Positions 1 to 64,000 of a stretch of DNA of 64,000 nt are shown here, one piece after another. A model generated the notes under the pieces. That model saw only the letters and a program-made list of their open reading frames with translations. It ran no database searches and had not been told where the DNA came from. Where the stretch lies: the NCBI GenBank assembly GCA_025210525.1, contig JAOARP010000048.1, positions 1-64,000 of the forward strand. The letters are read 5' to 3'. The translations under genes were made by a program, and so were the position numbers. This DNA is from Marinisporobacter sp. (GTDB taxonomy: Bacteria > Bacillota > Clostridia > Peptostreptococcales > Thermotaleaceae). Positions within the stretch are counted from its first letter, which is position 1, and every line of letters begins with the position of its first letter.

Positions 1-40
1 GTTCTAGAGGTCGCAAGTTCAAGTCTTGTCACCCAGACCA
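1..40 (+). tRNA. 3' end of a tRNA, probably tRNA-Pro (partial)
   Basis: Only the variable loop, T arm, acceptor 3' strand and an encoded CCA are inside the window. The T stem pairs GCAAG with CTTGT around the TTCAAGT loop. The acceptor strand CACCCAG implies a 5' strand beginning with C, which fits the CTGGGTG/CACCCAG form of clostridial tRNA-Pro. The anticodon lies outside the window, so the isotype is an inference; only the tRNA identity is secure. Confidence 0.6.
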
Positions 41-59
41 AACAAAACTAATTTAATAG

Positions 60-135
60 GGGCGTATAGCTCAGCTGGGAGAGCACCTGCCTTACAAGCA
101 GGGGGTCATAGGTTCGAACCCTGTTACGCCCACCA
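60..135 (+). tRNA. tRNA-Val(TAC)
   Basis: A complete 76-nt cloverleaf with acceptor stem GGGCGTA/TACGCCC, anticodon loop CTTACAA giving anticodon TAC, T loop TTCGAAC and encoded CCA. It is the second gene of the tRNA cluster. Confidence 0.96.
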
Positions 136-168
136 TTTTAATAAATATAATTTAAGTGATTAAGGCCC

Positions 169-252
169 GCGGGTGTGGCGGAATTGGCAGACGCACTAGA
201 CTTAGGATCTAGCGCCTTGTGCGTGGGGGTTCAAGTCCCTCCACCCGCACCA
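169..252 (+). tRNA. tRNA-Leu(TAG)
   Basis: An 84-nt class II tRNA with acceptor stem GCGGGTG/CACCCGC, anticodon stem CTAGA/TCTAG around CTTAGGA (anticodon TAG), a long variable arm and encoded CCA. Confidence 0.95.
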
Positions 253-263
253 TTTTCTTATAA

Positions 264-355
264 GGAGAAGTACTCAAGTAGGCTGAAGAGGACGGTTTGC
301 TAAACCGTTAGGCCGGGTAACCGGTGCGCGGGTTCGAATCCCGCTTTCTCCGCCA
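264..355 (+). tRNA. tRNA-Ser(GCT)
   Basis: A 92-nt class II tRNA. The acceptor GGAGAAG pairs with CTTTCTCC's last seven bases, the anticodon stem ACGGT/ACCGT encloses TTGCTAA (anticodon GCT), the variable arm is a long hairpin and CCA is encoded. It is the last gene of the cluster. Confidence 0.95.
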
Positions 356-362
356 GTATATG

Positions 363-396
363 AAAGATACCTGTCAAGAAGATAGGTATCTTTTTT
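363..396 (+). terminator. Rho-independent terminator of the tRNA cluster
   Basis: The stem AAAGATACCT / AGGTATCTTT is followed by a T run, eight bases after the tRNA-Ser CCA. Confidence 0.9.
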
Positions 397-469
397 CATG
401 ATTTTACGACACACACGGTTTTTTGTGTTAAAATAATATATCACTAATTTATTTGAAAGGAAGTTTCGG

Positions 470-2284
470 ATGATTCAAGAAAATATAAGGAATATTGCAA
501 TTATTGCCCATGTTGACCATGGTAAAACTACGCTAGTAGATGAAATGTTAAAGCAAAGTGGAACTTTTCGAAGCAATGAACAAGTAGAAGAAAGAGTAAT
601 GGATTCTAATGATTTAGAAAAAGAGAGAGGAATCACCATCCTTTCAAAAAACACATCTATAACTTATGATGGAGTAAAAATTAATGTAGTAGATACTCCT
701 GGACATGCTGATTTTGGTGGAGAAGTAGAAAGAATCATGCAAATGGTGGAAGGGGTATTATTATTAGTAGATGCATTCGAAGGACCTATGCCTCAGACAA
801 AATTTGTATTAAGAAAAGCTTTAGATTCAGGACTAAAACCTATTGTTGTTGTAAATAAAATTGATAGACCTGAAGCAAGAGTGGGGGAAGTTTTAGATGA
901 AGTATTAGATTTATTTATTGAGTTAGATGCAGATGATGAGCAGCTAGATTTCCCTGTGATTTATGCTTCTGCAAAATCAGGAATTGCAAAAAATGAATTG
1001 GAAGATACAAACGAGGATATGATTCCTTTATATAACATGATTCTGAAAGAAGTACCAGCACCTGTTGGAGAACTTGAGGATGGGCTTCAGGTTAGAATTT
1101 CTTCTATTGATTATGATAAATATGTAGGTAGAATTGGTATTGGAAAGATTAGTAGAGGATCTATTAAAAAGAATCAAGAAGTAGTATTATGTAGTTCAGA
1201 TGGAACATTTACAAACTTTAGAGTGAGCAAACTTTACACTTTCAAGGGATTAAAAAAGGAAGAAGTAAACGAAGCACAATTTGGAGAAATTATTTGTTTA
1301 TCTGGAAATGATGATATAAATATTGGAGAAACAATCTGCTCAACGGAAAAAGTTGATCCACTACCATTTGTAAAGATAGACGAGCCTACCCTATCTATGA
1401 ACTTTATTGTAAATAATAGTCCTTTTGCAGGTAAAGAAGGAAAATTTGTAACAAGTAGACATCTAAAGGATAGATTAGAAAGAGAACTTTTATCGAATGT
1501 ATCCCTACGTGTAGAAGAAACAGAATCAGCAGATTCATTTAAAGTTTCAGGGCGTGGAGAATTACATCTTTCTATCTTGATTGAAAATATGAGAAGAGAA
1601 GGCTATGAATTATCTGTATCTAGACCTGAGGTAATTCTTAGAAAAGTGGATGGCGTTTTATGTGAACCTATAGAACAAGCAACCATTGAAGTACCAGAAG
1701 AATATGTGGGAACTGTTATTGAAACATTAGGACAAAGAAAAGGTGAAATGACCAATATGATGACTAATGTGAATGGAACAGTAAAATTAGAGTTTAGTAT
1801 ACCAGCAAGAGGTCTTATTGGCTATCGTTCTCAATTTATGACAGATACACGTGGAAATGGTATACTTAATCATGTATTTGAAGGATACGCACCTTACAAA
1901 GGAGAAATTCCTACTAGAACAAAGGGGTCTTTAGTAGCTTTTGAAACAGGTACTGCTGTAGCCTATGGATTATTTAATGCACAAGATAGAGGTGCCTTAT
2001 TCATAGGACCAAATACTGAGGTTTATGAAGGTATGATCGTTGGAGAAAATGCTAGAGCAGGAGATATTGTTGTAAATGTTTGCAAGCGTAAGCAGCTTAC
2101 AAATGTACGTGCTTCTGGATCTGATGATGCAATAAAACTTGTTCCAATACTACCAATGTCTTTAGAGCAAGCATTAGAATTCATTTCTGAAGATGAGTTG
2201 GTGGAAGTTACACCAGAAAGTATTCGTTTAAGAAAGAAAATATTAAATAAAGAAATGCGTGCAAAAGCATTTAATAGAAAATAA
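470..2284 (+). CDS. typA: Translational GTPase TypA/BipA
   Basis: A 604-aa ribosome-binding GTPase of the EF-G/LepA class, involved in 50S assembly and stress adaptation. The G1 loop AHVDHGKTT is near residue 14, the G2 region ERGITI near 52, DTPGH (G3) near 75 and NKID (G4) near 129. These are followed by the beta-barrel, EF-G-like and TypA C-terminal domains. The length is normal for the family. The start ATG follows GAAAGGAAG. It is transcribed alone, between the tRNA terminator and its own terminator at 2291. Confidence 0.97.
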
Positions 2285-2290
2285 TAAGAA

Positions 2291-2320
2291 AACCCATTTG
2301 ATTTTTCAAATGGGTTTTTT
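2291..2320 (+). terminator. Terminator after typA
   Basis: Arms AACCCATTTGA and TCAAATGGGTT enclose a short T loop and end in a run of T. Confidence 0.9.
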
Positions 2321-2378
2321 ATATAGAATAGAAATTTTTATGAAAAAATTCAAAGAGTATGAATAGTAGTAAAAGAAT

Positions 2379-2395
2379 TTGGCATGGAATATGCA
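2379..2395 (+). promoter_or_regulatory. Sigma-54 (-24/-12) promoter of iadA
   Basis: TTGGCATGGAATATGCA matches the sigma-54 consensus, with GG at 2381-2382 and GC at 2393-2394 (12 bp from GG to GC, the required spacing). It lies 67 bp before iadA. The adjacent sigma-54 activator gene at 3718 supports it. Confidence 0.85.
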
Positions 2396-2397
2396 AG

Positions 2398-2427
2398 ATA
2401 TTTAATAGAAATATTTCTATTAAATAT
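2398..2427. repeat. Perfect 30-bp palindrome over the iadA transcription start
   Basis: The left arm ATATTTAATAGAAAT is followed at once by its exact reverse complement. It begins three bases past the -12 element, so it covers the expected start site (about 2406). It may be an operator or a 5' RNA hairpin. There is no T run, so it does not look like a terminator. Confidence 0.8.
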
Positions 2428-2461
2428 AAAAAAAAGACAATAAATAGAAAGGAGACATTTT

Positions 2462-3637
2462 ATGTTAAAATTAATAAAAAATGGAGAGGTCTATACACCT
2501 GAGTATATTGGCAAAAAAGATATTTTGATAACGGCAGATAAAATTGGCTATATTTTAGAGGATATAGAGATACCTGAAAGTTTTGTAGACATTCAAATAA
2601 TTGATGCTGAAGGGAAAATTGTAGTACCTGGATTTATAGATTCACATGTGCACATTTGTGGTGGAGGTGGAGAAGGAAGCTTTAAGACAAGAACTCCAGA
2701 GATACAACTTACAGATATTACTACAGGAGGGGTTACAACAGTAGTTGGGTGTCTTGGAACGGATGGAACCACTAGAACCATGAGCAATCTATTAGCAAAA
2801 GCGAAGGGGTTAGAGGAAGAAGGAATAAGTACTTATGTTTATACAGGCTCTTATAGAGTGCCTGTTAGAACCCTTACAGGAAGTATTCAGGATGATATTA
2901 TTCTTCTTGATAAGGTTATTGGAGTGGGAGAGATTGCTTTATCAGATCATCGATCTTCACAGCCTAGTGTTGAAGATATTGCAAAACTTGCGGGAGAGTC
3001 AAGAGTCGGTGGGATTTTATCTGGAAAAGCAGGTGTGGTAAATATTCATATGGGTGATGGTGAAAGAATGATTGATTTTCTTGAGGAAATTGTGGAAAAA
3101 ACAGAGGTTCCTATAACCCAATTTATACCAACTCATATGAACAGAAATGAGAAACTATTTAATAAATCTATTGAATATGCTAAAAAAGGTGGAAGAGTGG
3201 ATTTTACAACAAGTACTACAAAGAAAGACTTAGAAGAAGGAGAGATGAAATGTAGTAAAGGGTTAAAAATCATGATAGATCAAGGTATTTCTGTGAATCA
3301 TATCACCTTTACATCAGATGGACAAGGGAGTCTTCCTAATTTTAATGAAAAGAGTGAATTTATGGGATTACAAGTAGGAAAGGTAACATCATTATATGGT
3401 GAAGTTAGAGATGCTATTATGGATGAAGGAGTAGATCTATCTAATGCTATTAGAGTAATTACTGCTAATCCTGCAGATTTATTAAAGCTTTCTAAAAAAG
3501 GATATATTGAAGAAGGAAAAGATGCAGATATTGTATTGCTGAATAAAGACAATTTAGAGATAGATACAGTAATAGCCATGGGAAAAATTATGATTGCTAA
3601 TAAAAAGATTTTAGTAAAAGGAACATTTGAAAAATAG
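2462..3637 (+). CDS. iadA: Beta-aspartyl (isoaspartyl) dipeptidase
   Basis: A 391-aa amidohydrolase-superfamily zinc peptidase that cleaves beta-aspartyl dipeptides formed from damaged proteins, releasing aspartate. The metal-binding HVH motif is at residues 62-64 in a DSHVHICGGGGEG context, followed by the family-typical SDHRSSQP segment near residue 161 and the THMNRN segment near 224. The length matches the IadA family. The start ATG has GAAAGGAGAC upstream. It is preceded by a sigma-54 promoter and followed by the sigma-54 activator that probably controls it. It lacks a signal peptide, so it is cytoplasmic. Confidence 0.93.
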   Translation: MLKLIKNGEVYTPEYIGKKDILITADKIGYILEDIEIPESFVDIQIIDAEGKIVVPGFIDSHVHICGGGGEGSFKTRTPEIQLTDITTGGVTTVVGCLGTDGTTRTMSNLLAKAKGLEEEGISTYVYTGSYRVPVRTLTGSIQDDIILLDKVIGVGEIALSDHRSSQPSVEDIAKLAGESRVGGILSGKAGVVNIHMGDGERMIDFLEEIVEKTEVPITQFIPTHMNRNEKLFNKSIEYAKKGGRVDFTTSTTKKDLEEGEMKCSKGLKIMIDQGISVNHITFTSDGQGSLPNFNEKSEFMGLQVGKVTSLYGEVRDAIMDEGVDLSNAIRVITANPADLLKLSKKGYIEEGKDADIVLLNKDNLEIDTVIAMGKIMIANKKILVKGTFEK

Positions 3638-3651
3638 TAAAAATTTATTTG

Positions 3652-3695
3652 CTGGATAATATATAATAAATGATATATTATCCAGTATTTTATTA
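3652..3695 (+). terminator. Hairpin after iadA
   Basis: Arms CTGGATAATATAT (3652-3664) and ATATATTATCCAG (3673-3685) match perfectly and are followed by TATTTTATT. This is probably a terminator or attenuator separating iadA from the activator gene. Confidence 0.7.
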
Positions 3696-3717
3696 TGAGG
3701 TTTGAGGTGGTATAAAA

Positions 3718-5772
3718 ATGAAAAGAAGCATTACCCTTGTAGCTGGCTCAGAACAGACTAGAGATACTTTGGTAAAACAGTTGAAGGAATATTTATCAGA
3801 TATGGTTTCAATTAATAGCTATGCTACAGAAACAGGGATTGATCAAATGATAAAAGATGACTTAGTTATATTATCAAGCGAAGCCATAAGAAATGATTTA
3901 CTCGAACTTAAGCTATTAGATACTACTTGTGAAATAATTGTTGCTAAGAGGATTGTTAGCTATGATTTTATTGATAAAATCGTCTTACTTCCACCTAATA
4001 CAGATGTACTCTTAGTCAACGATGATCCAGAATCTACTTATGAAACCATTGAAATACTAAATAGCATAGGAATTGATAATCTAAATTATATTCCTTATTA
4101 TCCAGGAACAAAAGAGAATATCAAACAAGTCCATATTGCTATTACTCCTGGAGAAGTAGATAAAATTCCTGCCTTTATAGAAAAAACTTATGATATAGGT
4201 GCAAGGATTATGGATTTTACCACTATAACGAAAATACTAAACAGATTAGATATATTGCATCAAAAGGCAGGTATTTTTTCTCAAAAATATTTAGAAAAGA
4301 TTATTAATATAGCAAAGAGATTATCTAATTCAACGAATAAAATATTAGAATTAAATAAGCATTTACATTTGGTGATAGATGGATTAAACGATGGTTTACT
4401 TGTTTATAGTAAAAATGGAAACATAAGTGTTTTTAATGAAAATTTGAAGAAACTATTAAAAGTGCCCTATACAAAGATCATAGGAAAAAGTGTTAAAAAT
4501 ATAGTTTATAATAAAAACTTATTAGAATTTTTAATGGATAAAGATGCTGTTGAGGGAAAAATCTTCGAGCTCAATAATCTAGAGGTTTTTGTAAATAAAT
4601 TTTATCTTGCTCAAGAGGATTCCGTTATTGCTGTTTTTAAGAGCGTAAAAGAAACAATGGAGACTAATGAAAAATTAAGGAGAGAGCTGATTCATAAAGG
4701 GTTTTATGCAAAATACACTTTTGAAGATATTATTGGGGAAAGTGAGAAGATCAATAGAGTAAAAAGAATTGGAAAAAAACTTGCTGTGAGTGATCTGACG
4801 ATTCTTATAGAAGGGGAAAGTGGAACGGGGAAAGAATTGTTTTCTAGTGCTATCCATATGCAGTCAAAAAGAAAAAAAGGTCCTTTTTTAGCAGTTAATT
4901 TTAGTGCACTACCAGATGAATTGATTGAAAGTGAACTTTTTGGCTATGAAGAAGGTGCTTTTACTGGAGCCAAAAAAGGAGGAAAGGCTGGTCTATTTGA
5001 ACAGGCTGATGGTGGAACTATTTTTTTAGATGAGATTGGTGACATATCATTGAAGGTGCAAGCAAGGCTTTTAAGGGTTCTTCAAGAAAAAGAAGTTATG
5101 CGTATTGGTGGAACTAAAATAAAGCTTATTGATGTTAGAATTATTGCAGCAACTAATAAGGACCTAGTAAAAATGGTGAAAGAGAAGAAATTTAGAGAAG
5201 ATCTATATTATAGATTGAAGATGGGATATATACATTTACCACCTTTAAGAGAGAGAAAAATTGATATTCCAAAGCTTATGGATTATTTTATAAAAGTGGA
5301 AACAACAGAGGATATAAAAATATCACATAATACCATGAATGAATTACTAAAATACGATTGGTATGGAAATGTACGAGAACTTAAAAATACCTTGACATAT
5401 ATGCTCGCTGTTAGAGAAGGAATAAATCTGAATTTAAAAGATATTCCCGATAAAGGTTTTTTTCATGGAATTATTCCTGATGAAGGGACATATATCCAAA
5501 AACAGATAGAAATAGATTTAAATGAAGAGCAAAGATATATTTTGGAAAAAATATATTTATTAAATAAAAATGGACAAATTGTTGGAAGAGAAAAGCTAAG
5601 CAAAGAAACAATAGGAACAAAATATGAAATGACAAAATATCAGATGCGTTCTAGGCTTGAAAGTTTAGAAAAAATGGGACTTATCATTAAAAATAGAGGA
5701 AAACATGGGACACAATTAACTCAAAACGGAAAAGAGTTTTTAATGGCTTTTGTGGCTGGTTATGGTTTGTAA
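3718..5772 (+). CDS. Sigma-54-dependent activator with PAS and winged-helix ends
   Basis: A 684-aa bacterial enhancer-binding protein. Residues 1-200 form an alpha/beta sensory region resembling PrpR-type N domains. A PAS-like region lies at about 215-310. The AAA+ domain begins near 335, with Walker A GESGTGKE near 366, the sigma-54-contacting loop GAFTGA near 412, Walker B LDEIGD and the sensor arginine region. The C-terminus has no Fis-type helix. Instead it has a winged-helix-like segment (about 600-684) ending in a basic wing, RGKHGTQLT. The flanking iadA and yfcC-type genes both carry -24/-12 promoters, so they are the likely targets. The inducer is unknown; an aspartyl dipeptide or aspartate is a guess. 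Confidence 0.88.
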   Translation: MKRSITLVAGSEQTRDTLVKQLKEYLSDMVSINSYATETGIDQMIKDDLVILSSEAIRNDLLELKLLDTTCEIIVAKRIVSYDFIDKIVLLPPNTDVLLVNDDPESTYETIEILNSIGIDNLNYIPYYPGTKENIKQVHIAITPGEVDKIPAFIEKTYDIGARIMDFTTITKILNRLDILHQKAGIFSQKYLEKIINIAKRLSNSTNKILELNKHLHLVIDGLNDGLLVYSKNGNISVFNENLKKLLKVPYTKIIGKSVKNIVYNKNLLEFLMDKDAVEGKIFELNNLEVFVNKFYLAQEDSVIAVFKSVKETMETNEKLRRELIHKGFYAKYTFEDIIGESEKINRVKRIGKKLAVSDLTILIEGESGTGKELFSSAIHMQSKRKKGPFLAVNFSALPDELIESELFGYEEGAFTGAKKGGKAGLFEQADGGTIFLDEIGDISLKVQARLLRVLQEKEVMRIGGTKIKLIDVRIIAATNKDLVKMVKEKKFREDLYYRLKMGYIHLPPLRERKIDIPKLMDYFIKVETTEDIKISHNTMNELLKYDWYGNVRELKNTLTYMLAVREGINLNLKDIPDKGFFHGIIPDEGTYIQKQIEIDLNEEQRYILEKIYLLNKNGQIVGREKLSKETIGTKYEMTKYQMRSRLESLEKMGLIIKNRGKHGTQLTQNGKEFLMAFVAGYGL

Positions 5773-5794
5773 TGGTAACCATTAAGTAACCATT
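5762..5794. promoter_or_regulatory. Nested inverted repeats, probable activator-binding site (UAS)
   Basis: An inner repeat AATGGT-A-ACCATT (5771-5783) is embraced by an outer pair ATGGTT (5762-5767) and AACCAT (5788-5793). The same half-site therefore recurs one helical turn apart on each side. It lies 47-79 bp before the -24 element of the next gene and overlaps the activator's stop codon. Confidence 0.6.
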
Positions 5795-5840
5795 TAAGGA
5801 GATTGACCCTTAGAAATCAAAAGAACGCCCTTTCGTTATA

Positions 5841-5857
5841 TTGGCATAGAAATTGCT
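5841..5857 (+). promoter_or_regulatory. Sigma-54 (-24/-12) promoter of the YfcC-type carrier
   Basis: TTGGCATAGAAATTGCT fits the sigma-54 consensus almost completely. GG is at 5843-5844 and GC at 5855-5856, the exact 12-bp offset. It is 58 bp before the start codon. Confidence 0.9.
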
Positions 5858-5914
5858 TATATAAATATTTGTAAAATAAATTCAATATGAAAATATAAAG
5901 AAAGGGGAATTGAT

Positions 5915-7447
5915 ATGTCAGTAGACAATAAAACAAAACAGAAAAGTAAGAATAAAACCTGGCAAATGCCTGATACGTATGTAATCATTTTCTTTGTAGT
6001 ACTATTTGCAGCACTTTTAACGTATTTCATTCCAGTAGGACAGTTTGATACGAAAGATATTACGTATGTTTATAAGGGGGTAGAAAAATCAAGAACGGTA
6101 CCTATTCCAGAGAGCTTTAGGATTTTAACAGATGATGCTGGAGAAACAGTGAAAAATGGTATTAAATGGTTTGAACCTGGTGGCGGTGTAGGGGTTGTAA
6201 ACTATGCATTTGAAGGGATGGTTAGTGGTAGTAAATGGGGGTCAGCGGTAGGTGTTATTGCATTCATTCTCGTGATCGGAGGAGCTTTTGGAATTATATT
6301 AAAAACGGGTGCCGTAGAAGCTGGAATGCTTCAAATGATCAAAAAGACAAAAGGTGCGGAAAGCGCTGTTATACCTATATTGTTTGTATTATTCTCTATT
6401 GGTGGAGCCGTATTTGGTATGGGAGAAGAGGCTATTCCTTTTGCAATGATTCTTGTACCTATTTTGATTGCTATGGGCTATGATGCCATAACAGGAATTA
6501 TGATCACTTATACAGCAACCCAGATAGGGTTTGCAACTTCATGGATGAACCCATTTAGTGTTGCTATTGCTCAAGGGGTTTCAGGAGTACCTGTTATGTC
6601 AGGGGCTGGATTTAGATTTTTTATGTGGGTATTTTTCACAGCTTTAGGAGTTGTGTATACTTGGAGATATGCTCAAAAGATCAAAAAAAATCCTACTTTG
6701 TCCCTTTCTTATGAATCAGATGCTTATTATAGAGATGATTTAAAAAGTAAAGAGCATATTGAAGTAAAATTTGAATTCGGTCATAAATTAGTTTTATTAA
6801 CTGTACTTTTAGGTATGGTTTGGGTAATCTATGGTGTAATGAAATATGAATATTATCTTCCTGAAATTGCTACGCAATTCTTTGTAATGGGAATTGTTTC
6901 AGGAATTATTGCTATTATTTTTAAGTTAAATGATATGAGGGTAAATGATATTGCGTCTTCTTTTAGGGATGGTGCGAAGGATTTACTTGGGGCAGCATTA
7001 GTAGTTGGTATGGCTAAAGGAATTGTACTTGTTCTTGGAGGGTCTGATCCTACAACACCAACAGTACTCAATACAGTTCTCCATGCAATAGGAAATGCTA
7101 TAGGGAGTCTTCCAGCAACTATTTCTGCATGGTTTATGTTTGTATTCCAATCGGTATTTAACTTTTTTGTAGTATCTGGTTCTGGTCAAGCTGCACTTAC
7201 TATGCCTTTGATGGCACCTCTTGCTGATTTAGTAGGAGTAACAAGACAAGTTGCTGTACTTGCATTCCAGCTTGGTGATGGTTTTACAAACCTTATTGTA
7301 CCAACCTCAGGTTGTCTAATGGGAATGTTGGCTGTTGCAAGACTTGATTGGAGTAAATGGGCTAAGTTTCAAATTAAATTTCAAGGAATATTATTTGTAC
7401 TTGCTTCAATTTTTATGATTGGTGCAGTAATGATAGGGTTTAACTAA
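5915..7447 (+). CDS. YfcC/DcuC-type membrane carrier
   Basis: A 510-aa polytopic membrane protein of the YfcC family (ion-transporter superfamily, C4-dicarboxylate anaerobic carrier-like). It opens with the family-typical segment MPDTYVIIFFVVLF and YFIPVGQFDT. About a dozen hydrophobic segments follow. There are conserved glycine-rich turns such as FGMGEEAIPFA and VSGSGQAALTMPLMAPLADL. The start follows AAAGGGGAATTGAT. Substrates of this family are poorly defined. Pairing with isoaspartyl dipeptidase under a shared sigma-54 activator suggests uptake of acidic peptides or amino acids, or export of a product. Confidence 0.82.
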   Translation: MSVDNKTKQKSKNKTWQMPDTYVIIFFVVLFAALLTYFIPVGQFDTKDITYVYKGVEKSRTVPIPESFRILTDDAGETVKNGIKWFEPGGGVGVVNYAFEGMVSGSKWGSAVGVIAFILVIGGAFGIILKTGAVEAGMLQMIKKTKGAESAVIPILFVLFSIGGAVFGMGEEAIPFAMILVPILIAMGYDAITGIMITYTATQIGFATSWMNPFSVAIAQGVSGVPVMSGAGFRFFMWVFFTALGVVYTWRYAQKIKKNPTLSLSYESDAYYRDDLKSKEHIEVKFEFGHKLVLLTVLLGMVWVIYGVMKYEYYLPEIATQFFVMGIVSGIIAIIFKLNDMRVNDIASSFRDGAKDLLGAALVVGMAKGIVLVLGGSDPTTPTVLNTVLHAIGNAIGSLPATISAWFMFVFQSVFNFFVVSGSGQAALTMPLMAPLADLVGVTRQVAVLAFQLGDGFTNLIVPTSGCLMGMLAVARLDWSKWAKFQIKFQGILFVLASIFMIGAVMIGFN

Positions 7448-7448
7448 A

Positions 7449-7485
7449 AAAAGCAGGGAGTATAGTCACGTACTCTCTTGCTTTT
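7449..7485. terminator. Bidirectional terminator between convergent genes
   Basis: A run AAAAGCAGGGAGTA pairs, with one G-T pair, with TACTCTCTTGCTTTT. It serves the carrier on + and cardiolipin synthase on -. Confidence 0.8.
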
Positions 7486-9102
7486 CTATAATAATGGAGA
7501 GAATAGCCTTGCAGCTGATTCTTTTACCTTATCTATAACAGATCTTTTTAAATACTCTTCTAATTTTAATTCTTTACTATCATTTATATCAATTAAGAAA
7601 TTCTTTTCCATTCCTGATACAATACTTTCATCATAGATAAAAGCATTTACTTCAAAATTTATTTGAAAACTCCTGATATCAAAATTAGCTGTACCAATAG
7701 ATGCAGCAACACCATCTACAACCATTATTTTTGAATGAATAAATCCCTTTGTATATAGATAAATCTTTACGCCTGCCTCTAGTAATTCTTCTACATTAGA
7801 CATAGAAGCCCAGTAGACAGCTTTATGATCTGGCTTATGGGGTAAGATGATTTTTACATCAACGCCACTCAGTGCAGCTGTTTTTAGTGCCATCATGATA
7901 CTTTCTCCTGGAACAAAATAGGGAGTATTAATCCATATTCTACTTTCTGCAGAAGAAATAATAGAAAAATAAGCTTGCATGATAGATTCCCAATCAGAAT
8001 CAGGACCACTTGCAGCAATCTGTATCAATTGTTCCCCATAATAAGAGAGCTTTGGAAAGTAGCGTGGATGAAAACCAATTTCTTCCTTTGAAGTAAATAA
8101 CCAATCCATTAAGAAAATATTTTGAAGACCATATACAGCTTCTCCTTCAACCTTTAAATGGCTATCTCTCCAAAAACCTAGATGAGGGTCCTTTCCTAGA
8201 TATTCATCTCCAATATTGAGCCCTCCTAAGAATCCTATTTTACCATCTATGACAATGATTTTTCTATGGTTTCGATAATTTAGTTTTCTGCTAAGAATTG
8301 GGAAAACTACAGGAGAGAAACCATAAATATGAACACCTGCATCTTTCATTTCACGCAAATAATCTTTACTTAATCGCCAGCTTCCTACACTGTCATAAAT
8401 CACCCTTACTGTGATTCCTGATCGAGCTTTTTGTATAAGGATATTTTTTATGACACTACCAATAGAATCATCCTTTATAATAAAATATTCTAGGTGAATG
8501 TGATGCTTAGCTAATTTTAATGATTTAATAATAGATGAAAAGGTTTCATTTCCATTGGTTAATACTTCGAGATGATTGTTAACAGTAAAAGGTGCTTTAG
8601 AATTATTTAATATTAAACTAATGAGCCTTCTCTTTACAAAACTTTCGTCATTTTCGAATAGTGCTTGATCTTTTATAGCTTCTCTTTGTATATTTGCTAC
8701 CTGGTCGAAAAAGGGAAAGTCTCTTGTTCTTTTCTTTTTAAAAATTTTCTTTTTCCGAACATTTTGGCCCATAAATAAATAAAAGATAAAGCCAACAATA
8801 GGGATTAAAACAAGTACCAATAGCCAAGAAATAGTTTTTGAAGGATTTTTATTTTCCATAAAGATGATAATAGCAATAAATATGGTGTAAATAGAAAATA
8901 CAGTACCTATAGAATCTTTGAGTTTTTCTATAACCCAAATAAAATCTTTCGTTGAGAATAAATCATTTAATATATTTATTTTTAGGGATGAAAGTTTTAA
9001 AAAGTCTTGTGATTGGAAGCTTAGAGCATTTCCTTTAAGTGTGAAAAAAACAAGGAAGAAAAAGATAAAGAGTCCTATTTTATTTTTATATTTTGTATGC
9101 AT
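7486..9102 (-). CDS. cls: Cardiolipin synthase
   Basis: A 538-aa phospholipase-D-superfamily enzyme that condenses two phosphatidylglycerols to cardiolipin at the membrane. A signal-like helix and further hydrophobic segments occupy the first about 115 residues (PLDc_N). They are followed by two HKD motifs, HRKIIVIDGKIGFLGGLN and HSKIMVVDGVAASIGTANFD. The start at 9102 was chosen because AAAGAAGGGTG lies just upstream; an upstream in-frame start would place the Shine-Dalgarno inside the gene. N-terminal hydrophobic sequence is longer than in many homologues. Confidence 0.93.
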   Translation of the reverse strand: MHTKYKNKIGLFIFFFLVFFTLKGNALSFQSQDFLKLSSLKINILNDLFSTKDFIWVIEKLKDSIGTVFSIYTIFIAIIIFMENKNPSKTISWLLVLVLIPIVGFIFYLFMGQNVRKKKIFKKKRTRDFPFFDQVANIQREAIKDQALFENDESFVKRRLISLILNNSKAPFTVNNHLEVLTNGNETFSSIIKSLKLAKHHIHLEYFIIKDDSIGSVIKNILIQKARSGITVRVIYDSVGSWRLSKDYLREMKDAGVHIYGFSPVVFPILSRKLNYRNHRKIIVIDGKIGFLGGLNIGDEYLGKDPHLGFWRDSHLKVEGEAVYGLQNIFLMDWLFTSKEEIGFHPRYFPKLSYYGEQLIQIAASGPDSDWESIMQAYFSIISSAESRIWINTPYFVPGESIMMALKTAALSGVDVKIILPHKPDHKAVYWASMSNVEELLEAGVKIYLYTKGFIHSKIMVVDGVAASIGTANFDIRSFQINFEVNAFIYDESIVSGMEKNFLIDINDSKELKLEEYLKRSVIDKVKESAARLFSPLL

Positions 9103-9254
9103 GTTATTCACCCTTCTTTCCACCAAAATGGAACTATATTATTATTATACGCAAATTAAGCTTATTTGTTTATGCTAAAATAAAATTGGTTGAAAGATCT
9201 ATATTTATGATATAATCTTTTTGGAATTAAATCCAAGAAAGAGAGTGACCTAAA

Positions 9255-10172
9255 TTGAAAAATGATTTGTTTAAGGGAACCTTGTTAGTAATACTGTCTA
9301 CACTTGCTTATGGAAGTGTACCTGTTATATCTAAATTATCCTTTAGAGAAGGATTGAATGTTTCAAGTATACTTTTTTTTAGATTTTTACTAGCTGCTAT
9401 GATGATATGGAGTTATATTTTCTTGAAAAAGATGAATTACAAAACAAGCTTAGCCCATTTCTTTTATCTAGTAGCCCTAGGAGTTGCAGGATTTTTAGGA
9501 ACGACTACTTTTATATGTGTTGCTTATACTTATATATCAGGGTCCCTTGCTACTATTATTTTATTTACTCATCCAGCGATGATTGCATCTTATGAAATGG
9601 TTGCACTAAAGCAGGGAAAAGATATCAGAAAGATTTTATCTTTGATTGTTTCTGGGATTGGAATGGTTCTTGTGGTTTGGAGTGATAATATAAACATTAA
9701 TTTACTAGGAGTAATTTTTAGTTTGTTAGCAGCACTTTGTTATTCATTCTATGCATTAGGATTAAGTGAAAAGAGAACAAAAGCAATGCATTCTGTTGTT
9801 GTTGCTGGTTATGTGTCCTTTTCATGCTTCTTAGCATACTCCATACAAGGAATGATAAACCATAATATCTTTTTACCAAGTACATCAAAGGGATGGATTT
9901 ATATTTTGATTCAAGCAATATTTTGTACAGTATTTCCAACTATTGCATTTTGTAAGGGTGTTCAGCTAATAGGTTCTTCTACATCTGTAATTATAAGCAC
10001 TTTTGAGCCAGTAGTAGCTTGTGTAGCGGGATTTTTTATTTTAGGAGAAGTATTAACCTTTTCTATGATGATAGGAGGAATACTTATTTTATCAGCTATT
10101 TTCATTCTTCAGATTTCAGAAGAAAGATTAAAGAGATTATTTTTTATAAAAGAGAGATCGCCTAACATATAG
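9255..10172 (+). CDS. DMT-family (EamA) transporter
   Basis: A 305-aa inner-membrane protein with ten predicted helices in two EamA repeats (about residues 7-140 and 150-290), the layout of drug/metabolite exporters. The signature region LSTLAYGSVPVISKLSFREG opens the first repeat and FEPVVACVAGFFILGE the second. The start is TTG with AAAGAGAGTGA upstream. It stands alone between convergent partners. The substrate is unknown. Confidence 0.88.
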   Translation: MKNDLFKGTLLVILSTLAYGSVPVISKLSFREGLNVSSILFFRFLLAAMMIWSYIFLKKMNYKTSLAHFFYLVALGVAGFLGTTTFICVAYTYISGSLATIILFTHPAMIASYEMVALKQGKDIRKILSLIVSGIGMVLVVWSDNININLLGVIFSLLAALCYSFYALGLSEKRTKAMHSVVVAGYVSFSCFLAYSIQGMINHNIFLPSTSKGWIYILIQAIFCTVFPTIAFCKGVQLIGSSTSVIISTFEPVVACVAGFFILGEVLTFSMMIGGILILSAIFILQISEERLKRLFFIKERSPNI

Positions 10173-10185
10173 TAAGGGAGTTGAA

Positions 10186-10212
10186 TAAAGAACCAGTGTA
10201 TCTGGTTCTTTA
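10186..10212. terminator. Bidirectional terminator
   Basis: The perfect stem TAAAGAACCAG / CTGGTTCTTTA with a five-base loop ends both the DMT gene (+) and the XRE regulator (-), whose stop codon lies in it. Confidence 0.85.
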
Positions 10213-10896
10213 ATGTTTTAGTTCAACTTCAAGGCGTATTCCTCTACCGATTATTTTTACATCTCTTATAGATTTTACGATAGATTTTCTTTCTATGTGA
10301 TGAGATAGTATTTCTACTTTATTCCCTTCTATTCTTTTGATTTTTCGAAATTGTCTTTTTCCATCATACGCTATCAAAGAGAAAGAATTATTTACTAATT
10401 CTTGATTTAAATAGAGCAATATTTTATCCTTTTTACAAATTCTAAAACCATTTAAGGTATCATCAGCAATCTCTATATAAATTAGCTTTTCAGGAGAAAA
10501 ACCTTCTACCTTTTTATTTATGATAGGAAAGCTTTTATGACCCTTTAAAACTTTCATATTTATATCATATATAGGGATTTTTTTAATAATACCTGATAAT
10601 GCATCTGACCATTGATCTAGAGGTGTTACGATTTGTCTTTTTTGTGGAGCTTGTACTTTTGGTTGAGACTTTTCTATAGGTTCTCTTGTTTCTGTAGCTT
10701 CAAGTGTTACATTTTCTTCTAAATTTTTGCCTAATATTTTTGATAATTTATCAAGGAGCTTTTCATTAATAATTTTTTTACCACTTTCAACATCTAAAAT
10801 AAATGATTCAGATACGCCACATTTTCGACCAATTTGTTTAGGAGAAAGTCCTTTTTTTAATCTTTCTTGTCTAATGATATTTCCAATTCTGCTCAT
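10210..10896 (-). CDS. XRE-family regulator with LexA-like C-terminal domain
   Basis: A 228-aa protein. An N-terminal helix-turn-helix (residues 5-60; GNIIRQERLKKGLSPKQIGR) is followed by a proline/glutamine linker. The C-terminal half (about 100-220) is beta-rich and resembles the S24/LexA fold: DDTLNGFRICKKDKILLY occupies the place of the catalytic-serine motif. The serine is replaced by threonine and the glycine by aspartate, so self-cleavage is unlikely. The start at 10896 follows AAGGGGGTACC. Targets are unknown. Confidence 0.75.
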   Translation of the reverse strand: MSRIGNIIRQERLKKGLSPKQIGRKCGVSESFILDVESGKKIINEKLLDKLSKILGKNLEENVTLEATETREPIEKSQPKVQAPQKRQIVTPLDQWSDALSGIIKKIPIYDINMKVLKGHKSFPIINKKVEGFSPEKLIYIEIADDTLNGFRICKKDKILLYLNQELVNNSFSLIAYDGKRQFRKIKRIEGNKVEILSHHIERKSIVKSIRDVKIIGRGIRLEVELKH

Positions 10897-10975
10897 GATG
10901 GTACCCCCTTTATACTGATAAATATATTGCAACATAAGCTTTTAAAAATGTCAAATAAATTTATAATAAATTTTT

Positions 10976-11006
10976 CATATAAAAATAGAGAAGCAGTAGC
11001 TTCTCT
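10976..11006 (-). terminator. Terminator of the nitronate monooxygenase-like gene
   Basis: On the - strand, AGAGAAGC-TACT-GCTTCTCT is followed by ATTTTTAT. It lies directly at the gene end. Confidence 0.8.
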
Positions 11007-12078
11007 AAATGTTCTTCAATTCTTCCATAAGTTCATTAATCACTTCTTTTACAGATGTGATTTCTTTAATCTTATGAACCTTTGCTCCTGCGAAGGCAAA
11101 GCCTTTTTCAAGATTACCCTTTTGTGCTTGAATAAGTGCATCAGCAATGCAATATAAAGTTTCTTTTGGATTACATGGCTTTAAGCAGTTAATACATTTG
11201 ATTCCTTTTGGTTTGCCATGTTCGTAAACATCTTCTATAAATTTATTTCTAATAGCACGACCAGGCATTCCTACAGGGCTTTTAATAATCATAACATCTT
11301 CTTCTTTTGCATCAATATAAGCTTGTTTAAATGTATCTGAAGCATCACATTCATGAGTTGCAACAAATCTTGTAGCCATTTGTACGCCAGAAGCACCTAC
11401 ATTTAATATTTCAGCAATATCCTTTGCATTGTGAAGACCACCACCTGCAATAATAGGAATTTTTTTTGCGTATTTTTCCTCAAAAGGTTTAATGGCTTCT
11501 AATACTTCCGCTACAATCTTTTTAAGAGAAAAATTTTCAGGGTCTTCAAGCTGTTCTACGGAAAAGCCTAGATGACCTCCCGCTTCAGGTCCTTCTACTA
11601 CAATAGCATCTGGTAGATAGTTATGCTTTCGGTCCCATTGTTTACAAATAAGCTTTGCTACTTTTCCAGAAGAAACAATAGGAGCTATCTTTGTAAGAGA
11701 ACCTTTTACAAGCTCTGGTAACTTCATAGGCATACCGGCACCAGAAAAAATAATGTCTACTTTTTCTTTCACAGCTACCTTAACCATATCTTCAAAGGTA
11801 GTAAGAGCTGTCATAATATTTACTCCAATAATTCCTTTAGGAGCAAGCTCTCTAGCTTTTTGGATATGATAAGTTAGACCATCTATATTTGCTTGAAATT
11901 TATCTCTGTGATAGTGCTCTAGGTTAAAGCCTGGTTCCACACCAGAAATCACACCTATGCCACCACAGTTTGCTACAGCAGCAGCTAAATTTGATAAGGA
12001 AACACCAACACCCATACCACCTTGTACGATAGGTACTTTGGCGATTAAGTCTCCTATTTTTAATTCAGGTATATTCAA
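11005..12078 (-). CDS. Nitronate monooxygenase / FabK-like flavoprotein
   Basis: A 357-aa FMN-dependent TIM-barrel enzyme of the 2-nitropropane dioxygenase family. It shows PIVQGGMGVGVS at the N-terminus, the EGPEAGGHLG turn near residue 165, and the phosphate-binding IPIIAGGGLHNAKDI and GASGVQMATRFVATHEC segments. The C-terminus carries four cysteines (CINCLKPCNPKETLYC) that could bind metal. The TTG start at 12078 is eight bases after GAGGAG. It could detoxify nitronates or act in fatty-acid reduction; no fab genes are nearby, so the first is favoured. Confidence 0.82.
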   Translation of the reverse strand: MNIPELKIGDLIAKVPIVQGGMGVGVSLSNLAAAVANCGGIGVISGVEPGFNLEHYHRDKFQANIDGLTYHIQKARELAPKGIIGVNIMTALTTFEDMVKVAVKEKVDIIFSGAGMPMKLPELVKGSLTKIAPIVSSGKVAKLICKQWDRKHNYLPDAIVVEGPEAGGHLGFSVEQLEDPENFSLKKIVAEVLEAIKPFEEKYAKKIPIIAGGGLHNAKDIAEILNVGASGVQMATRFVATHECDASDTFKQAYIDAKEEDVMIIKSPVGMPGRAIRNKFIEDVYEHGKPKGIKCINCLKPCNPKETLYCIADALIQAQKGNLEKGFAFAGAKVHKIKEITSVKEVINELMEELKNI

Positions 12079-12287
12079 TTTCAACACTCCTCTGTAAAAT
12101 ACATACTTAGAATTATTATATACCAAAAGGTGATATTGTACAAAACATTTATTGACAAAGAGGAGTGGTAAATTTTTTTGAATATTAAATTTAAGGTAGG
12201 GGTATGTATAAAGGGAGTAAATAGTATAGGATAAAGGATTATAATATAGACCTTCATTATTAAAAAAATATTATATAAAATCGATTT

Positions 12288-12317
12288 TTGCGTTAGTACA
12301 AAAGGATAGGGTATAAT
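12288..12317 (+). promoter_or_regulatory. Orphan sigma-A promoter
   Basis: TTGCGT (12288-12293) and TATAAT (12312-12317) are 18 bp apart and point away from the divergent flank toward no + strand gene before the terminator at 12381. The rest of the 12079-12287 stretch holds only the upstream region of the - strand gene; nothing else is recognised in it. Confidence 0.6.
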
Positions 12318-12323
12318 AGTAAA

Positions 12324-12416
12324 TAAAAAGCTGGTGCTGAAAATTCTGAAGATTGAGGTTTTGGAAAGATGTTCAAAAAATAAGGAAAGGAGATAAATTC
12401 CTTTCCTTACTTTTTA
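12324..12416 (+). ncRNA. Candidate small RNA (about 90 nt)
   Basis: The sequence runs from just after the orphan promoter to the hairpin at 12381-12409 and its T run. No open frame with a ribosome site is present. It matches no RNA family recognised by eye. The same hairpin also ends the convergent gene at 12414. This is an inference from promoter-terminator spacing only. Confidence 0.4.
12381..12409. terminator. Bidirectional terminator
   Basis: The stem TAAGGAAAGGA / TCCTTTCCTTA is perfect. It has TTTTTT on the - strand and CTTTTT on the + strand. Confidence 0.85.
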
Positions 12417-13091
12417 AATGGTATGTATTTCATTAGGTTTTAAAATGATTACTTCAGAAGTCTGTACTTTTTCTTTAAAAATAGTAGGATCTGCTTCGAT
12501 GACAGGAAAAGTATTGTAGTGCATAGGAATTACTTTCTTTGGTTGAATAAAATGAACTGCATAAGTAGCGTCTTCTATATCCATAGTGAAATTACCACCT
12601 ATTGGAATACAGGCTAAATCAATATGTTCTACTTCTAAAAGCTTCATGTCCATAGTAAGTCCTGTATCTCCAGCATGATAAAGTTTTTTTCCATTTACTT
12701 CAATAACAAAACCACATGGATTGCCACCACAAATTAATCCTTCTGCTGTTTCTATACCAGAACCATGTAGGGCAGTAGTCATTTTTACAGTTCCAAAATC
12801 AAATTTTGTTCTTCCACCAATGTGCATAGGATGAGCAGTTACCCCTTTTGTTCCTAGGAAGCATGCGATTTCATAGTTTGTAATAATTGTTGCACCAGTA
12901 CTTTTAGCAATTTCTACAGCATCTCCTAAATGATCTCCATGACCATGAGTTACAAAGATATGGGTTAGGTCATTAAAATCAGCAGGAGAACCATCTGCTT
13001 GAGGATTGTTTGTGATAAATGGATCAATCAATGCTTTAAAAGTACCTTCTTCCACATAAAAACAAGAATGCCCTAAAAATTGAATTTTCAT
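12414..13091 (-). CDS. Metal-dependent hydrolase, UPF0173 (MBL fold)
   Basis: A 225-aa metallo-beta-lactamase-fold protein of the YtkL/UPF0173 family. The zinc motif [10 protein letters not shown] lies near residue 48. Downstream metal ligands sit in LHGSG, the HAGDTG segment and VIPMHYNTF. The start at 13091 follows AAAGGAGTGATTC. The length equals the family norm. The substrate of this family is not established. Confidence 0.9.
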
Positions 13092-13291
13092 TGAATCACT
13101 CCTTTTACAAAAAATAATCATTATTAGTATGCTATAAGTAAAATAAATTTACTTTACTTATATAAATTTAACATAAATTGAACAAAAATATAAACTGTAT
13201 TTTAAGAAAATATCCTTTATTGTATATATAATGGTATGAAAGACATATGGGTATGCTAATAGTGAAATATAGGATTATAGGAGAATCAAAT

Positions 13292-14845
13292 ATGCAAAGA
13301 GATAAAAGTGAAATTATTGCTGGTATTGATGTAGGGTCTCATGCTTTAAGAATGAAGATTGTTCAGGTTAAAAAGAATGGACAAATAAAAACATTAGAGC
13401 TTTTAAGAAAACCCATATCTCTTGGAAGAGATACTTATACCATGGGAAAGATAAGCTTTGAAGCTGTAGATGAGACTTGTGATATATTAAAAGGGTTTAA
13501 AAAGCTTATGAAGGAGTATGAGGTGAAGAATTATAAAGCAGTAGCTACAAGCGCTATTCGTGAAGCGAAAAATAGAGAATATATTATAGATCAAATTAAA
13601 TTAAAAACAGGATTAAATATAGATGTAATTGATAACTCAGAAGAAAGATTTTTAACGTATAAAGCCATTAGAGAAAATCTAAAAGATCACGAAAAGTTAA
13701 GAAAAGAAGGGGTTTTAATTGTAGATATAGGTTCTGGAAGTATAGAAATATCAGGATATGAAGAAAACCTATTGTTCACTCAAAATATAAAGCTAGGTTC
13801 TTTACGCCTCAGAGAAATCCTTTCGAGTATTGAAAGAAGAACATTAAACTTTCCAAGGATTTTAGAAGAATATATTCATAGTAATATTGATGGGTTAAAA
13901 AATTTATATTTTCATCAAGAGTTTTCAAATTTTATTGCATTAGGGGGAGAAATTCGGATTATTCACCAGTTATGCAATGAAGAAGAAAATCTTAATTATA
14001 TAAAAAAAGAAGATTTCGAAAGGATTTACGAAATAATATTACATAAACCGGTACATAGAATTGTAGAAGATCATGATATTCCTTATCAGAGAGCAGATGT
14101 TTTAGTGCCTTCTATGATCATATTTAAAAAGTTCTTAGATATGACAAAAGGAGATCGAATACATGTACCCCTTGTATCCTTAAGAGACGGCATTGTTTCT
14201 GATTTAGTAGATCAAAGATATAGGACAAAGAGGAGTGTAGATTTTCATAAAGATATTGTATCTTTAGCAAGAAATTTAGCTAAGAGATATTTATATGATT
14301 CGTTACATGCTGAGGATGTAGAAAATAAAGCAATCTTATTATTTGATGCATTACAAAGTCTTCATGGATTAGGAGATGAAGAAAGACTCCTATTAAGACT
14401 TTCAGCCATCCTTCACGACGTAGGAAAATTTATTAATAGTCGTGAGCATTATAAGAATTCTTATAAAATTATTAAAGGATCAAATTTTATAGGAATCTCT
14501 CAAGAAAAATTAGAGATTATTGCAAATATAGCACGTTATCATAGTCGAATAGCTCCATCATATAGCCATAAAAGCTTTTCAAGTTTAAGTGAAAAAAATA
14601 GAGTGATTGTATCTAAGCTTGTAGCTATTATTCGATTAGCTGATGGATTAGACAAAAGTCACCAACAAAAAATAAAAGATATGAAAGTAATATTAAAAGA
14701 AAAAGAAGTATTGATTACAGCAACTACTACAAAAAATATATTGTTAGAGGAATGGACCTTTAGTTTAAAATCAGAATTTTTTCAAGAAGTATTTGGGATA
14801 AAACCTATTCTTAAGATAAAAAGGAAGATGATCGATGAATTTTAG
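13292..14845 (+). CDS. Ppx/GppA-family protein with HD domain, divergent active site
   Basis: A 517-aa protein with an N-terminal ASKHA phosphatase region (about 8-310) and a C-terminal HD region (LHDVGKFIN near residue 378), the layout of long exopolyphosphatases. Its phosphate loops are degenerate: DVGSHALRM instead of DxGSNSxR, and DIGSGSIEIS instead of DIGGGSTE. The usual GEEEA segment reads NSEERF. The ATG at 13292 was preferred because AGGAGAATCAAAT precedes it. It is the first gene of a polyphosphate operon and overlaps ppk by 11 bp. It may be a regulatory or substrate-shifted paralogue. Confidence 0.85.
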   Translation: MQRDKSEIIAGIDVGSHALRMKIVQVKKNGQIKTLELLRKPISLGRDTYTMGKISFEAVDETCDILKGFKKLMKEYEVKNYKAVATSAIREAKNREYIIDQIKLKTGLNIDVIDNSEERFLTYKAIRENLKDHEKLRKEGVLIVDIGSGSIEISGYEENLLFTQNIKLGSLRLREILSSIERRTLNFPRILEEYIHSNIDGLKNLYFHQEFSNFIALGGEIRIIHQLCNEEENLNYIKKEDFERIYEIILHKPVHRIVEDHDIPYQRADVLVPSMIIFKKFLDMTKGDRIHVPLVSLRDGIVSDLVDQRYRTKRSVDFHKDIVSLARNLAKRYLYDSLHAEDVENKAILLFDALQSLHGLGDEERLLLRLSAILHDVGKFINSREHYKNSYKIIKGSNFIGISQEKLEIIANIARYHSRIAPSYSHKSFSSLSEKNRVIVSKLVAIIRLADGLDKSHQQKIKDMKVILKEKEVLITATTTKNILLEEWTFSLKSEFFQEVFGIKPILKIKRKMIDEF

Positions 14846-16967
14846 ACAACCAGAATATTTTATTAATAGAGAGTTAAGCTGGCTTGCTTTCAATGAAAGA
14901 GTTCTTGAGGAAGCTAGGGATAGAAAAAATCCTCTTTTTGATAGGATTAAGTTTTTATCTATTGTAAGTTCTAATCTAGATGAATTTTTTATGGTCCGTG
15001 TAGCAGGTCTTAAGGATCAAGTAAATGTAGGCTTTGGAAAGTTAGATCCAGCAGGTCTTACACCAAAGCAACAACTAAAAAATATATCTATAAAAGCCCA
15101 TAAAATGGTTTATAGACAATATTCTTGCTTTAATAGAGCATTAACAATAGGACTCAAGAAAAATGGCATAAGATTTGTTGATGAAAAAGATTTAACCATG
15201 GAACAGAGACTTTTTTTAGAAGAGTATTTTATGAATGAGGTATACCCTGTTCTGACACCCATGGCAGTAGATTCTAGTAGACCCTTTCCTCTTATTTTGA
15301 ATAAAAGCTTAAATATTGCTGTTTTAATTGAAAATAGAGAAGAAGAAAAAAACTTTATGTTTGCTACAGTTCAAGTCCCTTCTGTATTATCTAGAATGAT
15401 CAATCTCCCAAGTAAAGACAATACAACATATATATTGTTAGAAGATGTGATTAAAATGTATATAGACAAGCTATTTGCAGGACATAAAATTATGAGTGCT
15501 TCTCCTTATAGGATTACAAGGAATGCAGATTTAGGTATAGAAGAGGAGGAAGCGGAGGATTTATTGATTGAGATAGAAAGGTCTCTAAAAAAAAGAAGAT
15601 GGGGAGCAGCTATACGGTTAGAAGTAGATAAAGATATGGACCCTCGTCTAATCAATATTTTAAAGGATGAGCTAGAGATTCATCATAAGGATATTTATAC
15701 TATTGATGGACCTTTAGATTTAACATTTTTAATGAAAATCTATGGTCTTAAGGGATACGACCATTTGAAATACTCTAAATATATAAGTCAAATACCAAAG
15801 GATTTACTAGGAAAAGATGATTTCTTTGAAGTGATTAGAGAAAGAGATATTTTCTTGCATCATCCCTATGAATCCTTTGAACCAGTAGTTGGTTTTATAG
15901 AAAAAGCAGCAAAAGATCCAGATGTTTTAGCTATTAAACAAACCCTGTATCGTGTTAGTGGAGATTCGCCAATTGTTAAGGCTCTAGCAGAGGCGGCTGA
16001 AAGAGGAAAGCAGGTCACTGTTTTATTAGAAGTAAAGGCAAGATTTGATGAAGAGAATAATATTCAATGGGCAAAGAGATTAGAAAAAGCTGGGTGCCAC
16101 GTGATTTATGGATTGGTAGGATTAAAAACCCATTGCAAGATTACTTTAGTAGTAAGAAGAGAAGCCACGGGAATTAGAAGATATGTCCATTTAGGAACAG
16201 GTAACTATAATGATGTGACAGCAAAATTTTATACAGATATGGGTATTTTTACAGCTGATGAATATTATGGTGCAGATGCATCTTCTCTATTTAATATGCT
16301 TTCAGGATATTCAGAACCTAATAGATGGTACAAGCTAGAAGCTGCACCTATTGGTCTTAGAAAAAAGTTCATCAAATTGATTGAAAATGAAATAAAAAAT
16401 GTATCACAAGGAAAAGAAGGAAAAATCATTGCAAAAATGAATGCACTAGTGGATAAGGAGATCATTATAGCTTTATATAAGGCGAGTATGGCAGGGGTAA
16501 AGATCGATTTGATTATAAGAGGGGTTTGTTGCTTAAGACCGAAAACCTATCCAATCAGTGAGAATATTACTGTACGAAGTATTATAGGAAAGTATCTAGA
16601 ACATAGTAGACTCTATTATTTTTATAATGATGGAGATGAAAAAGTTTTTCTATCTAGTGCGGATTGGATGACTAGGAATCTTGATAGGAGAGTAGAGTTA
16701 TTGTTTCCTATAGAAGATAAGAGGCTCAATAAAAGAGTGACCCAAATTTTAAAAATCATGTTAAAGGATACGGTAAAAGCAAGGATTCTAAATAATAATG
16801 GAGCTTATAAAAAAATAGAGAAAAAAGAAAATGCTTTAAATACGCAAGATTATTTCAGTCAAATGGCCATAGAAAAAGTGAAAAAATATGAAGAAGAAAA
16901 ACAGGAGCCTGTTTTTGAACCGGCTTCTTCAGAAGAACAAGATTTGAAGGGGGAGAAATATGAGTAA
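14835..16967 (+). CDS. ppk1: Polyphosphate kinase 1
   Basis: A 710-aa enzyme that makes polyphosphate from ATP reversibly at the membrane. Four PPK1 domains are present. The N domain opens with NRELSWLAFNERVLEEA and SSNLDEFFMVRVAG. The catalytic domains contain KQTLYRVSGDSP, the autophosphorylated-histidine segment GLKTHCKI, HLGTGNYND and the second histidine region LEHSRLYYF. The length is usual for PPK1. It overlaps the flanking ppx-family genes by 11 and 8 bp, so the three are translationally coupled. Confidence 0.97.
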   Translation: MNFRQPEYFINRELSWLAFNERVLEEARDRKNPLFDRIKFLSIVSSNLDEFFMVRVAGLKDQVNVGFGKLDPAGLTPKQQLKNISIKAHKMVYRQYSCFNRALTIGLKKNGIRFVDEKDLTMEQRLFLEEYFMNEVYPVLTPMAVDSSRPFPLILNKSLNIAVLIENREEEKNFMFATVQVPSVLSRMINLPSKDNTTYILLEDVIKMYIDKLFAGHKIMSASPYRITRNADLGIEEEEAEDLLIEIERSLKKRRWGAAIRLEVDKDMDPRLINILKDELEIHHKDIYTIDGPLDLTFLMKIYGLKGYDHLKYSKYISQIPKDLLGKDDFFEVIRERDIFLHHPYESFEPVVGFIEKAAKDPDVLAIKQTLYRVSGDSPIVKALAEAAERGKQVTVLLEVKARFDEENNIQWAKRLEKAGCHVIYGLVGLKTHCKITLVVRREATGIRRYVHLGTGNYNDVTAKFYTDMGIFTADEYYGADASSLFNMLSGYSEPNRWYKLEAAPIGLRKKFIKLIENEIKNVSQGKEGKIIAKMNALVDKEIIIALYKASMAGVKIDLIIRGVCCLRPKTYPISENITVRSIIGKYLEHSRLYYFYNDGDEKVFLSSADWMTRNLDRRVELLFPIEDKRLNKRVTQILKIMLKDTVKARILNNNGAYKKIEKKENALNTQDYFSQMAIEKVKKYEEEKQEPVFEPASSEEQDLKGEKYE

Positions 16968-18486
16968 AAAATTTGCTATCATTGACTTAGGTTCTAACTC
17001 TGTAAGGATGATCATTGTAAAAATTTATGGAGACGGTACCTATAAGCTCACAGAAGAAGTAAAGGAAATGGTTAGATTAAGTGAAAAAATGGGAGAAGAA
17101 AGGATATTAAAGCCAGAGCCTATAGATCGAACGATTTATGCTTTAAAGCTCTTTAAAAGCTTGACAAAAGCACATAAAGCCCATGAGACCTTTTGTATTG
17201 CAACAGGAGCAGTAAGAAGTGCAAAAAATCAAAAGGAATTTCTAAAAAAAGTAGAAGAAGAAACTGAATTTAACTTTGATGTGATTTCAGGAGAAGCGGA
17301 AGGACAGTATGATTATTTAGGAGTAATGAATACGATTCAGATAAATGATTGTGTAATTATAGACATAGGAGGAGCAAGTACAGAGCTTGTATGGGTAGAG
17401 AATAGAAAATTAAAAGAAGTCGTAAGCATTCCTTTTGGATCGGTCCTTTTAACAGAGAAATTTATAGGGAAAACTAAATATAGCTTAGAAAAATTAGAAA
17501 AGCTAGAAAAGTTTATGATAGAAAAACTAGATAATATAAGTTGGATTAAAAAAGTAAAGGATGTGCCTATCGTAGGGGTAGGAGGATCTATTAGAACCTT
17601 AGCAAAAGTTCATAGGAAGAAAATTGGCTTTCCAATTCAAAATCTTCATAACTACCAAATGAAGGATGAAGAAGTAGCATCTATCTATGAAATGGTAACA
17701 ACATGCAAACCTAAAGATCGAAGAGATATTCCTGGAATAAAAAAGGAAAGAGCAGATATTATTATAGGAGGATTAGCTCCTGTAAAAGTATTGATGGACT
17801 ATATAAAGGCAAAGGAATTGATTATCAGTGGAAATGGATTAAGAGAAGGTGTATTTTTTAAAAACTATTTAAAGAACAGAGGTTATGAAGAGCATATTGT
17901 AGATGATGTATTAAAAAGTCGTGTTGAAAATATTATGAAAAGATATGATGCAAATATGGAGCATAGTTATCAAGTAGAAAGATTAGCATTAGCTTTATTT
18001 GATGAGATGAAAGTGATGCATAACTTAGGAGACTGGGAAAGAAAGTTATTAGCTGTGAGTGCTCTTCTTCATGATATAGGCGTTTATGTGGATTATTACA
18101 ATCATCAGCAGCATGGATTTTATTTAGTATTGAATTCTAGAATCTATGGACTAACGAATAAAGAATTATTGATTTGTGCATTTTTAGTAGGAATGCATAG
18201 AAACATTGAATTTAAAGGAAATTGGAAGGAATACAACAAGCTATTAGATAAAAAAGACTACGAAAAGATAAAGAAATTGAGTTTATTTTTAAGAATGAGT
18301 GAGATGTTAGATCGAAATGAATATGGAAGTGTGAAAGACTTAAAATGTGATATTACAGAGGATACTGTAAAAATTTTATTAAAAGCTGATAAGAAGGTAG
18401 AACTAGAGGTATCTGCAGCAATGAAAAGTGAAAAGGATTTTCAAAAATGCTTTAAGAAAAAGATGTGTATTATACAAGAATTTTAA
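16960..18486 (+). CDS. ppx: Exopolyphosphatase / guanosine pentaphosphatase with HD domain
   Basis: A 508-aa Ppx/GppA enzyme expected to hydrolyse polyphosphate ends or pppGpp. It has canonical phosphate loops: DLGSNSVRMI near residue 10, SGEAEGQYDYLG near 109 and DIGGASTELVW near 134. The C-terminal HD region carries LLHDIG near 374. It starts eight bases inside ppk1 behind AAGGGGGAGAAAT. In contrast to the first gene of the operon, all catalytic features are present. Confidence 0.94.
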   Translation: MSKKFAIIDLGSNSVRMIIVKIYGDGTYKLTEEVKEMVRLSEKMGEERILKPEPIDRTIYALKLFKSLTKAHKAHETFCIATGAVRSAKNQKEFLKKVEEETEFNFDVISGEAEGQYDYLGVMNTIQINDCVIIDIGGASTELVWVENRKLKEVVSIPFGSVLLTEKFIGKTKYSLEKLEKLEKFMIEKLDNISWIKKVKDVPIVGVGGSIRTLAKVHRKKIGFPIQNLHNYQMKDEEVASIYEMVTTCKPKDRRDIPGIKKERADIIIGGLAPVKVLMDYIKAKELIISGNGLREGVFFKNYLKNRGYEEHIVDDVLKSRVENIMKRYDANMEHSYQVERLALALFDEMKVMHNLGDWERKLLAVSALLHDIGVYVDYYNHQQHGFYLVLNSRIYGLTNKELLICAFLVGMHRNIEFKGNWKEYNKLLDKKDYEKIKKLSLFLRMSEMLDRNEYGSVKDLKCDITEDTVKILLKADKKVELEVSAAMKSEKDFQKCFKKKMCIIQEF

Positions 18487-18512
18487 TAGTGAATTTATGA
18501 TGGTCTTAAAAG

Positions 18513-18550
18513 ATACTCGTAGAAAAATCCTTATCTACGAGTATTTTTTT
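18513..18550. terminator. Bidirectional terminator
   Basis: The perfect stem ATACTCGTAGA / TCTACGAGTAT is followed by seven T. It ends the ppx-ppk-ppx operon on + and contains the stop codon of the - strand antiporter. Confidence 0.88.
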
Positions 18551-19893
18551 ATAAATCCTAAATAACCATAGATGATTGTAATCACTGGAAGTAAGTAACA
18601 AAGGATTGAAAAAGGAGCGAACTGAAGGACAGGAACATTAAAAATAGCTGAAATAACAATGGCGTTTACATTCCATGGGATTAAGGGTACCATAATGATT
18701 CCTGTATCTGAAATTGTACGAGCTAATGTGTTTTTAGAGATTCCCTTTTTTTCAAATATAGGTTGAAGAAATTTACCTGGGATGATAACAGATAATGTTT
18801 GATTACAGGTAATCATGTCAATGACAAAGCATAAAAGGGACGTTCTCAAAATAAGATCCCCTATATTTTTTACTGTAGCAATAGATTTTTCAATAAGAGG
18901 TGCGATCATACCTGTGCCATCTAAAATGCCATTAAGAGCTGTAGAGGATGCAATAATTAGGATAACACCTTGCATAGATAGAAGCCCCCCACCAGAAAGA
19001 ATAGAAGAAACCTCTATATTATCAGGATGAAATCCTATAAAAGCTGTATACATGATTTCATAGAAAGTATAATGATTACTATATAGCATCAAGGCAAAGC
19101 TAGACAACAGTCCCATACTTAAGCTTTTTATCATGGAAAATCTAAAAATAGCCATCAATATAATGAATATAGGTGGAATTAGCAAGATAAAAGATATATG
19201 AAAATTAGAAGAAAGTAAATGTTGTAGCTTGATAACTTCAGGATTTACTGCTTTAGAGGATAAATAATTTCTACCCATAAACCAATAAAAGACCATACAG
19301 AATAAATATACAGGAGTTAAAGTATGCATCATATGCTTTAGATTATCAATAAGCTTTGTATTTGTCATTACAGCCGTTAAGTTAGCGCTACTAGACATGG
19401 GAGAAGACCTATCTCCTACATAACCTCCAGAAACAACAGCACCAACTAATAAGGGAAGAGGAATATTTAATCCTTTACCAATACCGATTAGAGCAAGGCC
19501 TACAGTGCTAATAGTCCCTAAAGAAGTTCCTAATACCATAGAAATAATACTACTGATCAAAAATGTGGTTAAGACAAAGTTTAGGTTAGATAAATATTTA
19601 AAGCCCATATACATCATTGTAGGAATGGTGCCACAATGCATCCAAAGACCAATGATCACTCCAATCATCATCATGATGATTAACACAATCCATGCATTTT
19701 TAATGCCTACAAACATCATTCTAAGAAGTGTTTTATGATTATACCCATGGAGAAAAGCCATTATATAAACTGCTAAAATACCAAGGAAGATACCATAAAA
19801 AGCAGAAAAGCCTAGCTGTAAGGATAAGAGGATGCCAAATAATAGTATAAATAAGGTAAAATAAGTTGCTCTTGGACTGATTTGTTTTTGCAT
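18535..19893 (-). CDS. NhaC-family Na+/H+ antiporter-like protein
   Basis: A 452-aa membrane protein with about eleven hydrophobic segments and the NhaC hallmarks VSGGYVGDRSSPMSSSANL and MVLGTSLGTISTVG. NhaC members exchange Na+ for H+ or for organic acids such as malate/lactate. The start at 19893 follows AAAGAGGGATCTT. An in-frame extension further upstream has no ribosome site. Confidence 0.85.
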   Translation of the reverse strand: MQKQISPRATYFTLFILLFGILLSLQLGFSAFYGIFLGILAVYIMAFLHGYNHKTLLRMMFVGIKNAWIVLIIMMMIGVIIGLWMHCGTIPTMMYMGFKYLSNLNFVLTTFLISSIISMVLGTSLGTISTVGLALIGIGKGLNIPLPLLVGAVVSGGYVGDRSSPMSSSANLTAVMTNTKLIDNLKHMMHTLTPVYLFCMVFYWFMGRNYLSSKAVNPEVIKLQHLLSSNFHISFILLIPPIFIILMAIFRFSMIKSLSMGLLSSFALMLYSNHYTFYEIMYTAFIGFHPDNIEVSSILSGGGLLSMQGVILIIASSTALNGILDGTGMIAPLIEKSIATVKNIGDLILRTSLLCFVIDMITCNQTLSVIIPGKFLQPIFEKKGISKNTLARTISDTGIIMVPLIPWNVNAIVISAIFNVPVLQFAPFSILCYLLPVITIIYGYLGFIKKYS

Positions 19894-20107
19894 AAGATCC
19901 CTCTTTTCAATAAGTTTCAATATTATTTTATAACAAATAGTACAAAATAGGAATGATAGATAAAATTTATAAACTTGCTTCTGAAAATTAAAAATTCTAA
20001 ATATTCTTTTCAAAAGAAATGTTTTTATGTATAATATAGATAAAGATGTAGAATACAGTCGAAAATTAGGGGATAGAGTATAAATAGCTTAGAAAGGGGG
20101 ACTATTT

Positions 20108-20287
20108 ATGGAATATGTAAGAAAATTAATGAATAGAAGAGATGTATTGATGGATAAATATATTATTTTTCTTCAAAAGGCAAACTTAACAGAAGAAGAA
20201 TTAAAAGATAAAAGAAGGATTAATAAGGAAATTATTCATCTTGATTTTGAAATTGAAAAAGCAAAGAAAGAAGCACAGATGACTTAA
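20108..20287 (+). CDS. Small charged alpha-helical protein, unrecognised
   Basis: A 59-aa ORF beginning MEYVRKLMNRRDVLMDKY, with AAAGGGGGACTATTT upstream and a -10 TATAAT about 75 bp earlier. It reads as two amphipathic helices separated by a short turn (KANLTEEELKDKR). It resembles a Spo0E-like helical hairpin in size, but the SQxLD signature is missing. It has its own promoter and terminator, so it is probably a genuine gene. Confidence 0.65.
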   Translation: MEYVRKLMNRRDVLMDKYIIFLQKANLTEEELKDKRRINKEIIHLDFEIEKAKKEAQMT

Positions 20288-20318
20288 AAAACCTGAGTTT
20301 TTACTCAGGTTTTTTTTC
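20284..20318. terminator. Bidirectional terminator
   Basis: AAAAAACCTGAGT pairs with ACTCAGGTTTTTT. It ends the small + strand ORF and the zinc-ribbon gene on the - strand. Confidence 0.85.
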
Positions 20319-20777
20319 TTCATATATCACTTCTTGTTGTTCAATGATTGATTCATCTTCGTTTATTTCTTCTGATGGAAGATCTTCTATTGTGATTTGT
20401 TCTAAAGTTAATATCTTTAACTTGTTTCCACAATTAGAGCAGTATTTTGCATGTTCATCTACTTCGTAGCCACATTGCTCGCATTTTATAATTCCTTTTA
20501 GAGATTCAATCTTAATTTCTACTTCGGCGATTCTTTCAAGGGTGGTTTTGATTTCCATAAGTGCTAAAGAAACATCTTCATCTAGCGGCATCTCTGGATT
20601 TTTTTCAAAGGAAGTATACATAGTTTTACCTAAATCATAATAGAGTCCATCAATTTTCGATAAATCCTTTGATAGATTAATTTTTAACCTTGTAAGCTCT
20701 GTTACATCAGAGGATATTTCTTTAATAGCTTTTGTGCTATCAAGCATTCCTTGTTTCATTTTGTTTAAAATATTCAT
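20301..20777 (-). CDS. Zinc-ribbon protein with coiled-coil N-terminus
   Basis: A 158-aa protein. Residues 1-100 are helical and charged. They are followed by a zinc ribbon CEQCGYEVDEHAKYCSNC (CxxC-x10-CxxC) near residue 105 and an acidic tail. The start at 20777 follows GGGAGGAACTATAT. Proteins of this kind (zinc_ribbon_2) are common but uncharacterised in Clostridia. No partner is evident. Confidence 0.75.
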   Translation of the reverse strand: MNILNKMKQGMLDSTKAIKEISSDVTELTRLKINLSKDLSKIDGLYYDLGKTMYTSFEKNPEMPLDEDVSLALMEIKTTLERIAEVEIKIESLKGIIKCEQCGYEVDEHAKYCSNCGNKLKILTLEQITIEDLPSEEINEDESIIEQQEVIYEEKKPE

Positions 20778-20860
20778 ATATAGTTCCTCCCTAAAATTGT
20801 ATTTATTAAATAGATATTTTTGTAGGTAGCTATTCATTCCTATAAAACAAAATTAATTAA

Positions 20861-20897
20861 AAAAATCCCTTCCCAAAAGTAGTAGGGAAGAGATTTT
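20861..20897 (-). terminator. Terminator of the second NhaC gene
   Basis: On the - strand, AAAATC-TCTTCCC pairs with GGGAAGGGATTTT and is followed by TTAATTAATTTTG. Confidence 0.7.
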
Positions 20898-20904
20898 AAA
20901 TAGC

Positions 20905-22317
20905 TTATGCTTTTTCTTTGTTATCGTTTTCCTGATGATCCTCAGGCAATTTCTCCATTGTAATACCAGTGAATCCATAGAACATGGATACTAATGGGTT
21001 AACCCAATTTAGTATAGCATATGGTGCATATGCGAAAGGATGTACCATCAATGTAGTATACATGAAGTTACCACAAGTATTCCAAGGAATGAAAGGTGAA
21101 GTAATAGTACCGAAGTCTTCAAGACATCTAGAAAGGTTCTTTGGATGAAGACCTTTTTCTTCATAAGCCTCTTTAAACATTCTACCTGGAAGAACGATAG
21201 ACATATATTGATCTCCTGTTGTAAGGTTACAGAAAACGCAAGTTAAGAATGTAGTAACAACTAAAGAACCTCTTGACTTTGCAACCTTTAACATTTTTTC
21301 TACGATTACATGAAGCATTCCTGTTCTTTCTAATGTACCACCAAAGGACATAGCAAGTAAGATTAAGGATACGGTCCATAGCATACTATCTAATCCACCA
21401 CGAGATAACAAGCTATCGATTGCTTCTACGCCTGTTGCTGATTCATATCCGTAATGAGCAGCACCGATAATATCAGTCATGCCTGCACCTTGGAAAAGGA
21501 AAGCAAACAAACCACCAAGAACAGTTCCTCCAACAAGTCCTGGAAGAGCAGGAACTTTAAATACTACCATTGCAATAACTAGAAGTGGAGGGATTAATAA
21601 TAATGGACTAAGATGGAAAGTTGAACTTAAAGTATCTAGGAATGTATTAATTAAAGCAGCATCAAGTTCTTTACCAGCATATTTAAATCCTAATATTCCG
21701 AAGAAAATACAAGAAATAATTAAACTAGGACCTGTTGTATATACCATGTGTTTTATGTGGTCAAAAAGATTTGTACCAGCCATGGCAGGAGCTAAGTTAG
21801 TAGTATCAGAAAGGGGTGACATCTTATCACCAAAATAAGCACCAGAGATAATTGCACCTGCAACTACAGGAGCTGGAATACCAAGACCTGCACCTACTCC
21901 AAGAAGTGCAATACCTACTGTACCAGCAGTAGTCCAAGAACTTCCTGTTGCAAGAGATACGATGGAACAAATAAGACAAGTTGCGATTAAGAAAATTCCT
22001 GGAGAAATGATTTTTAATCCATAATAAATCATTGTAGGAACAACACCAGATAAAATCCAAGTACCAATGATACAACCAATAACCATAAGAATAAGTACGG
22101 ACTGCATGGACATTTTAATCGTTTCAAGAATTCCTTCTTCAATGTACTCCCATTTGTAGCCAGCTCTTACAGCAACAATTGTTGCAAAGGCTGTTGATGC
22201 TAAAATTGCCATATGAGGATCTCCACCAAAAATCTTTAGCGTACTAATAAGTGCTACAATTAAAAATGCAATAACCAGTAGCGCTTCTCCAAATGTGACT
22301 TTCCTTTTGTCATTCAT
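20905..22317 (-). CDS. nhaC: Na+/H+ antiporter NhaC
   Basis: A 470-aa membrane protein with twelve hydrophobic segments. It has the NhaC signatures SLATGSSWTTAGTVG and ISGAYFGDKMSPLSDTTNLAPA. The mature start has AAAGGAGGAATATGAA upstream. A promoter with TTGTTT and TATACT 17 bp apart is visible on the - strand around 22390-22420. It is the second NhaC-type gene in 4 kb, but the two differ clearly, so this is not a recent duplication. Organic-acid/H+ exchange (MleN-like) is possible. Confidence 0.9.
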   Translation of the reverse strand: MNDKRKVTFGEALLVIAFLIVALISTLKIFGGDPHMAILASTAFATIVAVRAGYKWEYIEEGILETIKMSMQSVLILMVIGCIIGTWILSGVVPTMIYYGLKIISPGIFLIATCLICSIVSLATGSSWTTAGTVGIALLGVGAGLGIPAPVVAGAIISGAYFGDKMSPLSDTTNLAPAMAGTNLFDHIKHMVYTTGPSLIISCIFFGILGFKYAGKELDAALINTFLDTLSSTFHLSPLLLIPPLLVIAMVVFKVPALPGLVGGTVLGGLFAFLFQGAGMTDIIGAAHYGYESATGVEAIDSLLSRGGLDSMLWTVSLILLAMSFGGTLERTGMLHVIVEKMLKVAKSRGSLVVTTFLTCVFCNLTTGDQYMSIVLPGRMFKEAYEEKGLHPKNLSRCLEDFGTITSPFIPWNTCGNFMYTTLMVHPFAYAPYAILNWVNPLVSMFYGFTGITMEKLPEDHQENDNKEKA

Positions 22318-22524
22318 TTCATATTCCTCCTTTTGATCATTAGAAATGTAAAATATTTCAAGGACATATTTAGTATATCACGATATGAGAAAGAAAACAA
22401 TAAATATTTGGAATTGTCAGAATAAAACATTTTATCAAAACTTTTCTTTCGTATTGGAAAAGCTACATTCTTGTAGATTTTTGTAGGATGAATTTCATAT
22501 ATAAAAAAATAAATTCAAAATAAA

Positions 22525-22553
22525 TTGACAAAACTAAAAACATATGCTAAGAT
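22525..22553 (+). promoter_or_regulatory. Sigma-A promoter of lysC
   Basis: A perfect -35 TTGACA (22525-22530) and TAAGAT (22548-22553) are 17 bp apart, just before the riboswitch. Confidence 0.8.
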
Positions 22554-22575
22554 ACGAGAAAATAAAAAACATTTG

Positions 22576-22766
22576 TTGTGTCTTAGAGGTTGCGATGGAT
22601 CAATAGTACTATGCAGGAAGGATAGGAAACTGATGAGAGCATAGGGAAGGGAACATCGCCGAAATGTATAGGTTTACCTGAATCTATATGTTGGGGTCAT
22701 ATTGAATAAATATGAAACTGTCATTGATGAATTACCCAGTTTATCAGTGAGGCGCTATTTCACACA
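22576..22766 (+). promoter_or_regulatory. Lysine riboswitch (L box)
   Basis: The conserved blocks appear in order: TTAGAGGTTGCGA, AATAGTACTATGC, AGGGAAGGGAACATCGCCGAA, TGTTGGGGTCATATTGAAT, AAACTGTCATTGATGAA and GAGGCGCTATTT. The ends TGTG and CACA close the P1 helix. Lysine binding is expected to favour the downstream terminator and switch off aspartate kinase. Confidence 0.94.
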
Positions 22767-22795
22767 GGGTGAAAGTTTCATTCTGCTGAAAATAA

Positions 22796-22828
22796 CAGCT
22801 GAGAGTACTTTTACTCTTGGCTGTTTTT
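22796..22828 (+). terminator. Riboswitch-controlled terminator
   Basis: CAGCTGAGAGTA pairs with TACTCTTGGCTG and five T follow. It lies between the lysine aptamer and lysC. Confidence 0.9.
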
Positions 22829-22876
22829 GTGTTTTCTAAGATACAATCATGACATAAGTGATTGGAGGAGGAAGAA

Positions 22877-24079
22877 ATGATTGTAGTACAGAAATATGGA
22901 GGTACATCCGTAGGTAGTATTGAGAAAATTAGAGCTGTAGCCAAAAGGGTGGCAGACAGAAAAAATGAAGGAGATCAGGTAGTGGTTGTCGTATCTGCTA
23001 TGGGAAAAAGCACAGATGGGTTGATTGATATGGCAAAACAACTATCAGATACACCTAAAAGACGAGAACTAGATATGCTCATGGCTACTGGGGAACAGGT
23101 TTCTATATCGTTATTATCTATTGCTCTTAATGAAATGGGATATGAATCTATATCTCTTACAGGATTTCAAGCTGGTATAGAAACAGATGGTTATCATACA
23201 AAAGGAAAAATTCAAGATATTGATATAGAAAAGGTAAAAAATTATTTAGATGAAGGGAAAATAGTTGTTGTTGCAGGTTTTCAGGGAATGAATGGAAATG
23301 GGGATATTATGACCTTAGGAAGAGGTGGATCGGATACAACGGCAGTGGCCTTGGCTGCGAAGCTAGAATGTGTTTGTGAAATATATACAGATGTAGATGG
23401 TATTTATACTATTGATCCAAGATTATTTCCTACTGCTAGAAAGCTAGATAATATTAGCTATGAAGAAATGATGGAAATGGCAAGCTTAGGAGCTGGCGTT
23501 ATGGAGACAAGAGCTGTGGAAATTGGACAAAAATTTAACGTGCCCATTTACGTTGCATTAAGCAATGAAGAATGGCCAGGAACTTATATAAAGGAGTTTG
23601 ATGGAACTATGGAAAGTAAAGTAATTACAGGTTTATCAGCAAGCGACAAGGATTTGATGGTAACGATTAATCATGTACCTTATAATAGTAAAAATATATC
23701 TAAGGTTTTTGGGGCTTTAGCTAATAGAGATATTAATGTAGATATGATTAGTCAAACAGCTCCTTCCCATGGAATGGTAAATGTATCTTTTACAGCACCA
23801 AAAACGGATGAAGACATTATTTTGAATATTACGAAAAACTTGAAAGAAGAATTTGAGAATATAGAAATAGATATAGAAAGAGATATTACGAAGTTATCTG
23901 TTGTGGGAATAGGCATGAGAAGTCAATCAGGTGTTGCGGCGAAAACCTTTGAAATACTTGCTCAGAATGATATTGGGTTTAAGCAAGTTACTACTTCTGA
24001 GATTCGAATATCTTATACAATTGATACAAAAGATACAACAAAAGCTGTTGAGGCAATCGCAAGAGAATTTAATTTATAA
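22877..24079 (+). CDS. lysC: Aspartate kinase (lysine-regulated)
   Basis: A 400-aa enzyme that phosphorylates aspartate, the first step to lysine, threonine and methionine. The N-terminal kinase domain begins VVQKYGGTSVGS; it carries TDVDGIYTIDPR near residue 175. Two C-terminal ACT domains follow (from about 265), with SHGMVNVSFT and VVGIGMRSQSGVAAK. The start at 22877 follows GGAGGAGGAAGAA. An upstream TTG in frame would place the ribosome site in the gene. The gene is controlled by the lysine riboswitch. Confidence 0.96.
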   Translation: MIVVQKYGGTSVGSIEKIRAVAKRVADRKNEGDQVVVVVSAMGKSTDGLIDMAKQLSDTPKRRELDMLMATGEQVSISLLSIALNEMGYESISLTGFQAGIETDGYHTKGKIQDIDIEKVKNYLDEGKIVVVAGFQGMNGNGDIMTLGRGGSDTTAVALAAKLECVCEIYTDVDGIYTIDPRLFPTARKLDNISYEEMMEMASLGAGVMETRAVEIGQKFNVPIYVALSNEEWPGTYIKEFDGTMESKVITGLSASDKDLMVTINHVPYNSKNISKVFGALANRDINVDMISQTAPSHGMVNVSFTAPKTDEDIILNITKNLKEEFENIEIDIERDITKLSVVGIGMRSQSGVAAKTFEILAQNDIGFKQVTTSEIRISYTIDTKDTTKAVEAIAREFNL

Positions 24080-24085
24080 CCATAA

Positions 24086-24122
24086 AGCTGCTTAAAGAAA
24101 AACTTTAGGCAGCTATTATTTT
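24086..24122 (+). terminator. Terminator after lysC
   Basis: AGCTGCTTAAAG pairs (one G-T) with CTTTAGGCAGCT and is followed by ATTATTTT. Confidence 0.75.
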
Positions 24123-24248
24123 GCAGAATATTCTTTATGAAAAAAAGAATATATTATTTTGTTAAAGATTTATCATAAAAAGGGTTCCTATTTTCCAATA
24201 TTAGGTGTATAATCGGAAATAGAGAAAAGCAATATAGGAGGTGCAGAT

Positions 24249-25028
24249 ATGAATTATGAATTTATTCAAATGGAACAGAGTGAAAGAATTGCTGTTTTAA
24301 AATTAAATAGACCAAAAGCGTTAAATGCATTAAATTCTGGGGTCTTAAAAGAACTAGAATGTGCTATATATGGTTTAGACACAGATGAAAATGTAGATGT
24401 AATTATTATTACAGGAGAAGGAAAGGCTTTTGTTGCTGGAGCAGATATTACAGAAATGAAAGACTTAGGTGCAGAAAAGGGCAGAGTGTTTGGAAATCTT
24501 GGACAAAGAGTATTTAGAAAAATTGAAAAGATGGAAAAACCAGTAATTGCTGCAGTGAATGGTTTTGCTTTAGGTGGAGGCTGTGAACTCGCAATGTGTT
24601 GTGATATGCGTATTGCTAGTGCGAAAGCAAAATTTGGTCAACCAGAAGTTGGCTTAGGAATTATCCCAGGATTTTCTGGAACACAAAGACTTCCAAGACT
24701 TGTAGGAACTGCTAAAGCTAAGGAATTAATTTTTACAGGAGATATTATCAAAGCAGAAGAAGCTGAAAGAATTGGTCTTGTAAATAAAGTTGTAGCGCCT
24801 GAAGAATTAATGGATGAAGCGATGGATTTAGCAAAGAGAATTGCTAAGAATGCTCAAAAGGCTGTAAGATATTCAAATCTTGCAATCAATAGAGGTTTTG
24901 AGACAGATATTGAAACAGGTATTGAAATAGAGGCAGATCTATTTGGATTATGCTTTGCTACAAAGGATCAAAAAGAAGGTATGACTGCTTTTGTAGAAAA
25001 AAGAAAAGCTGAATTTAAAGGTGAATAA
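24249..25028 (+). CDS. crt: 3-hydroxybutyryl-CoA dehydratase (crotonase)
   Basis: A 259-aa enoyl-CoA hydratase that converts 3-hydroxybutyryl-CoA to crotonyl-CoA in butyrate formation. The oxyanion-hole segments [11 protein letters not shown] (near 64) and [16 protein letters not shown] (near 102), and the catalytic glutamates in [16 protein letters not shown], are present. The start follows ATAGGAGGTGCAGAT. It is followed 44 bp later by hbd, but the rest of the butyrate cluster (thl, bcd, etf) is not in the window. Confidence 0.94.
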
Positions 25029-25072
25029 TATATAAATTTATAATAAATATTTACATAGAGGGGGTCTTTTTT

Positions 25073-25921
25073 ATGAAAAAGATTGGTGTTTTAGGAACAG
25101 GAACAATGGGTGCTGGAATTATCCAAATATTTGCACAAAATGGTTATGATGTTTACATGAGAGCTAGAAGACAAGAATCTGTAGACAGAGGAATTAAAAC
25201 AGTTACAAAAAACTTAGATAGAAGTGTTAAAAAAGGTAGAATGACAGAAGAGCAAAAGGAAGAAGTTTTAGGAAGAATTCATGGTTCTATAGAGCTTGAA
25301 ATCATTAAAGATTGTGATTTGATTATTGAAGCTGCTACAGAAAATATGGAAGCAAAGAAAAAATTATTTGCTGAAATTGATGAACTTGTTAAACCAGAAG
25401 TAATATTAGCTACAAATACTTCTTCTTTATCTATTACTGAAATTGCAGCAGCAACAAATAGACCAGATAAAGTGATTGGTATGCACTTTTTTAATCCAGT
25501 ACCAGTAATGAAGCTTGTTGAGATCATTAAAGGTCTTACAACATCAGAAGAAACAAAAAATGCTATTGTAGAACTTACAAATAAAATAGGAAAAACTCCA
25601 GTAGAGGTTGAAGAAGCACCAGGATTTGTTGTAAATAGAATATTAATTCCTATGATTAACGAAGCTATTGGTATTTTAGCTGATGGCGTTGCAAAAGCTG
25701 AAGATATTGATGAAGCAATGAAACTAGGTGCAAATCATCCAATCGGACCGTTAGCATTAGCTGACCTTATTGGTAATGATGTAAACTTAGCAATCATGGA
25801 AGTACTATATAACGAATTTGGTGATTCTAAATATAGACCGCATCCACTACTTAGAAAAATGGTTAGAGCTAATCTACTAGGTAGAAAAACAGGTAAAGGA
25901 TTCTATGATTATAGTAAATAA
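25073..25921 (+). CDS. hbd: 3-hydroxybutyryl-CoA dehydrogenase
   Basis: A 282-aa NAD(P)-dependent enzyme that reduces acetoacetyl-CoA to 3-hydroxybutyryl-CoA. The Rossmann motif [12 protein letters not shown] opens the protein. The catalytic segment [13 protein letters not shown] and [15 protein letters not shown] follow, and the C-terminal domain begins [14 protein letters not shown]. It forms an operon with crt behind AGAGGGGGTC. Confidence 0.95.
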
Positions 25922-25929
25922 GAAGTTTT

Positions 25930-25955
25930 AAGCTCCCTTCATGGGAGCTTTTTAT
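25930..25955 (+). terminator. Terminator after crt-hbd
   Basis: AAGCTCCC-TTCAT-GGGAGCTT is followed by TTTAT. Confidence 0.85.
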
Positions 25956-26051
25956 TTGCGATTCAGAGGGTTTTGTAATATAATTTTAAACTAGGAAATA
26001 TAATGGTTATGATACAATGATTTTAAGGAAGACCTCTGAAAGGAGAATAGC

Positions 26052-27020
26052 ATGAAAACTTTTCTAAAAATATTTGCAATTGCTTTTTTATGCTTTATTG
26101 TAGCAATAGGAGCAGGTTGGTGGGCGTTTTCTAAGTTTTATAAGGAGCCTGCAGATGTAGTAGTAAGTGATCAAGGAAAAAATGAGAATGTTGAAATTGT
26201 AGATAGTAATGGAAAGGAAGAGGTGAAAGAGGAGAAAGAAGAGAAAAGCGAATTAGAAAAATTGATTGAAAATAGTAAAAGGGTAAATGTTTTATTATTA
26301 GGAATGGAAGGTGCAAGAACAGATACAATTGTTTTTGCAAGCTTTGATGCCGAAAGTAAAAATGCAGATTTAATATCTGTACCAAGGGATACTTATCATG
26401 CGAGAAAAGGACATAATACTCCTGAGAAGAAGAAAATAAATGCAGCTTATGGAGATGATGGTGTAGAGGGAACTATGAGTGCTGTTGGTGATGTACTAGG
26501 AGGAGTACCTATTCATCATTATGTGAAGGTAACTTATTCAGGAGTAGAAAGAATTGTAAATTCTTTAGGCGGCGTAAAGGTAAATATTCCTATGGATATG
26601 GATTATGATGATAATTATGCCAAGCCTCCCCTGCATATACATCTTAAAAAAGGAACTCAAGTTCTTGATGGGAAACATGCCATACAATTTTTAAGATTTA
26701 GAAAAAGTAACAATGGAGGCGGATATCCAGATGGAGATTTAGGACGTATAAAAGCACAACAACAATTTATGAAAGCCGCAATGGGAAAAGCATTAGGATT
26801 TAGACTTCCAGTTGTTGCAAATACTGTCTTTAAGTATGTGAAAACAGATATGGATTTATCGGATATAGGAGTTTTAGCAAAAAATGCTATAGGTATGAAA
26901 ATGGAAAATTTAAAGGCATATTCTCTTCCGGGTAAAGCTACAAATCAAAATCATTTATCTTATTTTTTACATGATGAAGAAGAAACGGAAAAATTAATGA
27001 AGGAAATATATAGTAGATAG
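26052..27020 (+). CDS. LytR-CpsA-Psr (LCP) family cell-wall ligase
   Basis: A 322-aa membrane-anchored protein. A single N-terminal helix (about 5-27) is followed by a charged linker rich in Glu/Lys. The LCP domain (about 78-300) has NVLLLGME, the phosphate-binding SVPRDTY, YDDNY and GDLGRIKAQQQF with its conserved arginine. LCP enzymes attach anionic polymers to peptidoglycan outside the membrane. RBS GAAAGGAGAATAGC. Confidence 0.92.
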   Translation: MKTFLKIFAIAFLCFIVAIGAGWWAFSKFYKEPADVVVSDQGKNENVEIVDSNGKEEVKEEKEEKSELEKLIENSKRVNVLLLGMEGARTDTIVFASFDAESKNADLISVPRDTYHARKGHNTPEKKKINAAYGDDGVEGTMSAVGDVLGGVPIHHYVKVTYSGVERIVNSLGGVKVNIPMDMDYDDNYAKPPLHIHLKKGTQVLDGKHAIQFLRFRKSNNGGGYPDGDLGRIKAQQQFMKAAMGKALGFRLPVVANTVFKYVKTDMDLSDIGVLAKNAIGMKMENLKAYSLPGKATNQNHLSYFLHDEEETEKLMKEIYSR

Positions 27021-27026
27021 AAGCTG

Positions 27027-27058
27027 TAAGAGGAGCAGTATTTACTGCTTCTTTTATT
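27027..27058 (+). terminator. Terminator after the LCP gene
   Basis: AAGAGGAGCAGTA pairs with TACTGCTTCTTTT through two G-T pairs. Confidence 0.65.
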
Positions 27059-27180
27059 TCGAAAGTAATACTACAGATAAAATGTGATAATTTGGAAATA
27101 ATAAATTATAAGAATCGAAAGGATTTTATTCATACAATGTAGAATAATTACTTTGATATCACAAATAGGAGTGAAATCAA

Positions 27181-28329
27181 ATGAAAAAAACAAATGTAGG
27201 AGTTATTCTAGGGATATTGGTTTTAGTGGCTGTAATTAGTGGTGCGGTTACTTCTTTTATGTTATTTCATCAACAAAAAAATGATGAAGCATTAAAAGAA
27301 AAAATGACAGAACAAGCGGCAGAAGAAAAGAAAGAAAAAACGGTTATGAGTATGGAAGAAATACTAGATGGCGTAGATGAAATCTATTTAGAATCTTATT
27401 TAGGATCAAGCCATATTGTGGAAATGGATAATACAAATTTAAAGCAAATCCTTGCGCACTTAAAAAGTTTAGATTTGAATTTATTGATGAAATCAGAGGA
27501 AGTAATGGAAGATGTAGAAGAATACAACCGTTGCTTATATGCTATTCATATTAAGAACAAAAATATGAAAATAAAAATAAATGAAAAATATGTAATTATT
27601 GATGATATGCAAGGTGGAACTCAGTTTTTTGAAGGAAATGAAGAACAATTAAAAAATTTAAATGAAGTATTAAAATCTATCTATATGGATCAATATGAGT
27701 CTAGTGAGTTATTTATGAATGTGAAAACAGTGTATATTGAAGCTAAGGATGAAGAAAAACAATGGATATTAAATGAAGAAAGCATAAAACAACTATTAGA
27801 GAATATAAAATTTATTGCTCCTGTAGATGGAAAAGAAATGACGGATCGCCCAAATAGTTATCCTAATTATGTGATTACTATAGAAACGGAAGATAAAAAC
27901 TATTCCATTCAGATAATTGATCAAGAGATTCTTAATATGGATACATCGGATAGCTTTGTATATTATCAATATGATAATCAGTTATGGAATTACCTTCATG
28001 AAAAATATGGTGTAGCCTTTAGGGAAGAGACGAATGATTTTAAATATTTATTAAAAAGCAAAAAAATTATTGTAGATGATATGGAAAATCAATTTGATTT
28101 TGAAGATGGTACGTACTATAATGTAGAATTGCCAAGATGGCTGATGAAAGCAAATACTAAAGAAGTCAAAGAAATTCCTGACCATGAAGCTTTGAAGTAT
28201 AGTATGAAATTTATGGTAGAGGAAGAGGTAATAGAAGTAAAAATATATGAAAATTATATAACCTATAGAGGGAAAAATTATTATAGCGAAAAAATCAATG
28301 AAGTTATAAAAGGTGCATTAAGTGTATAA
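27181..28329 (+). CDS. Membrane-anchored protein with internal repeats, unrecognised
   Basis: A 382-aa protein with one N-terminal transmembrane helix (about 6-29) and a long extracytoplasmic part. I do not recognise a family. The outer part seems to contain three related units, at about 65-170, 175-280 and 288-380. Each starts with a beta strand (DEIYLES, VKTVYIEA, SKKIIVDD), then a helix, then hydrophobic strands such as YVITIETED and FMVEEEVIEVKIYENYITYRG. It sits after the LCP gene and before convergent murC, so an envelope role is possible. RBS AGGAGTGAAATCA. Confidence 0.6.
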   Translation: MKKTNVGVILGILVLVAVISGAVTSFMLFHQQKNDEALKEKMTEQAAEEKKEKTVMSMEEILDGVDEIYLESYLGSSHIVEMDNTNLKQILAHLKSLDLNLLMKSEEVMEDVEEYNRCLYAIHIKNKNMKIKINEKYVIIDDMQGGTQFFEGNEEQLKNLNEVLKSIYMDQYESSELFMNVKTVYIEAKDEEKQWILNEESIKQLLENIKFIAPVDGKEMTDRPNSYPNYVITIETEDKNYSIQIIDQEILNMDTSDSFVYYQYDNQLWNYLHEKYGVAFREETNDFKYLLKSKKIIVDDMENQFDFEDGTYYNVELPRWLMKANTKEVKEIPDHEALKYSMKFMVEEEVIEVKIYENYITYRGKNYYSEKINEVIKGALSV

Positions 28330-28332
28330 AAT

Positions 28333-28366
28333 AAAAGGTTAAGGATGATTCCTTAACCTTTTTTAT
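28333..28366. terminator. Bidirectional terminator
   Basis: AAAAGGTTAAGGA-TGAT-TCCTTAACCTTTT is perfect. It serves both convergent genes. Confidence 0.9.
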
Positions 28367-29741
28367 TTAAAAATATTTTTCCGACTTGGTAGATGTCTCC
28401 TGCACCCATTGTTAAAACCAAATCTTTGGGTTGTGCCATGGTCCTTACATATTCGGCTATTTCTTCAAAGTTATTCATGTAAATAACATCTTTATTTTGT
28501 AATTTTATCTTTTCTACTAAATCTTTTGAATGAATTTCTCCAGTATCTTTTTCTCGTGCAGCATAAATATCTGAAATAATAATCTTATCGGCATCAATAA
28601 AAGAATGAGCAAAATCGTTTAAAAGTGCTTTTGTACGAGTATAAGTATGAGGCTGGAATATACACCATAATTGATTGTGAGGTACATTCCTTGCAGCTTT
28701 TAGGGTTGCTTTTATTTCTGTAGGATGATGGGCATAATCATCAACCACTGTGATGTCTCCTAAAGTTCCTAGTAAATCAAATCTTCTATGTGTTCCATGG
28801 AAAAGCTTAAGATTTTTAATGATCATTTCCACGGGGACACCTAAAGTATGACAACAAGCAATAGCAGCTAATGCATTGTCTACATTATGCTTACCAGGAA
28901 TACTTAATTCAAAAGTTCCTAAAGACTTATTTTTATGGAACACATCAAAGCTTGCAAAGCCTTTTTCATTAAACTCTATATTTTTTGTAAAGTAATCACA
29001 AGTTGCATTTGAGCCGTAAGTGATGGTTGGGCAATCAACTTTAGAAAGTACCTTCTCAACATTTGGATCATCCTTAAAGGCAATGAGAAAACCGTTTTTA
29101 GGAATAAGCTTTGCAAATTGTATGAAGGTATTGATAATATGGTCTAAATCCTTAAAATAATCTAAATGATCTTCATCAATATTTAAAATAATACCAATAT
29201 TTGGGAAGAACTTTAAAAAGCTTCCTACATATTCACAGGCTTCTGTAATGAAATATTCACCATTTCCTACCTTTACATTTCCTCCTATTTCATCTAATTC
29301 CCCACCTACAAGGATGGTAGGATCAAAATCGCTGTATTCTAAGATAAGAGAAACCATACTAGTAGTAGTTGTTTTTCCGTGTGTTCCTGAAATGGCAATG
29401 CTTTTCTTGAATTTTTTCATTAAAAGACCTAGCATTTCAGCCCTTGAAACAATAGGAATGTTTTTTTTCTTTGCTTTCATCAGTTCTGGATGATCATTTT
29501 TTACAGCAGCTGTATAAACAACTAAATTACAATCAGGTAAATGATTTTCATCATGTCCGATAGCAATATTTGCACCTTTGTTTGAGAGCTTTTCAGTAAT
29601 GCTTGAGGCTTTCATATCAGACCCAGATACTTTGTAGCCAAAGGTAAGGAGGACTTCAGCAATGGCACTCATACTTATTCCACCAATACCAATAAAATGG
29701 ATATGGTTTACATCGTGTTTGTCTAAATTAAAATCAATCAT
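28353..29741 (-). CDS. murC: UDP-N-acetylmuramate--L-alanine ligase
   Basis: A 462-aa ATP-dependent ligase that adds L-alanine to UDP-MurNAc, the first peptide-forming step of peptidoglycan. The N-terminal [17 protein letters not shown] Rossmann turn, the ATP loop [13 protein letters not shown] near 112, [10 protein letters not shown] and the C-terminal [10 protein letters not shown] motif are visible. The start at 29741 follows TTGGAGGAGAAATATTT. The length is normal for MurC. Confidence 0.97.
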
Positions 29742-29913
29742 AAATATTTCTCCTCCAATAAAAAGTGAATTTCTTTTATTATTACCATATTCATGCAAAT
29801 CTATAGATATTTCTCAAAAATGAAAAGGACAAAATAAAAAATATAGTGAAATTATACCACAAAAATTTTTAGGGGAAAGGAAAAAAGAAAAAATACTGGT
29901 TGAATAATTTTGT

Positions 29914-29958
29914 AATACCGAATAAAATTATATACAAATAATAAAAATATTCGGATAG
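29914..29958. promoter_or_regulatory. Two inverted PurBoxes before purR
   Basis: AATACCGAATAAA (29914-29926), and on the other strand CTATCCGAATATT (29946-29958), resemble the PurBox AWWWCCGAACWWT at 11 of 13 positions each. They face each other across 19 bp and lie directly before purR. This suggests autoregulation sensed through PRPP. Confidence 0.6.
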
Positions 29959-29971
29959 GGAGAGTAAAAAG

Positions 29972-30787
29972 ATGAAAATAAAGAGAAATGGAAGAATTGG
30001 AGCTTTGGTTAAGATTCTTAATGATCATCCAAATAAAATTTTTACTTTAAATTATTTTACAAATAAATTTAATGCAGCAAAATCAAGTATTAGTGAAGAT
30101 ATTGTTGTAGCAAAGAAGTTGATGGAAGATTTGAAATTAGGGAAAATAGAAACCATCTCAGGTGCTGCAGGAGGCGTAAAGTATATTCCTTTAATAAGCA
30201 AGGAGGATACAAAAGAGATTTTAGAGAGCGTATGTGAAAAACTTGCAGAAACAAATAGGATTATTCCAGGAGATTTCCTTTATATGGCAGATATTATTTA
30301 TAATCCAACCATTGTTAGAAAATTAGGAGAAATATTTGCTACTCAGTTTGCAGAAAAAAAGATAGATTGTGTAGTAACTGTTGAGACAAAAGGAATTCCT
30401 ATAGCACTTATGACAGCCAATGCACTAAACGTGCCTCTTATTATCTTAAGGAGAGATAGTAAAGTTACAGAAGGATCTACTGTAAGTATCAATTATTTAT
30501 CAGGGTCTACTGGAAAGATCCAAACCATGTCTATCTCTAAAAGAGCCATTAAGACAGGAGCAAATGTTATCATTATTGATGATTTTATGAAAGCTGGGGG
30601 TACGGCAAAAGGCATGATAGATATGATGAAAGAATTTGAAGCGGATGTAGTTGGAATAGGAGTTATGATTGCAACAAAAGAGCCTAAGGAGAAAGTAGTG
30701 AAGGATTATGTTCCGTTACTTATATTAGATCAGGTAGATGAGAAGAATAAAATTATAAATATATATGCAAATGAACGATTAATATAA
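29972..30787 (+). CDS. purR: Pur operon repressor
   Basis: A 271-aa repressor with an N-terminal winged helix (1-75) and a phosphoribosyltransferase-type domain that binds PRPP. The PRPP loop VIIIDDFMKAGGTAKGM lies near residue 192. The VETKGIPIALMTANAL segment lies near 130. The start follows AGGGAGAGTAAAAAG. As in Bacillus it begins the purR-spoVG-glmU-prs order, though ridA/yabJ is absent. Confidence 0.95.
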   Translation: MKIKRNGRIGALVKILNDHPNKIFTLNYFTNKFNAAKSSISEDIVVAKKLMEDLKLGKIETISGAAGGVKYIPLISKEDTKEILESVCEKLAETNRIIPGDFLYMADIIYNPTIVRKLGEIFATQFAEKKIDCVVTVETKGIPIALMTANALNVPLIILRRDSKVTEGSTVSINYLSGSTGKIQTMSISKRAIKTGANVIIIDDFMKAGGTAKGMIDMMKEFEADVVGIGVMIATKEPKEKVVKDYVPLLILDQVDEKNKIINIYANERLI

Positions 30788-30814
30788 AAGATTCTAAATT
30801 TTTACAAAATAAAA

Positions 30815-30843
30815 GAAGGAAATTAAGAATATTTGGAGAATAT
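30815..30843 (+). promoter_or_regulatory. Sigma-H-type promoter of spoVG
   Basis: GAAGGAAAT (30815-30823), 12 bp, then GAGAATAT (30836-30843), matches the Bacillus sigma-H consensus RNAGGAWWW-N11/12-RNGAATWW at every position. The spoVG gene of Bacillus is a classic sigma-H target. Confidence 0.75.
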
Positions 30844-30885
30844 GTTATTCAACTCGTAAGTTGAGACTGGGAAGGTGGTGAGAAT

Positions 30886-31152
30886 ATGGAGGTTACTGAT
30901 GTACGTGTACGTAAAATCAGTGATGAAGGCAAGATGAAAGCCATAGTATCAGTAACTTTTGACAACGAATTTGTAGTCCACGATATAAAAATTATTGAGG
31001 GACAGAATGGGTTGTTTATTGCTATGCCTAGTAGAAAGATAGGAGAAGGAGACTTTAGAGATATTGCCCATCCTATCAATTCAGAAACTAGGGCCAAACT
31101 TCAAGAACATATATTTGCCGAATATGAAAAAGTGAAAAACAAAGAAGAATAA
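30886..31152 (+). CDS. spoVG: Septation / RNA-binding regulator SpoVG
   Basis: An 88-aa protein with the characteristic opening [25 protein letters not shown] and the central LFIAMPSRK segment. SpoVG binds nucleic acids and influences asymmetric septation and envelope genes. RBS GGAAGGTGGTGAGAAT. An upstream hairpin CAACT-CGTA-AGTTG lies in the leader. Confidence 0.96.
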
Positions 31153-31177
31153 GAACTACATTAATTAAATAAGGGAC

Positions 31178-31222
31178 AAACCCTTTTGGACAGATCATCA
31201 TCCAAAGGGGTTTTCTTTTTTT
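31178..31222 (+). terminator. Terminator after spoVG
   Basis: AAACCCTTTTGGA (31178-31190) pairs with TCCAAAGGGGTTT (31201-31213), then a long T-rich tract. Confidence 0.88.
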
Positions 31223-31374
31223 TTGAGTTCTTTTAGTATGTTAAAAAAAATGATATACTAAATGACGGATAAGGATATATTTTATAATAAACAAAAATTG
31301 TCGTAATAGATAGAAAAAAATTTAATTTTGCAACCAATCATTTATAAAATCATGTATAATAAGGAGTGGTATAG

Positions 31375-32754
31375 ATGAGTAATCTTACGGCTGTTATATT
31401 AGCAGCAGGAGCGGGAACAAGAATGAAGTCAAAACTACCAAAGGTTTTACATGTTGTTAGTGGAAAACCTATGGTAGAACATATTATTGACGCAGCAGAA
31501 GAAGTAAATGTTCATGAAAGTATTGTAGTAATCGGACATAAAGGAGAAGAAGTAAAGAAAGCTATTAAACATAGAGGGGTAGATTTTGCCCTTCAAAAAG
31601 AACAATTAGGAACTGGGCATGCAGTGATGCAGGCAGAGGATTTTCTAAAAGATGAAGGATATGTGTTACTTTTATGTGGAGATACTCCTCTAATCAAAGG
31701 ACATACCTTACAGGAGTTAATAGATTTTCATATAAAAGGTGATTTCCAAGGAACTATTTTGACTGCAGATTTTGAAAATCCTAAAGGTTATGGTAGAATT
31801 GTTCGGGATGAAGAAGGAAATGTAGTAAAAATTGTAGAAGAAAAAGATGCAAATGAACAAGAAAAGAGAATTACAGAAATAAATTCAGGCATGTATTGCT
31901 ATGATTCAAAATTATTAAAAGAAGCCCTTAAAAAAATTACTAATAATAATGAACAGCAGGAGTACTATATTACAGATGTAATTGAGATCTTAAAAAAAGA
32001 AGGACATAAAGTAGGTGCTTTTAAGGCTGAAGACAAAGCAGAAATTATGGGAGTCAATTCAAGAGTACAGCTTGCGTGTGCTGAAGGGGTTATGAGAGAA
32101 AGAATTTTAACAAAACATATGGAAGAAGGGGTAACCATTGTTGACCCTAAAAACACCTATGTTGAAAAAAGTGTAAAGATTGGAATGGATACAATTCTTC
32201 ATCCAGGGGTTATTCTTAAAGGAAATACTGAAATCGGTGAAGATTGTATCATAGGACACAATACACGTATTGAGAATTCTATTATAAAAAATGAAGTACA
32301 AATTCAAAGCTCAACCATTATGAATAGTTTTGTAGATGAAGGATGTACAATAGGACCTTATGCTTATTTGAGACCAAACAGTAAATTAGGGAAAAAAGTG
32401 AAAATTGGAGATTTTGTGGAAGTAAAGAATTCTATTATTGATGATGGATCAAAAGCATCCCATCTAGCTTATGTGGGAGATGCAGAAGTTGGAAAGAATG
32501 TAAATATAGGCTGTGGTGTAGTGTTTGTTAACTATGATGGTAAAAATAAACATAAATCCATCGTTGAAGATAATGCTTTTGTAGGAAGTAATGTAAACTT
32601 AGTTGCTCCCGTTGTAATAAGAAAGGGAGGGTATGTTGCAACTGGGTCTACTATTACGAAGGAAGTTCCAGAAGGAGCTTTATCTGTAGCAAGAGAAAAA
32701 CAAAAGAATATAGCTGGATGGGTAGAAAGAAAAGGCTTATTAAAAAAAGATTAA
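31375..32754 (+). CDS. glmU: Bifunctional UDP-GlcNAc pyrophosphorylase / GlcN-1-P acetyltransferase
   Basis: A 459-aa enzyme that makes UDP-GlcNAc for the cell wall. The uridyltransferase domain begins AVILAAGAGTRMKSKLPKVLH; the C-terminal left-handed beta helix (about 250-440) shows hexapeptide repeats such as IGPYAYLRP and HLAYVGDAEVG. The start follows AAGGAGTGGTATAG. It is followed by prs after 17 bp, an operon conserved in Firmicutes. Confidence 0.97.
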   Translation: MSNLTAVILAAGAGTRMKSKLPKVLHVVSGKPMVEHIIDAAEEVNVHESIVVIGHKGEEVKKAIKHRGVDFALQKEQLGTGHAVMQAEDFLKDEGYVLLLCGDTPLIKGHTLQELIDFHIKGDFQGTILTADFENPKGYGRIVRDEEGNVVKIVEEKDANEQEKRITEINSGMYCYDSKLLKEALKKITNNNEQQEYYITDVIEILKKEGHKVGAFKAEDKAEIMGVNSRVQLACAEGVMRERILTKHMEEGVTIVDPKNTYVEKSVKIGMDTILHPGVILKGNTEIGEDCIIGHNTRIENSIIKNEVQIQSSTIMNSFVDEGCTIGPYAYLRPNSKLGKKVKIGDFVEVKNSIIDDGSKASHLAYVGDAEVGKNVNIGCGVVFVNYDGKNKHKSIVEDNAFVGSNVNLVAPVVIRKGGYVATGSTITKEVPEGALSVAREKQKNIAGWVERKGLLKKD

Positions 32755-32771
32755 TTTAGGGAGGAACAAAA

Positions 32772-33722
32772 ATGAATATCAATGGACAAGAGATAAAAGT
32801 TTTTGCTGGAAATGCCAGTAAAGATTTAGCTCTTAAGATTTGTGAAAGCTTAGGTGTAACTTTAGGGGATGCTGAAGTAGGATCTTTTAGTGATGGAGAG
32901 ATTTCTGTAAATATTACAGAAACAGTAAGAGGTGCAGATGTATTTGTTGTACAGTCTACATGCGCACCTGTTGTGAATAGACATTTAATGGAACTACTAA
33001 TCATGATTGATGCATTAAAGCGTGCTTCTGCTGGTAGAATAACAGCTGTTATACCATACTATGGTTATGCAAGACAAGATAGAAAAGCAAAAGCGAGAGA
33101 TCCAATTACTGCAAAGCTTGTAGCAGATCTTATTACTAGTGCAGGAGCAGATCGTGTTCTTACAATGGATTTACATGCTGCACAAATTCAAGGATATTTT
33201 AATATTCCTGTAGATCATCTTTTAGGTGTTCCTATTTTAGCAAAACATTTTAAAAAGCTTGAGTTAGAAGATGTGGTAGTCGTATCTCCTGACCTTGGAA
33301 GTGTTACAAGAGCTAGAAACTTTGCGAATATATTAGATGCACCAATTGCTATTATTGATAAAAGAAGACCAAAAGCAAATGTTTCAGAGGTTATGAATAT
33401 TATTGGTGATATAGAAGGTAAAAATGTTATTTTAGTAGATGATATGATTGATACAGCAGGAACGATTACAAATGGAGCAAAAGCATTAAAAGATTTTGGT
33501 GCTAAAGAAGTTTATGCTTGTTGTACGCATCCTGTTTTATCAGGACCAGCTATAGAGAGAATAAAAGATTCTGTAATAAAAGAGCTTGTTATATTAGACA
33601 CGATTAAATTAGCAGAAGAAAAGAAATTAGATAATATAAAAACTTTATCTGTAGCAGATATTTTTGCAGAAGCTATTAGAAGAATCTACGAAAATGAATC
33701 TGTAAGTAAATTATTTGGCTAA
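32772..33722 (+). CDS. prs: Ribose-phosphate pyrophosphokinase
   Basis: A 316-aa PRPP synthetase. [10 protein letters not shown] opens the ATP region. The [13 protein letters not shown] segment, [18 protein letters not shown] near 130 and the ribose-5-phosphate loop [13 protein letters not shown] near 218 are canonical. RBS TTAGGGAGGAACAAAA. PRPP is the co-effector of PurR encoded 3 kb upstream. Confidence 0.97.
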
Positions 33723-33723
33723 T

Positions 33724-33756
33724 AAAAAGTGGAGAATTTCTCCACTTTTTATATTT
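33724..33756 (+). terminator. Terminator after glmU-prs
   Basis: AAAAAGTGGAGA-ATT-TCTCCACTTTTT is followed by ATATTTTTT. Confidence 0.88.
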
Positions 33757-33893
33757 TTTGATGAAGTGAGAGTTTATTAGAGGATTATAAAGACAATTCT
33801 TTAGTATAGAGATTTTTAACTTGTGATATGAATAGTCAGAGGGATATATGATATAATAGTCTAGAAATTGTAAATAAAGAAAGGATGCATAAT

Positions 33894-34451
33894 ATGCTTG
33901 TAGTAGTTGGTTTAGGGAACCCAGGAAAACAATACGATGGAACAAGACATAATGTTGGATTTGATACAATTGATTATTTAGCAGATAGAAATAATATCAG
34001 TATGAATAAGGTAAAATACAAGGCAGTAATAGGAGAAGGATTTATTGGGCGTGAAAAGGTTATGCTAGTGAAGCCTCAAACTTATATGAATTTAAGTGGA
34101 AGAAGTGTGCGTGAAATTGTAAATTTCTATAAGCTTTCTATAGAAGATTTAATCGTTATTTATGATGATATAGATACAGAGGTAGGAAAATTAAGAATTA
34201 GAAAAAAAGGAAGTGCAGGAACTCATAATGGTATGAAATCTATTATTTATGAGATACAATCAGACCAATTCTCGCGAGTAAGGATTGGTATTGGAAAGCC
34301 ACAATATGGAAATCTTGCGGATTTTGTATTAGGTAAATTTTCAAAAGAAGATAGATCCTTTATCAATGAAAGTGTAAAAAGGTCAGCAGAAGCTGTAGAA
34401 ACCTTAATCAGTGAGGGAATAGAGCTAGCCATGAATAGATATAATGGTTAA
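33894..34451 (+). CDS. pth: Peptidyl-tRNA hydrolase
   Basis: A 185-aa enzyme that recycles peptidyl-tRNA dropped from ribosomes. [25 protein letters not shown] contains the catalytic asparagine and histidine in its GNPG and RHNVG parts. [10 protein letters not shown] and [23 protein letters not shown] parts follow. The start at 33894 is eight bases after AAAGGA; an ATG nine bases earlier overlaps the ribosome site. Confidence 0.96.
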
Positions 34452-34530
34452 TATAGAATTTTTTATAAATAAGAGTAGGCCCAGGTATAAGATCTGGGCT
34501 TATAGTGCTTTAGTCAACTGAAGGGTGTGA

Positions 34531-37500
34531 ATGATTTTGCAGGAAAATATATTGATCCAAGGCATTAAAAACTTAAAAGCATATGAAGAATTAAAAATAA
34601 GTTTTAATAAAGGATTCAATCCTACTATGGTTCATGGTCTCATGGATTCTCAAATTCCTCACATTGTGTTTGCCATGCATCAATCTTTGCAGAAACAATG
34701 CTTGATTATTACTTACAGTGAGTATCAAGCAAAAAGAATTTATGAAGATTTAAAGTTTTTTATAAAAGATCAAGTTTATTCATATCCTGCCAAGGAATTG
34801 GTATTTTATCATTATGATGCTAAGAGTCATCAAAGGGTTGAAGAACGATTGAAGACCATGATTAAAATGGCAGATGGAGAATCCTGTATTGTTGTAGCAT
34901 CTATTGAAAGCTTGCTTCATAAATTAATGCCAAAGGATGGGTTTAGTAAAAATTTTGCAACTATAAAGTATGGTGAAACAATCGATCTAAAAAAAATAAT
35001 AGCTACTTTTGTTTCTCTAGGATATGAGCGAGTAGATATGGTTGAAGCTAAGGGGCAGTGCAGTATTAGAGGTGGAATTATAGATTTTTTCCCTGTGACG
35101 AGTGAAAACCCCTATAGAATAGAGCTTTTTGATGATGAGATCGATTCTATTCGTACATTTGATATTCACTCTCAGCTGTCTTTAGAAAAATTGAAGGAAG
35201 TTCTTGTGACACCTGCTCAAGAAGTATTATTAGAGAGTGATCAAAAAGAAGACGCCATCAAAAAAATAAGGATAGATTTTGAGAAATACGGGAAGAAGAT
35301 CAAGGGCGATGGATATGGTCGACTAAATGAAAAAATTTCTAATTTTACAGAAAGGCTTGAGATAGAAAATAATCCTCAAGGATTCGAAAAGTATTTGAAT
35401 TATTACTATGATGAGTTAGAATTACTTATTAATTATTTTAAGAAAGATGCGCTTGTTTTTATAGATGAGCCATCTCGGGTGAAAGAAAGGGCTCATACTG
35501 CATACAAAGAGCTTGCAGAAAGTTTTAAGGGGTTATTAGAAAAGGGCGAAGTTCTTCCAATGCAAATAGAGCTTATTACAAATTACGAAAATTTTTTGTA
35601 TGAGTTAAAGAAAAAACATATCTTTATATTAAGTAGTTTACCTAAAAAACATCCTCATTTTGATCCAAAACAGGTTATAAGTTTTTCTTCAAGGATGGCA
35701 CAATCCTTTCATGGGAAAATGGATATTTTCTCAAATGAATTAAAAACCTATAAATATAAAGGATATAAAACTATTTTACTTTGCGAAACAGAAGAGAGAG
35801 GAAGACGGATAGGAGAAAGTTTAAAAGAAAATAGCATTGAAGCTAACTTTATAAAAGATATCCATCAGCCTATTCAATCTGGGCAGACTTTTATTATTGA
35901 GGGACATTTAACTAAAGGGTTTGAGTATATTGATAGTAAATTATTAGTCATCACAGAAGATGAAATCTTTGGAAAAGCCAAAAGAAAAAGAGCAGCTAAG
36001 AAAAGAAAAGATGCTAGACCTATTAAATCTTTTATAGACTTAAATATAGGAGACTATGTTGTTCATGAAAATCATGGTGTTGGAAAATATATAGGTGTAG
36101 AGCAATTGAAGGTCGAGGGAGCTAAAAAAGATTATTTAAAGATAAAATATTCTGGAGAAGATATATTGTATGTGCCAATTGAGCAGATGGATATGGTACA
36201 AAAATATATTGGTTCTGATGCAGCAAAGCCTAGATTAAATAAATTAGGGACGTCTGAATGGAAAAAAACAAAAGCGAAGGCAAAAGGATCTATTGTAGAT
36301 ATGGCAAAGGATTTACTCAAATTAAGTGCCATTCGGAAAGAGAAAAAAGGATATGCTTTTTCGAAAGATACTCCTTGGCAGAGTCAATTTGAGGATAATT
36401 TTCCTTATGAAGAAACACCGGATCAATTGAGATGTATAAAAGAATTAAAAGTAGATATGGAAAAATCTATTCCAATGGATCGACTTCTTTGTGGAGATGT
36501 TGGCTATGGCAAGACGGAGGTCGCTGTAAGAGGGGCTTTTAAATGTGTTATGGATGGAAAACAAGTAGCTTTTTTAGTACCTACAACAATTCTTGCACAG
36601 CAACACTATAATACATTTATGAATAGATTTAGGGATTTTCCTATTACGATAGAAATGTTAAGTAGATTTAAGACGGAAAAAGAGCAAGAAGAAATTATTA
36701 AAAAAATGCGGGCAGGAGCTGTAGATATTCTTATAGGAACCCATCGTTTGATATCAAAGGATATTGCTTTTAAAGATATTGGTCTTTTGATTATTGATGA
36801 AGAACAAAGATTTGGTGTACAACATAAAGAAGCTTTAAAACATATTCGAAAAAATGTAGATGTTTTAACTTTAACAGCAACGCCTATTCCTAGAACACTT
36901 CATATGTCTCTTATTGGACTTAGGGATATGAGTGTTATTGAAGACCCACCTGAAGAAAGATATCCAGTCCAGACTTATGTAATAGAGTATAACGAAGAGA
37001 TGATCAGAGATGCTATATTAAGAGAAATGGGAAGAGGAGGACAAATTTACTTTGTATTCAATCGAGTAAAAGGTATTCAGCAAATGGCATCAAGAATAAG
37101 AGAACTTGTTCCAGATGCAAGGGTAGCTGTAGGTCATGGACAAATGAGTGAAAGACAATTAGAAAATATCATGCTTGATTTTATGAATGGAGAGTACGAT
37201 ATATTAGTTTGTACAACCATCATAGAGACAGGGCTTGATATATCTAATGTGAACACGATTATTATATACGATGGGGACAAGATGGGACTTTCTCAGCTTT
37301 ATCAGCTAAGAGGTAGAGTTGGGAGATCAAATCGTTTAGCTTATGCTTATCTTACTTATCAAAAGGATAAGATCCTCACAGAGGTTGCAGAAAAAAGACT
37401 AAAGGCCATTAAGGAATTTACTGAATTTGGATCAGGTTTTAAAATAGCTATGAGGGACCTTGAAATAAGAGGTGCAGGGAATCTTTTAGGAAGTCAACAA

Positions 37501-38055
37501 CATGGACACATGGCAGCTATTGGATATGATTTATACTGTAAACTATTAGAGGATACAGTAAGGGAAATGAAGGGAGAAGAAATACAAGAAGTACCAGATA
37601 CGTCTATAGAAATCAATGTAAATGCCTTTATCCCAGAAAAATATATTACGAATGAAAGTCATAAACTAGAAATATACAAAAAAATTGCGGCTATTCGAGA
37701 TCAGCAAGATGTATATGATTTAGAAGAGGAGATAGAAGATCGGTTTGGAAATATACCAGAGGCTGTAATGAATTTAATATCGATTGCATATATTAAAGCT
37801 ATGGCACAAAAAATAGGAATTATTCATATTACAGAAACTGAGACCCATGCTAAATTTATTTTTGATAAAGCTAGCAGAATGAATCCTCTCATGATCAGTG
37901 AAATGATTGGATTCTATGGAAGTAGGATTGATGTAAATGTAGGAAATATGCCTCATATAAGGATAAAATATTATTTTTATAATAAAAGATTAAAAGAAGT
38001 AAGGAATTGCCTAGAAAAAATTAATAGTTTCAATAAAAATGAAATTCAGTTATAA
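34531..38055 (+). CDS. mfd: Transcription-repair coupling factor
   Basis: A 1174-aa translocase that removes RNA polymerase stalled at DNA damage and recruits UvrA. The UvrB-homology region spans about 1-350. The RNA-polymerase-interacting domain begins near 500 (GDYVVHENHGVGKYIGVE). The helicase motor has Walker A GDVGYGKTEVA near 652 and DEEQRFGV near 757. RGRVGRSNRLAYAYL follows near 928, and the C-terminal UvrA-binding domain ends the protein. The length and order match the family and the Bacillus neighbourhood pth-mfd-spoVT. Confidence 0.97.
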   Translation: MILQENILIQGIKNLKAYEELKISFNKGFNPTMVHGLMDSQIPHIVFAMHQSLQKQCLIITYSEYQAKRIYEDLKFFIKDQVYSYPAKELVFYHYDAKSHQRVEERLKTMIKMADGESCIVVASIESLLHKLMPKDGFSKNFATIKYGETIDLKKIIATFVSLGYERVDMVEAKGQCSIRGGIIDFFPVTSENPYRIELFDDEIDSIRTFDIHSQLSLEKLKEVLVTPAQEVLLESDQKEDAIKKIRIDFEKYGKKIKGDGYGRLNEKISNFTERLEIENNPQGFEKYLNYYYDELELLINYFKKDALVFIDEPSRVKERAHTAYKELAESFKGLLEKGEVLPMQIELITNYENFLYELKKKHIFILSSLPKKHPHFDPKQVISFSSRMAQSFHGKMDIFSNELKTYKYKGYKTILLCETEERGRRIGESLKENSIEANFIKDIHQPIQSGQTFIIEGHLTKGFEYIDSKLLVITEDEIFGKAKRKRAAKKRKDARPIKSFIDLNIGDYVVHENHGVGKYIGVEQLKVEGAKKDYLKIKYSGEDILYVPIEQMDMVQKYIGSDAAKPRLNKLGTSEWKKTKAKAKGSIVDMAKDLLKLSAIRKEKKGYAFSKDTPWQSQFEDNFPYEETPDQLRCIKELKVDMEKSIPMDRLLCGDVGYGKTEVAVRGAFKCVMDGKQVAFLVPTTILAQQHYNTFMNRFRDFPITIEMLSRFKTEKEQEEIIKKMRAGAVDILIGTHRLISKDIAFKDIGLLIIDEEQRFGVQHKEALKHIRKNVDVLTLTATPIPRTLHMSLIGLRDMSVIEDPPEERYPVQTYVIEYNEEMIRDAILREMGRGGQIYFVFNRVKGIQQMASRIRELVPDARVAVGHGQMSERQLENIMLDFMNGEYDILVCTTIIETGLDISNVNTIIIYDGDKMGLSQLYQLRGRVGRSNRLAYAYLTYQKDKILTEVAEKRLKAIKEFTEFGSGFKIAMRDLEIRGAGNLLGSQQHGHMAAIGYDLYCKLLEDTVREMKGEEIQEVPDTSIEINVNAFIPEKYITNESHKLEIYKKIAAIRDQQDVYDLEEEIEDRFGNIPEAVMNLISIAYIKAMAQKIGIIHITETETHAKFIFDKASRMNPLMISEMIGFYGSRIDVNVGNMPHIRIKYYFYNKRLKEVRNCLEKINSFNKNEIQL

Positions 38056-38097
38056 TAGACTTTAGGGAAAATATGTATATAGTAGGGAGAGGATCTT

Positions 38098-39066
38098 GTG
38101 AAATCCATAAGAACAAAAAGAAAAACTTTTTTTGTCATATTGTTATCCTTAACGCTTATTTTTGCATTAGGATGTACAAAAGAAAAAGTAAATGAAAAAG
38201 ATATTGTAGCAAAAGTAGGAGATGAAGTCATTAGTAAAGATGTATATAACAAAAAATTGACTTTTATCAAAAAAACAGTTGAGAGCCAGTATGGAGATAA
38301 GATTTGGAGTATGGATATGGGTGGAAAAACTTATCTTCAGATTGTACAAGAAAAGGTACTTGATCAAATGATTGATGAGCAAGCTATTATGGAGTATATG
38401 AAAAAAGAAAAAATTAAGGTAGATGAGAAGGAAGTTGAAGATCAGTATAAAGCTTATATGGATAGTATGAAAGGGCAAGAAGCTGCAGAAAAGTTTTTAA
38501 AGGAATTGAATGAATTAGGAATAGATGAAACCTTCTTAAAGGAACAAATGAAAACAGACCTTTATGTAAGCAAGTTTCAAGAAAACATTGTTAAAGGATT
38601 AGATTTAACAGATGAAACATTAAAAAAATATTATGATGAGCATATAAAAGAGTATAAAACTGAACAAGTGAAAGCAAGTCATATATTAGTAGAGACAGAA
38701 GAAAAAGCAAAAGAGTTATTGAAAAAGGTAAAAAATGGAGATGATTTTGCTGAACTTGCAAAAGAAAATTCTACATGTCCTTCTAAAGAAAAAGGAGGAG
38801 ATTTAGGATATTTCCAAAGAGGACAAATGGTACCAGAGTTTGATCAAGTAGCTTTTTCCTTAAAAGTAGGAGAAGTAAGCGATGTGGTTAAGACACAATT
38901 TGGTTATCATATTATTAAACTAATGGATAAAAAAGAAGAAACCTTAAAATTTGAAGAAGTAAGAGGTCAAATTGAAAGAGGTATTATTGAACCTGCCATA
39001 ATGGAAAAAATGGATGAAGTGAAAAAATCAATAAAAGTTGAAAAGTTTTTAGAGAATATTAAATAA
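38098..39066 (+). CDS. prsA: PrsA-like foldase lipoprotein (parvulin PPIase)
   Basis: A 322-aa lipoprotein. The signal peptide ends in a lipobox ALGC near residue 23. A SurA-like N region (about 35-180) precedes a parvulin rotamase domain with KASHILVETEEKAKEL, AKENSTCPSKEKGGDLGYF and FGYHIIKLMDK. It helps exported proteins fold on the outer side of the membrane. The start is GTG after GGGAGAGGATCTT. It lies in the mfd-spoVT interval, where Bacillus subtilis has no such gene. Confidence 0.93.
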   Translation: MKSIRTKRKTFFVILLSLTLIFALGCTKEKVNEKDIVAKVGDEVISKDVYNKKLTFIKKTVESQYGDKIWSMDMGGKTYLQIVQEKVLDQMIDEQAIMEYMKKEKIKVDEKEVEDQYKAYMDSMKGQEAAEKFLKELNELGIDETFLKEQMKTDLYVSKFQENIVKGLDLTDETLKKYYDEHIKEYKTEQVKASHILVETEEKAKELLKKVKNGDDFAELAKENSTCPSKEKGGDLGYFQRGQMVPEFDQVAFSLKVGEVSDVVKTQFGYHIIKLMDKKEETLKFEEVRGQIERGIIEPAIMEKMDEVKKSIKVEKFLENIK

Positions 39067-39099
39067 ACCTGTGCTAAGCGCAGGTTTATTTATTTTTTG
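39064..39099 (+). terminator. Terminator after prsA
   Basis: AAACCTGTGC-TAA-GCGCAGGTTT is followed by ATTTATTTTTT. Confidence 0.88.
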
Positions 39100-39397
39100 A
39101 CAGAACAAGATACTTAAAATGAAGATGATAAATAATAAAATATAGAAAAAAAGAGACATAAAATTTTGTATGCATAAAAAAAATTTTTGCTTATATACTG
39201 AAAAAGAATGAAAATCATAATATAATGAGAATAAAAAATGTCGAAAGATAGCGAAAAATAAGTAGCGAAGCTCTGTTTTATAAGATTAGCTAGAAAATTT
39301 TCCAACCATGCATAAAAGAAGTATATTAGTAAAATAATAAGTTTACAATAATGATTATGCAAAATTGATTACACAATGATACTAGGAGGGAAAACAA
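39100..39397 (+). promoter_or_regulatory. Intergenic leader before spoVT with possible forespore promoter and Spo0A box
   Basis: No gene is seen here. ATATA (39193-39197), 18 bp, then CATAATA (39216-39222) resembles a sigma-F/sigma-G promoter; only the first base deviates. A Spo0A-type box TGTCGAA is at 39239-39245. The segment AGCGAA occurs twice (39250-39255 and 39264-39269), followed by GCTCTG and a later TTAGCTAG. All are weak individually. Confidence 0.35.
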
Positions 39398-39949
39398 GTG
39401 AAAGCTACAGGTATAGTTAGAAGAATTGATGATTTAGGACGAGTTGTAATTCCAAAGGAAATCAGACGTACTTTAAGAATTAGAGAAGGAGATCCACTAG
39501 AAATATTTACAGACAGAGATGGGGAAGTAATCCTTAAAAAGTATTCTCCCATTGGAGAATTAAGTGAATTTGCAACTGAATATGCCCAATCTTTAAATGA
39601 TGCTTTAGGGTCAGTTGCTGTTATCGCTGATAGAGATACAATTATTGCTGTAGCAGGTGGTTCGAAAAAAGAATTTTTAGAAAAAAGAGTAAGTAGATCT
39701 TTTGAAAAAGCAATGGAAAGCAAAAAAGCATCTATCTTTGCAGAAAAAGAAAAGGTATGTCCATTAACTGCTGATGGTGCAGATGAGGAGAAATATACCT
39801 CTCAAATTATTGTACCGATTGTTTCACAGGGAGATTCTATTGGAGCTGTTGTACTTCTATCAAAAGAAGAAGATCAACCTTTAGCAGAATTAGAATTAAA
39901 AGTAGCAGAAACAGCTGCAAGCTTTTTAGGAAAACAGATGGAACAATAA
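39398..39949 (+). CDS. spoVT: Stage V sporulation protein T
   Basis: A 183-aa forespore regulator. The N-terminal AbrB swapped-hairpin DNA-binding domain (MKATGIVRRIDDLGRVVIPKEI) is followed by a GAF-like domain (about 55-180). SpoVT tunes sigma-G genes. The start is GTG after ACTAGGAGGGAAAACAA. The gene lies at its Bacillus position between mfd and spoVB. Confidence 0.96.
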   Translation: MKATGIVRRIDDLGRVVIPKEIRRTLRIREGDPLEIFTDRDGEVILKKYSPIGELSEFATEYAQSLNDALGSVAVIADRDTIIAVAGGSKKEFLEKRVSRSFEKAMESKKASIFAEKEKVCPLTADGADEEKYTSQIIVPIVSQGDSIGAVVLLSKEEDQPLAELELKVAETAASFLGKQMEQ

Positions 39950-39976
39950 AAATAAGGAATAATACATATAATATTT

Positions 39977-40013
39977 GTAGTAGCTTATAAAGCTACTACT
40001 TTTGTGTTTTTGG
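39977..40013 (+). terminator. Terminator after spoVT
   Basis: GTAGTAGCT-TATAA-AGCTACTAC is followed by TTTTGTGTTTTT. Confidence 0.85.
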
Positions 40014-40093
40014 AATAAAATAGTACAGATAAAGCTTTTTTCTGATATAATAGATTTGTTTCATGACTATTATTGGATATTGGAGGAGGATGA

Positions 40094-41710
40094 ATGAGTA
40101 GTAAATCATTTTTAAAAGGTGCTGCTATCCTTGGAATAGCAGGAATTATTATAAAGATAATGGGGGCTTTTTATAGGATTCCTCTTACAAATATGATTGG
40201 TAGTGAAGGGATGGGATATTATCAAACGGGATATCCTATATACGTAGCCCTTTTAACCATATCAACAGCAGGAATTCCAACAGCTATATCAAAATTGGTT
40301 GCAGAAAGAAATGCCATGGGTGATCGATATGGTGCCCATAGAATTTTTAAGGTTTCTTTTATATTATTATTTGCACTAGGAATTGTTACATCTACGATTC
40401 TATTTTTTGGTGCAGGGTTTCTTGTAAAATTCATAAAAAATGAAGGTGCCTATTATTCTATGAAAGCTATTGCACCGGCTTTATTGTTTGTTCCTATTAT
40501 GGCAGCTTTTCGTGGATATTTTCAAGGACTTCAAGATATGGTACCAACAGCTATTTCACAGATTATTGAGCAATTTGGAAGGACTGTTGTAGGATTTATA
40601 TTTGCATATGTCCTGTTAAAGAAATTTAATCAAGGATTAGAAGTGGTAGCGGCAGGGGCATCTTTTGGAGGAGCGGCAGGAGCTATTACAGGGACTTTAA
40701 TCATTGTTTTTATTTACTTTAAAAGAAGAAATAAAATTCTACATGAAATTAAGGAAGGTCCTCGTTTAAAGCAAGAATCGGCTAGCAAAATTCTTTCTCA
40801 GATTTTTACTATTGCAGTACCTATTACAATTGGAGCATCTATTTTACCAATGATGAATGCTATTGATGCGGGTATTGTTATGAGAAGACTTCAAGCTATA
40901 GGATATGCTGAGAGTGTTGCAAACGATCTGTATGGGCAATTAACGGGGATGGCGGCACCACTTGTAAATTTACCTCAAATTATTACAGTAAGTTTGGCAA
41001 TAAGTTTAGTACCTGCTATTTCAGAAGCCAAGCAAAGAAGAGATATAGTTCTTGTAAGGGACAATATTCAAATGGGTACAAGGGTAGCACTCCTTATAGG
41101 ACTTCCAGCTGCTATTGGACTTGTGACCTTATCTAAGCCTATTATGCTGCTTTTATTTCCAGCGATACCAGAAAAGGCTGTTAGTGCAGCTGGGTCGCTC
41201 TCTATTCTTGGATTTGGAGTTATATTTTTAACCTTGGTTCAAACGTTGACAGGAATTTTACAAGGATTAGGAAGACCTACTGTTCCTGTAATTAATTTGT
41301 TTATAGGATCTATTTTTAAAATATTAGCCACTTACTTTTTGACTGCAATTCCTTCATTAAATGTAAGAGGAGCGGCTATAGGTACAGTAATGGCTTATAT
41401 GGTTGCGGCAATATTAAATTTCTTGGCAGTGAAAAGAATCACTAAGACAAAATTTGATTTTGCTAGTTTTGTTATGAAACCATTAATTGCAGTTTCATCT
41501 ATGGCTATATCTGTCCTTTTTGTGTACAGATGGTTTGCAGATCTATTTGGAAATAAATTGACAACAGTAGCTGCTATAGGTGTTGGAGCTCTTATTTATG
41601 GATTGATGCTCCTTACAACAGGAGGGATTACAAAATCAGATTTTGAAATGCTTCCAGGTGGAAGTAAAATAGCAAAAATATTGAGTGTGGTAGGACTTTT
41701 GAGGAAATAA
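40094..41710 (+). CDS. spoVB: SpoVB / MOP-superfamily lipid flippase
   Basis: A 538-aa polytopic membrane protein with about fourteen helices, of the polysaccharide-exporter/MurJ-like superfamily. The opening FLKGAAILGIAGIIIKIMGAFYRIPL and the GSEGMGYYQTGYPIY segment are typical of SpoVB, which is needed for spore cortex peptidoglycan. RBS TGGAGGAGGATGA. It is followed by yabN as in Bacillus. Confidence 0.93.
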   Translation: MSSKSFLKGAAILGIAGIIIKIMGAFYRIPLTNMIGSEGMGYYQTGYPIYVALLTISTAGIPTAISKLVAERNAMGDRYGAHRIFKVSFILLFALGIVTSTILFFGAGFLVKFIKNEGAYYSMKAIAPALLFVPIMAAFRGYFQGLQDMVPTAISQIIEQFGRTVVGFIFAYVLLKKFNQGLEVVAAGASFGGAAGAITGTLIIVFIYFKRRNKILHEIKEGPRLKQESASKILSQIFTIAVPITIGASILPMMNAIDAGIVMRRLQAIGYAESVANDLYGQLTGMAAPLVNLPQIITVSLAISLVPAISEAKQRRDIVLVRDNIQMGTRVALLIGLPAAIGLVTLSKPIMLLLFPAIPEKAVSAAGSLSILGFGVIFLTLVQTLTGILQGLGRPTVPVINLFIGSIFKILATYFLTAIPSLNVRGAAIGTVMAYMVAAILNFLAVKRITKTKFDFASFVMKPLIAVSSMAISVLFVYRWFADLFGNKLTTVAAIGVGALIYGLMLLTTGGITKSDFEMLPGGSKIAKILSVVGLLRK

Positions 41711-41742
41711 TAGTTGATAAACATGAAATAGAGGGTGAAGGA

Positions 41743-43206
41743 ATGAAAAAACTTACGATCATAGGATTAGGACCCGGTAGTAAAGAATATTTAACCATTG
41801 GTGCTATGGAGAAAATGAAAAGTAGTGAAATGATTTTTTTAAGAACAGAAAAACATCCTGTAGTGGACTACTTAAAAACTCAGGATATTGCTTATGAGAG
41901 CTTTGATTCTATTTATGATCATAAAGAAAGCTTTGATGAAGTTTATGAAACCATTGTAAAAAAAATAATAGACTTATTAAAGGAAAAGGATGTAGTCTAT
42001 GCTGTTCCAGGAAGTCCTTTTGTAGCAGAAGTAACAGTGCAGCTATTGATTGAAAGAGCAGAAAAGATAGGATTAAACATAGAATTTGTTCCTTCTGTTA
42101 GCTTTGTAGAGGCAATCTTCCATACCTTAAAAAAAGACCCTATAAAAGGATTAAAAATAATAGATGGTTTGCAGCTAGATAATCAATTTCCTGATGTACA
42201 GACGGATGTAATTGTAACTCAAGTTTATAATAAATTTGTTGCATCTGAGATGAAATTAAAATTAATGGAGTATTATCCAGATGAATATCCTATTGTGGTT
42301 ATAAGAGGTGCAGGAATACCAAATGAAGAAAAGATAAAAAATATTATGCTTTATGAATTAGATCGTATAGAATGGTTAGACTATTTAACAAGCATATATA
42401 TTCCTAAGGTTGGTGATACTACACTAAAGGTATATACAATGAATGATTTACTTAAAATCATGGAAAGGTTAAGAGGTGAAAATGGATGTCCTTGGGATAT
42501 AGAACAAACCCATGATAGCCTAAAGCCTTATGTGATAGAAGAAGCCTATGAAGTTCTAGAAGCACTAGAAGAAGGGGATATGTCTTTATTACAAGAGGAA
42601 TTAGGGGATTTACTACTCCAAGTAGTATTTCATTCCCAAATTGCTTCTGAGTTTGGTGATTTTGATATAAAAGATGTTATAGCAGGAATATCTAAAAAAT
42701 TAATTATGAGACATCCTCATGTATTTGCGGAATTACACGTAGATGGAACAGGAGAGGTTTTAAAAAACTGGGAAGAGATCAAAAGAAAAGAAAAAAATGA
42801 AAAAACTTATACAGAGAGCTTAAAAAGAATTCCTAAAAGCCTTCCAGCACTTATGAAAAGCTATAAGGTACAAGAAAAGGCAGCAAAGGTCGGATTTGAT
42901 TGGGATTATGTAGAGGATGCTATAGAAAAAGTAAAAGAAGAGTTAAAAGAATTATTAGAGGTATACAATACAGAAGAACATGACAAAATAACAGAAGAGC
43001 TAGGAGATTTAATTTTTGCTGTTGTAAATGTAGCTAGATTCTTAAAAGTAGACCCAGAACTTGCGTTGAATGGAACGATCAATAAGTTTATTGACCGATT
43101 CGAGTTTATTGAAAAGACAGCAACGAAAAATGGGAAAAGATTGGAAGAAATGTCATTAAACGAGATGGATGAGCTGTGGAATATGGCAAAAATACATAAA
43201 AATTAA
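41743..43206 (+). CDS. mazG: MazG nucleotide pyrophosphohydrolase fused to tetrapyrrole-methylase domain (YabN)
   Basis: A 487-aa two-domain protein. Residues 1-225 form an SAM-dependent tetrapyrrole-methylase-like domain (TIIGLGPGSKEYLT, VYAVPGSPFVAEVTV). Residues about 230-487 are MazG with two EExxD-type helices (RLRGENGCPWDIEQTH, LLQEELGDLLLQVVFHS and ITEELGDLIFAVVNV). MazG removes aberrant NTPs; the methylase part has no known reaction. The fusion is typical of the Firmicute YabN. Confidence 0.95.
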   Translation: MKKLTIIGLGPGSKEYLTIGAMEKMKSSEMIFLRTEKHPVVDYLKTQDIAYESFDSIYDHKESFDEVYETIVKKIIDLLKEKDVVYAVPGSPFVAEVTVQLLIERAEKIGLNIEFVPSVSFVEAIFHTLKKDPIKGLKIIDGLQLDNQFPDVQTDVIVTQVYNKFVASEMKLKLMEYYPDEYPIVVIRGAGIPNEEKIKNIMLYELDRIEWLDYLTSIYIPKVGDTTLKVYTMNDLLKIMERLRGENGCPWDIEQTHDSLKPYVIEEAYEVLEALEEGDMSLLQEELGDLLLQVVFHSQIASEFGDFDIKDVIAGISKKLIMRHPHVFAELHVDGTGEVLKNWEEIKRKEKNEKTYTESLKRIPKSLPALMKSYKVQEKAAKVGFDWDYVEDAIEKVKEELKELLEVYNTEEHDKITEELGDLIFAVVNVARFLKVDPELALNGTINKFIDRFEFIEKTATKNGKRLEEMSLNEMDELWNMAKIHKN

Positions 43207-43298
43207 AAAAAAGATAAAAAATATTACTAATAAAGAAGGATTTTTCAATAAAAGATAGAATATGCTAATGTATTCTAAATATCAAGGAGGTAATGATT

Positions 43299-43577
43299 GT
43301 GAATAAAGCTGAATTAGTAGCTAGCATGGCAGAAAAATCAGGACTTACAAAAAAAGATGCAGAGGTTGCATTAAATGCATTCATTAAAAGTGTAGAAGAA
43401 GCTCTTGTAAAAGAAGATAAAGTTCAATTAGTTGGATTTGGAACTTTCGATGTAAGAGAGAGAAAAGCTAGACAAGGTAGAAACCCAAGAGATCCTGAGC
43501 AAGTGATCGATATTCCTGCTTCAAAAGCACCAGTATTCAAAGCAGGTAAAGCACTTAAGGAAATGGTAAACGCTTAA
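43299..43577 (+). CDS. hup: DNA-binding protein HU
   Basis: A 92-aa histone-like protein: MNKAELVASMAEKSGLTKKDAE at the N-terminus, VGFGTFDVRERKARQGRNP forming the DNA-grasping arm. GTG at 43299 is nine bases after AAGGAGG; the ATG two codons earlier is too close to it. In Bacillus hup is elsewhere; here it sits between yabN and rqcP, as in many Clostridia. Confidence 0.96.
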   Translation: MNKAELVASMAEKSGLTKKDAEVALNAFIKSVEEALVKEDKVQLVGFGTFDVRERKARQGRNPRDPEQVIDIPASKAPVFKAGKALKEMVNA

Positions 43578-43586
43578 TAAAGAAAG

Positions 43587-43616
43587 AAAAAGCAGCTAGC
43601 CTGCTTTTTTGTTTTT
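43587..43616 (+). terminator. Terminator after hup
   Basis: AAAAAGCAG-CTAGC-CTGCTTTTTT is followed by GTTTTT. Confidence 0.85.
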
Positions 43617-43630
43617 AGGAGAGAGTAAAT

Positions 43631-43873
43631 ATGCGTTTAGATAAGTTTTTAAAAAATAGTAGATTGATAAAAAGAAGAACTGTAGCAAAGGACGCTTGTG
43701 ATCAAGGTCGTGTTAGTATCAATGAAAAGACAGCAAAGGCTTCTTCAGAAGTGGAAGTAGGAGATACTATAACTATTTTATTTGGGTCTAGAATGACTAA
43801 AGTAGAAATAATGGCACTAGCTGATCATGTTACAAAGGATTTTGCAAAAGAAATGTATCGTATCATAGAATAG
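43631..43873 (+). CDS. rqcP: RqcP, S4-domain ribosome quality-control factor
   Basis: An 80-aa protein made up almost wholly of an S4 RNA-binding fold: MRLDKFLKNSRLIKRRTVAK, DACDQGRVSIN, VEVGDTITI. RqcP (YabO) helps RqcH add alanine tails to stalled peptides on the 50S subunit. RBS TAGGAGAGAGTAAAT. It sits at its Bacillus position before yabP. Confidence 0.93.
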   Translation: MRLDKFLKNSRLIKRRTVAKDACDQGRVSINEKTAKASSEVEVGDTITILFGSRMTKVEIMALADHVTKDFAKEMYRIIE

Positions 43874-43899
43874 TACCTCATAAGGGTACTATTTTTTTA
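43871..43899 (+). terminator. Terminator after rqcP
   Basis: TAGTACC (43871-43877) pairs with GGTACTA (43885-43891), then seven T. Confidence 0.85.
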
Positions 43900-43982
43900 T
43901 GTAGAGATAAAAATAGGGAATAAACAAACCTCCATAAGCATATGTTTAAATTAGGACATTGTGTAAAAGAGGGTGAAAATTT

Positions 43983-44273
43983 ATGGAAGAGAGAAAAAGT
44001 TCAAAAAATAGGAACCAAAATATTATTCTTGAAAATAAAGAAAAGCTTAGTGTATCAGGGGTAGAACATGTAACAAGCTTTGACGAGAATACGATTATTT
44101 TAGAAACAGTTAAAGGAATTTTGACGATAAAGGGAAGTGACTTAGACATCAATAAATTAAATTTAGATGATGGAAATGTGGTAGTAGAGGGAATTGTTGA
44201 TGCTATGATGTATAGTGATCGTGAGAGCATAGGGAATAAAGGGATAGGATTTTTGGGGAAAATGTTTAAATAA
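43983..44273 (+). CDS. yabP: Sporulation protein YabP
   Basis: A 96-aa member of the YabP/YqfC family: NIILENKEKLSVSGVEHVTSFDENTIILET, then a GSDLDINKLNLDDGNVVVEG core. In Bacillus yabP is a sigma-E gene acting in spore cortex formation with YabQ. RBS AGAGGGTGAAAATTT. The last 25 residues vary. Confidence 0.92.
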   Translation: MEERKSSKNRNQNIILENKEKLSVSGVEHVTSFDENTIILETVKGILTIKGSDLDINKLNLDDGNVVVEGIVDAMMYSDRESIGNKGIGFLGKMFK

Positions 44274-44295
44274 CCGCAGGGCGGTTATTTTTTTA
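44271..44295 (+). terminator. Hairpin between yabP and yabQ
   Basis: TAACCGC-AGG-GCGGTTA is followed by seven T and begins within the yabP stop. It may lower expression of yabQ relative to yabP. Confidence 0.8.
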
Positions 44296-44330
44296 TGGAT
44301 TAGACAAGTATAAGAAATTGAGGTGATTGT

Positions 44331-44840
44331 ATGATAACTTATGTATCTAAGCAAGCATATGTTTTTTTAGCCACTTTATATGGTGGAATTCTTATTGGCT
44401 TTATTTATGATTTATATAGGATTCTTAGGTGTATATTTAAGCCTAAAAAAATTGCTACAATCATTGAAGATCTTATTTTTTGGATTGTTATTGGTATTGC
44501 ATCTGTTTGGGTATTATTATTTAGTAATGATGGGAAATTAAGATTTTATACTTTTTTAGGATTTGCAATAGGAGCAATTCTGTATAACAGGATTCTAAGT
44601 AGGTTTGTAATCAAAGGAATAGTAAGTATATTGCGTGTAATAAAAAGAATTTTTCTAAAAGTATTGGGGGTTATATTATATCCTCTTAAAATCATAAGAA
44701 AGCTTCTTTTAAGAATATGGAAACCGATGAAAAGTAAATTTTCTCCTGTATATCTTAGAGTGAAGAGATTGTGTTTACTACCAAAAATGTTTTATAAGGA
44801 AGTAGTAAAATATGCAAAGTTCATAAAAAATAAAAAATAG
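44331..44840 (+). CDS. yabQ: Spore cortex biosynthesis membrane protein YabQ
   Basis: A 169-aa membrane protein with three or four N-terminal helices (GILIGFIYDLYRILR near residue 19) and a basic C-terminal tail. YabQ is an outer forespore membrane protein needed for cortex. The start has AATTGAGGTGATTGT upstream. The position after yabP and before divIC matches Bacillus. Confidence 0.9.
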   Translation: MITYVSKQAYVFLATLYGGILIGFIYDLYRILRCIFKPKKIATIIEDLIFWIVIGIASVWVLLFSNDGKLRFYTFLGFAIGAILYNRILSRFVIKGIVSILRVIKRIFLKVLGVILYPLKIIRKLLLRIWKPMKSKFSPVYLRVKRLCLLPKMFYKEVVKYAKFIKNKK

Positions 44841-44904
44841 GAGGAATTTATATTTTTTTATAGAAATATTTAAAATAAATAGAGTCAATATGAGGGATGT
44901 GAAA

Positions 44905-45216
44905 ATGGATAAAAATAGAAAAAATAAAATAAAAAGCAAAAATCGGTTTTTTCATATAGTTATATTGATGGTTTTTTTATATGTATCTTGGGTATTCGTC
45001 AAGCAGCAGATTGAATTAAAAGAGTTAAGAAAACAAGAGGAGGCTTTAAATAATAAGATTTTAGAACTTAAGAAAGAAGCAGCTCAGCTTGAAGAGGAAA
45101 AAACCTTAGGAGACGATCCAAAATTTATTGAAAAGGTAGCAAGAGAAAGGCTTAAAATGGCAAAGCCAAATGAAATCATTTATATAGATATGAATAAATC
45201 CAAATATACCCAATAA
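44905..45216 (+). CDS. divIC: Septum formation initiator, DivIC/FtsB family
   Basis: A 103-aa bitopic protein with a basic cytoplasmic end, one transmembrane helix (about 17-38) and an extracytoplasmic coiled coil (IELKELRKQEEALNNKILEL). DPKFIEKVARERLKMAKPNEI closes the protein. It forms the FtsL-DivIB complex of the divisome. The ATG at 44905 follows GAGGGATGTG; an ATG 15 bases earlier lacks a ribosome site. Confidence 0.92.
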   Translation: MDKNRKNKIKSKNRFFHIVILMVFLYVSWVFVKQQIELKELRKQEEALNNKILELKKEAAQLEEEKTLGDDPKFIEKVARERLKMAKPNEIIYIDMNKSKYTQ

Positions 45217-45325
45217 AAATATGAAAGATAGAAGGAATCATATTGACAGGTTTATAAATATAATTTATAATGAGTGCAAATAATATATTGTAATTATTCA
45301 AATTTAAAAGGAGGAAGTTTAATTT

Positions 45326-45823
45326 ATGCCCGTTGAAGTTGGAAAAGTTGTAGAGGGCACTGTAACTGGCATTACAAACTTTGGTGCTTTTGTTCAACTG
45401 CCAGAAGGAAAAACAGGTTTATGCCACATATCAGAAGTAGCCGATGATTATGTAAAAGACATTAGTACGTATCTTAAGGAGCAACAAAAGGTAAAGGTGA
45501 AGATTATCGCTATTGATCCGAAAGGAAAAATTAGCCTTTCGATTAGGAAAGCACAACCGAAACCTCCTAAAAGAGAATCTAAACCAGAAGCCTCTAAGTG
45601 GAAGAAAAATGATAAAGACAGACAAGGATTTAGAGAAAAACAAGGATTTAGAGAAAAACAAGGGTTTAGAGAAAAACAAGGATTTAAAGAAAGACAACCA
45701 TCTTTTGAAGATAAATTAGCACAATTTCTAAAGGATAGTGAAGAAAAACAGCAACAGGTAAAAAAATATACGAAGGATTCTAGACGAGGAAATGGATTCA
45801 ATAGAAAAGGAGTCGCTAGATAA
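45326..45823 (+). CDS. yabR: S1-domain RNA-binding protein (YabR-like)
   Basis: A 165-aa protein. The S1 domain occupies residues 1-75 (PVEVGKVVEGTVTGITNFGAF, GLCHISEVADDYVKD). It is followed by a basic tail with four near-identical copies of QGFREK and a C-terminal acidic/basic stretch. The S1 domain resembles polynucleotide phosphorylase; the family is associated with ribosomes. RBS AAAGGAGGAAGTTTAATTT. Confidence 0.92.
   Translation: MPVEVGKVVEGTVTGITNFGAFVQLPEGKTGLCHISEVADDYVKDISTYLKEQQKVKVKIIAIDPKGKISLSIRKAQPKPPKRESKPEASKWKKNDKDRQGFREKQGFREKQGFREKQGFKERQPSFEDKLAQFLKDSEEKQQQVKKYTKDSRRGNGFNRKGVAR
45623..45694 (+). repeat. 18-bp tandem repeat inside yabR, four copies
   Basis: CAAGGATTTAGAGAAAAA occurs at 45623, 45641 and (one change) 45659, and a diverged copy at 45677. 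The period is in frame and encodes QGFREK. It could expand or contract by slippage without frameshift. Confidence 0.9.
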
Positions 45824-45828
45824 ATGAT

Positions 45829-45855
45829 AACCGAGACAATGTCTCGGTTTTGTAT
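45829..45855 (+). terminator. Terminator after yabR
   Basis: AACCGAGAC-AAT-GTCTCGGTT is followed by TTGT. It lies just before the next ribosome site, so it may act as an attenuator. Confidence 0.75.
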
Positions 45856-45873
45856 ATGTAGGAGGAATTTTAT

Positions 45874-46800
45874 ATGCTAAAATTAGGGGCTATTGATATT
45901 GGAACAAATTCTATGCGAATGATCATTGCTAAAATAGAGAATGGAGCTATTGTTAAAAGCAGTAAGCTTTTAAATACAACAAGGATGGGTCAAAATGTTG
46001 ATCAAACAGGAATATTAGCTGATGAGGCAATGGATAGGAATATTCATGCTCTGAAGGAATTTATGGAGATTGCCAAAAAAGAAAAAATAAAAAAACTACC
46101 TATTATCGCAACAAGTGCTGTAAGAGATGCAAAGAACAAAGCTATTTTTATAAAAAGAGCAAAAGAAGAAGCAAATGTATCTGTTGATGTAATCAATGGA
46201 CAAAGAGAAGCAGAGCTTGGGTTTGTGGGAGTTTTAAAAGGTCTTGAAAGAGACGATGAAAATATTTTAGTGATAGATATTGGTGGAGGAAGTACAGAGT
46301 TTATTTTGGGAAATAAAGAAGGAATCAAACATTTAATCAGTATCAATATTGGAGCTGTAAGGATGACGGAAAAATTTATAACTACCGACCCTGTTTCTAA
46401 AAAAGAAATAGAGTATATGGAGAAAGCAATAGAGGACAAAATTAAAGATACCATTCATTCTTTATGCAAATTTAAAATTGATAGAGTGATAGGAATAGGA
46501 GGAACAGCTACAACTATTGCTGCTGTATCAAAAAGAATGAAAGTTTATGATAAAGAAAAGATCCATCAAACAAATCTTAGCCATGAAAAAGTAAAGAAGA
46601 CTCTTGATGAATTTTTATCAAAAAATTTAGAGGATAGAAAAAAAGTAGATGGACTACAGCCTAAGAGAGCGGATATTATTATAGCTGGAACGATTATTTT
46701 AGATAGAATATTAAAAGGGATTCAAATGGATTATATAACTATTAGTGAGTATGACAATCTAGAGGGATTGATTTTTGAACAATTAGGTGTAAAACCATAA
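45874..46800 (+). CDS. Ppx/GppA-family phosphatase, short form
   Basis: A 308-aa enzyme lacking the HD domain. The phosphate loops are canonical: AIDIGTNSMRMIIA, NGQREAELGFVGV and VIDIGGGSTEFILG. It is the third Ppx/GppA member in the window and resembles the standard short exopolyphosphatase. RBS TAGGAGGAATTTTAT. It lies between yabR and spoIIE, an insertion relative to Bacillus that is common in Clostridia. Confidence 0.92.
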   Translation: MLKLGAIDIGTNSMRMIIAKIENGAIVKSSKLLNTTRMGQNVDQTGILADEAMDRNIHALKEFMEIAKKEKIKKLPIIATSAVRDAKNKAIFIKRAKEEANVSVDVINGQREAELGFVGVLKGLERDDENILVIDIGGGSTEFILGNKEGIKHLISINIGAVRMTEKFITTDPVSKKEIEYMEKAIEDKIKDTIHSLCKFKIDRVIGIGGTATTIAAVSKRMKVYDKEKIHQTNLSHEKVKKTLDEFLSKNLEDRKKVDGLQPKRADIIIAGTIILDRILKGIQMDYITISEYDNLEGLIFEQLGVKP

Positions 46801-46830
46801 AAACAACTGTTTCTAAGTTGTTTTTTTTTA
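46799..46830 (+). terminator. Terminator after the short ppx/gppA
   Basis: AAACAAC and GTTGTTT flank a short loop, followed by a long T run. Between here and 47031 I recognise no gene. Confidence 0.8.
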
Positions 46831-47031
46831 TTTGCATTATATGCTTTGCTTGAATGAATTATACTAATTTTTTATCGATAAAGTATCACCCATATCGGCA
46901 AAGTTTACCAGTAAAAGCCTCTATGTTTTTAGGATAAAGTAAAAATGGTAGGGTAACTTAGATTATATTTATGAAAATTTGTAAAAATCCATCATGGACT
47001 GTCTGAAAATTCTTGATGTTGAATCAGCCAA

Positions 47032-47065
47032 CTTGACAAATCTTTTGAACACTCATTGATATAAT
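47032..47065 (+). promoter_or_regulatory. Spo0A-type promoter of spoIIE
   Basis: TTGACA (47033-47038) and TATAAT (47060-47065) are 21 bp apart, not 17. The reverse strand of 47032-47040 reads TTTGTCAAG, one base from the Spo0A box TTTGTCRAA, and overlaps the -35. In Bacillus the spoIIE and spoIIG promoters share this unusual spacing and Spo0A activation. Confidence 0.75.
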
Positions 47066-47097
47066 TTTTTTAACAATAAGAAATGGGTGGTGTTAAA

Positions 47098-49491
47098 ATG
47101 CTAGATAAAATAAATATTATCCCTTACAAAAGAGAATATAATGGACAAGTACAGGGATATGTAGCAGAAAGGAAAAAAATAGGCAGTTTTGTATCTAAGA
47201 ATACCCTGATCCTTTTGACTATATCTGTATTACTAGGAAGAGCAAGTATTCTAGAAGGACTTGCCCCCTTTGGAATAGCCTTTTATACATCTTTGTTGAC
47301 TAGGGATAAGAAGTATTCATATATGGGATTATTTGTATTATTAGGGATGTTTACCATGGATGCCAATGTGGCTAAATATAGCATTGCATTGGCATTATCT
47401 TTTATTGTGTTTGGTGTAATAGGAGATAAAATACGATTTAAAACTTTATCGACAGCAGCTATAGCAAGTCTGATTATGTTTGTAGCAGGAATTATTTACA
47501 TGCTAGCTACAGAAATTTATATGTACGATGTAGTGATGGAAGGATTCGAATCAATCGTTGTTTTTGTTTTTATTTACATATTATCTTATGCAGTACCTAT
47601 TATTATGCAAAGAACAAATAGAAAAATATTATCAAATGAAGAGTTGATATGTATAGCCATAGGGACAGCTGTTATTGTATCAGGTTTAGCTGATATAGCT
47701 ATAGGCTCCTTCAGAATAGAAAATATATTTGGCTTATTACTAACATTAATATTTGCCTATCATGGAGGAGCTAGTATTGGAGCAAGTGTGGGAATTACCA
47801 TTGGGATCATTACAAGCATGTCAAGTGTTGGGACACCTATGGTTGTTAGTATATATGGATTTTCAGGTTTACTTGCTGGCATATTTAAAGATTTAGGGAA
47901 AAAAGGATCCGTTATAGGAATGATTCTCGGTAATGCAATTCTTACTTTTTATATTAATGGATCTACGGAGGTATTAGTACAGCTTGAAGAAATTATAGCA
48001 AGTTTTGTTGTTTTTATACTTATGCCAAAATCCATGATGAATTATATGGAGAAGTTTGTAAATGCTAATGAGTGTGAAGTAGATCAAACACGTAGTGAAC
48101 GGATTAAGGAAATGGTACATGTTAGATTAAAGGAATATGCAAAAGCATTTTCTGAATTGGCTGTAACTTATGGAAATATTGCAGAGAAAAAAAGAGTGAT
48201 TGATCAAAGCGATATGGCAAATATAGTAGATGAGGTAGTAGAAAAAGCTTGTAAAAATTGTGGCATGTGTAGAAGCTGTTGGCATAATAATTTTTATGGT
48301 ACTTATAATGATGTAATAGATGTAATTACCTACTTAGAGTCTTATGGAGAAATAAAAACAGAAAAAATTCCTGAAGTATTGAAAAAGAGGTGTATCAAGC
48401 TCAATTATTTAATGGATGTAATACAAAGTCGTTTTGAAGTTTATAGAGTTCATTACGAATGGCAGAGAAAGCTATTTGAAAGTAGACAATTGGTAGCAGA
48501 ACAATTTGATGGTGTATCTCATATCATTGATGATTTAGCTAAAGGAATAAACATGAAAATGGATTTTAGAACAGAAGTTGAAGACGCTTTGTATGTAGCC
48601 TTTGATAAAGAAGGGATTCCTATTGATAAGATTACAGTATTCGAGAAAGAAAATAAAAAATTTGAGATTGCAATAGAAAAAAGATGTTGTTTTAATAGAA
48701 AGCAATGTGATACACGAATAGCACCTATTGTAGCTAAGACGATAGGAAGAGAAGTTGTTAGAAAGCCTAAGTTTTGTAAAGCTAATGAAGATACGGGCAC
48801 TTGTTCATTCACGTTGATTGAAGCAGAAAAATATGGAGTGGGAACAGGCTTTTCTAGGGTATCGAAGGATGATAGAGGAATTTGTGGAGACAGCTATTCT
48901 TTTATTGATTTAGCTGATGGTAAGTACATGATGGCGCTGAGTGATGGAATGGGGTCGGGAGAAAGAGCTGCTAAAGAAAGCCAAGCTACTATAGCTATAT
49001 TAGAACAACTGATGGAAGCTGGGTTTGAAAAAAATGTGGCTATAAAAACAATTAATTCCATTCTTGTTTTAAAATCCTCTGAAGAGACCTTTTCAACAAT
49101 GGATTTATCCATAGTTGATTTGTATACAGGAAAAGTAGAATTTGTAAAGATTGGTGCGGCATCTAGCTTTATTAAAAGAGCAAATGGAGGAGTAGAAGCA
49201 ATAAGATCTACCTCTCTTCCAATAGGAATCCTTAATAATATAGACATTGAAAGCTTTGGTCAAAAATTAAATAATGGAGATTTTATAGTGATGATGTCTG
49301 ATGGTGTATTAGATGCAGATACAGATATAGATGAAAAAGAAAAATGGGTTATAGGTGCTCTTGAAAAATTGGATAGTAAAAATCCTCAATTTATTGCAGA
49401 TGAGCTTTTAGATATGGCTATAAAAAAATATGGAAACCAGGTGAAGGACGACATGACTGTGATGGTTTCAAAAATATGGGAAAGACGATAA
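47098..49491 (+). CDS. spoIIE: Stage II sporulation protein E (PP2C phosphatase)
   Basis: A 797-aa membrane phosphatase that dephosphorylates SpoIIAA and so releases sigma-F in the forespore. Residues about 35-300 have ten hydrophobic helices. A central domain follows with the cysteine cluster CKNCGMCRSCW near 383. The C-terminal PP2C domain carries GDSYSFIDLADGKYMMALSDGMGSGERAAKES, read here as separate GDSYSF and SDGMGSG parts, plus MMSDGVLDADTD. The start at 47098 follows GGGTGGTGTT. Confidence 0.95.
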   Translation: MLDKINIIPYKREYNGQVQGYVAERKKIGSFVSKNTLILLTISVLLGRASILEGLAPFGIAFYTSLLTRDKKYSYMGLFVLLGMFTMDANVAKYSIALALSFIVFGVIGDKIRFKTLSTAAIASLIMFVAGIIYMLATEIYMYDVVMEGFESIVVFVFIYILSYAVPIIMQRTNRKILSNEELICIAIGTAVIVSGLADIAIGSFRIENIFGLLLTLIFAYHGGASIGASVGITIGIITSMSSVGTPMVVSIYGFSGLLAGIFKDLGKKGSVIGMILGNAILTFYINGSTEVLVQLEEIIASFVVFILMPKSMMNYMEKFVNANECEVDQTRSERIKEMVHVRLKEYAKAFSELAVTYGNIAEKKRVIDQSDMANIVDEVVEKACKNCGMCRSCWHNNFYGTYNDVIDVITYLESYGEIKTEKIPEVLKKRCIKLNYLMDVIQSRFEVYRVHYEWQRKLFESRQLVAEQFDGVSHIIDDLAKGINMKMDFRTEVEDALYVAFDKEGIPIDKITVFEKENKKFEIAIEKRCCFNRKQCDTRIAPIVAKTIGREVVRKPKFCKANEDTGTCSFTLIEAEKYGVGTGFSRVSKDDRGICGDSYSFIDLADGKYMMALSDGMGSGERAAKESQATIAILEQLMEAGFEKNVAIKTINSILVLKSSEETFSTMDLSIVDLYTGKVEFVKIGAASSFIKRANGGVEAIRSTSLPIGILNNIDIESFGQKLNNGDFIVMMSDGVLDADTDIDEKEKWVIGALEKLDSKNPQFIADELLDMAIKKYGNQVKDDMTVMVSKIWERR

Positions 49492-49517
49492 GGGCCTAAG
49501 AAGGCTCTTTTCTTTTT
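49490..49517 (+). terminator. Terminator after spoIIE
   Basis: AGGGCCT pairs with AGGCTCT (one G-T) and is followed by TTTCTTTTT. Confidence 0.7.
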
Positions 49518-49582
49518 GGAAGAAATAGTATAGAAAGTATTATGCTTGCCAATAATTTAAATAAATATAAGGGAGAGGGCGG

Positions 49583-50320
49583 ATGAAAGTGGAAATTAAA
49601 CAGATCATTTTAGTTACGGATGGAAAGTCAAACATAGGAGGAAATCCTATAACAGTAGCAAAAGATGCAAAAAAAGAAGATATTATTGTGAATACCATTG
49701 GAATTATCGATGAGGGTTGTTGTGATGAGGAGGCTCTTTGTGAGGTAGAAAAAATTGCACAGGCTGGTGGTGGAGTATGGGAAAATACAATGATTCAAAA
49801 TTTAGGAAAGACCATGCATATACTCACTCAAAAAACAGTTAATAAAACTATTGAGACCATTGTAGGAAAGCAATTAAAAAAAATAGTAGGTACTGATCTT
49901 TCTGATATTCCGCCCGAAGTAAGGAGTAAGGTGGTTGATTACATGGATCAGCTTGGAGAGGAAGCAAATGTGAAATGCTGTATTTTGATGGATTGTAGTG
50001 GGAGTATGAAAAACAAGATAAGTACTGCTAGACAAAGCATTATAGAATTGATGAATTCTTTGAATGGAAGAAAGGGAAAAAGCGAAGTAGCAGTTATTGC
50101 TTATCCTGGAGAAAATGGACAATTTACAACCTTAATTAGTGATTTTACGCAAAATATACAAGAAGTGAAAGATAAAATATTTGGACTAAAGACAGGTGGG
50201 ACAACGCCTACAGCAGCAGCTATTAATAGAGGAATATTTCTAATGAAAGGGAATAAAGAGGAAGAAATAGAAGAGATGATTTTAAATAGCGAGCCTCTAT
50301 TAAAAGAGAGTATGGTATAG
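49583..50320 (+). CDS. yabS: VWA-domain protein (YabS-like)
   Basis: A 245-aa protein. The MIDAS DxSxS motif (DCSGSM) is near residue 138 and the threonine segment TGGTTPTAA near 211. The TDG element that normally follows lies instead at the N-terminus (ILVTDGKSNIGGNP near 9), so the fold looks circularly permuted. It follows spoIIE and precedes a kinase-like gene as in Bacillus (yabS-yabT). RBS AGGGAGAGGGCGG. Confidence 0.88.
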   Translation: MKVEIKQIILVTDGKSNIGGNPITVAKDAKKEDIIVNTIGIIDEGCCDEEALCEVEKIAQAGGGVWENTMIQNLGKTMHILTQKTVNKTIETIVGKQLKKIVGTDLSDIPPEVRSKVVDYMDQLGEEANVKCCILMDCSGSMKNKISTARQSIIELMNSLNGRKGKSEVAVIAYPGENGQFTTLISDFTQNIQEVKDKIFGLKTGGTTPTAAAINRGIFLMKGNKEEEIEEMILNSEPLLKESMV

Positions 50321-50348
50321 AAAGCGACTATGAATAGTCGCTTTTTCT
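50321..50348 (+). terminator. Terminator after yabS
   Basis: AAAGCGACTA-TGAA-TAGTCGCTTT is followed by TTC. Confidence 0.8.
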
Positions 50349-50408
50349 TCTATAAAAAGGATAATAGAAGAACGTTTTTTTTAGTAGGAAAGAGAGGTTG
50401 CAGGGAGA

Positions 50409-51299
50409 ATGGATCAAAAATTATATGCCGGGTTTATATTAAAGGGAAAATGGAACCATAATCAATATGAAATCATAAATTTATTAGGGGTTGGGGGAAT
50501 TGGACAAGTTTATAAGGTAAAAGACATGAACAATAAGATTTGGGCACTAAAAATAAGCACCGAGATGCAAAGTATCACAAAGGAATATGATATGTTAAAT
50601 CGATTTAGGTATATAGGTCTTGTTCCTAAGGTAAAAGAAATAGATGATTTTTCTTGTGACAAGGATCAACTATATTATATGGTAATGGAATATATAGAGG
50701 GGAAAAATTTAAAAGAATATATTAAGATAAAACCTATAAATGCAAAAGCTGCTATGGGTATTACAATCCTCATAGGAAAAGCTTTTTTGATGTTGCATAA
50801 AAAAGATTTTATTTTTGGAGATTTAAAATTAGAAAATTTGATGATTGATACAAAAAATAATGTAATAAAAATCATTGATCTAGGAGGTGTTACCCCTATG
50901 GGATCTTCAGTAAAAGAATTTACACCTTTATATGATCGAGCGAGTTGGAATATGGGAATTAGAAGAGGAGATGAAAATTATGATCTTTTCAGTTTAAGCA
51001 TGTTACTTACTACTCTTTTATTAAGAAAAAGTTTTATTCCAGGAAAAATATCTGTGGATGAATTGATAAAAAAGCTAAAAGATATACACATTTCTTCAAT
51101 ATTGACAAATTTAATCCACAAGGGATTTATACAAAATAGCAAATCCTTTAAAGATTTTCTAATAGAATTAGAAAAAATATATATAAATAATATCTATCAA
51201 GAAAAATGTTTTACATTAGATCGACAAAATTTTGCTATCAATATGCTGTTTGTTGGAAGTATATTGTTATTTTTAGGAGTTGTGATCCAATGCTTATAA
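50409..51299 (+). CDS. yabT: Serine/threonine kinase-like protein, tail-anchored (YabT-like)
   Basis: A 296-aa Hanks-type kinase. The glycine loop LGVGGIGQVYKV is near residue 23 and the lysine of ALKIS near 46. The catalytic loop reads FGDLKLENLMI (aspartate, lysine and asparagine kept, the HR of HRD lost) and DFG is DLG. A single transmembrane helix (about 273-295) ends the protein. Bacillus YabT is a DNA-sensing sporulation kinase that phosphorylates RecA. RBS GCAGGGAGA. Confidence 0.87.
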   Translation: MDQKLYAGFILKGKWNHNQYEIINLLGVGGIGQVYKVKDMNNKIWALKISTEMQSITKEYDMLNRFRYIGLVPKVKEIDDFSCDKDQLYYMVMEYIEGKNLKEYIKIKPINAKAAMGITILIGKAFLMLHKKDFIFGDLKLENLMIDTKNNVIKIIDLGGVTPMGSSVKEFTPLYDRASWNMGIRRGDENYDLFSLSMLLTTLLLRKSFIPGKISVDELIKKLKDIHISSILTNLIHKGFIQNSKSFKDFLIELEKIYINNIYQEKCFTLDRQNFAINMLFVGSILLFLGVVIQCL

Positions 51300-51396
51300 A
51301 AAAGTATTTTGATTTAAAAGGGTTTTAAGGGGAAAATATAGAAATATATGAAGGTCTTTCTTTCAAAATTTAAGGTTCAGATAGGAGTATAGATTG

Positions 51397-52782
51397 ATGC
51401 TTGAGAAATTTCTAAAGACAGTAAAAAAACATCATATGTTTCAAAAAGGAGATGGGATTGTAATAGGGGTTTCGGGAGGACCTGATTCTATGACGCTTTT
51501 ACACCTTTTGTATAGAATTAGAGAGGAATATGATTTAAATCTCTATGCAGTTCATCTAAATCATCAATTTAGGGGGAAAGAAGCTGATGAAGATGCAGAA
51601 TATGTAAGGAAGTTTTGTGAAAATATAGGCATAAAATCTTTTATATTTAGTGAGAATATAACCACGTATAGTAATGAGAAAGGCATTACATTTGAAGAGG
51701 CAGGCAGAGAAATAAGATATAAATTATTTCATGAAGTAATGAAAGACATGAAGGCAAATAAAATTGCTGTTGCTCAGAATATGGATGACCAAGCAGAGAC
51801 ACTATTGATGAGACTCATGAGAGGAAGTGGGGTTGAGGGTCTTAGTGCTATTGACTATGTGAGAGAAGATAAAATTATAAGACCTATTTTAGATATTACA
51901 AGAGAAGAGATTGAAAGCTATTGTCGTAAATATGATTTACACCCAAGAATTGATAAAACTAATTTAGAAGCAGTTTACACAAGAAATCGTATAAGATTAG
52001 AACTTATTCCCTACATAGAAGAACATTTTAATAGAAATATTAAACAAGTATTAGCAAGAACAACAAATCTTATAAAAGAAGATAAAGATTTTTTAAATCT
52101 TTCAGCAGAAGAAGCGTATAGAAAGCTTACTAAAAAAGAAAATTCAGAGATTATTATTTGTAAAGAAGCATATGAAAGGCAGCATATAGCTATTAAAAAG
52201 AGAATATTACGTAAAGCAATATTTGAAATTCAAGGGGATTTAAAAGATATACAAAATAAGCATATACAAAAAGTATTAAATTTAATTCAATATGGCCAAG
52301 TAGGAGGTCATATTGATTTGCCGAGAAAGCTTTATGTAGTTTTGGATTATAAAAATGTTGTGATTGGAAAAGGAAAAAGAAAAATAGAAAATAATGATTT
52401 TGAATACAATATAAATATTGGTGAAACATTAAATATAAAAGAGTTAAATACTACTTTAAGAGCGGTAGTTGTAGAGCATAAAGAACTAAAAAACATATCT
52501 AAAGGAAAAAATGAGAAATATTTTGATTTTGATAAAATAAAAAATAATATGATTGTTCGAAATAGAAAAAATGGAGATCGTTTTATACCTCTTGGTATGA
52601 AAGGAAGTAAAAAGTTAAAGGATTTTTTTATTGATCAAAAAATATCTAGAGAAGAGAGAGACAAGATTCCTCTTGTTTGTGATGGAGAAAAAATCATATG
52701 GGTAATCGGACATCGTATGAGTGAAGAATATAAAGTAGGGGAAGATACAAATAAGGTTCTAGTTTTATGCTATAAATCATAG
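51397..52782 (+). CDS. tilS: tRNA(Ile)-lysidine synthetase
   Basis: A 461-aa enzyme that modifies the CAU anticodon of tRNA-Ile2 to lysidine. The PP-loop ATPase motif GVSGGPDSMTLLHLL lies near residue 26, VAQNMDDQAETLLMRLMRGSG near 128, and the C-terminal TilS domains end with RNGDRFIPLGMKGSKKLKDFF. An in-frame TTG one codon earlier is an alternative start behind the same AGGAG. In Bacillus, hpt follows; here it does not. Confidence 0.95.
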   Translation: MLEKFLKTVKKHHMFQKGDGIVIGVSGGPDSMTLLHLLYRIREEYDLNLYAVHLNHQFRGKEADEDAEYVRKFCENIGIKSFIFSENITTYSNEKGITFEEAGREIRYKLFHEVMKDMKANKIAVAQNMDDQAETLLMRLMRGSGVEGLSAIDYVREDKIIRPILDITREEIESYCRKYDLHPRIDKTNLEAVYTRNRIRLELIPYIEEHFNRNIKQVLARTTNLIKEDKDFLNLSAEEAYRKLTKKENSEIIICKEAYERQHIAIKKRILRKAIFEIQGDLKDIQNKHIQKVLNLIQYGQVGGHIDLPRKLYVVLDYKNVVIGKGKRKIENNDFEYNINIGETLNIKELNTTLRAVVVEHKELKNISKGKNEKYFDFDKIKNNMIVRNRKNGDRFIPLGMKGSKKLKDFFIDQKISREERDKIPLVCDGEKIIWVIGHRMSEEYKVGEDTNKVLVLCYKS

Positions 52783-52830
52783 AGCTAGAGGATTTTTCAA
52801 ATATTTAACAACGGAAGATGATTGAATTGA

Positions 52831-52859
52831 TTGTCTTATATAAAAAAATGTGGTAGAAT
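52831..52859 (+). promoter_or_regulatory. Sigma-A promoter of ftsH
   Basis: TTGTCT (52831-52836) and TAGAAT (52854-52859) are 17 bp apart. The promoter lies across an upstream in-frame start at 52850, supporting the later start of ftsH. Confidence 0.7.
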
Positions 52860-52906
52860 TAAAAGATGTTAAATTCAAGAATAACGTTTTGAAAGGAGGG
52901 CTTTGG

Positions 52907-54772
52907 TTGAAGAAATTTTTTAGGGGAGCTAGCTTCTATATACTAATATTTATTATTATCATTTCCATTGTACACTTCTACGGACAGCCAGCGCAAGATA
53001 AATTAAATTTATCCGTTTCAGAATTTATCAACCAATTACAAAAAGAAAATGTTCAAGAAATTACAATAGTGGAAAATGCTATTGTGGGAAAATTGAAAAA
53101 TGATCAAGAATTTAAAACATATATACCACCTGTGGTTCGTTCTGAAATATTAACAGAAAAATATATACTTCCTCAAATGGAAAGTGGAAAATTAGTTGTT
53201 AAGGGAGAGCCACCAGCAAAGACACCATGGTTCTTTGAGATTTTACCTTCTATATTTATGGTTCTAATTTTTGTCGTATTTTGGTTTGTATTTATGCAAC
53301 AATCTCAAGGGGGCGGAAGCCGTGTTATGTCCTTTGGGAAGAGTAAAGCGAAGCTGCATAAAGAAGATGAAAGAAAAAAGGTTACCTTTGATGATGTTGC
53401 AGGGCTTGATGAAGAAAAAGAAGAATTGCAAGAGGTTGTTGATTTCCTAAAGAATCCTAAAAAATATATGGAATTAGGTGCAAGAATCCCAACCGGTATA
53501 TTAATGGTGGGGCCTCCAGGAACAGGAAAAACCTATCTTTCTCGTGCTACAGCAGGAGAAGCAGGGGTACCATTCTTTAGTATAAGTGGTTCTGATTTTG
53601 TTGAAATGTTTGTGGGGGTTGGAGCATCTCGTGTTCGTGACCTTTTTGAACAAGCAAAGAAAAATTCACCATGCATTGTGTTTATAGATGAAATCGATGC
53701 AGTAGGAAGAAAAAGAGGAGCAGGTCTTGGTGGAGGGCATGATGAAAGAGAGCAGACACTAAACCAATTACTTGTGGAGATGGATGGATTTGGTATTAAT
53801 GAGGGAATCATTATTATCGCTGCAACCAACAGACCAGACATCCTAGACCCTGCATTACTTCGTCCAGGTAGATTTGATAGACAGGTAATGGTAGGTGTTC
53901 CAGATATTAAAGGTAGAGAAGAAATATTAAAAGTGCATTGTAAAAATAAGCCTTTAGCAGAAGGTGTAGATTTAAAGGTTCTAGCTAGAAGAACACCTGG
54001 ATTTACTCCAGCAGATATTGAAAATCTAATGAATGAAGCAGCTCTTTTATCTGCTAGAAAGAATGATAAAAAAATAAGTATGAGTACAATTGAAGAAGCT
54101 ATTACAAAAGTAATTGCAGGACCAGAAAAAAGAAGTAGAGTTGTTAGTGAAAAGGATAGAAAGCTTACAGCATTCCATGAGGCAGGGCATGCTGTCGTAG
54201 CAAGAATGCTTCCAAATACAGATCCTGTACATCAAGTTACGATTATTCCTAGAGGTAGAGCAGGTGGATTTACGATGATTCTACCTAAGGAAGAGAAAAG
54301 CTATGCTACAAAGACTGAAATGGAAGAACAGATTGTACATCTTTTAGGAGGTAGAGTTGCTGAAAAGCTAGTATTAAATGATATTAGTACTGGAGCTAGC
54401 AATGACTTAGAAAGAGCTACAAATATTGCTAAAGCTATGGTTACCAAGTATGGAATGAGCGATACCTTAGGACCTATTGCTTATAGCACAGAAGATGAAG
54501 TATTCTTAGGAAGAGATTTTTCTACAAAGAGAAATTATTCAGAAGAAATTGCTTCTAAAATCGATAAAGAAATAAGGATGATTATAGATGAAGGCTATGA
54601 AAAAGCGGAAACCTTATTAAATGAAAATATGGAAAAGCTTCATTTGGTAGCCAATACACTTCTTGAAGTTGAAACCCTTAATGCAGAGGACTTTGAAAAG
54701 CTATTTGCAGAGGAAACAAGTATTTTTGATTTAGAAAAGAAAGATAACTTCTTAGATTTAGACAAAGAATAA
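52907..54772 (+). CDS. ftsH: ATP-dependent zinc metalloprotease FtsH
   Basis: A 621-aa membrane protease that degrades misassembled membrane proteins and regulators. Two transmembrane helices (about 7-26 and 112-130) flank an extracytoplasmic domain. AAA+ Walker A GPPGTGKT is near residue 205 and the SRH follows. The zinc motif HEAGH is near 423. TTG at 52907 follows GAAAGGAGGG. The length is normal; a hydrophilic tail ends the protein. Confidence 0.97.
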
Positions 54773-54777
54773 TAAAG

Positions 54778-54808
54778 AATCCCTTTGCTTATGCAAAGGG
54801 GTTTTCTT
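54778..54808 (+). terminator. Terminator after ftsH
   Basis: AATCCCTTTGC-TTAT-GCAAAGGGGTT is followed by TTCTT. Confidence 0.88.
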
Positions 54809-54905
54809 ATAAATAGTATAATCAATAACTGTAGAAATGTAGGAAAATTATGTAATCCTTTGAAGAATATAAGACGATTTCCCAGGAAATAATAAAATGA
54901 GAAAG

Positions 54906-54932
54906 AAAAGAACCGAAAAGGGTTCTTTTTTG
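54906..54932 (+). terminator. Second terminator-like hairpin before the fumarase promoter
   Basis: AAGAACC-GAAAAG-GGTTCTT is followed by TTTT. It may insulate the fumarase operon from readthrough. Confidence 0.65.
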
Positions 54933-54940
54933 TATATATA

Positions 54941-54968
54941 TTGGAAGTTTGTAAAATTAGTGTATAAT
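54941..54968 (+). promoter_or_regulatory. Sigma-A promoter of the fumarase-malic enzyme operon
   Basis: TTGGAA (54941-54946) and TATAAT (54963-54968) are 16 bp apart, 41 bp before the start codon. Confidence 0.65.
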
Positions 54969-55008
54969 GGGTATAAGATGAAAATATAGAAAAGGGAGAA
55001 GTGATAAG

Positions 55009-55851
55009 ATGCGGGAAATAGATGTAAAAGACATAGAAAACATTGTAAGAGACCTCTGTATAAAAGCAAACCTTTATTTAGGAGAAGATGTGATCAGTGC
55101 CTTTGAGGAAGCAGAAAAAAAGGAAGCTTCTCCTGTTGGAAAAGAAATCATAAAAAATCTAATCAAGAATGCTGAAATTGCTAAAAATGAAGAGATGCCT
55201 ATTTGTCAGGATACAGGAATGGCTGTATTCTTTGTGGAAGTAGGACAAGATGTCCAATTAGTTGGAGGAAATATTACAGAGGCTATTAATGAAGGAGTAA
55301 GAAGAGGATATAAAGATGGATATTTAAGAAAGTCAGTAGTAAAAGATCCTTTAATAAGAGAAAATACAAAAGATAATACACCTGCTATTATATATTATGA
55401 TATTGTACCAGGAGAAAATATAAAAATTACTTTTGCGCCAAAGGGCTTTGGAAGTGAAAATATGAGCAAAACAAAAATGTTAAAGCCTTCTGATGGGATG
55501 AAGGGTGTTATAGATTTTGTTACTGAAACTGTAATGAATGCAGGACCGAATCCTTGTCCGCCTATCGTTGTGGGTGTTGGGATAGGAGGAACAATGGACA
55601 AAGCAGCTGTTCTTGCTAAAAAGGCACTAACTAGATCTATTGGATCACATAGTGAAAAGGAACATTTAAGAGAAATAGAAGAAATGTTGATAAGAAAAAT
55701 AAATAACTTAGGAATTGGACCTCAAGGGTTAGGAGGAAATACTACGGCTTTAGCTGTGCATGTAGAAAGTTTTCCAACCCATATAGCAGGGCTTCCGGTG
55801 GCTGTAAATATAAACTGTCATGCAGCAAGACATGAAGAAGTAATTTTATAG
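55009..55851 (+). CDS. fumA: Class I fumarate hydratase, alpha subunit
   Basis: A 280-aa subunit of the two-subunit, [4Fe-4S] oxygen-sensitive fumarase that interconverts fumarate and malate. Cysteines likely to hold the cluster are in MPICQDTGMAVFF (near 62), PNPCPPIVVGVGIGG (near 182) and NCHAARH (near 269). RBS AAAGGGAGAAGTGATAAG. It is 13 bp before the beta subunit gene. Confidence 0.95.
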   Translation: MREIDVKDIENIVRDLCIKANLYLGEDVISAFEEAEKKEASPVGKEIIKNLIKNAEIAKNEEMPICQDTGMAVFFVEVGQDVQLVGGNITEAINEGVRRGYKDGYLRKSVVKDPLIRENTKDNTPAIIYYDIVPGENIKITFAPKGFGSENMSKTKMLKPSDGMKGVIDFVTETVMNAGPNPCPPIVVGVGIGGTMDKAAVLAKKALTRSIGSHSEKEHLREIEEMLIRKINNLGIGPQGLGGNTTALAVHVESFPTHIAGLPVAVNINCHAARHEEVIL

Positions 55852-55864
55852 GGAGGCGCATACG

Positions 55865-56428
55865 ATGACTATAAAAAGAATATCTACACCATTAACAAAA
55901 GAAAAGGTAAAAAATCTTAAAGCAGGAGATTCGGTTTATCTATCAGGAACTATTTATACAGGAAGAGACGCAGCTCATGCAAGGTTAGTAGATACAGTGA
56001 ATAGAGGAGAAGAGCTTCCCTTTGATATGAAAGATGCTATTATTTACTATGTAGGTCCTTCCCCTGCAAAGCCAGGAAAACCTATTGGTTCTGCTGGACC
56101 TACTACGAGCTATCGGATGGATGATTTAACTGTTCCGCTCCTTGAAAAGGGACTTACTGGAATGATTGGAAAAGGGTTGAGAAATCAAAAGGTAATAGAT
56201 GGAATGAAAAAGGAGGGGGCAGTATATTTTGCTGCAATTGGTGGAGCCGCAGCACTTATTGCTAACGCTATTAAAAAAGCTGAAATCATTGCTTATGAAG
56301 ATTTAGGACCAGAGGCCGTTAGGAAATTAGAAGTAGAAGATTTTCCAGCTATTGTAGTTATTGATCAGGAAGGGAATAATCTGTACGAGACAGAAAGAGA
56401 AAAATATGCACAATCAGAGGAGGAATAA
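55865..56428 (+). CDS. fumB: Class I fumarate hydratase, beta subunit
   Basis: A 187-aa subunit with the GDSVYLSGTIYTGRDAAHAR opening, KPIGSAGPTTSYRMD, GKGLRNQKV and the GGAAALIANAI segment that completes the active site. RBS TAGGGAGGCGCATACG. It is followed three bases later by malic enzyme, so the genes are coupled. Confidence 0.95.
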   Translation: MTIKRISTPLTKEKVKNLKAGDSVYLSGTIYTGRDAAHARLVDTVNRGEELPFDMKDAIIYYVGPSPAKPGKPIGSAGPTTSYRMDDLTVPLLEKGLTGMIGKGLRNQKVIDGMKKEGAVYFAAIGGAAALIANAIKKAEIIAYEDLGPEAVRKLEVEDFPAIVVIDQEGNNLYETEREKYAQSEEE

Positions 56429-56431
56429 TAA

Positions 56432-57607
56432 ATGGCAGATTATAATAAGCTAGCACTTAAGATGCACAAAGAAAATAAAGGAAAAATTTCAGTTGAGAGT
56501 AAAGTGGCTTTAGAAAATAAGGATGATTTGTCTACAGCCTATACACCTGGAGTGGCAGAGCCTTGTCGAGAGATCCATAAAAATAAAGAAGCTGTTTATA
56601 CATATACTTCAAAAGGAAATATGGTGGCAGTAGTAAGTGATGGAACAGCAGTTCTTGGTCTCGGAGATATTGGTGCTCATGCAGCTATTCCTGTTATGGA
56701 AGGAAAGGCTGTTCTTTTTAAAAGCTTTGCAGGTGTAGATGCGTTTCCTATATGTTTGGATACGAAAGACACGGATGAAATCGTAAAAACTATTAAGCTA
56801 ATGGCGCCTATGTTTGGTGGAATTAATCTTGAGGATATTGCAGCTCCTAGATGCTTTGAGATAGAAGAAAAATTGAAAAAGGAATTAGATATTCCTGTTT
56901 TTCATGATGATCAACATGGAACGGCTATTGTTGTATTAGCAGGACTTATTAATGGACTAAAGCTAGCAGAAAAAGAACTTGAAAATATAAAGGTAGTGAT
57001 CAATGGTGCAGGATCAGCTGGAATCGCTATTACAAAATTATTATTAAAAGCAGGCGTTAAGGATATTGTCCTTTGTGATAAAAATGGAGCCATATTTGAA
57101 GGGGCAAAGGGCTTGAATATAGCACAGGAGGAAATAGCAAAAGTAACAAATCATAGGAAAGAGGAAGGAAATCTAGTAGACATTATGAAAAATAAAGATG
57201 TCTTTATAGGTGTTTCAGCGCCAAATATTGTAACCAAGGAAATGATAGCATCAATGAATGAAAAAGCTATTGTATTTGCTATGGCAAATCCTGTTCCTGA
57301 AATTATGCCTGAGGATGCACTAGATGCAGGGGCTTTTATTGTGGGAAGTGGTAGATCGGATTATCCAAATCAAATTAACAATGTATTAGCTTTTCCAGGA
57401 ATATTTAGAGGGGCGCTAGATGTACGTGCAAAACAGATTACAGAAAATATGAAAGTAAGAGCAAGCTTTGCTATTGCAAATGTTTTAAAGAAAGAGGAGT
57501 TAAGAGTAGATAAAATTATTCCAAATCCTTTCAATGAAAATGTTGCAAAAGCTGTTGCAGAAGCGGTTATAGAAGCGGCTAAGGAAGATGGTGTAGCGAA
57601 AATTTAA
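56432..57607 (+). CDS. NAD(P)-dependent malic enzyme
   Basis: A 391-aa enzyme of the short bacterial type that oxidatively decarboxylates malate to pyruvate. The N-terminal domain shows STAYTPGVAEPCREI and DGTAVLGLGDIGAHAAIPVMEGKA in separate parts; FHDDQHGTAIVVLAGL is near 163 and the Rossmann motif VINGAGSAGIAI near 190. RBS AGAGGAGGAATAA. With fumarase it forms a fumarate-to-pyruvate route. Confidence 0.95.
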   Translation: MADYNKLALKMHKENKGKISVESKVALENKDDLSTAYTPGVAEPCREIHKNKEAVYTYTSKGNMVAVVSDGTAVLGLGDIGAHAAIPVMEGKAVLFKSFAGVDAFPICLDTKDTDEIVKTIKLMAPMFGGINLEDIAAPRCFEIEEKLKKELDIPVFHDDQHGTAIVVLAGLINGLKLAEKELENIKVVINGAGSAGIAITKLLLKAGVKDIVLCDKNGAIFEGAKGLNIAQEEIAKVTNHRKEEGNLVDIMKNKDVFIGVSAPNIVTKEMIASMNEKAIVFAMANPVPEIMPEDALDAGAFIVGSGRSDYPNQINNVLAFPGIFRGALDVRAKQITENMKVRASFAIANVLKKEELRVDKIIPNPFNENVAKAVAEAVIEAAKEDGVAKI

Positions 57608-57618
57608 AGATGTAATAA

Positions 57619-57649
57619 AAAAGAACCTAATTTTGAGGTTCTTTTTTTA
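57619..57649 (+). terminator. Terminator after malic enzyme
   Basis: AAGAACCT-AATTTTG-AGGTTCTT is followed by five T. Confidence 0.85.
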
Positions 57650-57710
57650 TGGAAAATTATTTGAATATTTTATACAATAGATATAGACATACCTGAAAGG
57701 GGTGAAGTTT

Positions 57711-59876
57711 ATGAGGAGTTTAAAAGTAAAAATACCTATACTTATGATTAGTTTAGTTTTATTTGCCACAATAGGAAGTACTTATGTAACCTATAGAATA
57801 GCAAGTAAACAAATGAGACAGCATATTATTGATAAAAATACGATTATAGCCAATATGATTGCAGACCAAGTCAACCAATATTTGTCTGATGCTAAGAATA
57901 CGGTAAAATACATGGCTCAAAATACTAATGTAAACGATATGGAAAAAATAAAGGAAAACATCAATCGAATTTATAAAAGCTATAGGTGGTTAGATGTTAT
58001 GTTTTACATGACAGATACTGGGAAAATCACCTATAGCATACCTCATAATGATATCATTTATCATAGAGATTATGTAGAAAGAGAATATTATAAGTATCTT
58101 TTAGAAAAAAAAGAAAGTTATATTAGTAAGGTTTTTATTAGTAGCTTATTAAATCAACCTCATATTATAATTGTGTCTCCTATATTAGATGAATATACTA
58201 AAGAGATTAAGGGGATTATTGGTGGTGGTGTGCCGCTAAAGGCAATCAATAAGATTGTAGAAAAAACACAAAATGCATATGATGGAAAAATATATGTAAT
58301 TGATGAGGATGGTAAAATATTAGTTAATCCAGACCATAATGAAATGTTTAAAGAGATGTCATTAAAAAGAAATATAGAAATAGAAAATAGAGTTATGGGA
58401 TTAGAAGAAATTTCGAAAAAATATTCAAAGGGTGTAGGACAATATAGAAATAATGGTCATAAGGTATATGTATCCTTTAGCAAAATCGAAAACTATAAAG
58501 GGATGATTATTGTTGAACGAGATGAGGAATATATAGGAAAAGAAATTAAGAAAATTAGAAAAGAGTTAATGCCATTGCTTATAGGTATCATGATTATCTC
58601 CTTTTTATTAAGTATTTCTTTGGCGTATAAGATTACAGATCCTATAGAAAAATTAGTCGTTTATACAAGAAATATAAGCAAAGATATTCATAGAGGAATG
58701 AAAGGTTTTAAAGTTACAAAAGATAACGAGATTGGTGAATTAGAGCGTGCTTTTTGTGGGATGAGTAAAGAGTTAAGTATGAAGATAGAAGACTTAAAAA
58801 ATTCTCACAAGAGAGAAAAGGATACAAGGAAATATTTAAATAATATATTAAGAAGTGCAGGAAGTGGTGTTTTTGTTATCGATGATCAGGACAAAATCGT
58901 AATTTTTAATAGGGCAGCTGAAAAGATCACAGGCATTAGCGGTGAAAATATTGTTGGGAAATGTGTAAATGAATTGATGGACGACTTAAATTTACCTAAA
59001 GATATTTTTTATAAAGATCCAACAAAAAACAAATTTATGGAAGAAGAATACAAAATTAAAAGAAATGATATTGACGTGCCTATTAGTATGATGATTTCGC
59101 CAGTATATGATGATATGGATCAATCTATTGGACTTGTTTGCCTGATGAAGGATTTAACTCAAATTAAGATGCTAGAACAACAAATAAAAAGAGAAGACCG
59201 ATTAAAAACAATAGGAGCATTGTCTTCATCTATTATACATGAAATAGGAAATCCTTTAGCAGGAATGACAAATCTTTTAGAAGTATTAAAAGATCATGTA
59301 GAAGATGAGATACTAAGAGAAGAATTAATAGTTGCCATTAGAGAAGAAGTAGATATGCTGAATAATATTGTAATTAATTTCTTAGAATTTACGCGTATGA
59401 ATAATAATAAAAAAGTTTCTGTGAATATACTGCATATTATAGATAGTACACTGAATATCTTAAAACCAGAGATAAAATATAAAACAATACGTGTGGTAAA
59501 AAACTTTCCACGTGAAATTCCTCATATAAAAGTAGATCCATCTGCCATGAGGCAGGCATTAGTAAATATATTAAAAAATAGTATTCAAGCAGTAGGACCA
59601 TGTGGAATTATTGAGATAAAAGTACAAAAGGATAGTGAAAATACGTTAGCCCTTTCTATAAAAGATAATGGACAGGGAATGAGTGAGGAAATGATGGATA
59701 AAATATTTAATCCTTTCTTTACAACGAAAGAAGATGGAACCGGATTAGGTCTTTCTATCGTTCATAAAATTATAACAGATAATGGTGGTAGCATTGCTGT
59801 AAAAAGTGAGGTTTCAAAGTATACAGAATTTATATTATCCTTTAAGGGGGAGACAGATGAAATTATTGATTGTTGA
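57711..59876 (+). CDS. Cache-domain sensor histidine kinase (NtrB/AtoS-like)
   Basis: A 721-aa membrane sensor. TM1 (about 8-26) and TM2 (about 285-305) enclose an extracytoplasmic Cache-type domain for a small ligand. HAMP (306-360), PAS (about 378-490), HisKA with the phospho-accepting histidine H510 (IIHEIGNPLAG) and HATPase with NILKNSIQAVG, DNGQGM and GTGLGLSIVHKII follow. The ATG at 57711 follows AAAGGGGTGAAG. It overlaps its regulator by 20 bp. The ligand may be a C4-dicarboxylate or aspartate, judged from the neighbours. Confidence 0.92.
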   Translation: MRSLKVKIPILMISLVLFATIGSTYVTYRIASKQMRQHIIDKNTIIANMIADQVNQYLSDAKNTVKYMAQNTNVNDMEKIKENINRIYKSYRWLDVMFYMTDTGKITYSIPHNDIIYHRDYVEREYYKYLLEKKESYISKVFISSLLNQPHIIIVSPILDEYTKEIKGIIGGGVPLKAINKIVEKTQNAYDGKIYVIDEDGKILVNPDHNEMFKEMSLKRNIEIENRVMGLEEISKKYSKGVGQYRNNGHKVYVSFSKIENYKGMIIVERDEEYIGKEIKKIRKELMPLLIGIMIISFLLSISLAYKITDPIEKLVVYTRNISKDIHRGMKGFKVTKDNEIGELERAFCGMSKELSMKIEDLKNSHKREKDTRKYLNNILRSAGSGVFVIDDQDKIVIFNRAAEKITGISGENIVGKCVNELMDDLNLPKDIFYKDPTKNKFMEEEYKIKRNDIDVPISMMISPVYDDMDQSIGLVCLMKDLTQIKMLEQQIKREDRLKTIGALSSSIIHEIGNPLAGMTNLLEVLKDHVEDEILREELIVAIREEVDMLNNIVINFLEFTRMNNNKKVSVNILHIIDSTLNILKPEIKYKTIRVVKNFPREIPHIKVDPSAMRQALVNILKNSIQAVGPCGIIEIKVQKDSENTLALSIKDNGQGMSEEMMDKIFNPFFTTKEDGTGLGLSIVHKIITDNGGSIAVKSEVSKYTEFILSFKGETDEIIDC

Positions 59877-61188
59877 CGATGAAAAGAGTATAAGATTGTC
59901 CTTGCGCATAGCTTTAAGCAAATTAGGAATAAAAATCTTAGTAGCAGCTTCTGGAGAAGAAGGGGTTGGAATTTTTGATAAAGAAAGACCGGATATATGT
60001 ATTGTGGATATTAATTTACCAGGAATCGGTGGTATTGATGTTTTAAAGCATATTAGAAAAAAGAATAAAGACAGTATTGTTATCATGATTACTTATATTA
60101 GTGAAGTAAGATTAGCTGTTGAAGCAATGAAATTAGGTGCAAATGATTATTTTACAAAGCCTTTTAATATTGAAGAGATCAAAGAAAGTATTAATGATAA
60201 TATAAAATATATCAAAAAATCACAAGAAATCTCCTATCAAGAAAAAAAGGAAATGGCAGAAATTATTGGTAATAGTAAAGCTATACAAAAAATAAAAAGT
60301 GTTACCCAAAAAGTAGGGAATATGCCTTATGATACGTTTATATTGATTCAAGGAGAAAGTGGAACCGGAAAAGAGATTGTTGCAAAGGCAATTCACTTTA
60401 ATGGGATTAGAAAGAATAAACCTTATATTGCTTTAAACTGTGCAGCTATTCCTAAAAATCTGCAAGAAAGTGAATTGTTTGGCTATGAAAAAGGAGCGTT
60501 TTCTGATGCGAAACAGCTAAAAAAAGGGCTTATTGAAGAAGCTAATGAAGGGACTTTGTTTTTAGATGAAATCGGGGATATGGATATACTTCTTCAAGCG
60601 AAGCTTTTAAGAGTACTACAGGAAAAGAAATGTAGACGTATTGGAGGAATAAAGGAAATCGAATTTAGTGCAAATATTATCGCGGCAACAAATAAAGATT
60701 TACTAAAGGAAATAGAAAATGGAAACTTTAGGGAAGACTTATATTATCGATTAAATGTAGTTCCTATTTATACAACACCCCTAAGGGAAAGAGAAGAAGA
60801 CATTGAAACATTGATGGATTATTTTATTCAGCAATATAATCATGCGCTAAATAAAAATATAAAGGGAATGACGTATGATGCTTTAGAAATCTGCAAAAAC
60901 TATGAATGGAAGGGGAATGTGAGAGAATTAAAAAATTTCATAGAAAGAGTTATGATTTTCCAAGAGGAAGCGCTGATTGATGTAGAAAATTTACCTGAAA
61001 ACATTATTAGTTATAATAGTCAACAAAAAGGAAGTCTGATGAGTAATAATCTAGAAGATGTTGAGATGCAGACTATCAATAAAGCTTTGAAAGAAAATAA
61101 TTGGAATATTTCAAAAACAGCCAAAGGATTAGGAATTTCTCGTATAACATTACGAAGGAAAATTGAAAAATATAGCATACAAAAATAA
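59857..61188 (+). CDS. NtrC-family sigma-54 response regulator with variant GAFTGA loop
   Basis: A 443-aa regulator. The receiver has D7/D8 and the phosphorylated D51 (VDINLPGIGG). The AAA+ domain has Walker A GESGTGKE near 166. The sigma-54-contacting loop reads GAFSDA near 213 in place of GAFTGA. The C-terminal Fis-type helix-turn-helix (WNISKTAKGLGISRITLRRKI) binds DNA. The start at 59857 follows AAGGGGGAGACAG, inside the kinase gene. The likely target is the carrier promoter at 61303. Confidence 0.93.
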   Translation: MKLLIVDDEKSIRLSLRIALSKLGIKILVAASGEEGVGIFDKERPDICIVDINLPGIGGIDVLKHIRKKNKDSIVIMITYISEVRLAVEAMKLGANDYFTKPFNIEEIKESINDNIKYIKKSQEISYQEKKEMAEIIGNSKAIQKIKSVTQKVGNMPYDTFILIQGESGTGKEIVAKAIHFNGIRKNKPYIALNCAAIPKNLQESELFGYEKGAFSDAKQLKKGLIEEANEGTLFLDEIGDMDILLQAKLLRVLQEKKCRRIGGIKEIEFSANIIAATNKDLLKEIENGNFREDLYYRLNVVPIYTTPLREREEDIETLMDYFIQQYNHALNKNIKGMTYDALEICKNYEWKGNVRELKNFIERVMIFQEEALIDVENLPENIISYNSQQKGSLMSNNLEDVEMQTINKALKENNWNISKTAKGLGISRITLRRKIEKYSIQK

Positions 61189-61207
61189 AAAAAGTGGAAA
61201 CATCTGA

Positions 61208-61240
61208 ACCACAAGTGGTAAAAAAATTACCACTTGTGGT
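61208..61240. promoter_or_regulatory. Tandem dyads, probable NtrC-type enhancer
   Basis: ACCACAAGTGGT (61208-61219) and ACCACTTGTGGT (61229-61240) are each perfect inverted repeats, 21 bp apart centre to centre, so on the same face of the helix. Together they form a larger hairpin with only TTTT after it. They lie 65-97 bp before the -24 element, the usual distance for an enhancer. Confidence 0.7.
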
Positions 61241-61302
61241 TTTATTAGTATTATTCTGAAAATTAAAAGATAGTAAAATACACATTTGAAAATTTTGAAA
61301 AG

Positions 61303-61319
61303 TTGGAATGGAATTTGCA
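61303..61319 (+). promoter_or_regulatory. Sigma-54 (-24/-12) promoter of the exchanger gene
   Basis: TTGGAATGGAATTTGCA has GG at 61305-61306 and GC at 61317-61318, with the exact 12-bp offset. It leaves a leader of about 135 nt, which includes AAGGTC-GGTTA-GACCTT. Confidence 0.82.
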
Positions 61320-61466
61320 TTTGAATTGTATTGAAGATACAAAGTAAAGAACAAAGGTCGGTTAGACCTTGATGGAATTAATTCTGATGAAAATAGGGAG
61401 GTGCATAAGGAAAACGATTGCTATAGATTATTAAAGTTAGAGAAATTATAAAAAGGAGGAAATAAA

Positions 61467-62849
61467 ATGAAATTTGATGTAGCAGGTTGGTTAATGAATC
61501 CATTTATACTCATGTTTATATCAGTATTTACTGGAATGCTATTTGGAAAAATAAAATTTGGAAAGTTTAACTTTGGTGTATCAGGTACATTGTTTTCTGG
61601 ACTTTTAATCGGTTGGTGGGTACTAGGATATGCAGGTGATTTTGCTGAAGGAGATCAAGGCTTTGGTGCGGCACAGAAATTGATGAAAGCAGGAGTTATT
61701 GATAAGAATTTCTTTTTACTATTTCTTATATTGTTTGTTGCTGCAGTAGGGCTTTTAGCAGCGAAGGATATGGGAACGGTTCTTAGGAAATATGGAGCGA
61801 AATTTGTTCTTTTAGGGATTTTGATTACTTTTTTAGGAGCAGCATCTACTTACGGAATGACTTTACTTAGTACTTCGTTAGGAGTAGAGGCTAACCCATA
61901 TGAAATATCTGGTGTTTATACAGGAGCATTAACAAGTTCACCAGGGCTTGCAGCTGCTATTGAAACAGCAAGAGGTCATGCTACTCATAAAGCTGAGATT
62001 TATGAAAATATGAGTGAAACGGATAAATTAAAAGTTTTACATGTATTAGATTCAACGCATCAATTAACAGTAGAGAATACACCAACATTATCAGACGATC
62101 AAAAAGCACAATTAATAAAAAATGCTGAAGCAGGTATTGGTGTAGGTCATGCCATAGGGTATCCATTCGGAGTATTAATTGTTATTATTTGTGTAAACTT
62201 CTTCCCTAAAATATTTGGTATGGATGTAGCAAAAGAACAAGAACAACTAAGAAAAGAAATGGCAGCAGCAAAAGCTACAGAAGGAGGAAAAGAAATCCAA
62301 GAAACGAGCTTTGACCTTACTGCATTTGCGATTGCGTGTTTCTTCGGCTATACCATAGGAAAAATAAAAATACCTCTTCCATACCTAGGAGACTTTAGCT
62401 TAGGTTCTACAGGTGGAGTTTTAATAGGCGCATTGATCCTTGGACATATAGGAAAAATAGGATTCTTAAATTTTAGAATGAATAATAAGATCCTAGGTGT
62501 TGTAAGACAATTATCTCTTGCATTTTTCTTGGCTATTGTAGGACTTAGATATGGATTTAAAGTATTTGATGCTATATTTGGTGGAGGATGGTATTTAGCA
62601 GTGGTATCGTTAGTTGTAGGAATTGTTGCTATGACGATAGGTTTCTTTATAGGAAGATATGTATTAAAAATCAATTGGGTTATGTTATCTGGAGCTATTT
62701 GTGGGGGTATGACATCTACTCCAGGTCTTGGTGCAGCGGTTGATGCTATTGGTAGTGATGATCCTGCTGCAGGGTATGGAGCAACTTATCCTGCTGCGTT
62801 ATTAGGAATGGTAATTTTCACGATTATATTACACAATTTACCGATGTAA
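61467..62849 (+). CDS. Aspartate:alanine exchanger-like carrier (AspT/YidE family)
   Basis: A 460-aa membrane protein built as two repeats, as in the AAEX family: five or so helices, a hydrophilic stretch (about 175-225 and 250-275), then five or six more. The paired signatures are TSSPGLAAAIETA in the first half and GGMTSTPGLGAAVDAI in the second. No TrkA-C domain is present, so it is shorter than AspT. RBS AAAGGAGGAAATAAA. Context (fumarase, malic enzyme, two-component system) fits exchange of aspartate or another acid; the substrate is inferred. Confidence 0.82.
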   Translation: MKFDVAGWLMNPFILMFISVFTGMLFGKIKFGKFNFGVSGTLFSGLLIGWWVLGYAGDFAEGDQGFGAAQKLMKAGVIDKNFFLLFLILFVAAVGLLAAKDMGTVLRKYGAKFVLLGILITFLGAASTYGMTLLSTSLGVEANPYEISGVYTGALTSSPGLAAAIETARGHATHKAEIYENMSETDKLKVLHVLDSTHQLTVENTPTLSDDQKAQLIKNAEAGIGVGHAIGYPFGVLIVIICVNFFPKIFGMDVAKEQEQLRKEMAAAKATEGGKEIQETSFDLTAFAIACFFGYTIGKIKIPLPYLGDFSLGSTGGVLIGALILGHIGKIGFLNFRMNNKILGVVRQLSLAFFLAIVGLRYGFKVFDAIFGGGWYLAVVSLVVGIVAMTIGFFIGRYVLKINWVMLSGAICGGMTSTPGLGAAVDAIGSDDPAAGYGATYPAALLGMVIFTIILHNLPM

Positions 62850-63076
62850 AAAGATAATTTGGTTGTAGTCTAAAAATATTTTATGCTATTGATGGAAACA
62901 ATAAAAAAGCAAATTTTAAAATGCAAGGAAAAATTGTAAAATATAGGTATTGTAATGCGGAAATATTCAATCGGTATATCTAAAATTTACTCAATGGACA
63001 TTTTCTTTCGGCACCTAAATTCTATTTTTCTACATGTAATTTCAAAATAATTTACAATTCATAAAAAATTATAGCC
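62850..63076 (+). other. Intergenic stretch without recognised gene
   Basis: No ORF with a ribosome site, no clear terminator for the exchanger gene and no sigma-54 site were found before the promoter at 63077. Confidence 0.5.
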
Positions 63077-63134
63077 TTTACAGATGGGATGATTAAGTAT
63101 ATAATTTTTTATAAAGAAATTTTCAATTGTCGAA
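63077..63134 (+). promoter_or_regulatory. Sigma-A promoter with downstream Spo0A-like box
   Basis: TTTACA (63077-63082) and TATAAT (63100-63105) are 17 bp apart. ATTGTCGAA (63126-63134), one base from the Spo0A box TTTGTCRAA, lies about 14 bp after the expected start, a position suited to repression. Confidence 0.6.
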
Positions 63135-63174
63135 AAATAAAATACACCATGATTTACGTTGGAGGTGCAGTAGA

Positions 63175-63504
63175 TTGTTACCGAATAAGGTCTTTATAAG
63201 TGGATATGCAAAGCTTCCAAAGGGGATTACTGCAACGGAGCTTTATAGTGTTATATCCGTAGGACTATTGGTAAACAGATACACTGGAGAAATTCTTGAT
63301 GCAGAAGCTTCCTTGGTAACAACAGTAGCAAAAAATTTCTTTAAAAATAATCTTATAGGTGAAAACATCAATCATATTAATGAAATCGAAAAAATCTTTA
63401 AAGAAAGCTACTTTGGTTCTGCAAGAAAAGCGATTATATCTGCTTTGAGAACATGTCATGAGAAGTTCAGACAGATTGTTGAAGGTGCTGAAGAAATTGA
63501 GTAA
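63175..63504 (+). CDS. DUF3870 family protein
   Basis: A 109-aa protein: LPNKVFISGYAKLPKGITA, then VISVGLLVNRYTGEILDAEASLVT. The motif of a G-x-A-K-L-P-x-G-I-T opening is the family hallmark. The TTG at 63175 follows TTGGAGGTGCAG; a further in-frame TTG at 63127 has no ribosome site and overlaps the Spo0A-like box. The function of DUF3870 is unknown. The next gene is a CoA-transferase, which suggests a link to acyl-CoA metabolism. Confidence 0.85.
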   Translation: MLPNKVFISGYAKLPKGITATELYSVISVGLLVNRYTGEILDAEASLVTTVAKNFFKNNLIGENINHINEIEKIFKESYFGSARKAIISALRTCHEKFRQIVEGAEEIE

Positions 63505-63518
63505 AGCGTAAGCCTATT

Positions 63519-63626
63519 ATCTGTGATGGTAAAATGCCCTTTTACCAACTTACAGCAGATGAATTCCGGCTAGATATACGGTACGAGTATAGTGAATATT
63601 TGTACCCTATATCTAGTCGTTTTTGT
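63519..63626 (+). terminator. Two hairpins between DUF3870 and the CoA-transferase
   Basis: Hairpin one: ATCTG...CAGAT enclosing TGGTAAAA/TTTTACCA (63519-63560). Hairpin two: CTAGATATA-C-GGTAC pairs with GTACC-C-TATATCTAG (63570-63584 with 63602-63616), followed by TCGTTTTTG. The second looks like a terminator or attenuator. Confidence 0.6.
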
Positions 63627-63665
63627 TTTTATGATGACCAATTATGAAAAGGGAGGACGACTGAC

Positions 63666-64000
63666 GTGTTAGAAAACAGAATTAGAAGAGAAGGTTTAAA
63701 GAACAAAATTGTTTCAGCTGAAGAAGCTGCTATGTTGATTAAAGATGGAATGACTATTGCTACAAGTGGATTTACTCCTTCTGGATATCCTAAAGCTGTA
63801 CCACTAGCTTTAGCTAAAAGAGCTGAAAATGGAGAAGAGATAGGGGTAACGGTTATAACAGGAGCTTCTGTAGGAGATGAATTAGATGGAGCGCTAACAA
63901 GAAGTGGTGTAATGAAAAGAAGATTCCCTTATCAAACAAATAAAGATTCAAGAAATGCCATCAATAATGGTACTTTAATGTATCAAGATATGCATTTAAG
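63666..64000 (+). CDS. Acetyl-CoA hydrolase / succinate-type CoA-transferase (N-terminal part)
   Basis: The first 111 codons are in the window; the gene runs off the end. Its opening, VLENRIRREGLKNKIVSAEE, the AAMLIKDGMTIATSGFTPSGYPKAVPLAL segment (two parts) and VTVITGASVGDELDG are typical of the acetyl-CoA hydrolase/transferase (Cat1) family, which moves CoA between acetate, succinate, butyrate or related acids. GTG start behind AAGGGAGGACGACTGAC. It may finish the butyrate route whose crt-hbd genes are at 24-26 kb. Confidence 0.88.
   Translation, partial: MLENRIRREGLKNKIVSAEEAAMLIKDGMTIATSGFTPSGYPKAVPLALAKRAENGEEIGVTVITGASVGDELDGALTRSGVMKRRFPYQTNKDSRNAINNGTLMYQDMHL

Follow-up and report, generated by a model that had tools for sequence, protein, structure and literature searches.

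The spoIIE gene in the stretch of Marinisporobacter sp. DNA analysed here (64,000 nucleotides; hereafter, the window) is very probably transcribed from a Spo0A-activated, σA-dependent promoter, as judged by comparison of spoIIE upstream sequences. The two hexamers of this promoter match 12/12 consensus bases and are separated by a 21-bp spacer. Features of spoIIE/spoIIG-type Spo0A promoters are present: an early sporulation gene (spoIIE, TIGR02865) downstream, a 21-bp spacer (21–22 bp in the class), a putative box over the -35 and a further putative box upstream. The initial annotation had placed a promoter with a 21-bp spacer at 47032–47065, with a Spo0A box on the opposite strand over the -35. 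TTGACA-N21-TATAAT is indeed found, at 47033–47065, such that the end was correct and the start was one base early. The promoter and the reverse box both stand; a putative forward box at 47000 had been omitted, as had the TGn that precedes the -10. The elements, in window positions, are as follows.

46978–46987, + strand: possible third, weak Spo0A box TTTGTAAAAA, with 2 mismatches; its TGT, at 46980, is 53 bp before the -35
47000–47011, + strand: putative upstream forward Spo0A box TGTCTGAAAATT; TGTC to the -35 start is 33 bp
47031–47040, − strand: putative reverse Spo0A box TTTGTCAAGT over the -35, with 2 mismatches to TTTGTCGAAW; [T/C]GACAAA is conserved across families
47033–47038, + strand: -35-like hexamer TTGACA, from the sequence
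47037–47042, + strand: hexamer CAAATC, at the normal 17-bp spacing from the -10; presumed docking slot of repositioned σA region 4
47039–47059, + strand: 21-bp spacer, with a conserved A/T flank upstream, a core without conserved bases, and TGn at 47057–47059
47060–47065, + strand: -10 hexamer TATAAT, extended by TG at 47057–47058; the spacer ends in TGA, and the extended -10, TGATATAAT, spans 47057–47065
47072, + strand: predicted transcription start (A), placed by its offset from the -10, at which A is the most frequent base (56% of 148 promoters)
47085–47092, + strand: likely ribosome-binding site GGGTGGTG; GGTGGTG is also found in many relatives
47098–49491, + strand: spoIIE, 797 aa, TIGR02865

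The gene scores 721.1 bits with TIGR02865 (cut-off 490.8), and SpoIIE of a relative, Marinisporobacter sp. McD2.5, is 92% identical. The genome holding the window comprises 4.69 Mb in 66 contigs. The start codon is likely the ATG at 47098 rather than that at 47083 in the ORF list, because the upstream ATG is absent in some relatives. Neighbouring genes encode or comprise yabP, yabQ, a weak FtsL/DivIC-like match, an S1-domain protein, an exopolyphosphatase-like protein, a VWA protein, a PrkT-like kinase, tilS and ftsH; most of these are presumably the genes usual around spoIIE. A terminator-like hairpin at the spoIIE stop codon (49490–49509; 1.2 expected in shuffles) would part spoIIE from the VWA and kinase genes. 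Two patterns for a σH-like motif gave no match in the 220 bases up to the spoIIE start codon. Elsewhere in the window, the gene for the S1-domain protein contains an 18-bp tandem repeat in four copies (45622–45697), and a lysine riboswitch is located at 22576–22765 (112 bits).

Conservation of the spacing upstream of spoIIE

Is 21 bp a spacing that this genome favours? Among the 90 exact TTGACA/TATAAT pairs in the genome, spacing peaks at 17 bp (41 pairs), and the four pairs at 21 bp are at background level. Hence, 21 bp is not a favoured spacing, and the promoter is more than a chance match because of its position, with 32 bases between TATAAT and the likely start of spoIIE, and because of its conservation there.

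Conservation was assessed in 193 upstream regions representing 86 families: 27 from relatives, 106 at the class level and 60 from the phylum. The relatives are L005–L035 without L021 and L030, whose contigs stop short of the promoter, L034, whose gene is fragmented, and L035, which duplicates L006. The class set began as 110 loci or regions, from which four were removed (L059, L064 and L068, whose genomes were already among the relatives, and L130, which has only 38 bases); it is limited to genomes over the TIGR02865 cut-off and is thus the top-scoring part (112/391 genomes), with G286, G269 and G085 left out. For the phylum set, 97/199 genomes were over the cut-off, and 60 places were hand-picked to cover a range of families; L213, which is among them, scores below the cut-off. 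Two of the spoIIE genes come from a single genome, G271. A script or inspection by eye supplied a guess for some start codons, and that of L033 is uncertain.

With at most one mismatch per hexamer, a 21-bp pair is present in 148/193 upstreams and 64/86 families; a few of the 148 (L158, L159 and L169, 340–422 bases before the match start) are probably chance matches. At the class level, the pair occurs in 107/133 upstreams (32/40 families), and the mean for dinucleotide-preserving shuffles is 5.2. A 17-bp pair occurs in 3 of these 133 upstreams, and other spacings between 8 and 33 bp occur in 2 to 23. In the 60 upstreams at the phylum level, the spacing is 21 bp in 41 (32/46 families), 22 bp in 10 and 16 bp in 11. 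A -10-like hexamer is also located 16 bp from the same -35 in 11/148 promoters, and normal spacing is possible in those. The 21-bp pair is missing from 45/193 upstreams, nine of which have no pair at 19–23 bp even in a relaxed search.

A search blind to the -10, requiring TGTC and then N[TC]GACA 31–34 bp on, identified 142/193 upstreams from 54 families. A TATAAT-like hexamer is located at 21 bp in 127 of these (50 families) and at 22 bp in seven, and the hexamer at 21 bp is weaker in the other eight. When each family is represented by a single promoter, the seven positions of the spacer core hold 0.032 bits, as compared with a small-sample bias of 0.034. By this comparison, the sequence of the spacer has drifted freely and its length has not. 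The deep conservation asserted in the initial annotation is thus borne out across genomes.

Several individual cases are worth describing. In L125, L129 and L134 (family f31), both boxes are in place and the -10 at 21 bp is TAATAT, not TATAAT. The two spoIIE genes of G271 (L082 and L100) are both full-length (704.4 and 684.9 bits); one has CCGACA and the other TTGACA, both in the 21-bp register. In four genomes of the genus, the pattern TGACAAN{17,18}TGNTATAAT is found at spoIIE in 4/4, plus one site in G003. Other exact TTGACA-N21-TATAAT sites of the window's genome (L001, L003 and L004) were judged unrelated to Spo0A. L001 has no clear gene directly behind it; L003 and L004 have a TATACT at about normal spacing, by eye, and are flanked by TTGGCATTTG and CAAATGCCAA. 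These operator-like flanks (TTGGCATTTG ... CAAATGCCAA; around base 1501; G000:C46:100156 and G000:C66:113101) surround two promoters: a transporter permease lies behind one of them, and its leader resembles a cobalamin riboswitch by eye; behind the other lies, by eye, an Mrp-like ATPase gene.

Putative Spo0A boxes and the bases kept over the -35

In the window, TGTCTGAAA is located at 47000, 33 bp before the -35, and TGTAAAAA is located 53 bp before it. TGTC is found 32, 33 and 34 bp before the -35 hexamer in 31, 86 and 3 of the 148 promoters, respectively, where shuffles preserving base composition only have a mean of ~0.4 per distance. A forward TGTC at 32–34 bp is thus present in 120/148 promoters and 49/64 families. 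There are smaller peaks at 53–54 bp (17/148) and 72 bp (9/148), and TGTAAAA at the place of the possible third box is kept in most of the f1 relatives listed. The number of boxes is not useful as evidence by itself: the window contains 220 matches to TTTGTCGAAW with at most two mismatches, only a slight excess over shuffles (183.5, sd 14.5), and TTTGTCAAGT is no closer to that motif than 219 other places in the window. TTTGTCAAGT had been described at the outset as a near-perfect Spo0A box on the opposite strand. Its place over the -35 is conserved, but it does not count as a separate observation: TGTCAA of the reverse box is the reverse complement of TTGACA, so the box and the perfect -35 share bases and are not independent.

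What is conserved over the -35? Across the 148 promoters, it is TGACA and the following AA, and not the first T. Mismatches to TTGACA number 73 at T1, 12 at T2, 3 at G3 and none from A4 to A6. For 31 one-mismatch -35s among the 17-bp promoters listed from the window's genome (100 of 261 places), the corresponding numbers at positions 1–6 are 3, 2, 6, 2, 11 and 7. The patterns differ with a Fisher p of 4e-18, or 2e-12 with one promoter per family, where the 148 promoters had been selected for no more than one mismatch per hexamer and the control is from one genome. AA follows the hexamer in 96/148 promoters, as compared with 8/41 exact 17-bp promoters among the places listed. In 14 other upstreams, the hexamer at 21 or 22 bp is NCGACA; this makes a weaker -35 but brings back the TGTCG of the box core, of which the AA half shows only weak conservation. 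Judged on these alignments, the mismatch pattern is a better fit to a Spo0A box than to a -35. From this we infer that the -35 region is constrained mainly by Spo0A binding, and that in the window, with its perfect TTGACA, the box and -35 readings coincide.

A C is found 6 bp before the -35 start (position 47027 in the window) in 103/148 promoters, with a linker background of 21%. The invariant C of GACA lies exactly 10 bp away from it, and the window has a G at 47027. This conserved C could be part of a degenerate tandem Spo0A half-site, which the window would lack.

Alternative explanations and the proposed activation mechanism

The -10 of the window is extended by TGn, and TGATATAAT alone might recruit σA, with TTGACA being minor and control by Spo0A being modest. 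TGn is found in the 21-bp-pair promoters of families f1 (14/14) and f51 (16/16), and in 84/148 promoters overall, with about 76–77/107 at the class level (the choice of pair differs between scripts) and 8/41 beyond. However, it is missing from 64/148, including all five f32, all six f36 and all five f63 promoters and 33/41 at the phylum level, and the 21-bp spacing is kept in these. Moreover, a fixed spacer of free sequence is unexpected if the -35 region is irrelevant. We consider an extended -10 promoter of this kind improbable; on this distribution, TGn is a lineage trait laid on a conserved frame. A chance match, with the real promoter located elsewhere, for example TTAACA-N18-TAAAAT at 47070–47099, would be consistent with the background level of exact 21-bp pairs in the genome, and the 18-bp candidate fits 10/12 bases. 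Yet that candidate overlaps the start codon and is present in 2/27 relatives, whereas the 21-bp pair is conserved before spoIIE, making this explanation hardly credible.

Could the paired TGTC and GACA be the site of another regulator with the same geometry? The putative Spo0A boxes are predicted from sequence, and the one over the -35 does not fully match the TGTCGAA core. Nonetheless, several phylum-level promoters have TGTCGAAA as the forward box, and Spo0A is a known regulator of spoIIE. In the available part of PMC3485338, C. difficile Spo0A-DBD binds DNA upstream of spoIIAA, spoIIE and spoIIGA with low affinity, the core being TGTCGAA; an excerpt of PMC12090719 names spoIIG and spoIIE as σA-dependent genes of the Spo0A regulon. 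We regard a regulator other than Spo0A as very improbable.

Activation by Spo0A at an over-long spacer, the mode proposed in the initial annotation, is supported by the spacing, by the place of the box and by conservation, and it remains our preferred reading. The proposed mechanism is that of B. subtilis spoIIE and spoIIG, carried over to this promoter. The good -10 and the -35-like hexamer, 21 bp apart, would be too far from each other for σA to grip both. Since the hexamers are ~4 bp too far apart for polymerase alone, the promoter would be nearly silent without Spo0A, and hence during growth. When sporulation begins, phosphorylated Spo0A would occupy both the forward box at 47000 and the reverse box that covers the -35. 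Contact between Spo0A and σA region 4 would then allow polymerase to use the -10 while region 4 rests close to the 17-bp slot, which is ~4 bp downstream of the first T of TTGACA. The excerpt of PMC4168254 cites the observation that Spo0A binding amid competitor DNA needs polymerase.

Spo0A is encoded in the genome (421.8 bits to TIGR02875), and its DNA-recognition segment (21 residues) differs at one residue from 1lq1_A. The C-terminal 29 residues of SigA region 4 are nearly identical to 7ckq_F. There is no change at the residues matching positions 356 and 359 of 7ckq_F, which we take to be where B. subtilis SigA touches Spo0A. The genome's spoIIGA has ATGACA-N21-TATAAT, with an upstream motif unlike that of spoIIE. 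A 21-bp pair is present in 14 and a 22-bp pair in two of 30 class-level spoIIGA upstreams, among which that of L245 extends over only 22 bases.

Known systems, methylation and the age of the control

The promoter is like that of B. subtilis spoIIE in its gene, σA hexamers, Spo0A boxes and 21-bp spacing. York et al. reportedly described this spacing for B. subtilis spoIIE in 1992, and Guzman is said to have stated 21-bp spacing in 1988. The spoIIE promoter of L154, which appears Bacilli-like by eye from the first residues of the protein, is TTGACA-N21-TATAAT and lacks the TGn that the window has. B. subtilis spoIIG, the promoter reportedly studied by Schyns (1997) and Seredick (2007) and for which Kumar and Moran are said to have proposed σ repositioning, is alike in its over-long spacer, its boxes at and upstream of the -35, and activation via σA region 4. 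It differs in the gene and in its 22-bp spacing; spoIIGA of the window's genome has 21 bp. The match to the Bacillus spoIIE and spoIIG spacing that had been claimed as exact holds for the 21 bp reported for spoIIE; the spacing reported for spoIIG is 22 bp.

Spo0A likewise targets C. difficile spoIIE, where a putative box is found next to the -35 (PMC13395437, in part). According to the same excerpt, three CAAAAA sites are located within 160 bp upstream of the spoIIE start, of which Me3 partially overlaps a putative Spo0A motif near the -35; methylation of Me3 raises spoIIE expression, with no detected change in Spo0A affinity (PMC13395437). Unlike C. difficile spoIIE, the window promoter has no CAAAAA in the 160-bp stretch. 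L131 (family f4, from the window's order) has ATGACA-N21-TACAAT and exactly three CAAAAA in the 160 bases before the predicted start, the last being the 17-bp slot. This locus is probably from C. difficile or a close relative, because the three CAAAAA match the description in the excerpt of PMC13395437. L133, also of family f4, has two CAAAAA sites, one of them in the 17-bp slot. The slot is CAAAAA in 19/148 promoters from 13 families, and this word alone is therefore not specific to C. difficile.

We tentatively propose a joint reading of these observations, which we regard as possible though doubtful. There would be a rigid phylum-wide grammar, consisting of a forward TGTC box, 33 bp, a reverse box [T/C]GACAAA, 21 bp and TATAAT. 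The “-35” would be mainly a Spo0A half-site, σA would dock 4 bp downstream, and methylation would act at that docking site; the slot CAAAAA (CamA motif) of the C. difficile-like locus is apparently Me3. If this is true, CamA methylation affects docking of the repositioned σ region 4 and not Spo0A affinity, which fits because the available part of PMC13395437 reports no appreciable change in Spo0A binding. The comparison of spoIIE promoters itself provides a map, position by position, for a question left by that work: how methylation beside the -35 raises spoIIE transcription.

This kind of promoter is known, and the over-long spacer was previously described for single promoters. The phylum-wide depth, the fixed phasing of the boxes and the mismatch argument go further. 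Within the open literature, as covered by titles and the starts of abstracts and with few subscription papers, we recognised no report of the conservation of the 21-bp spacing, the phasing or the mismatch argument. Spacer length is kept, with its sequence drifting, in 64/86 families and with fixed phasing to a second Spo0A box. The comparison suggests that obligatory activator control of the forespore-development switch is old among spore formers.
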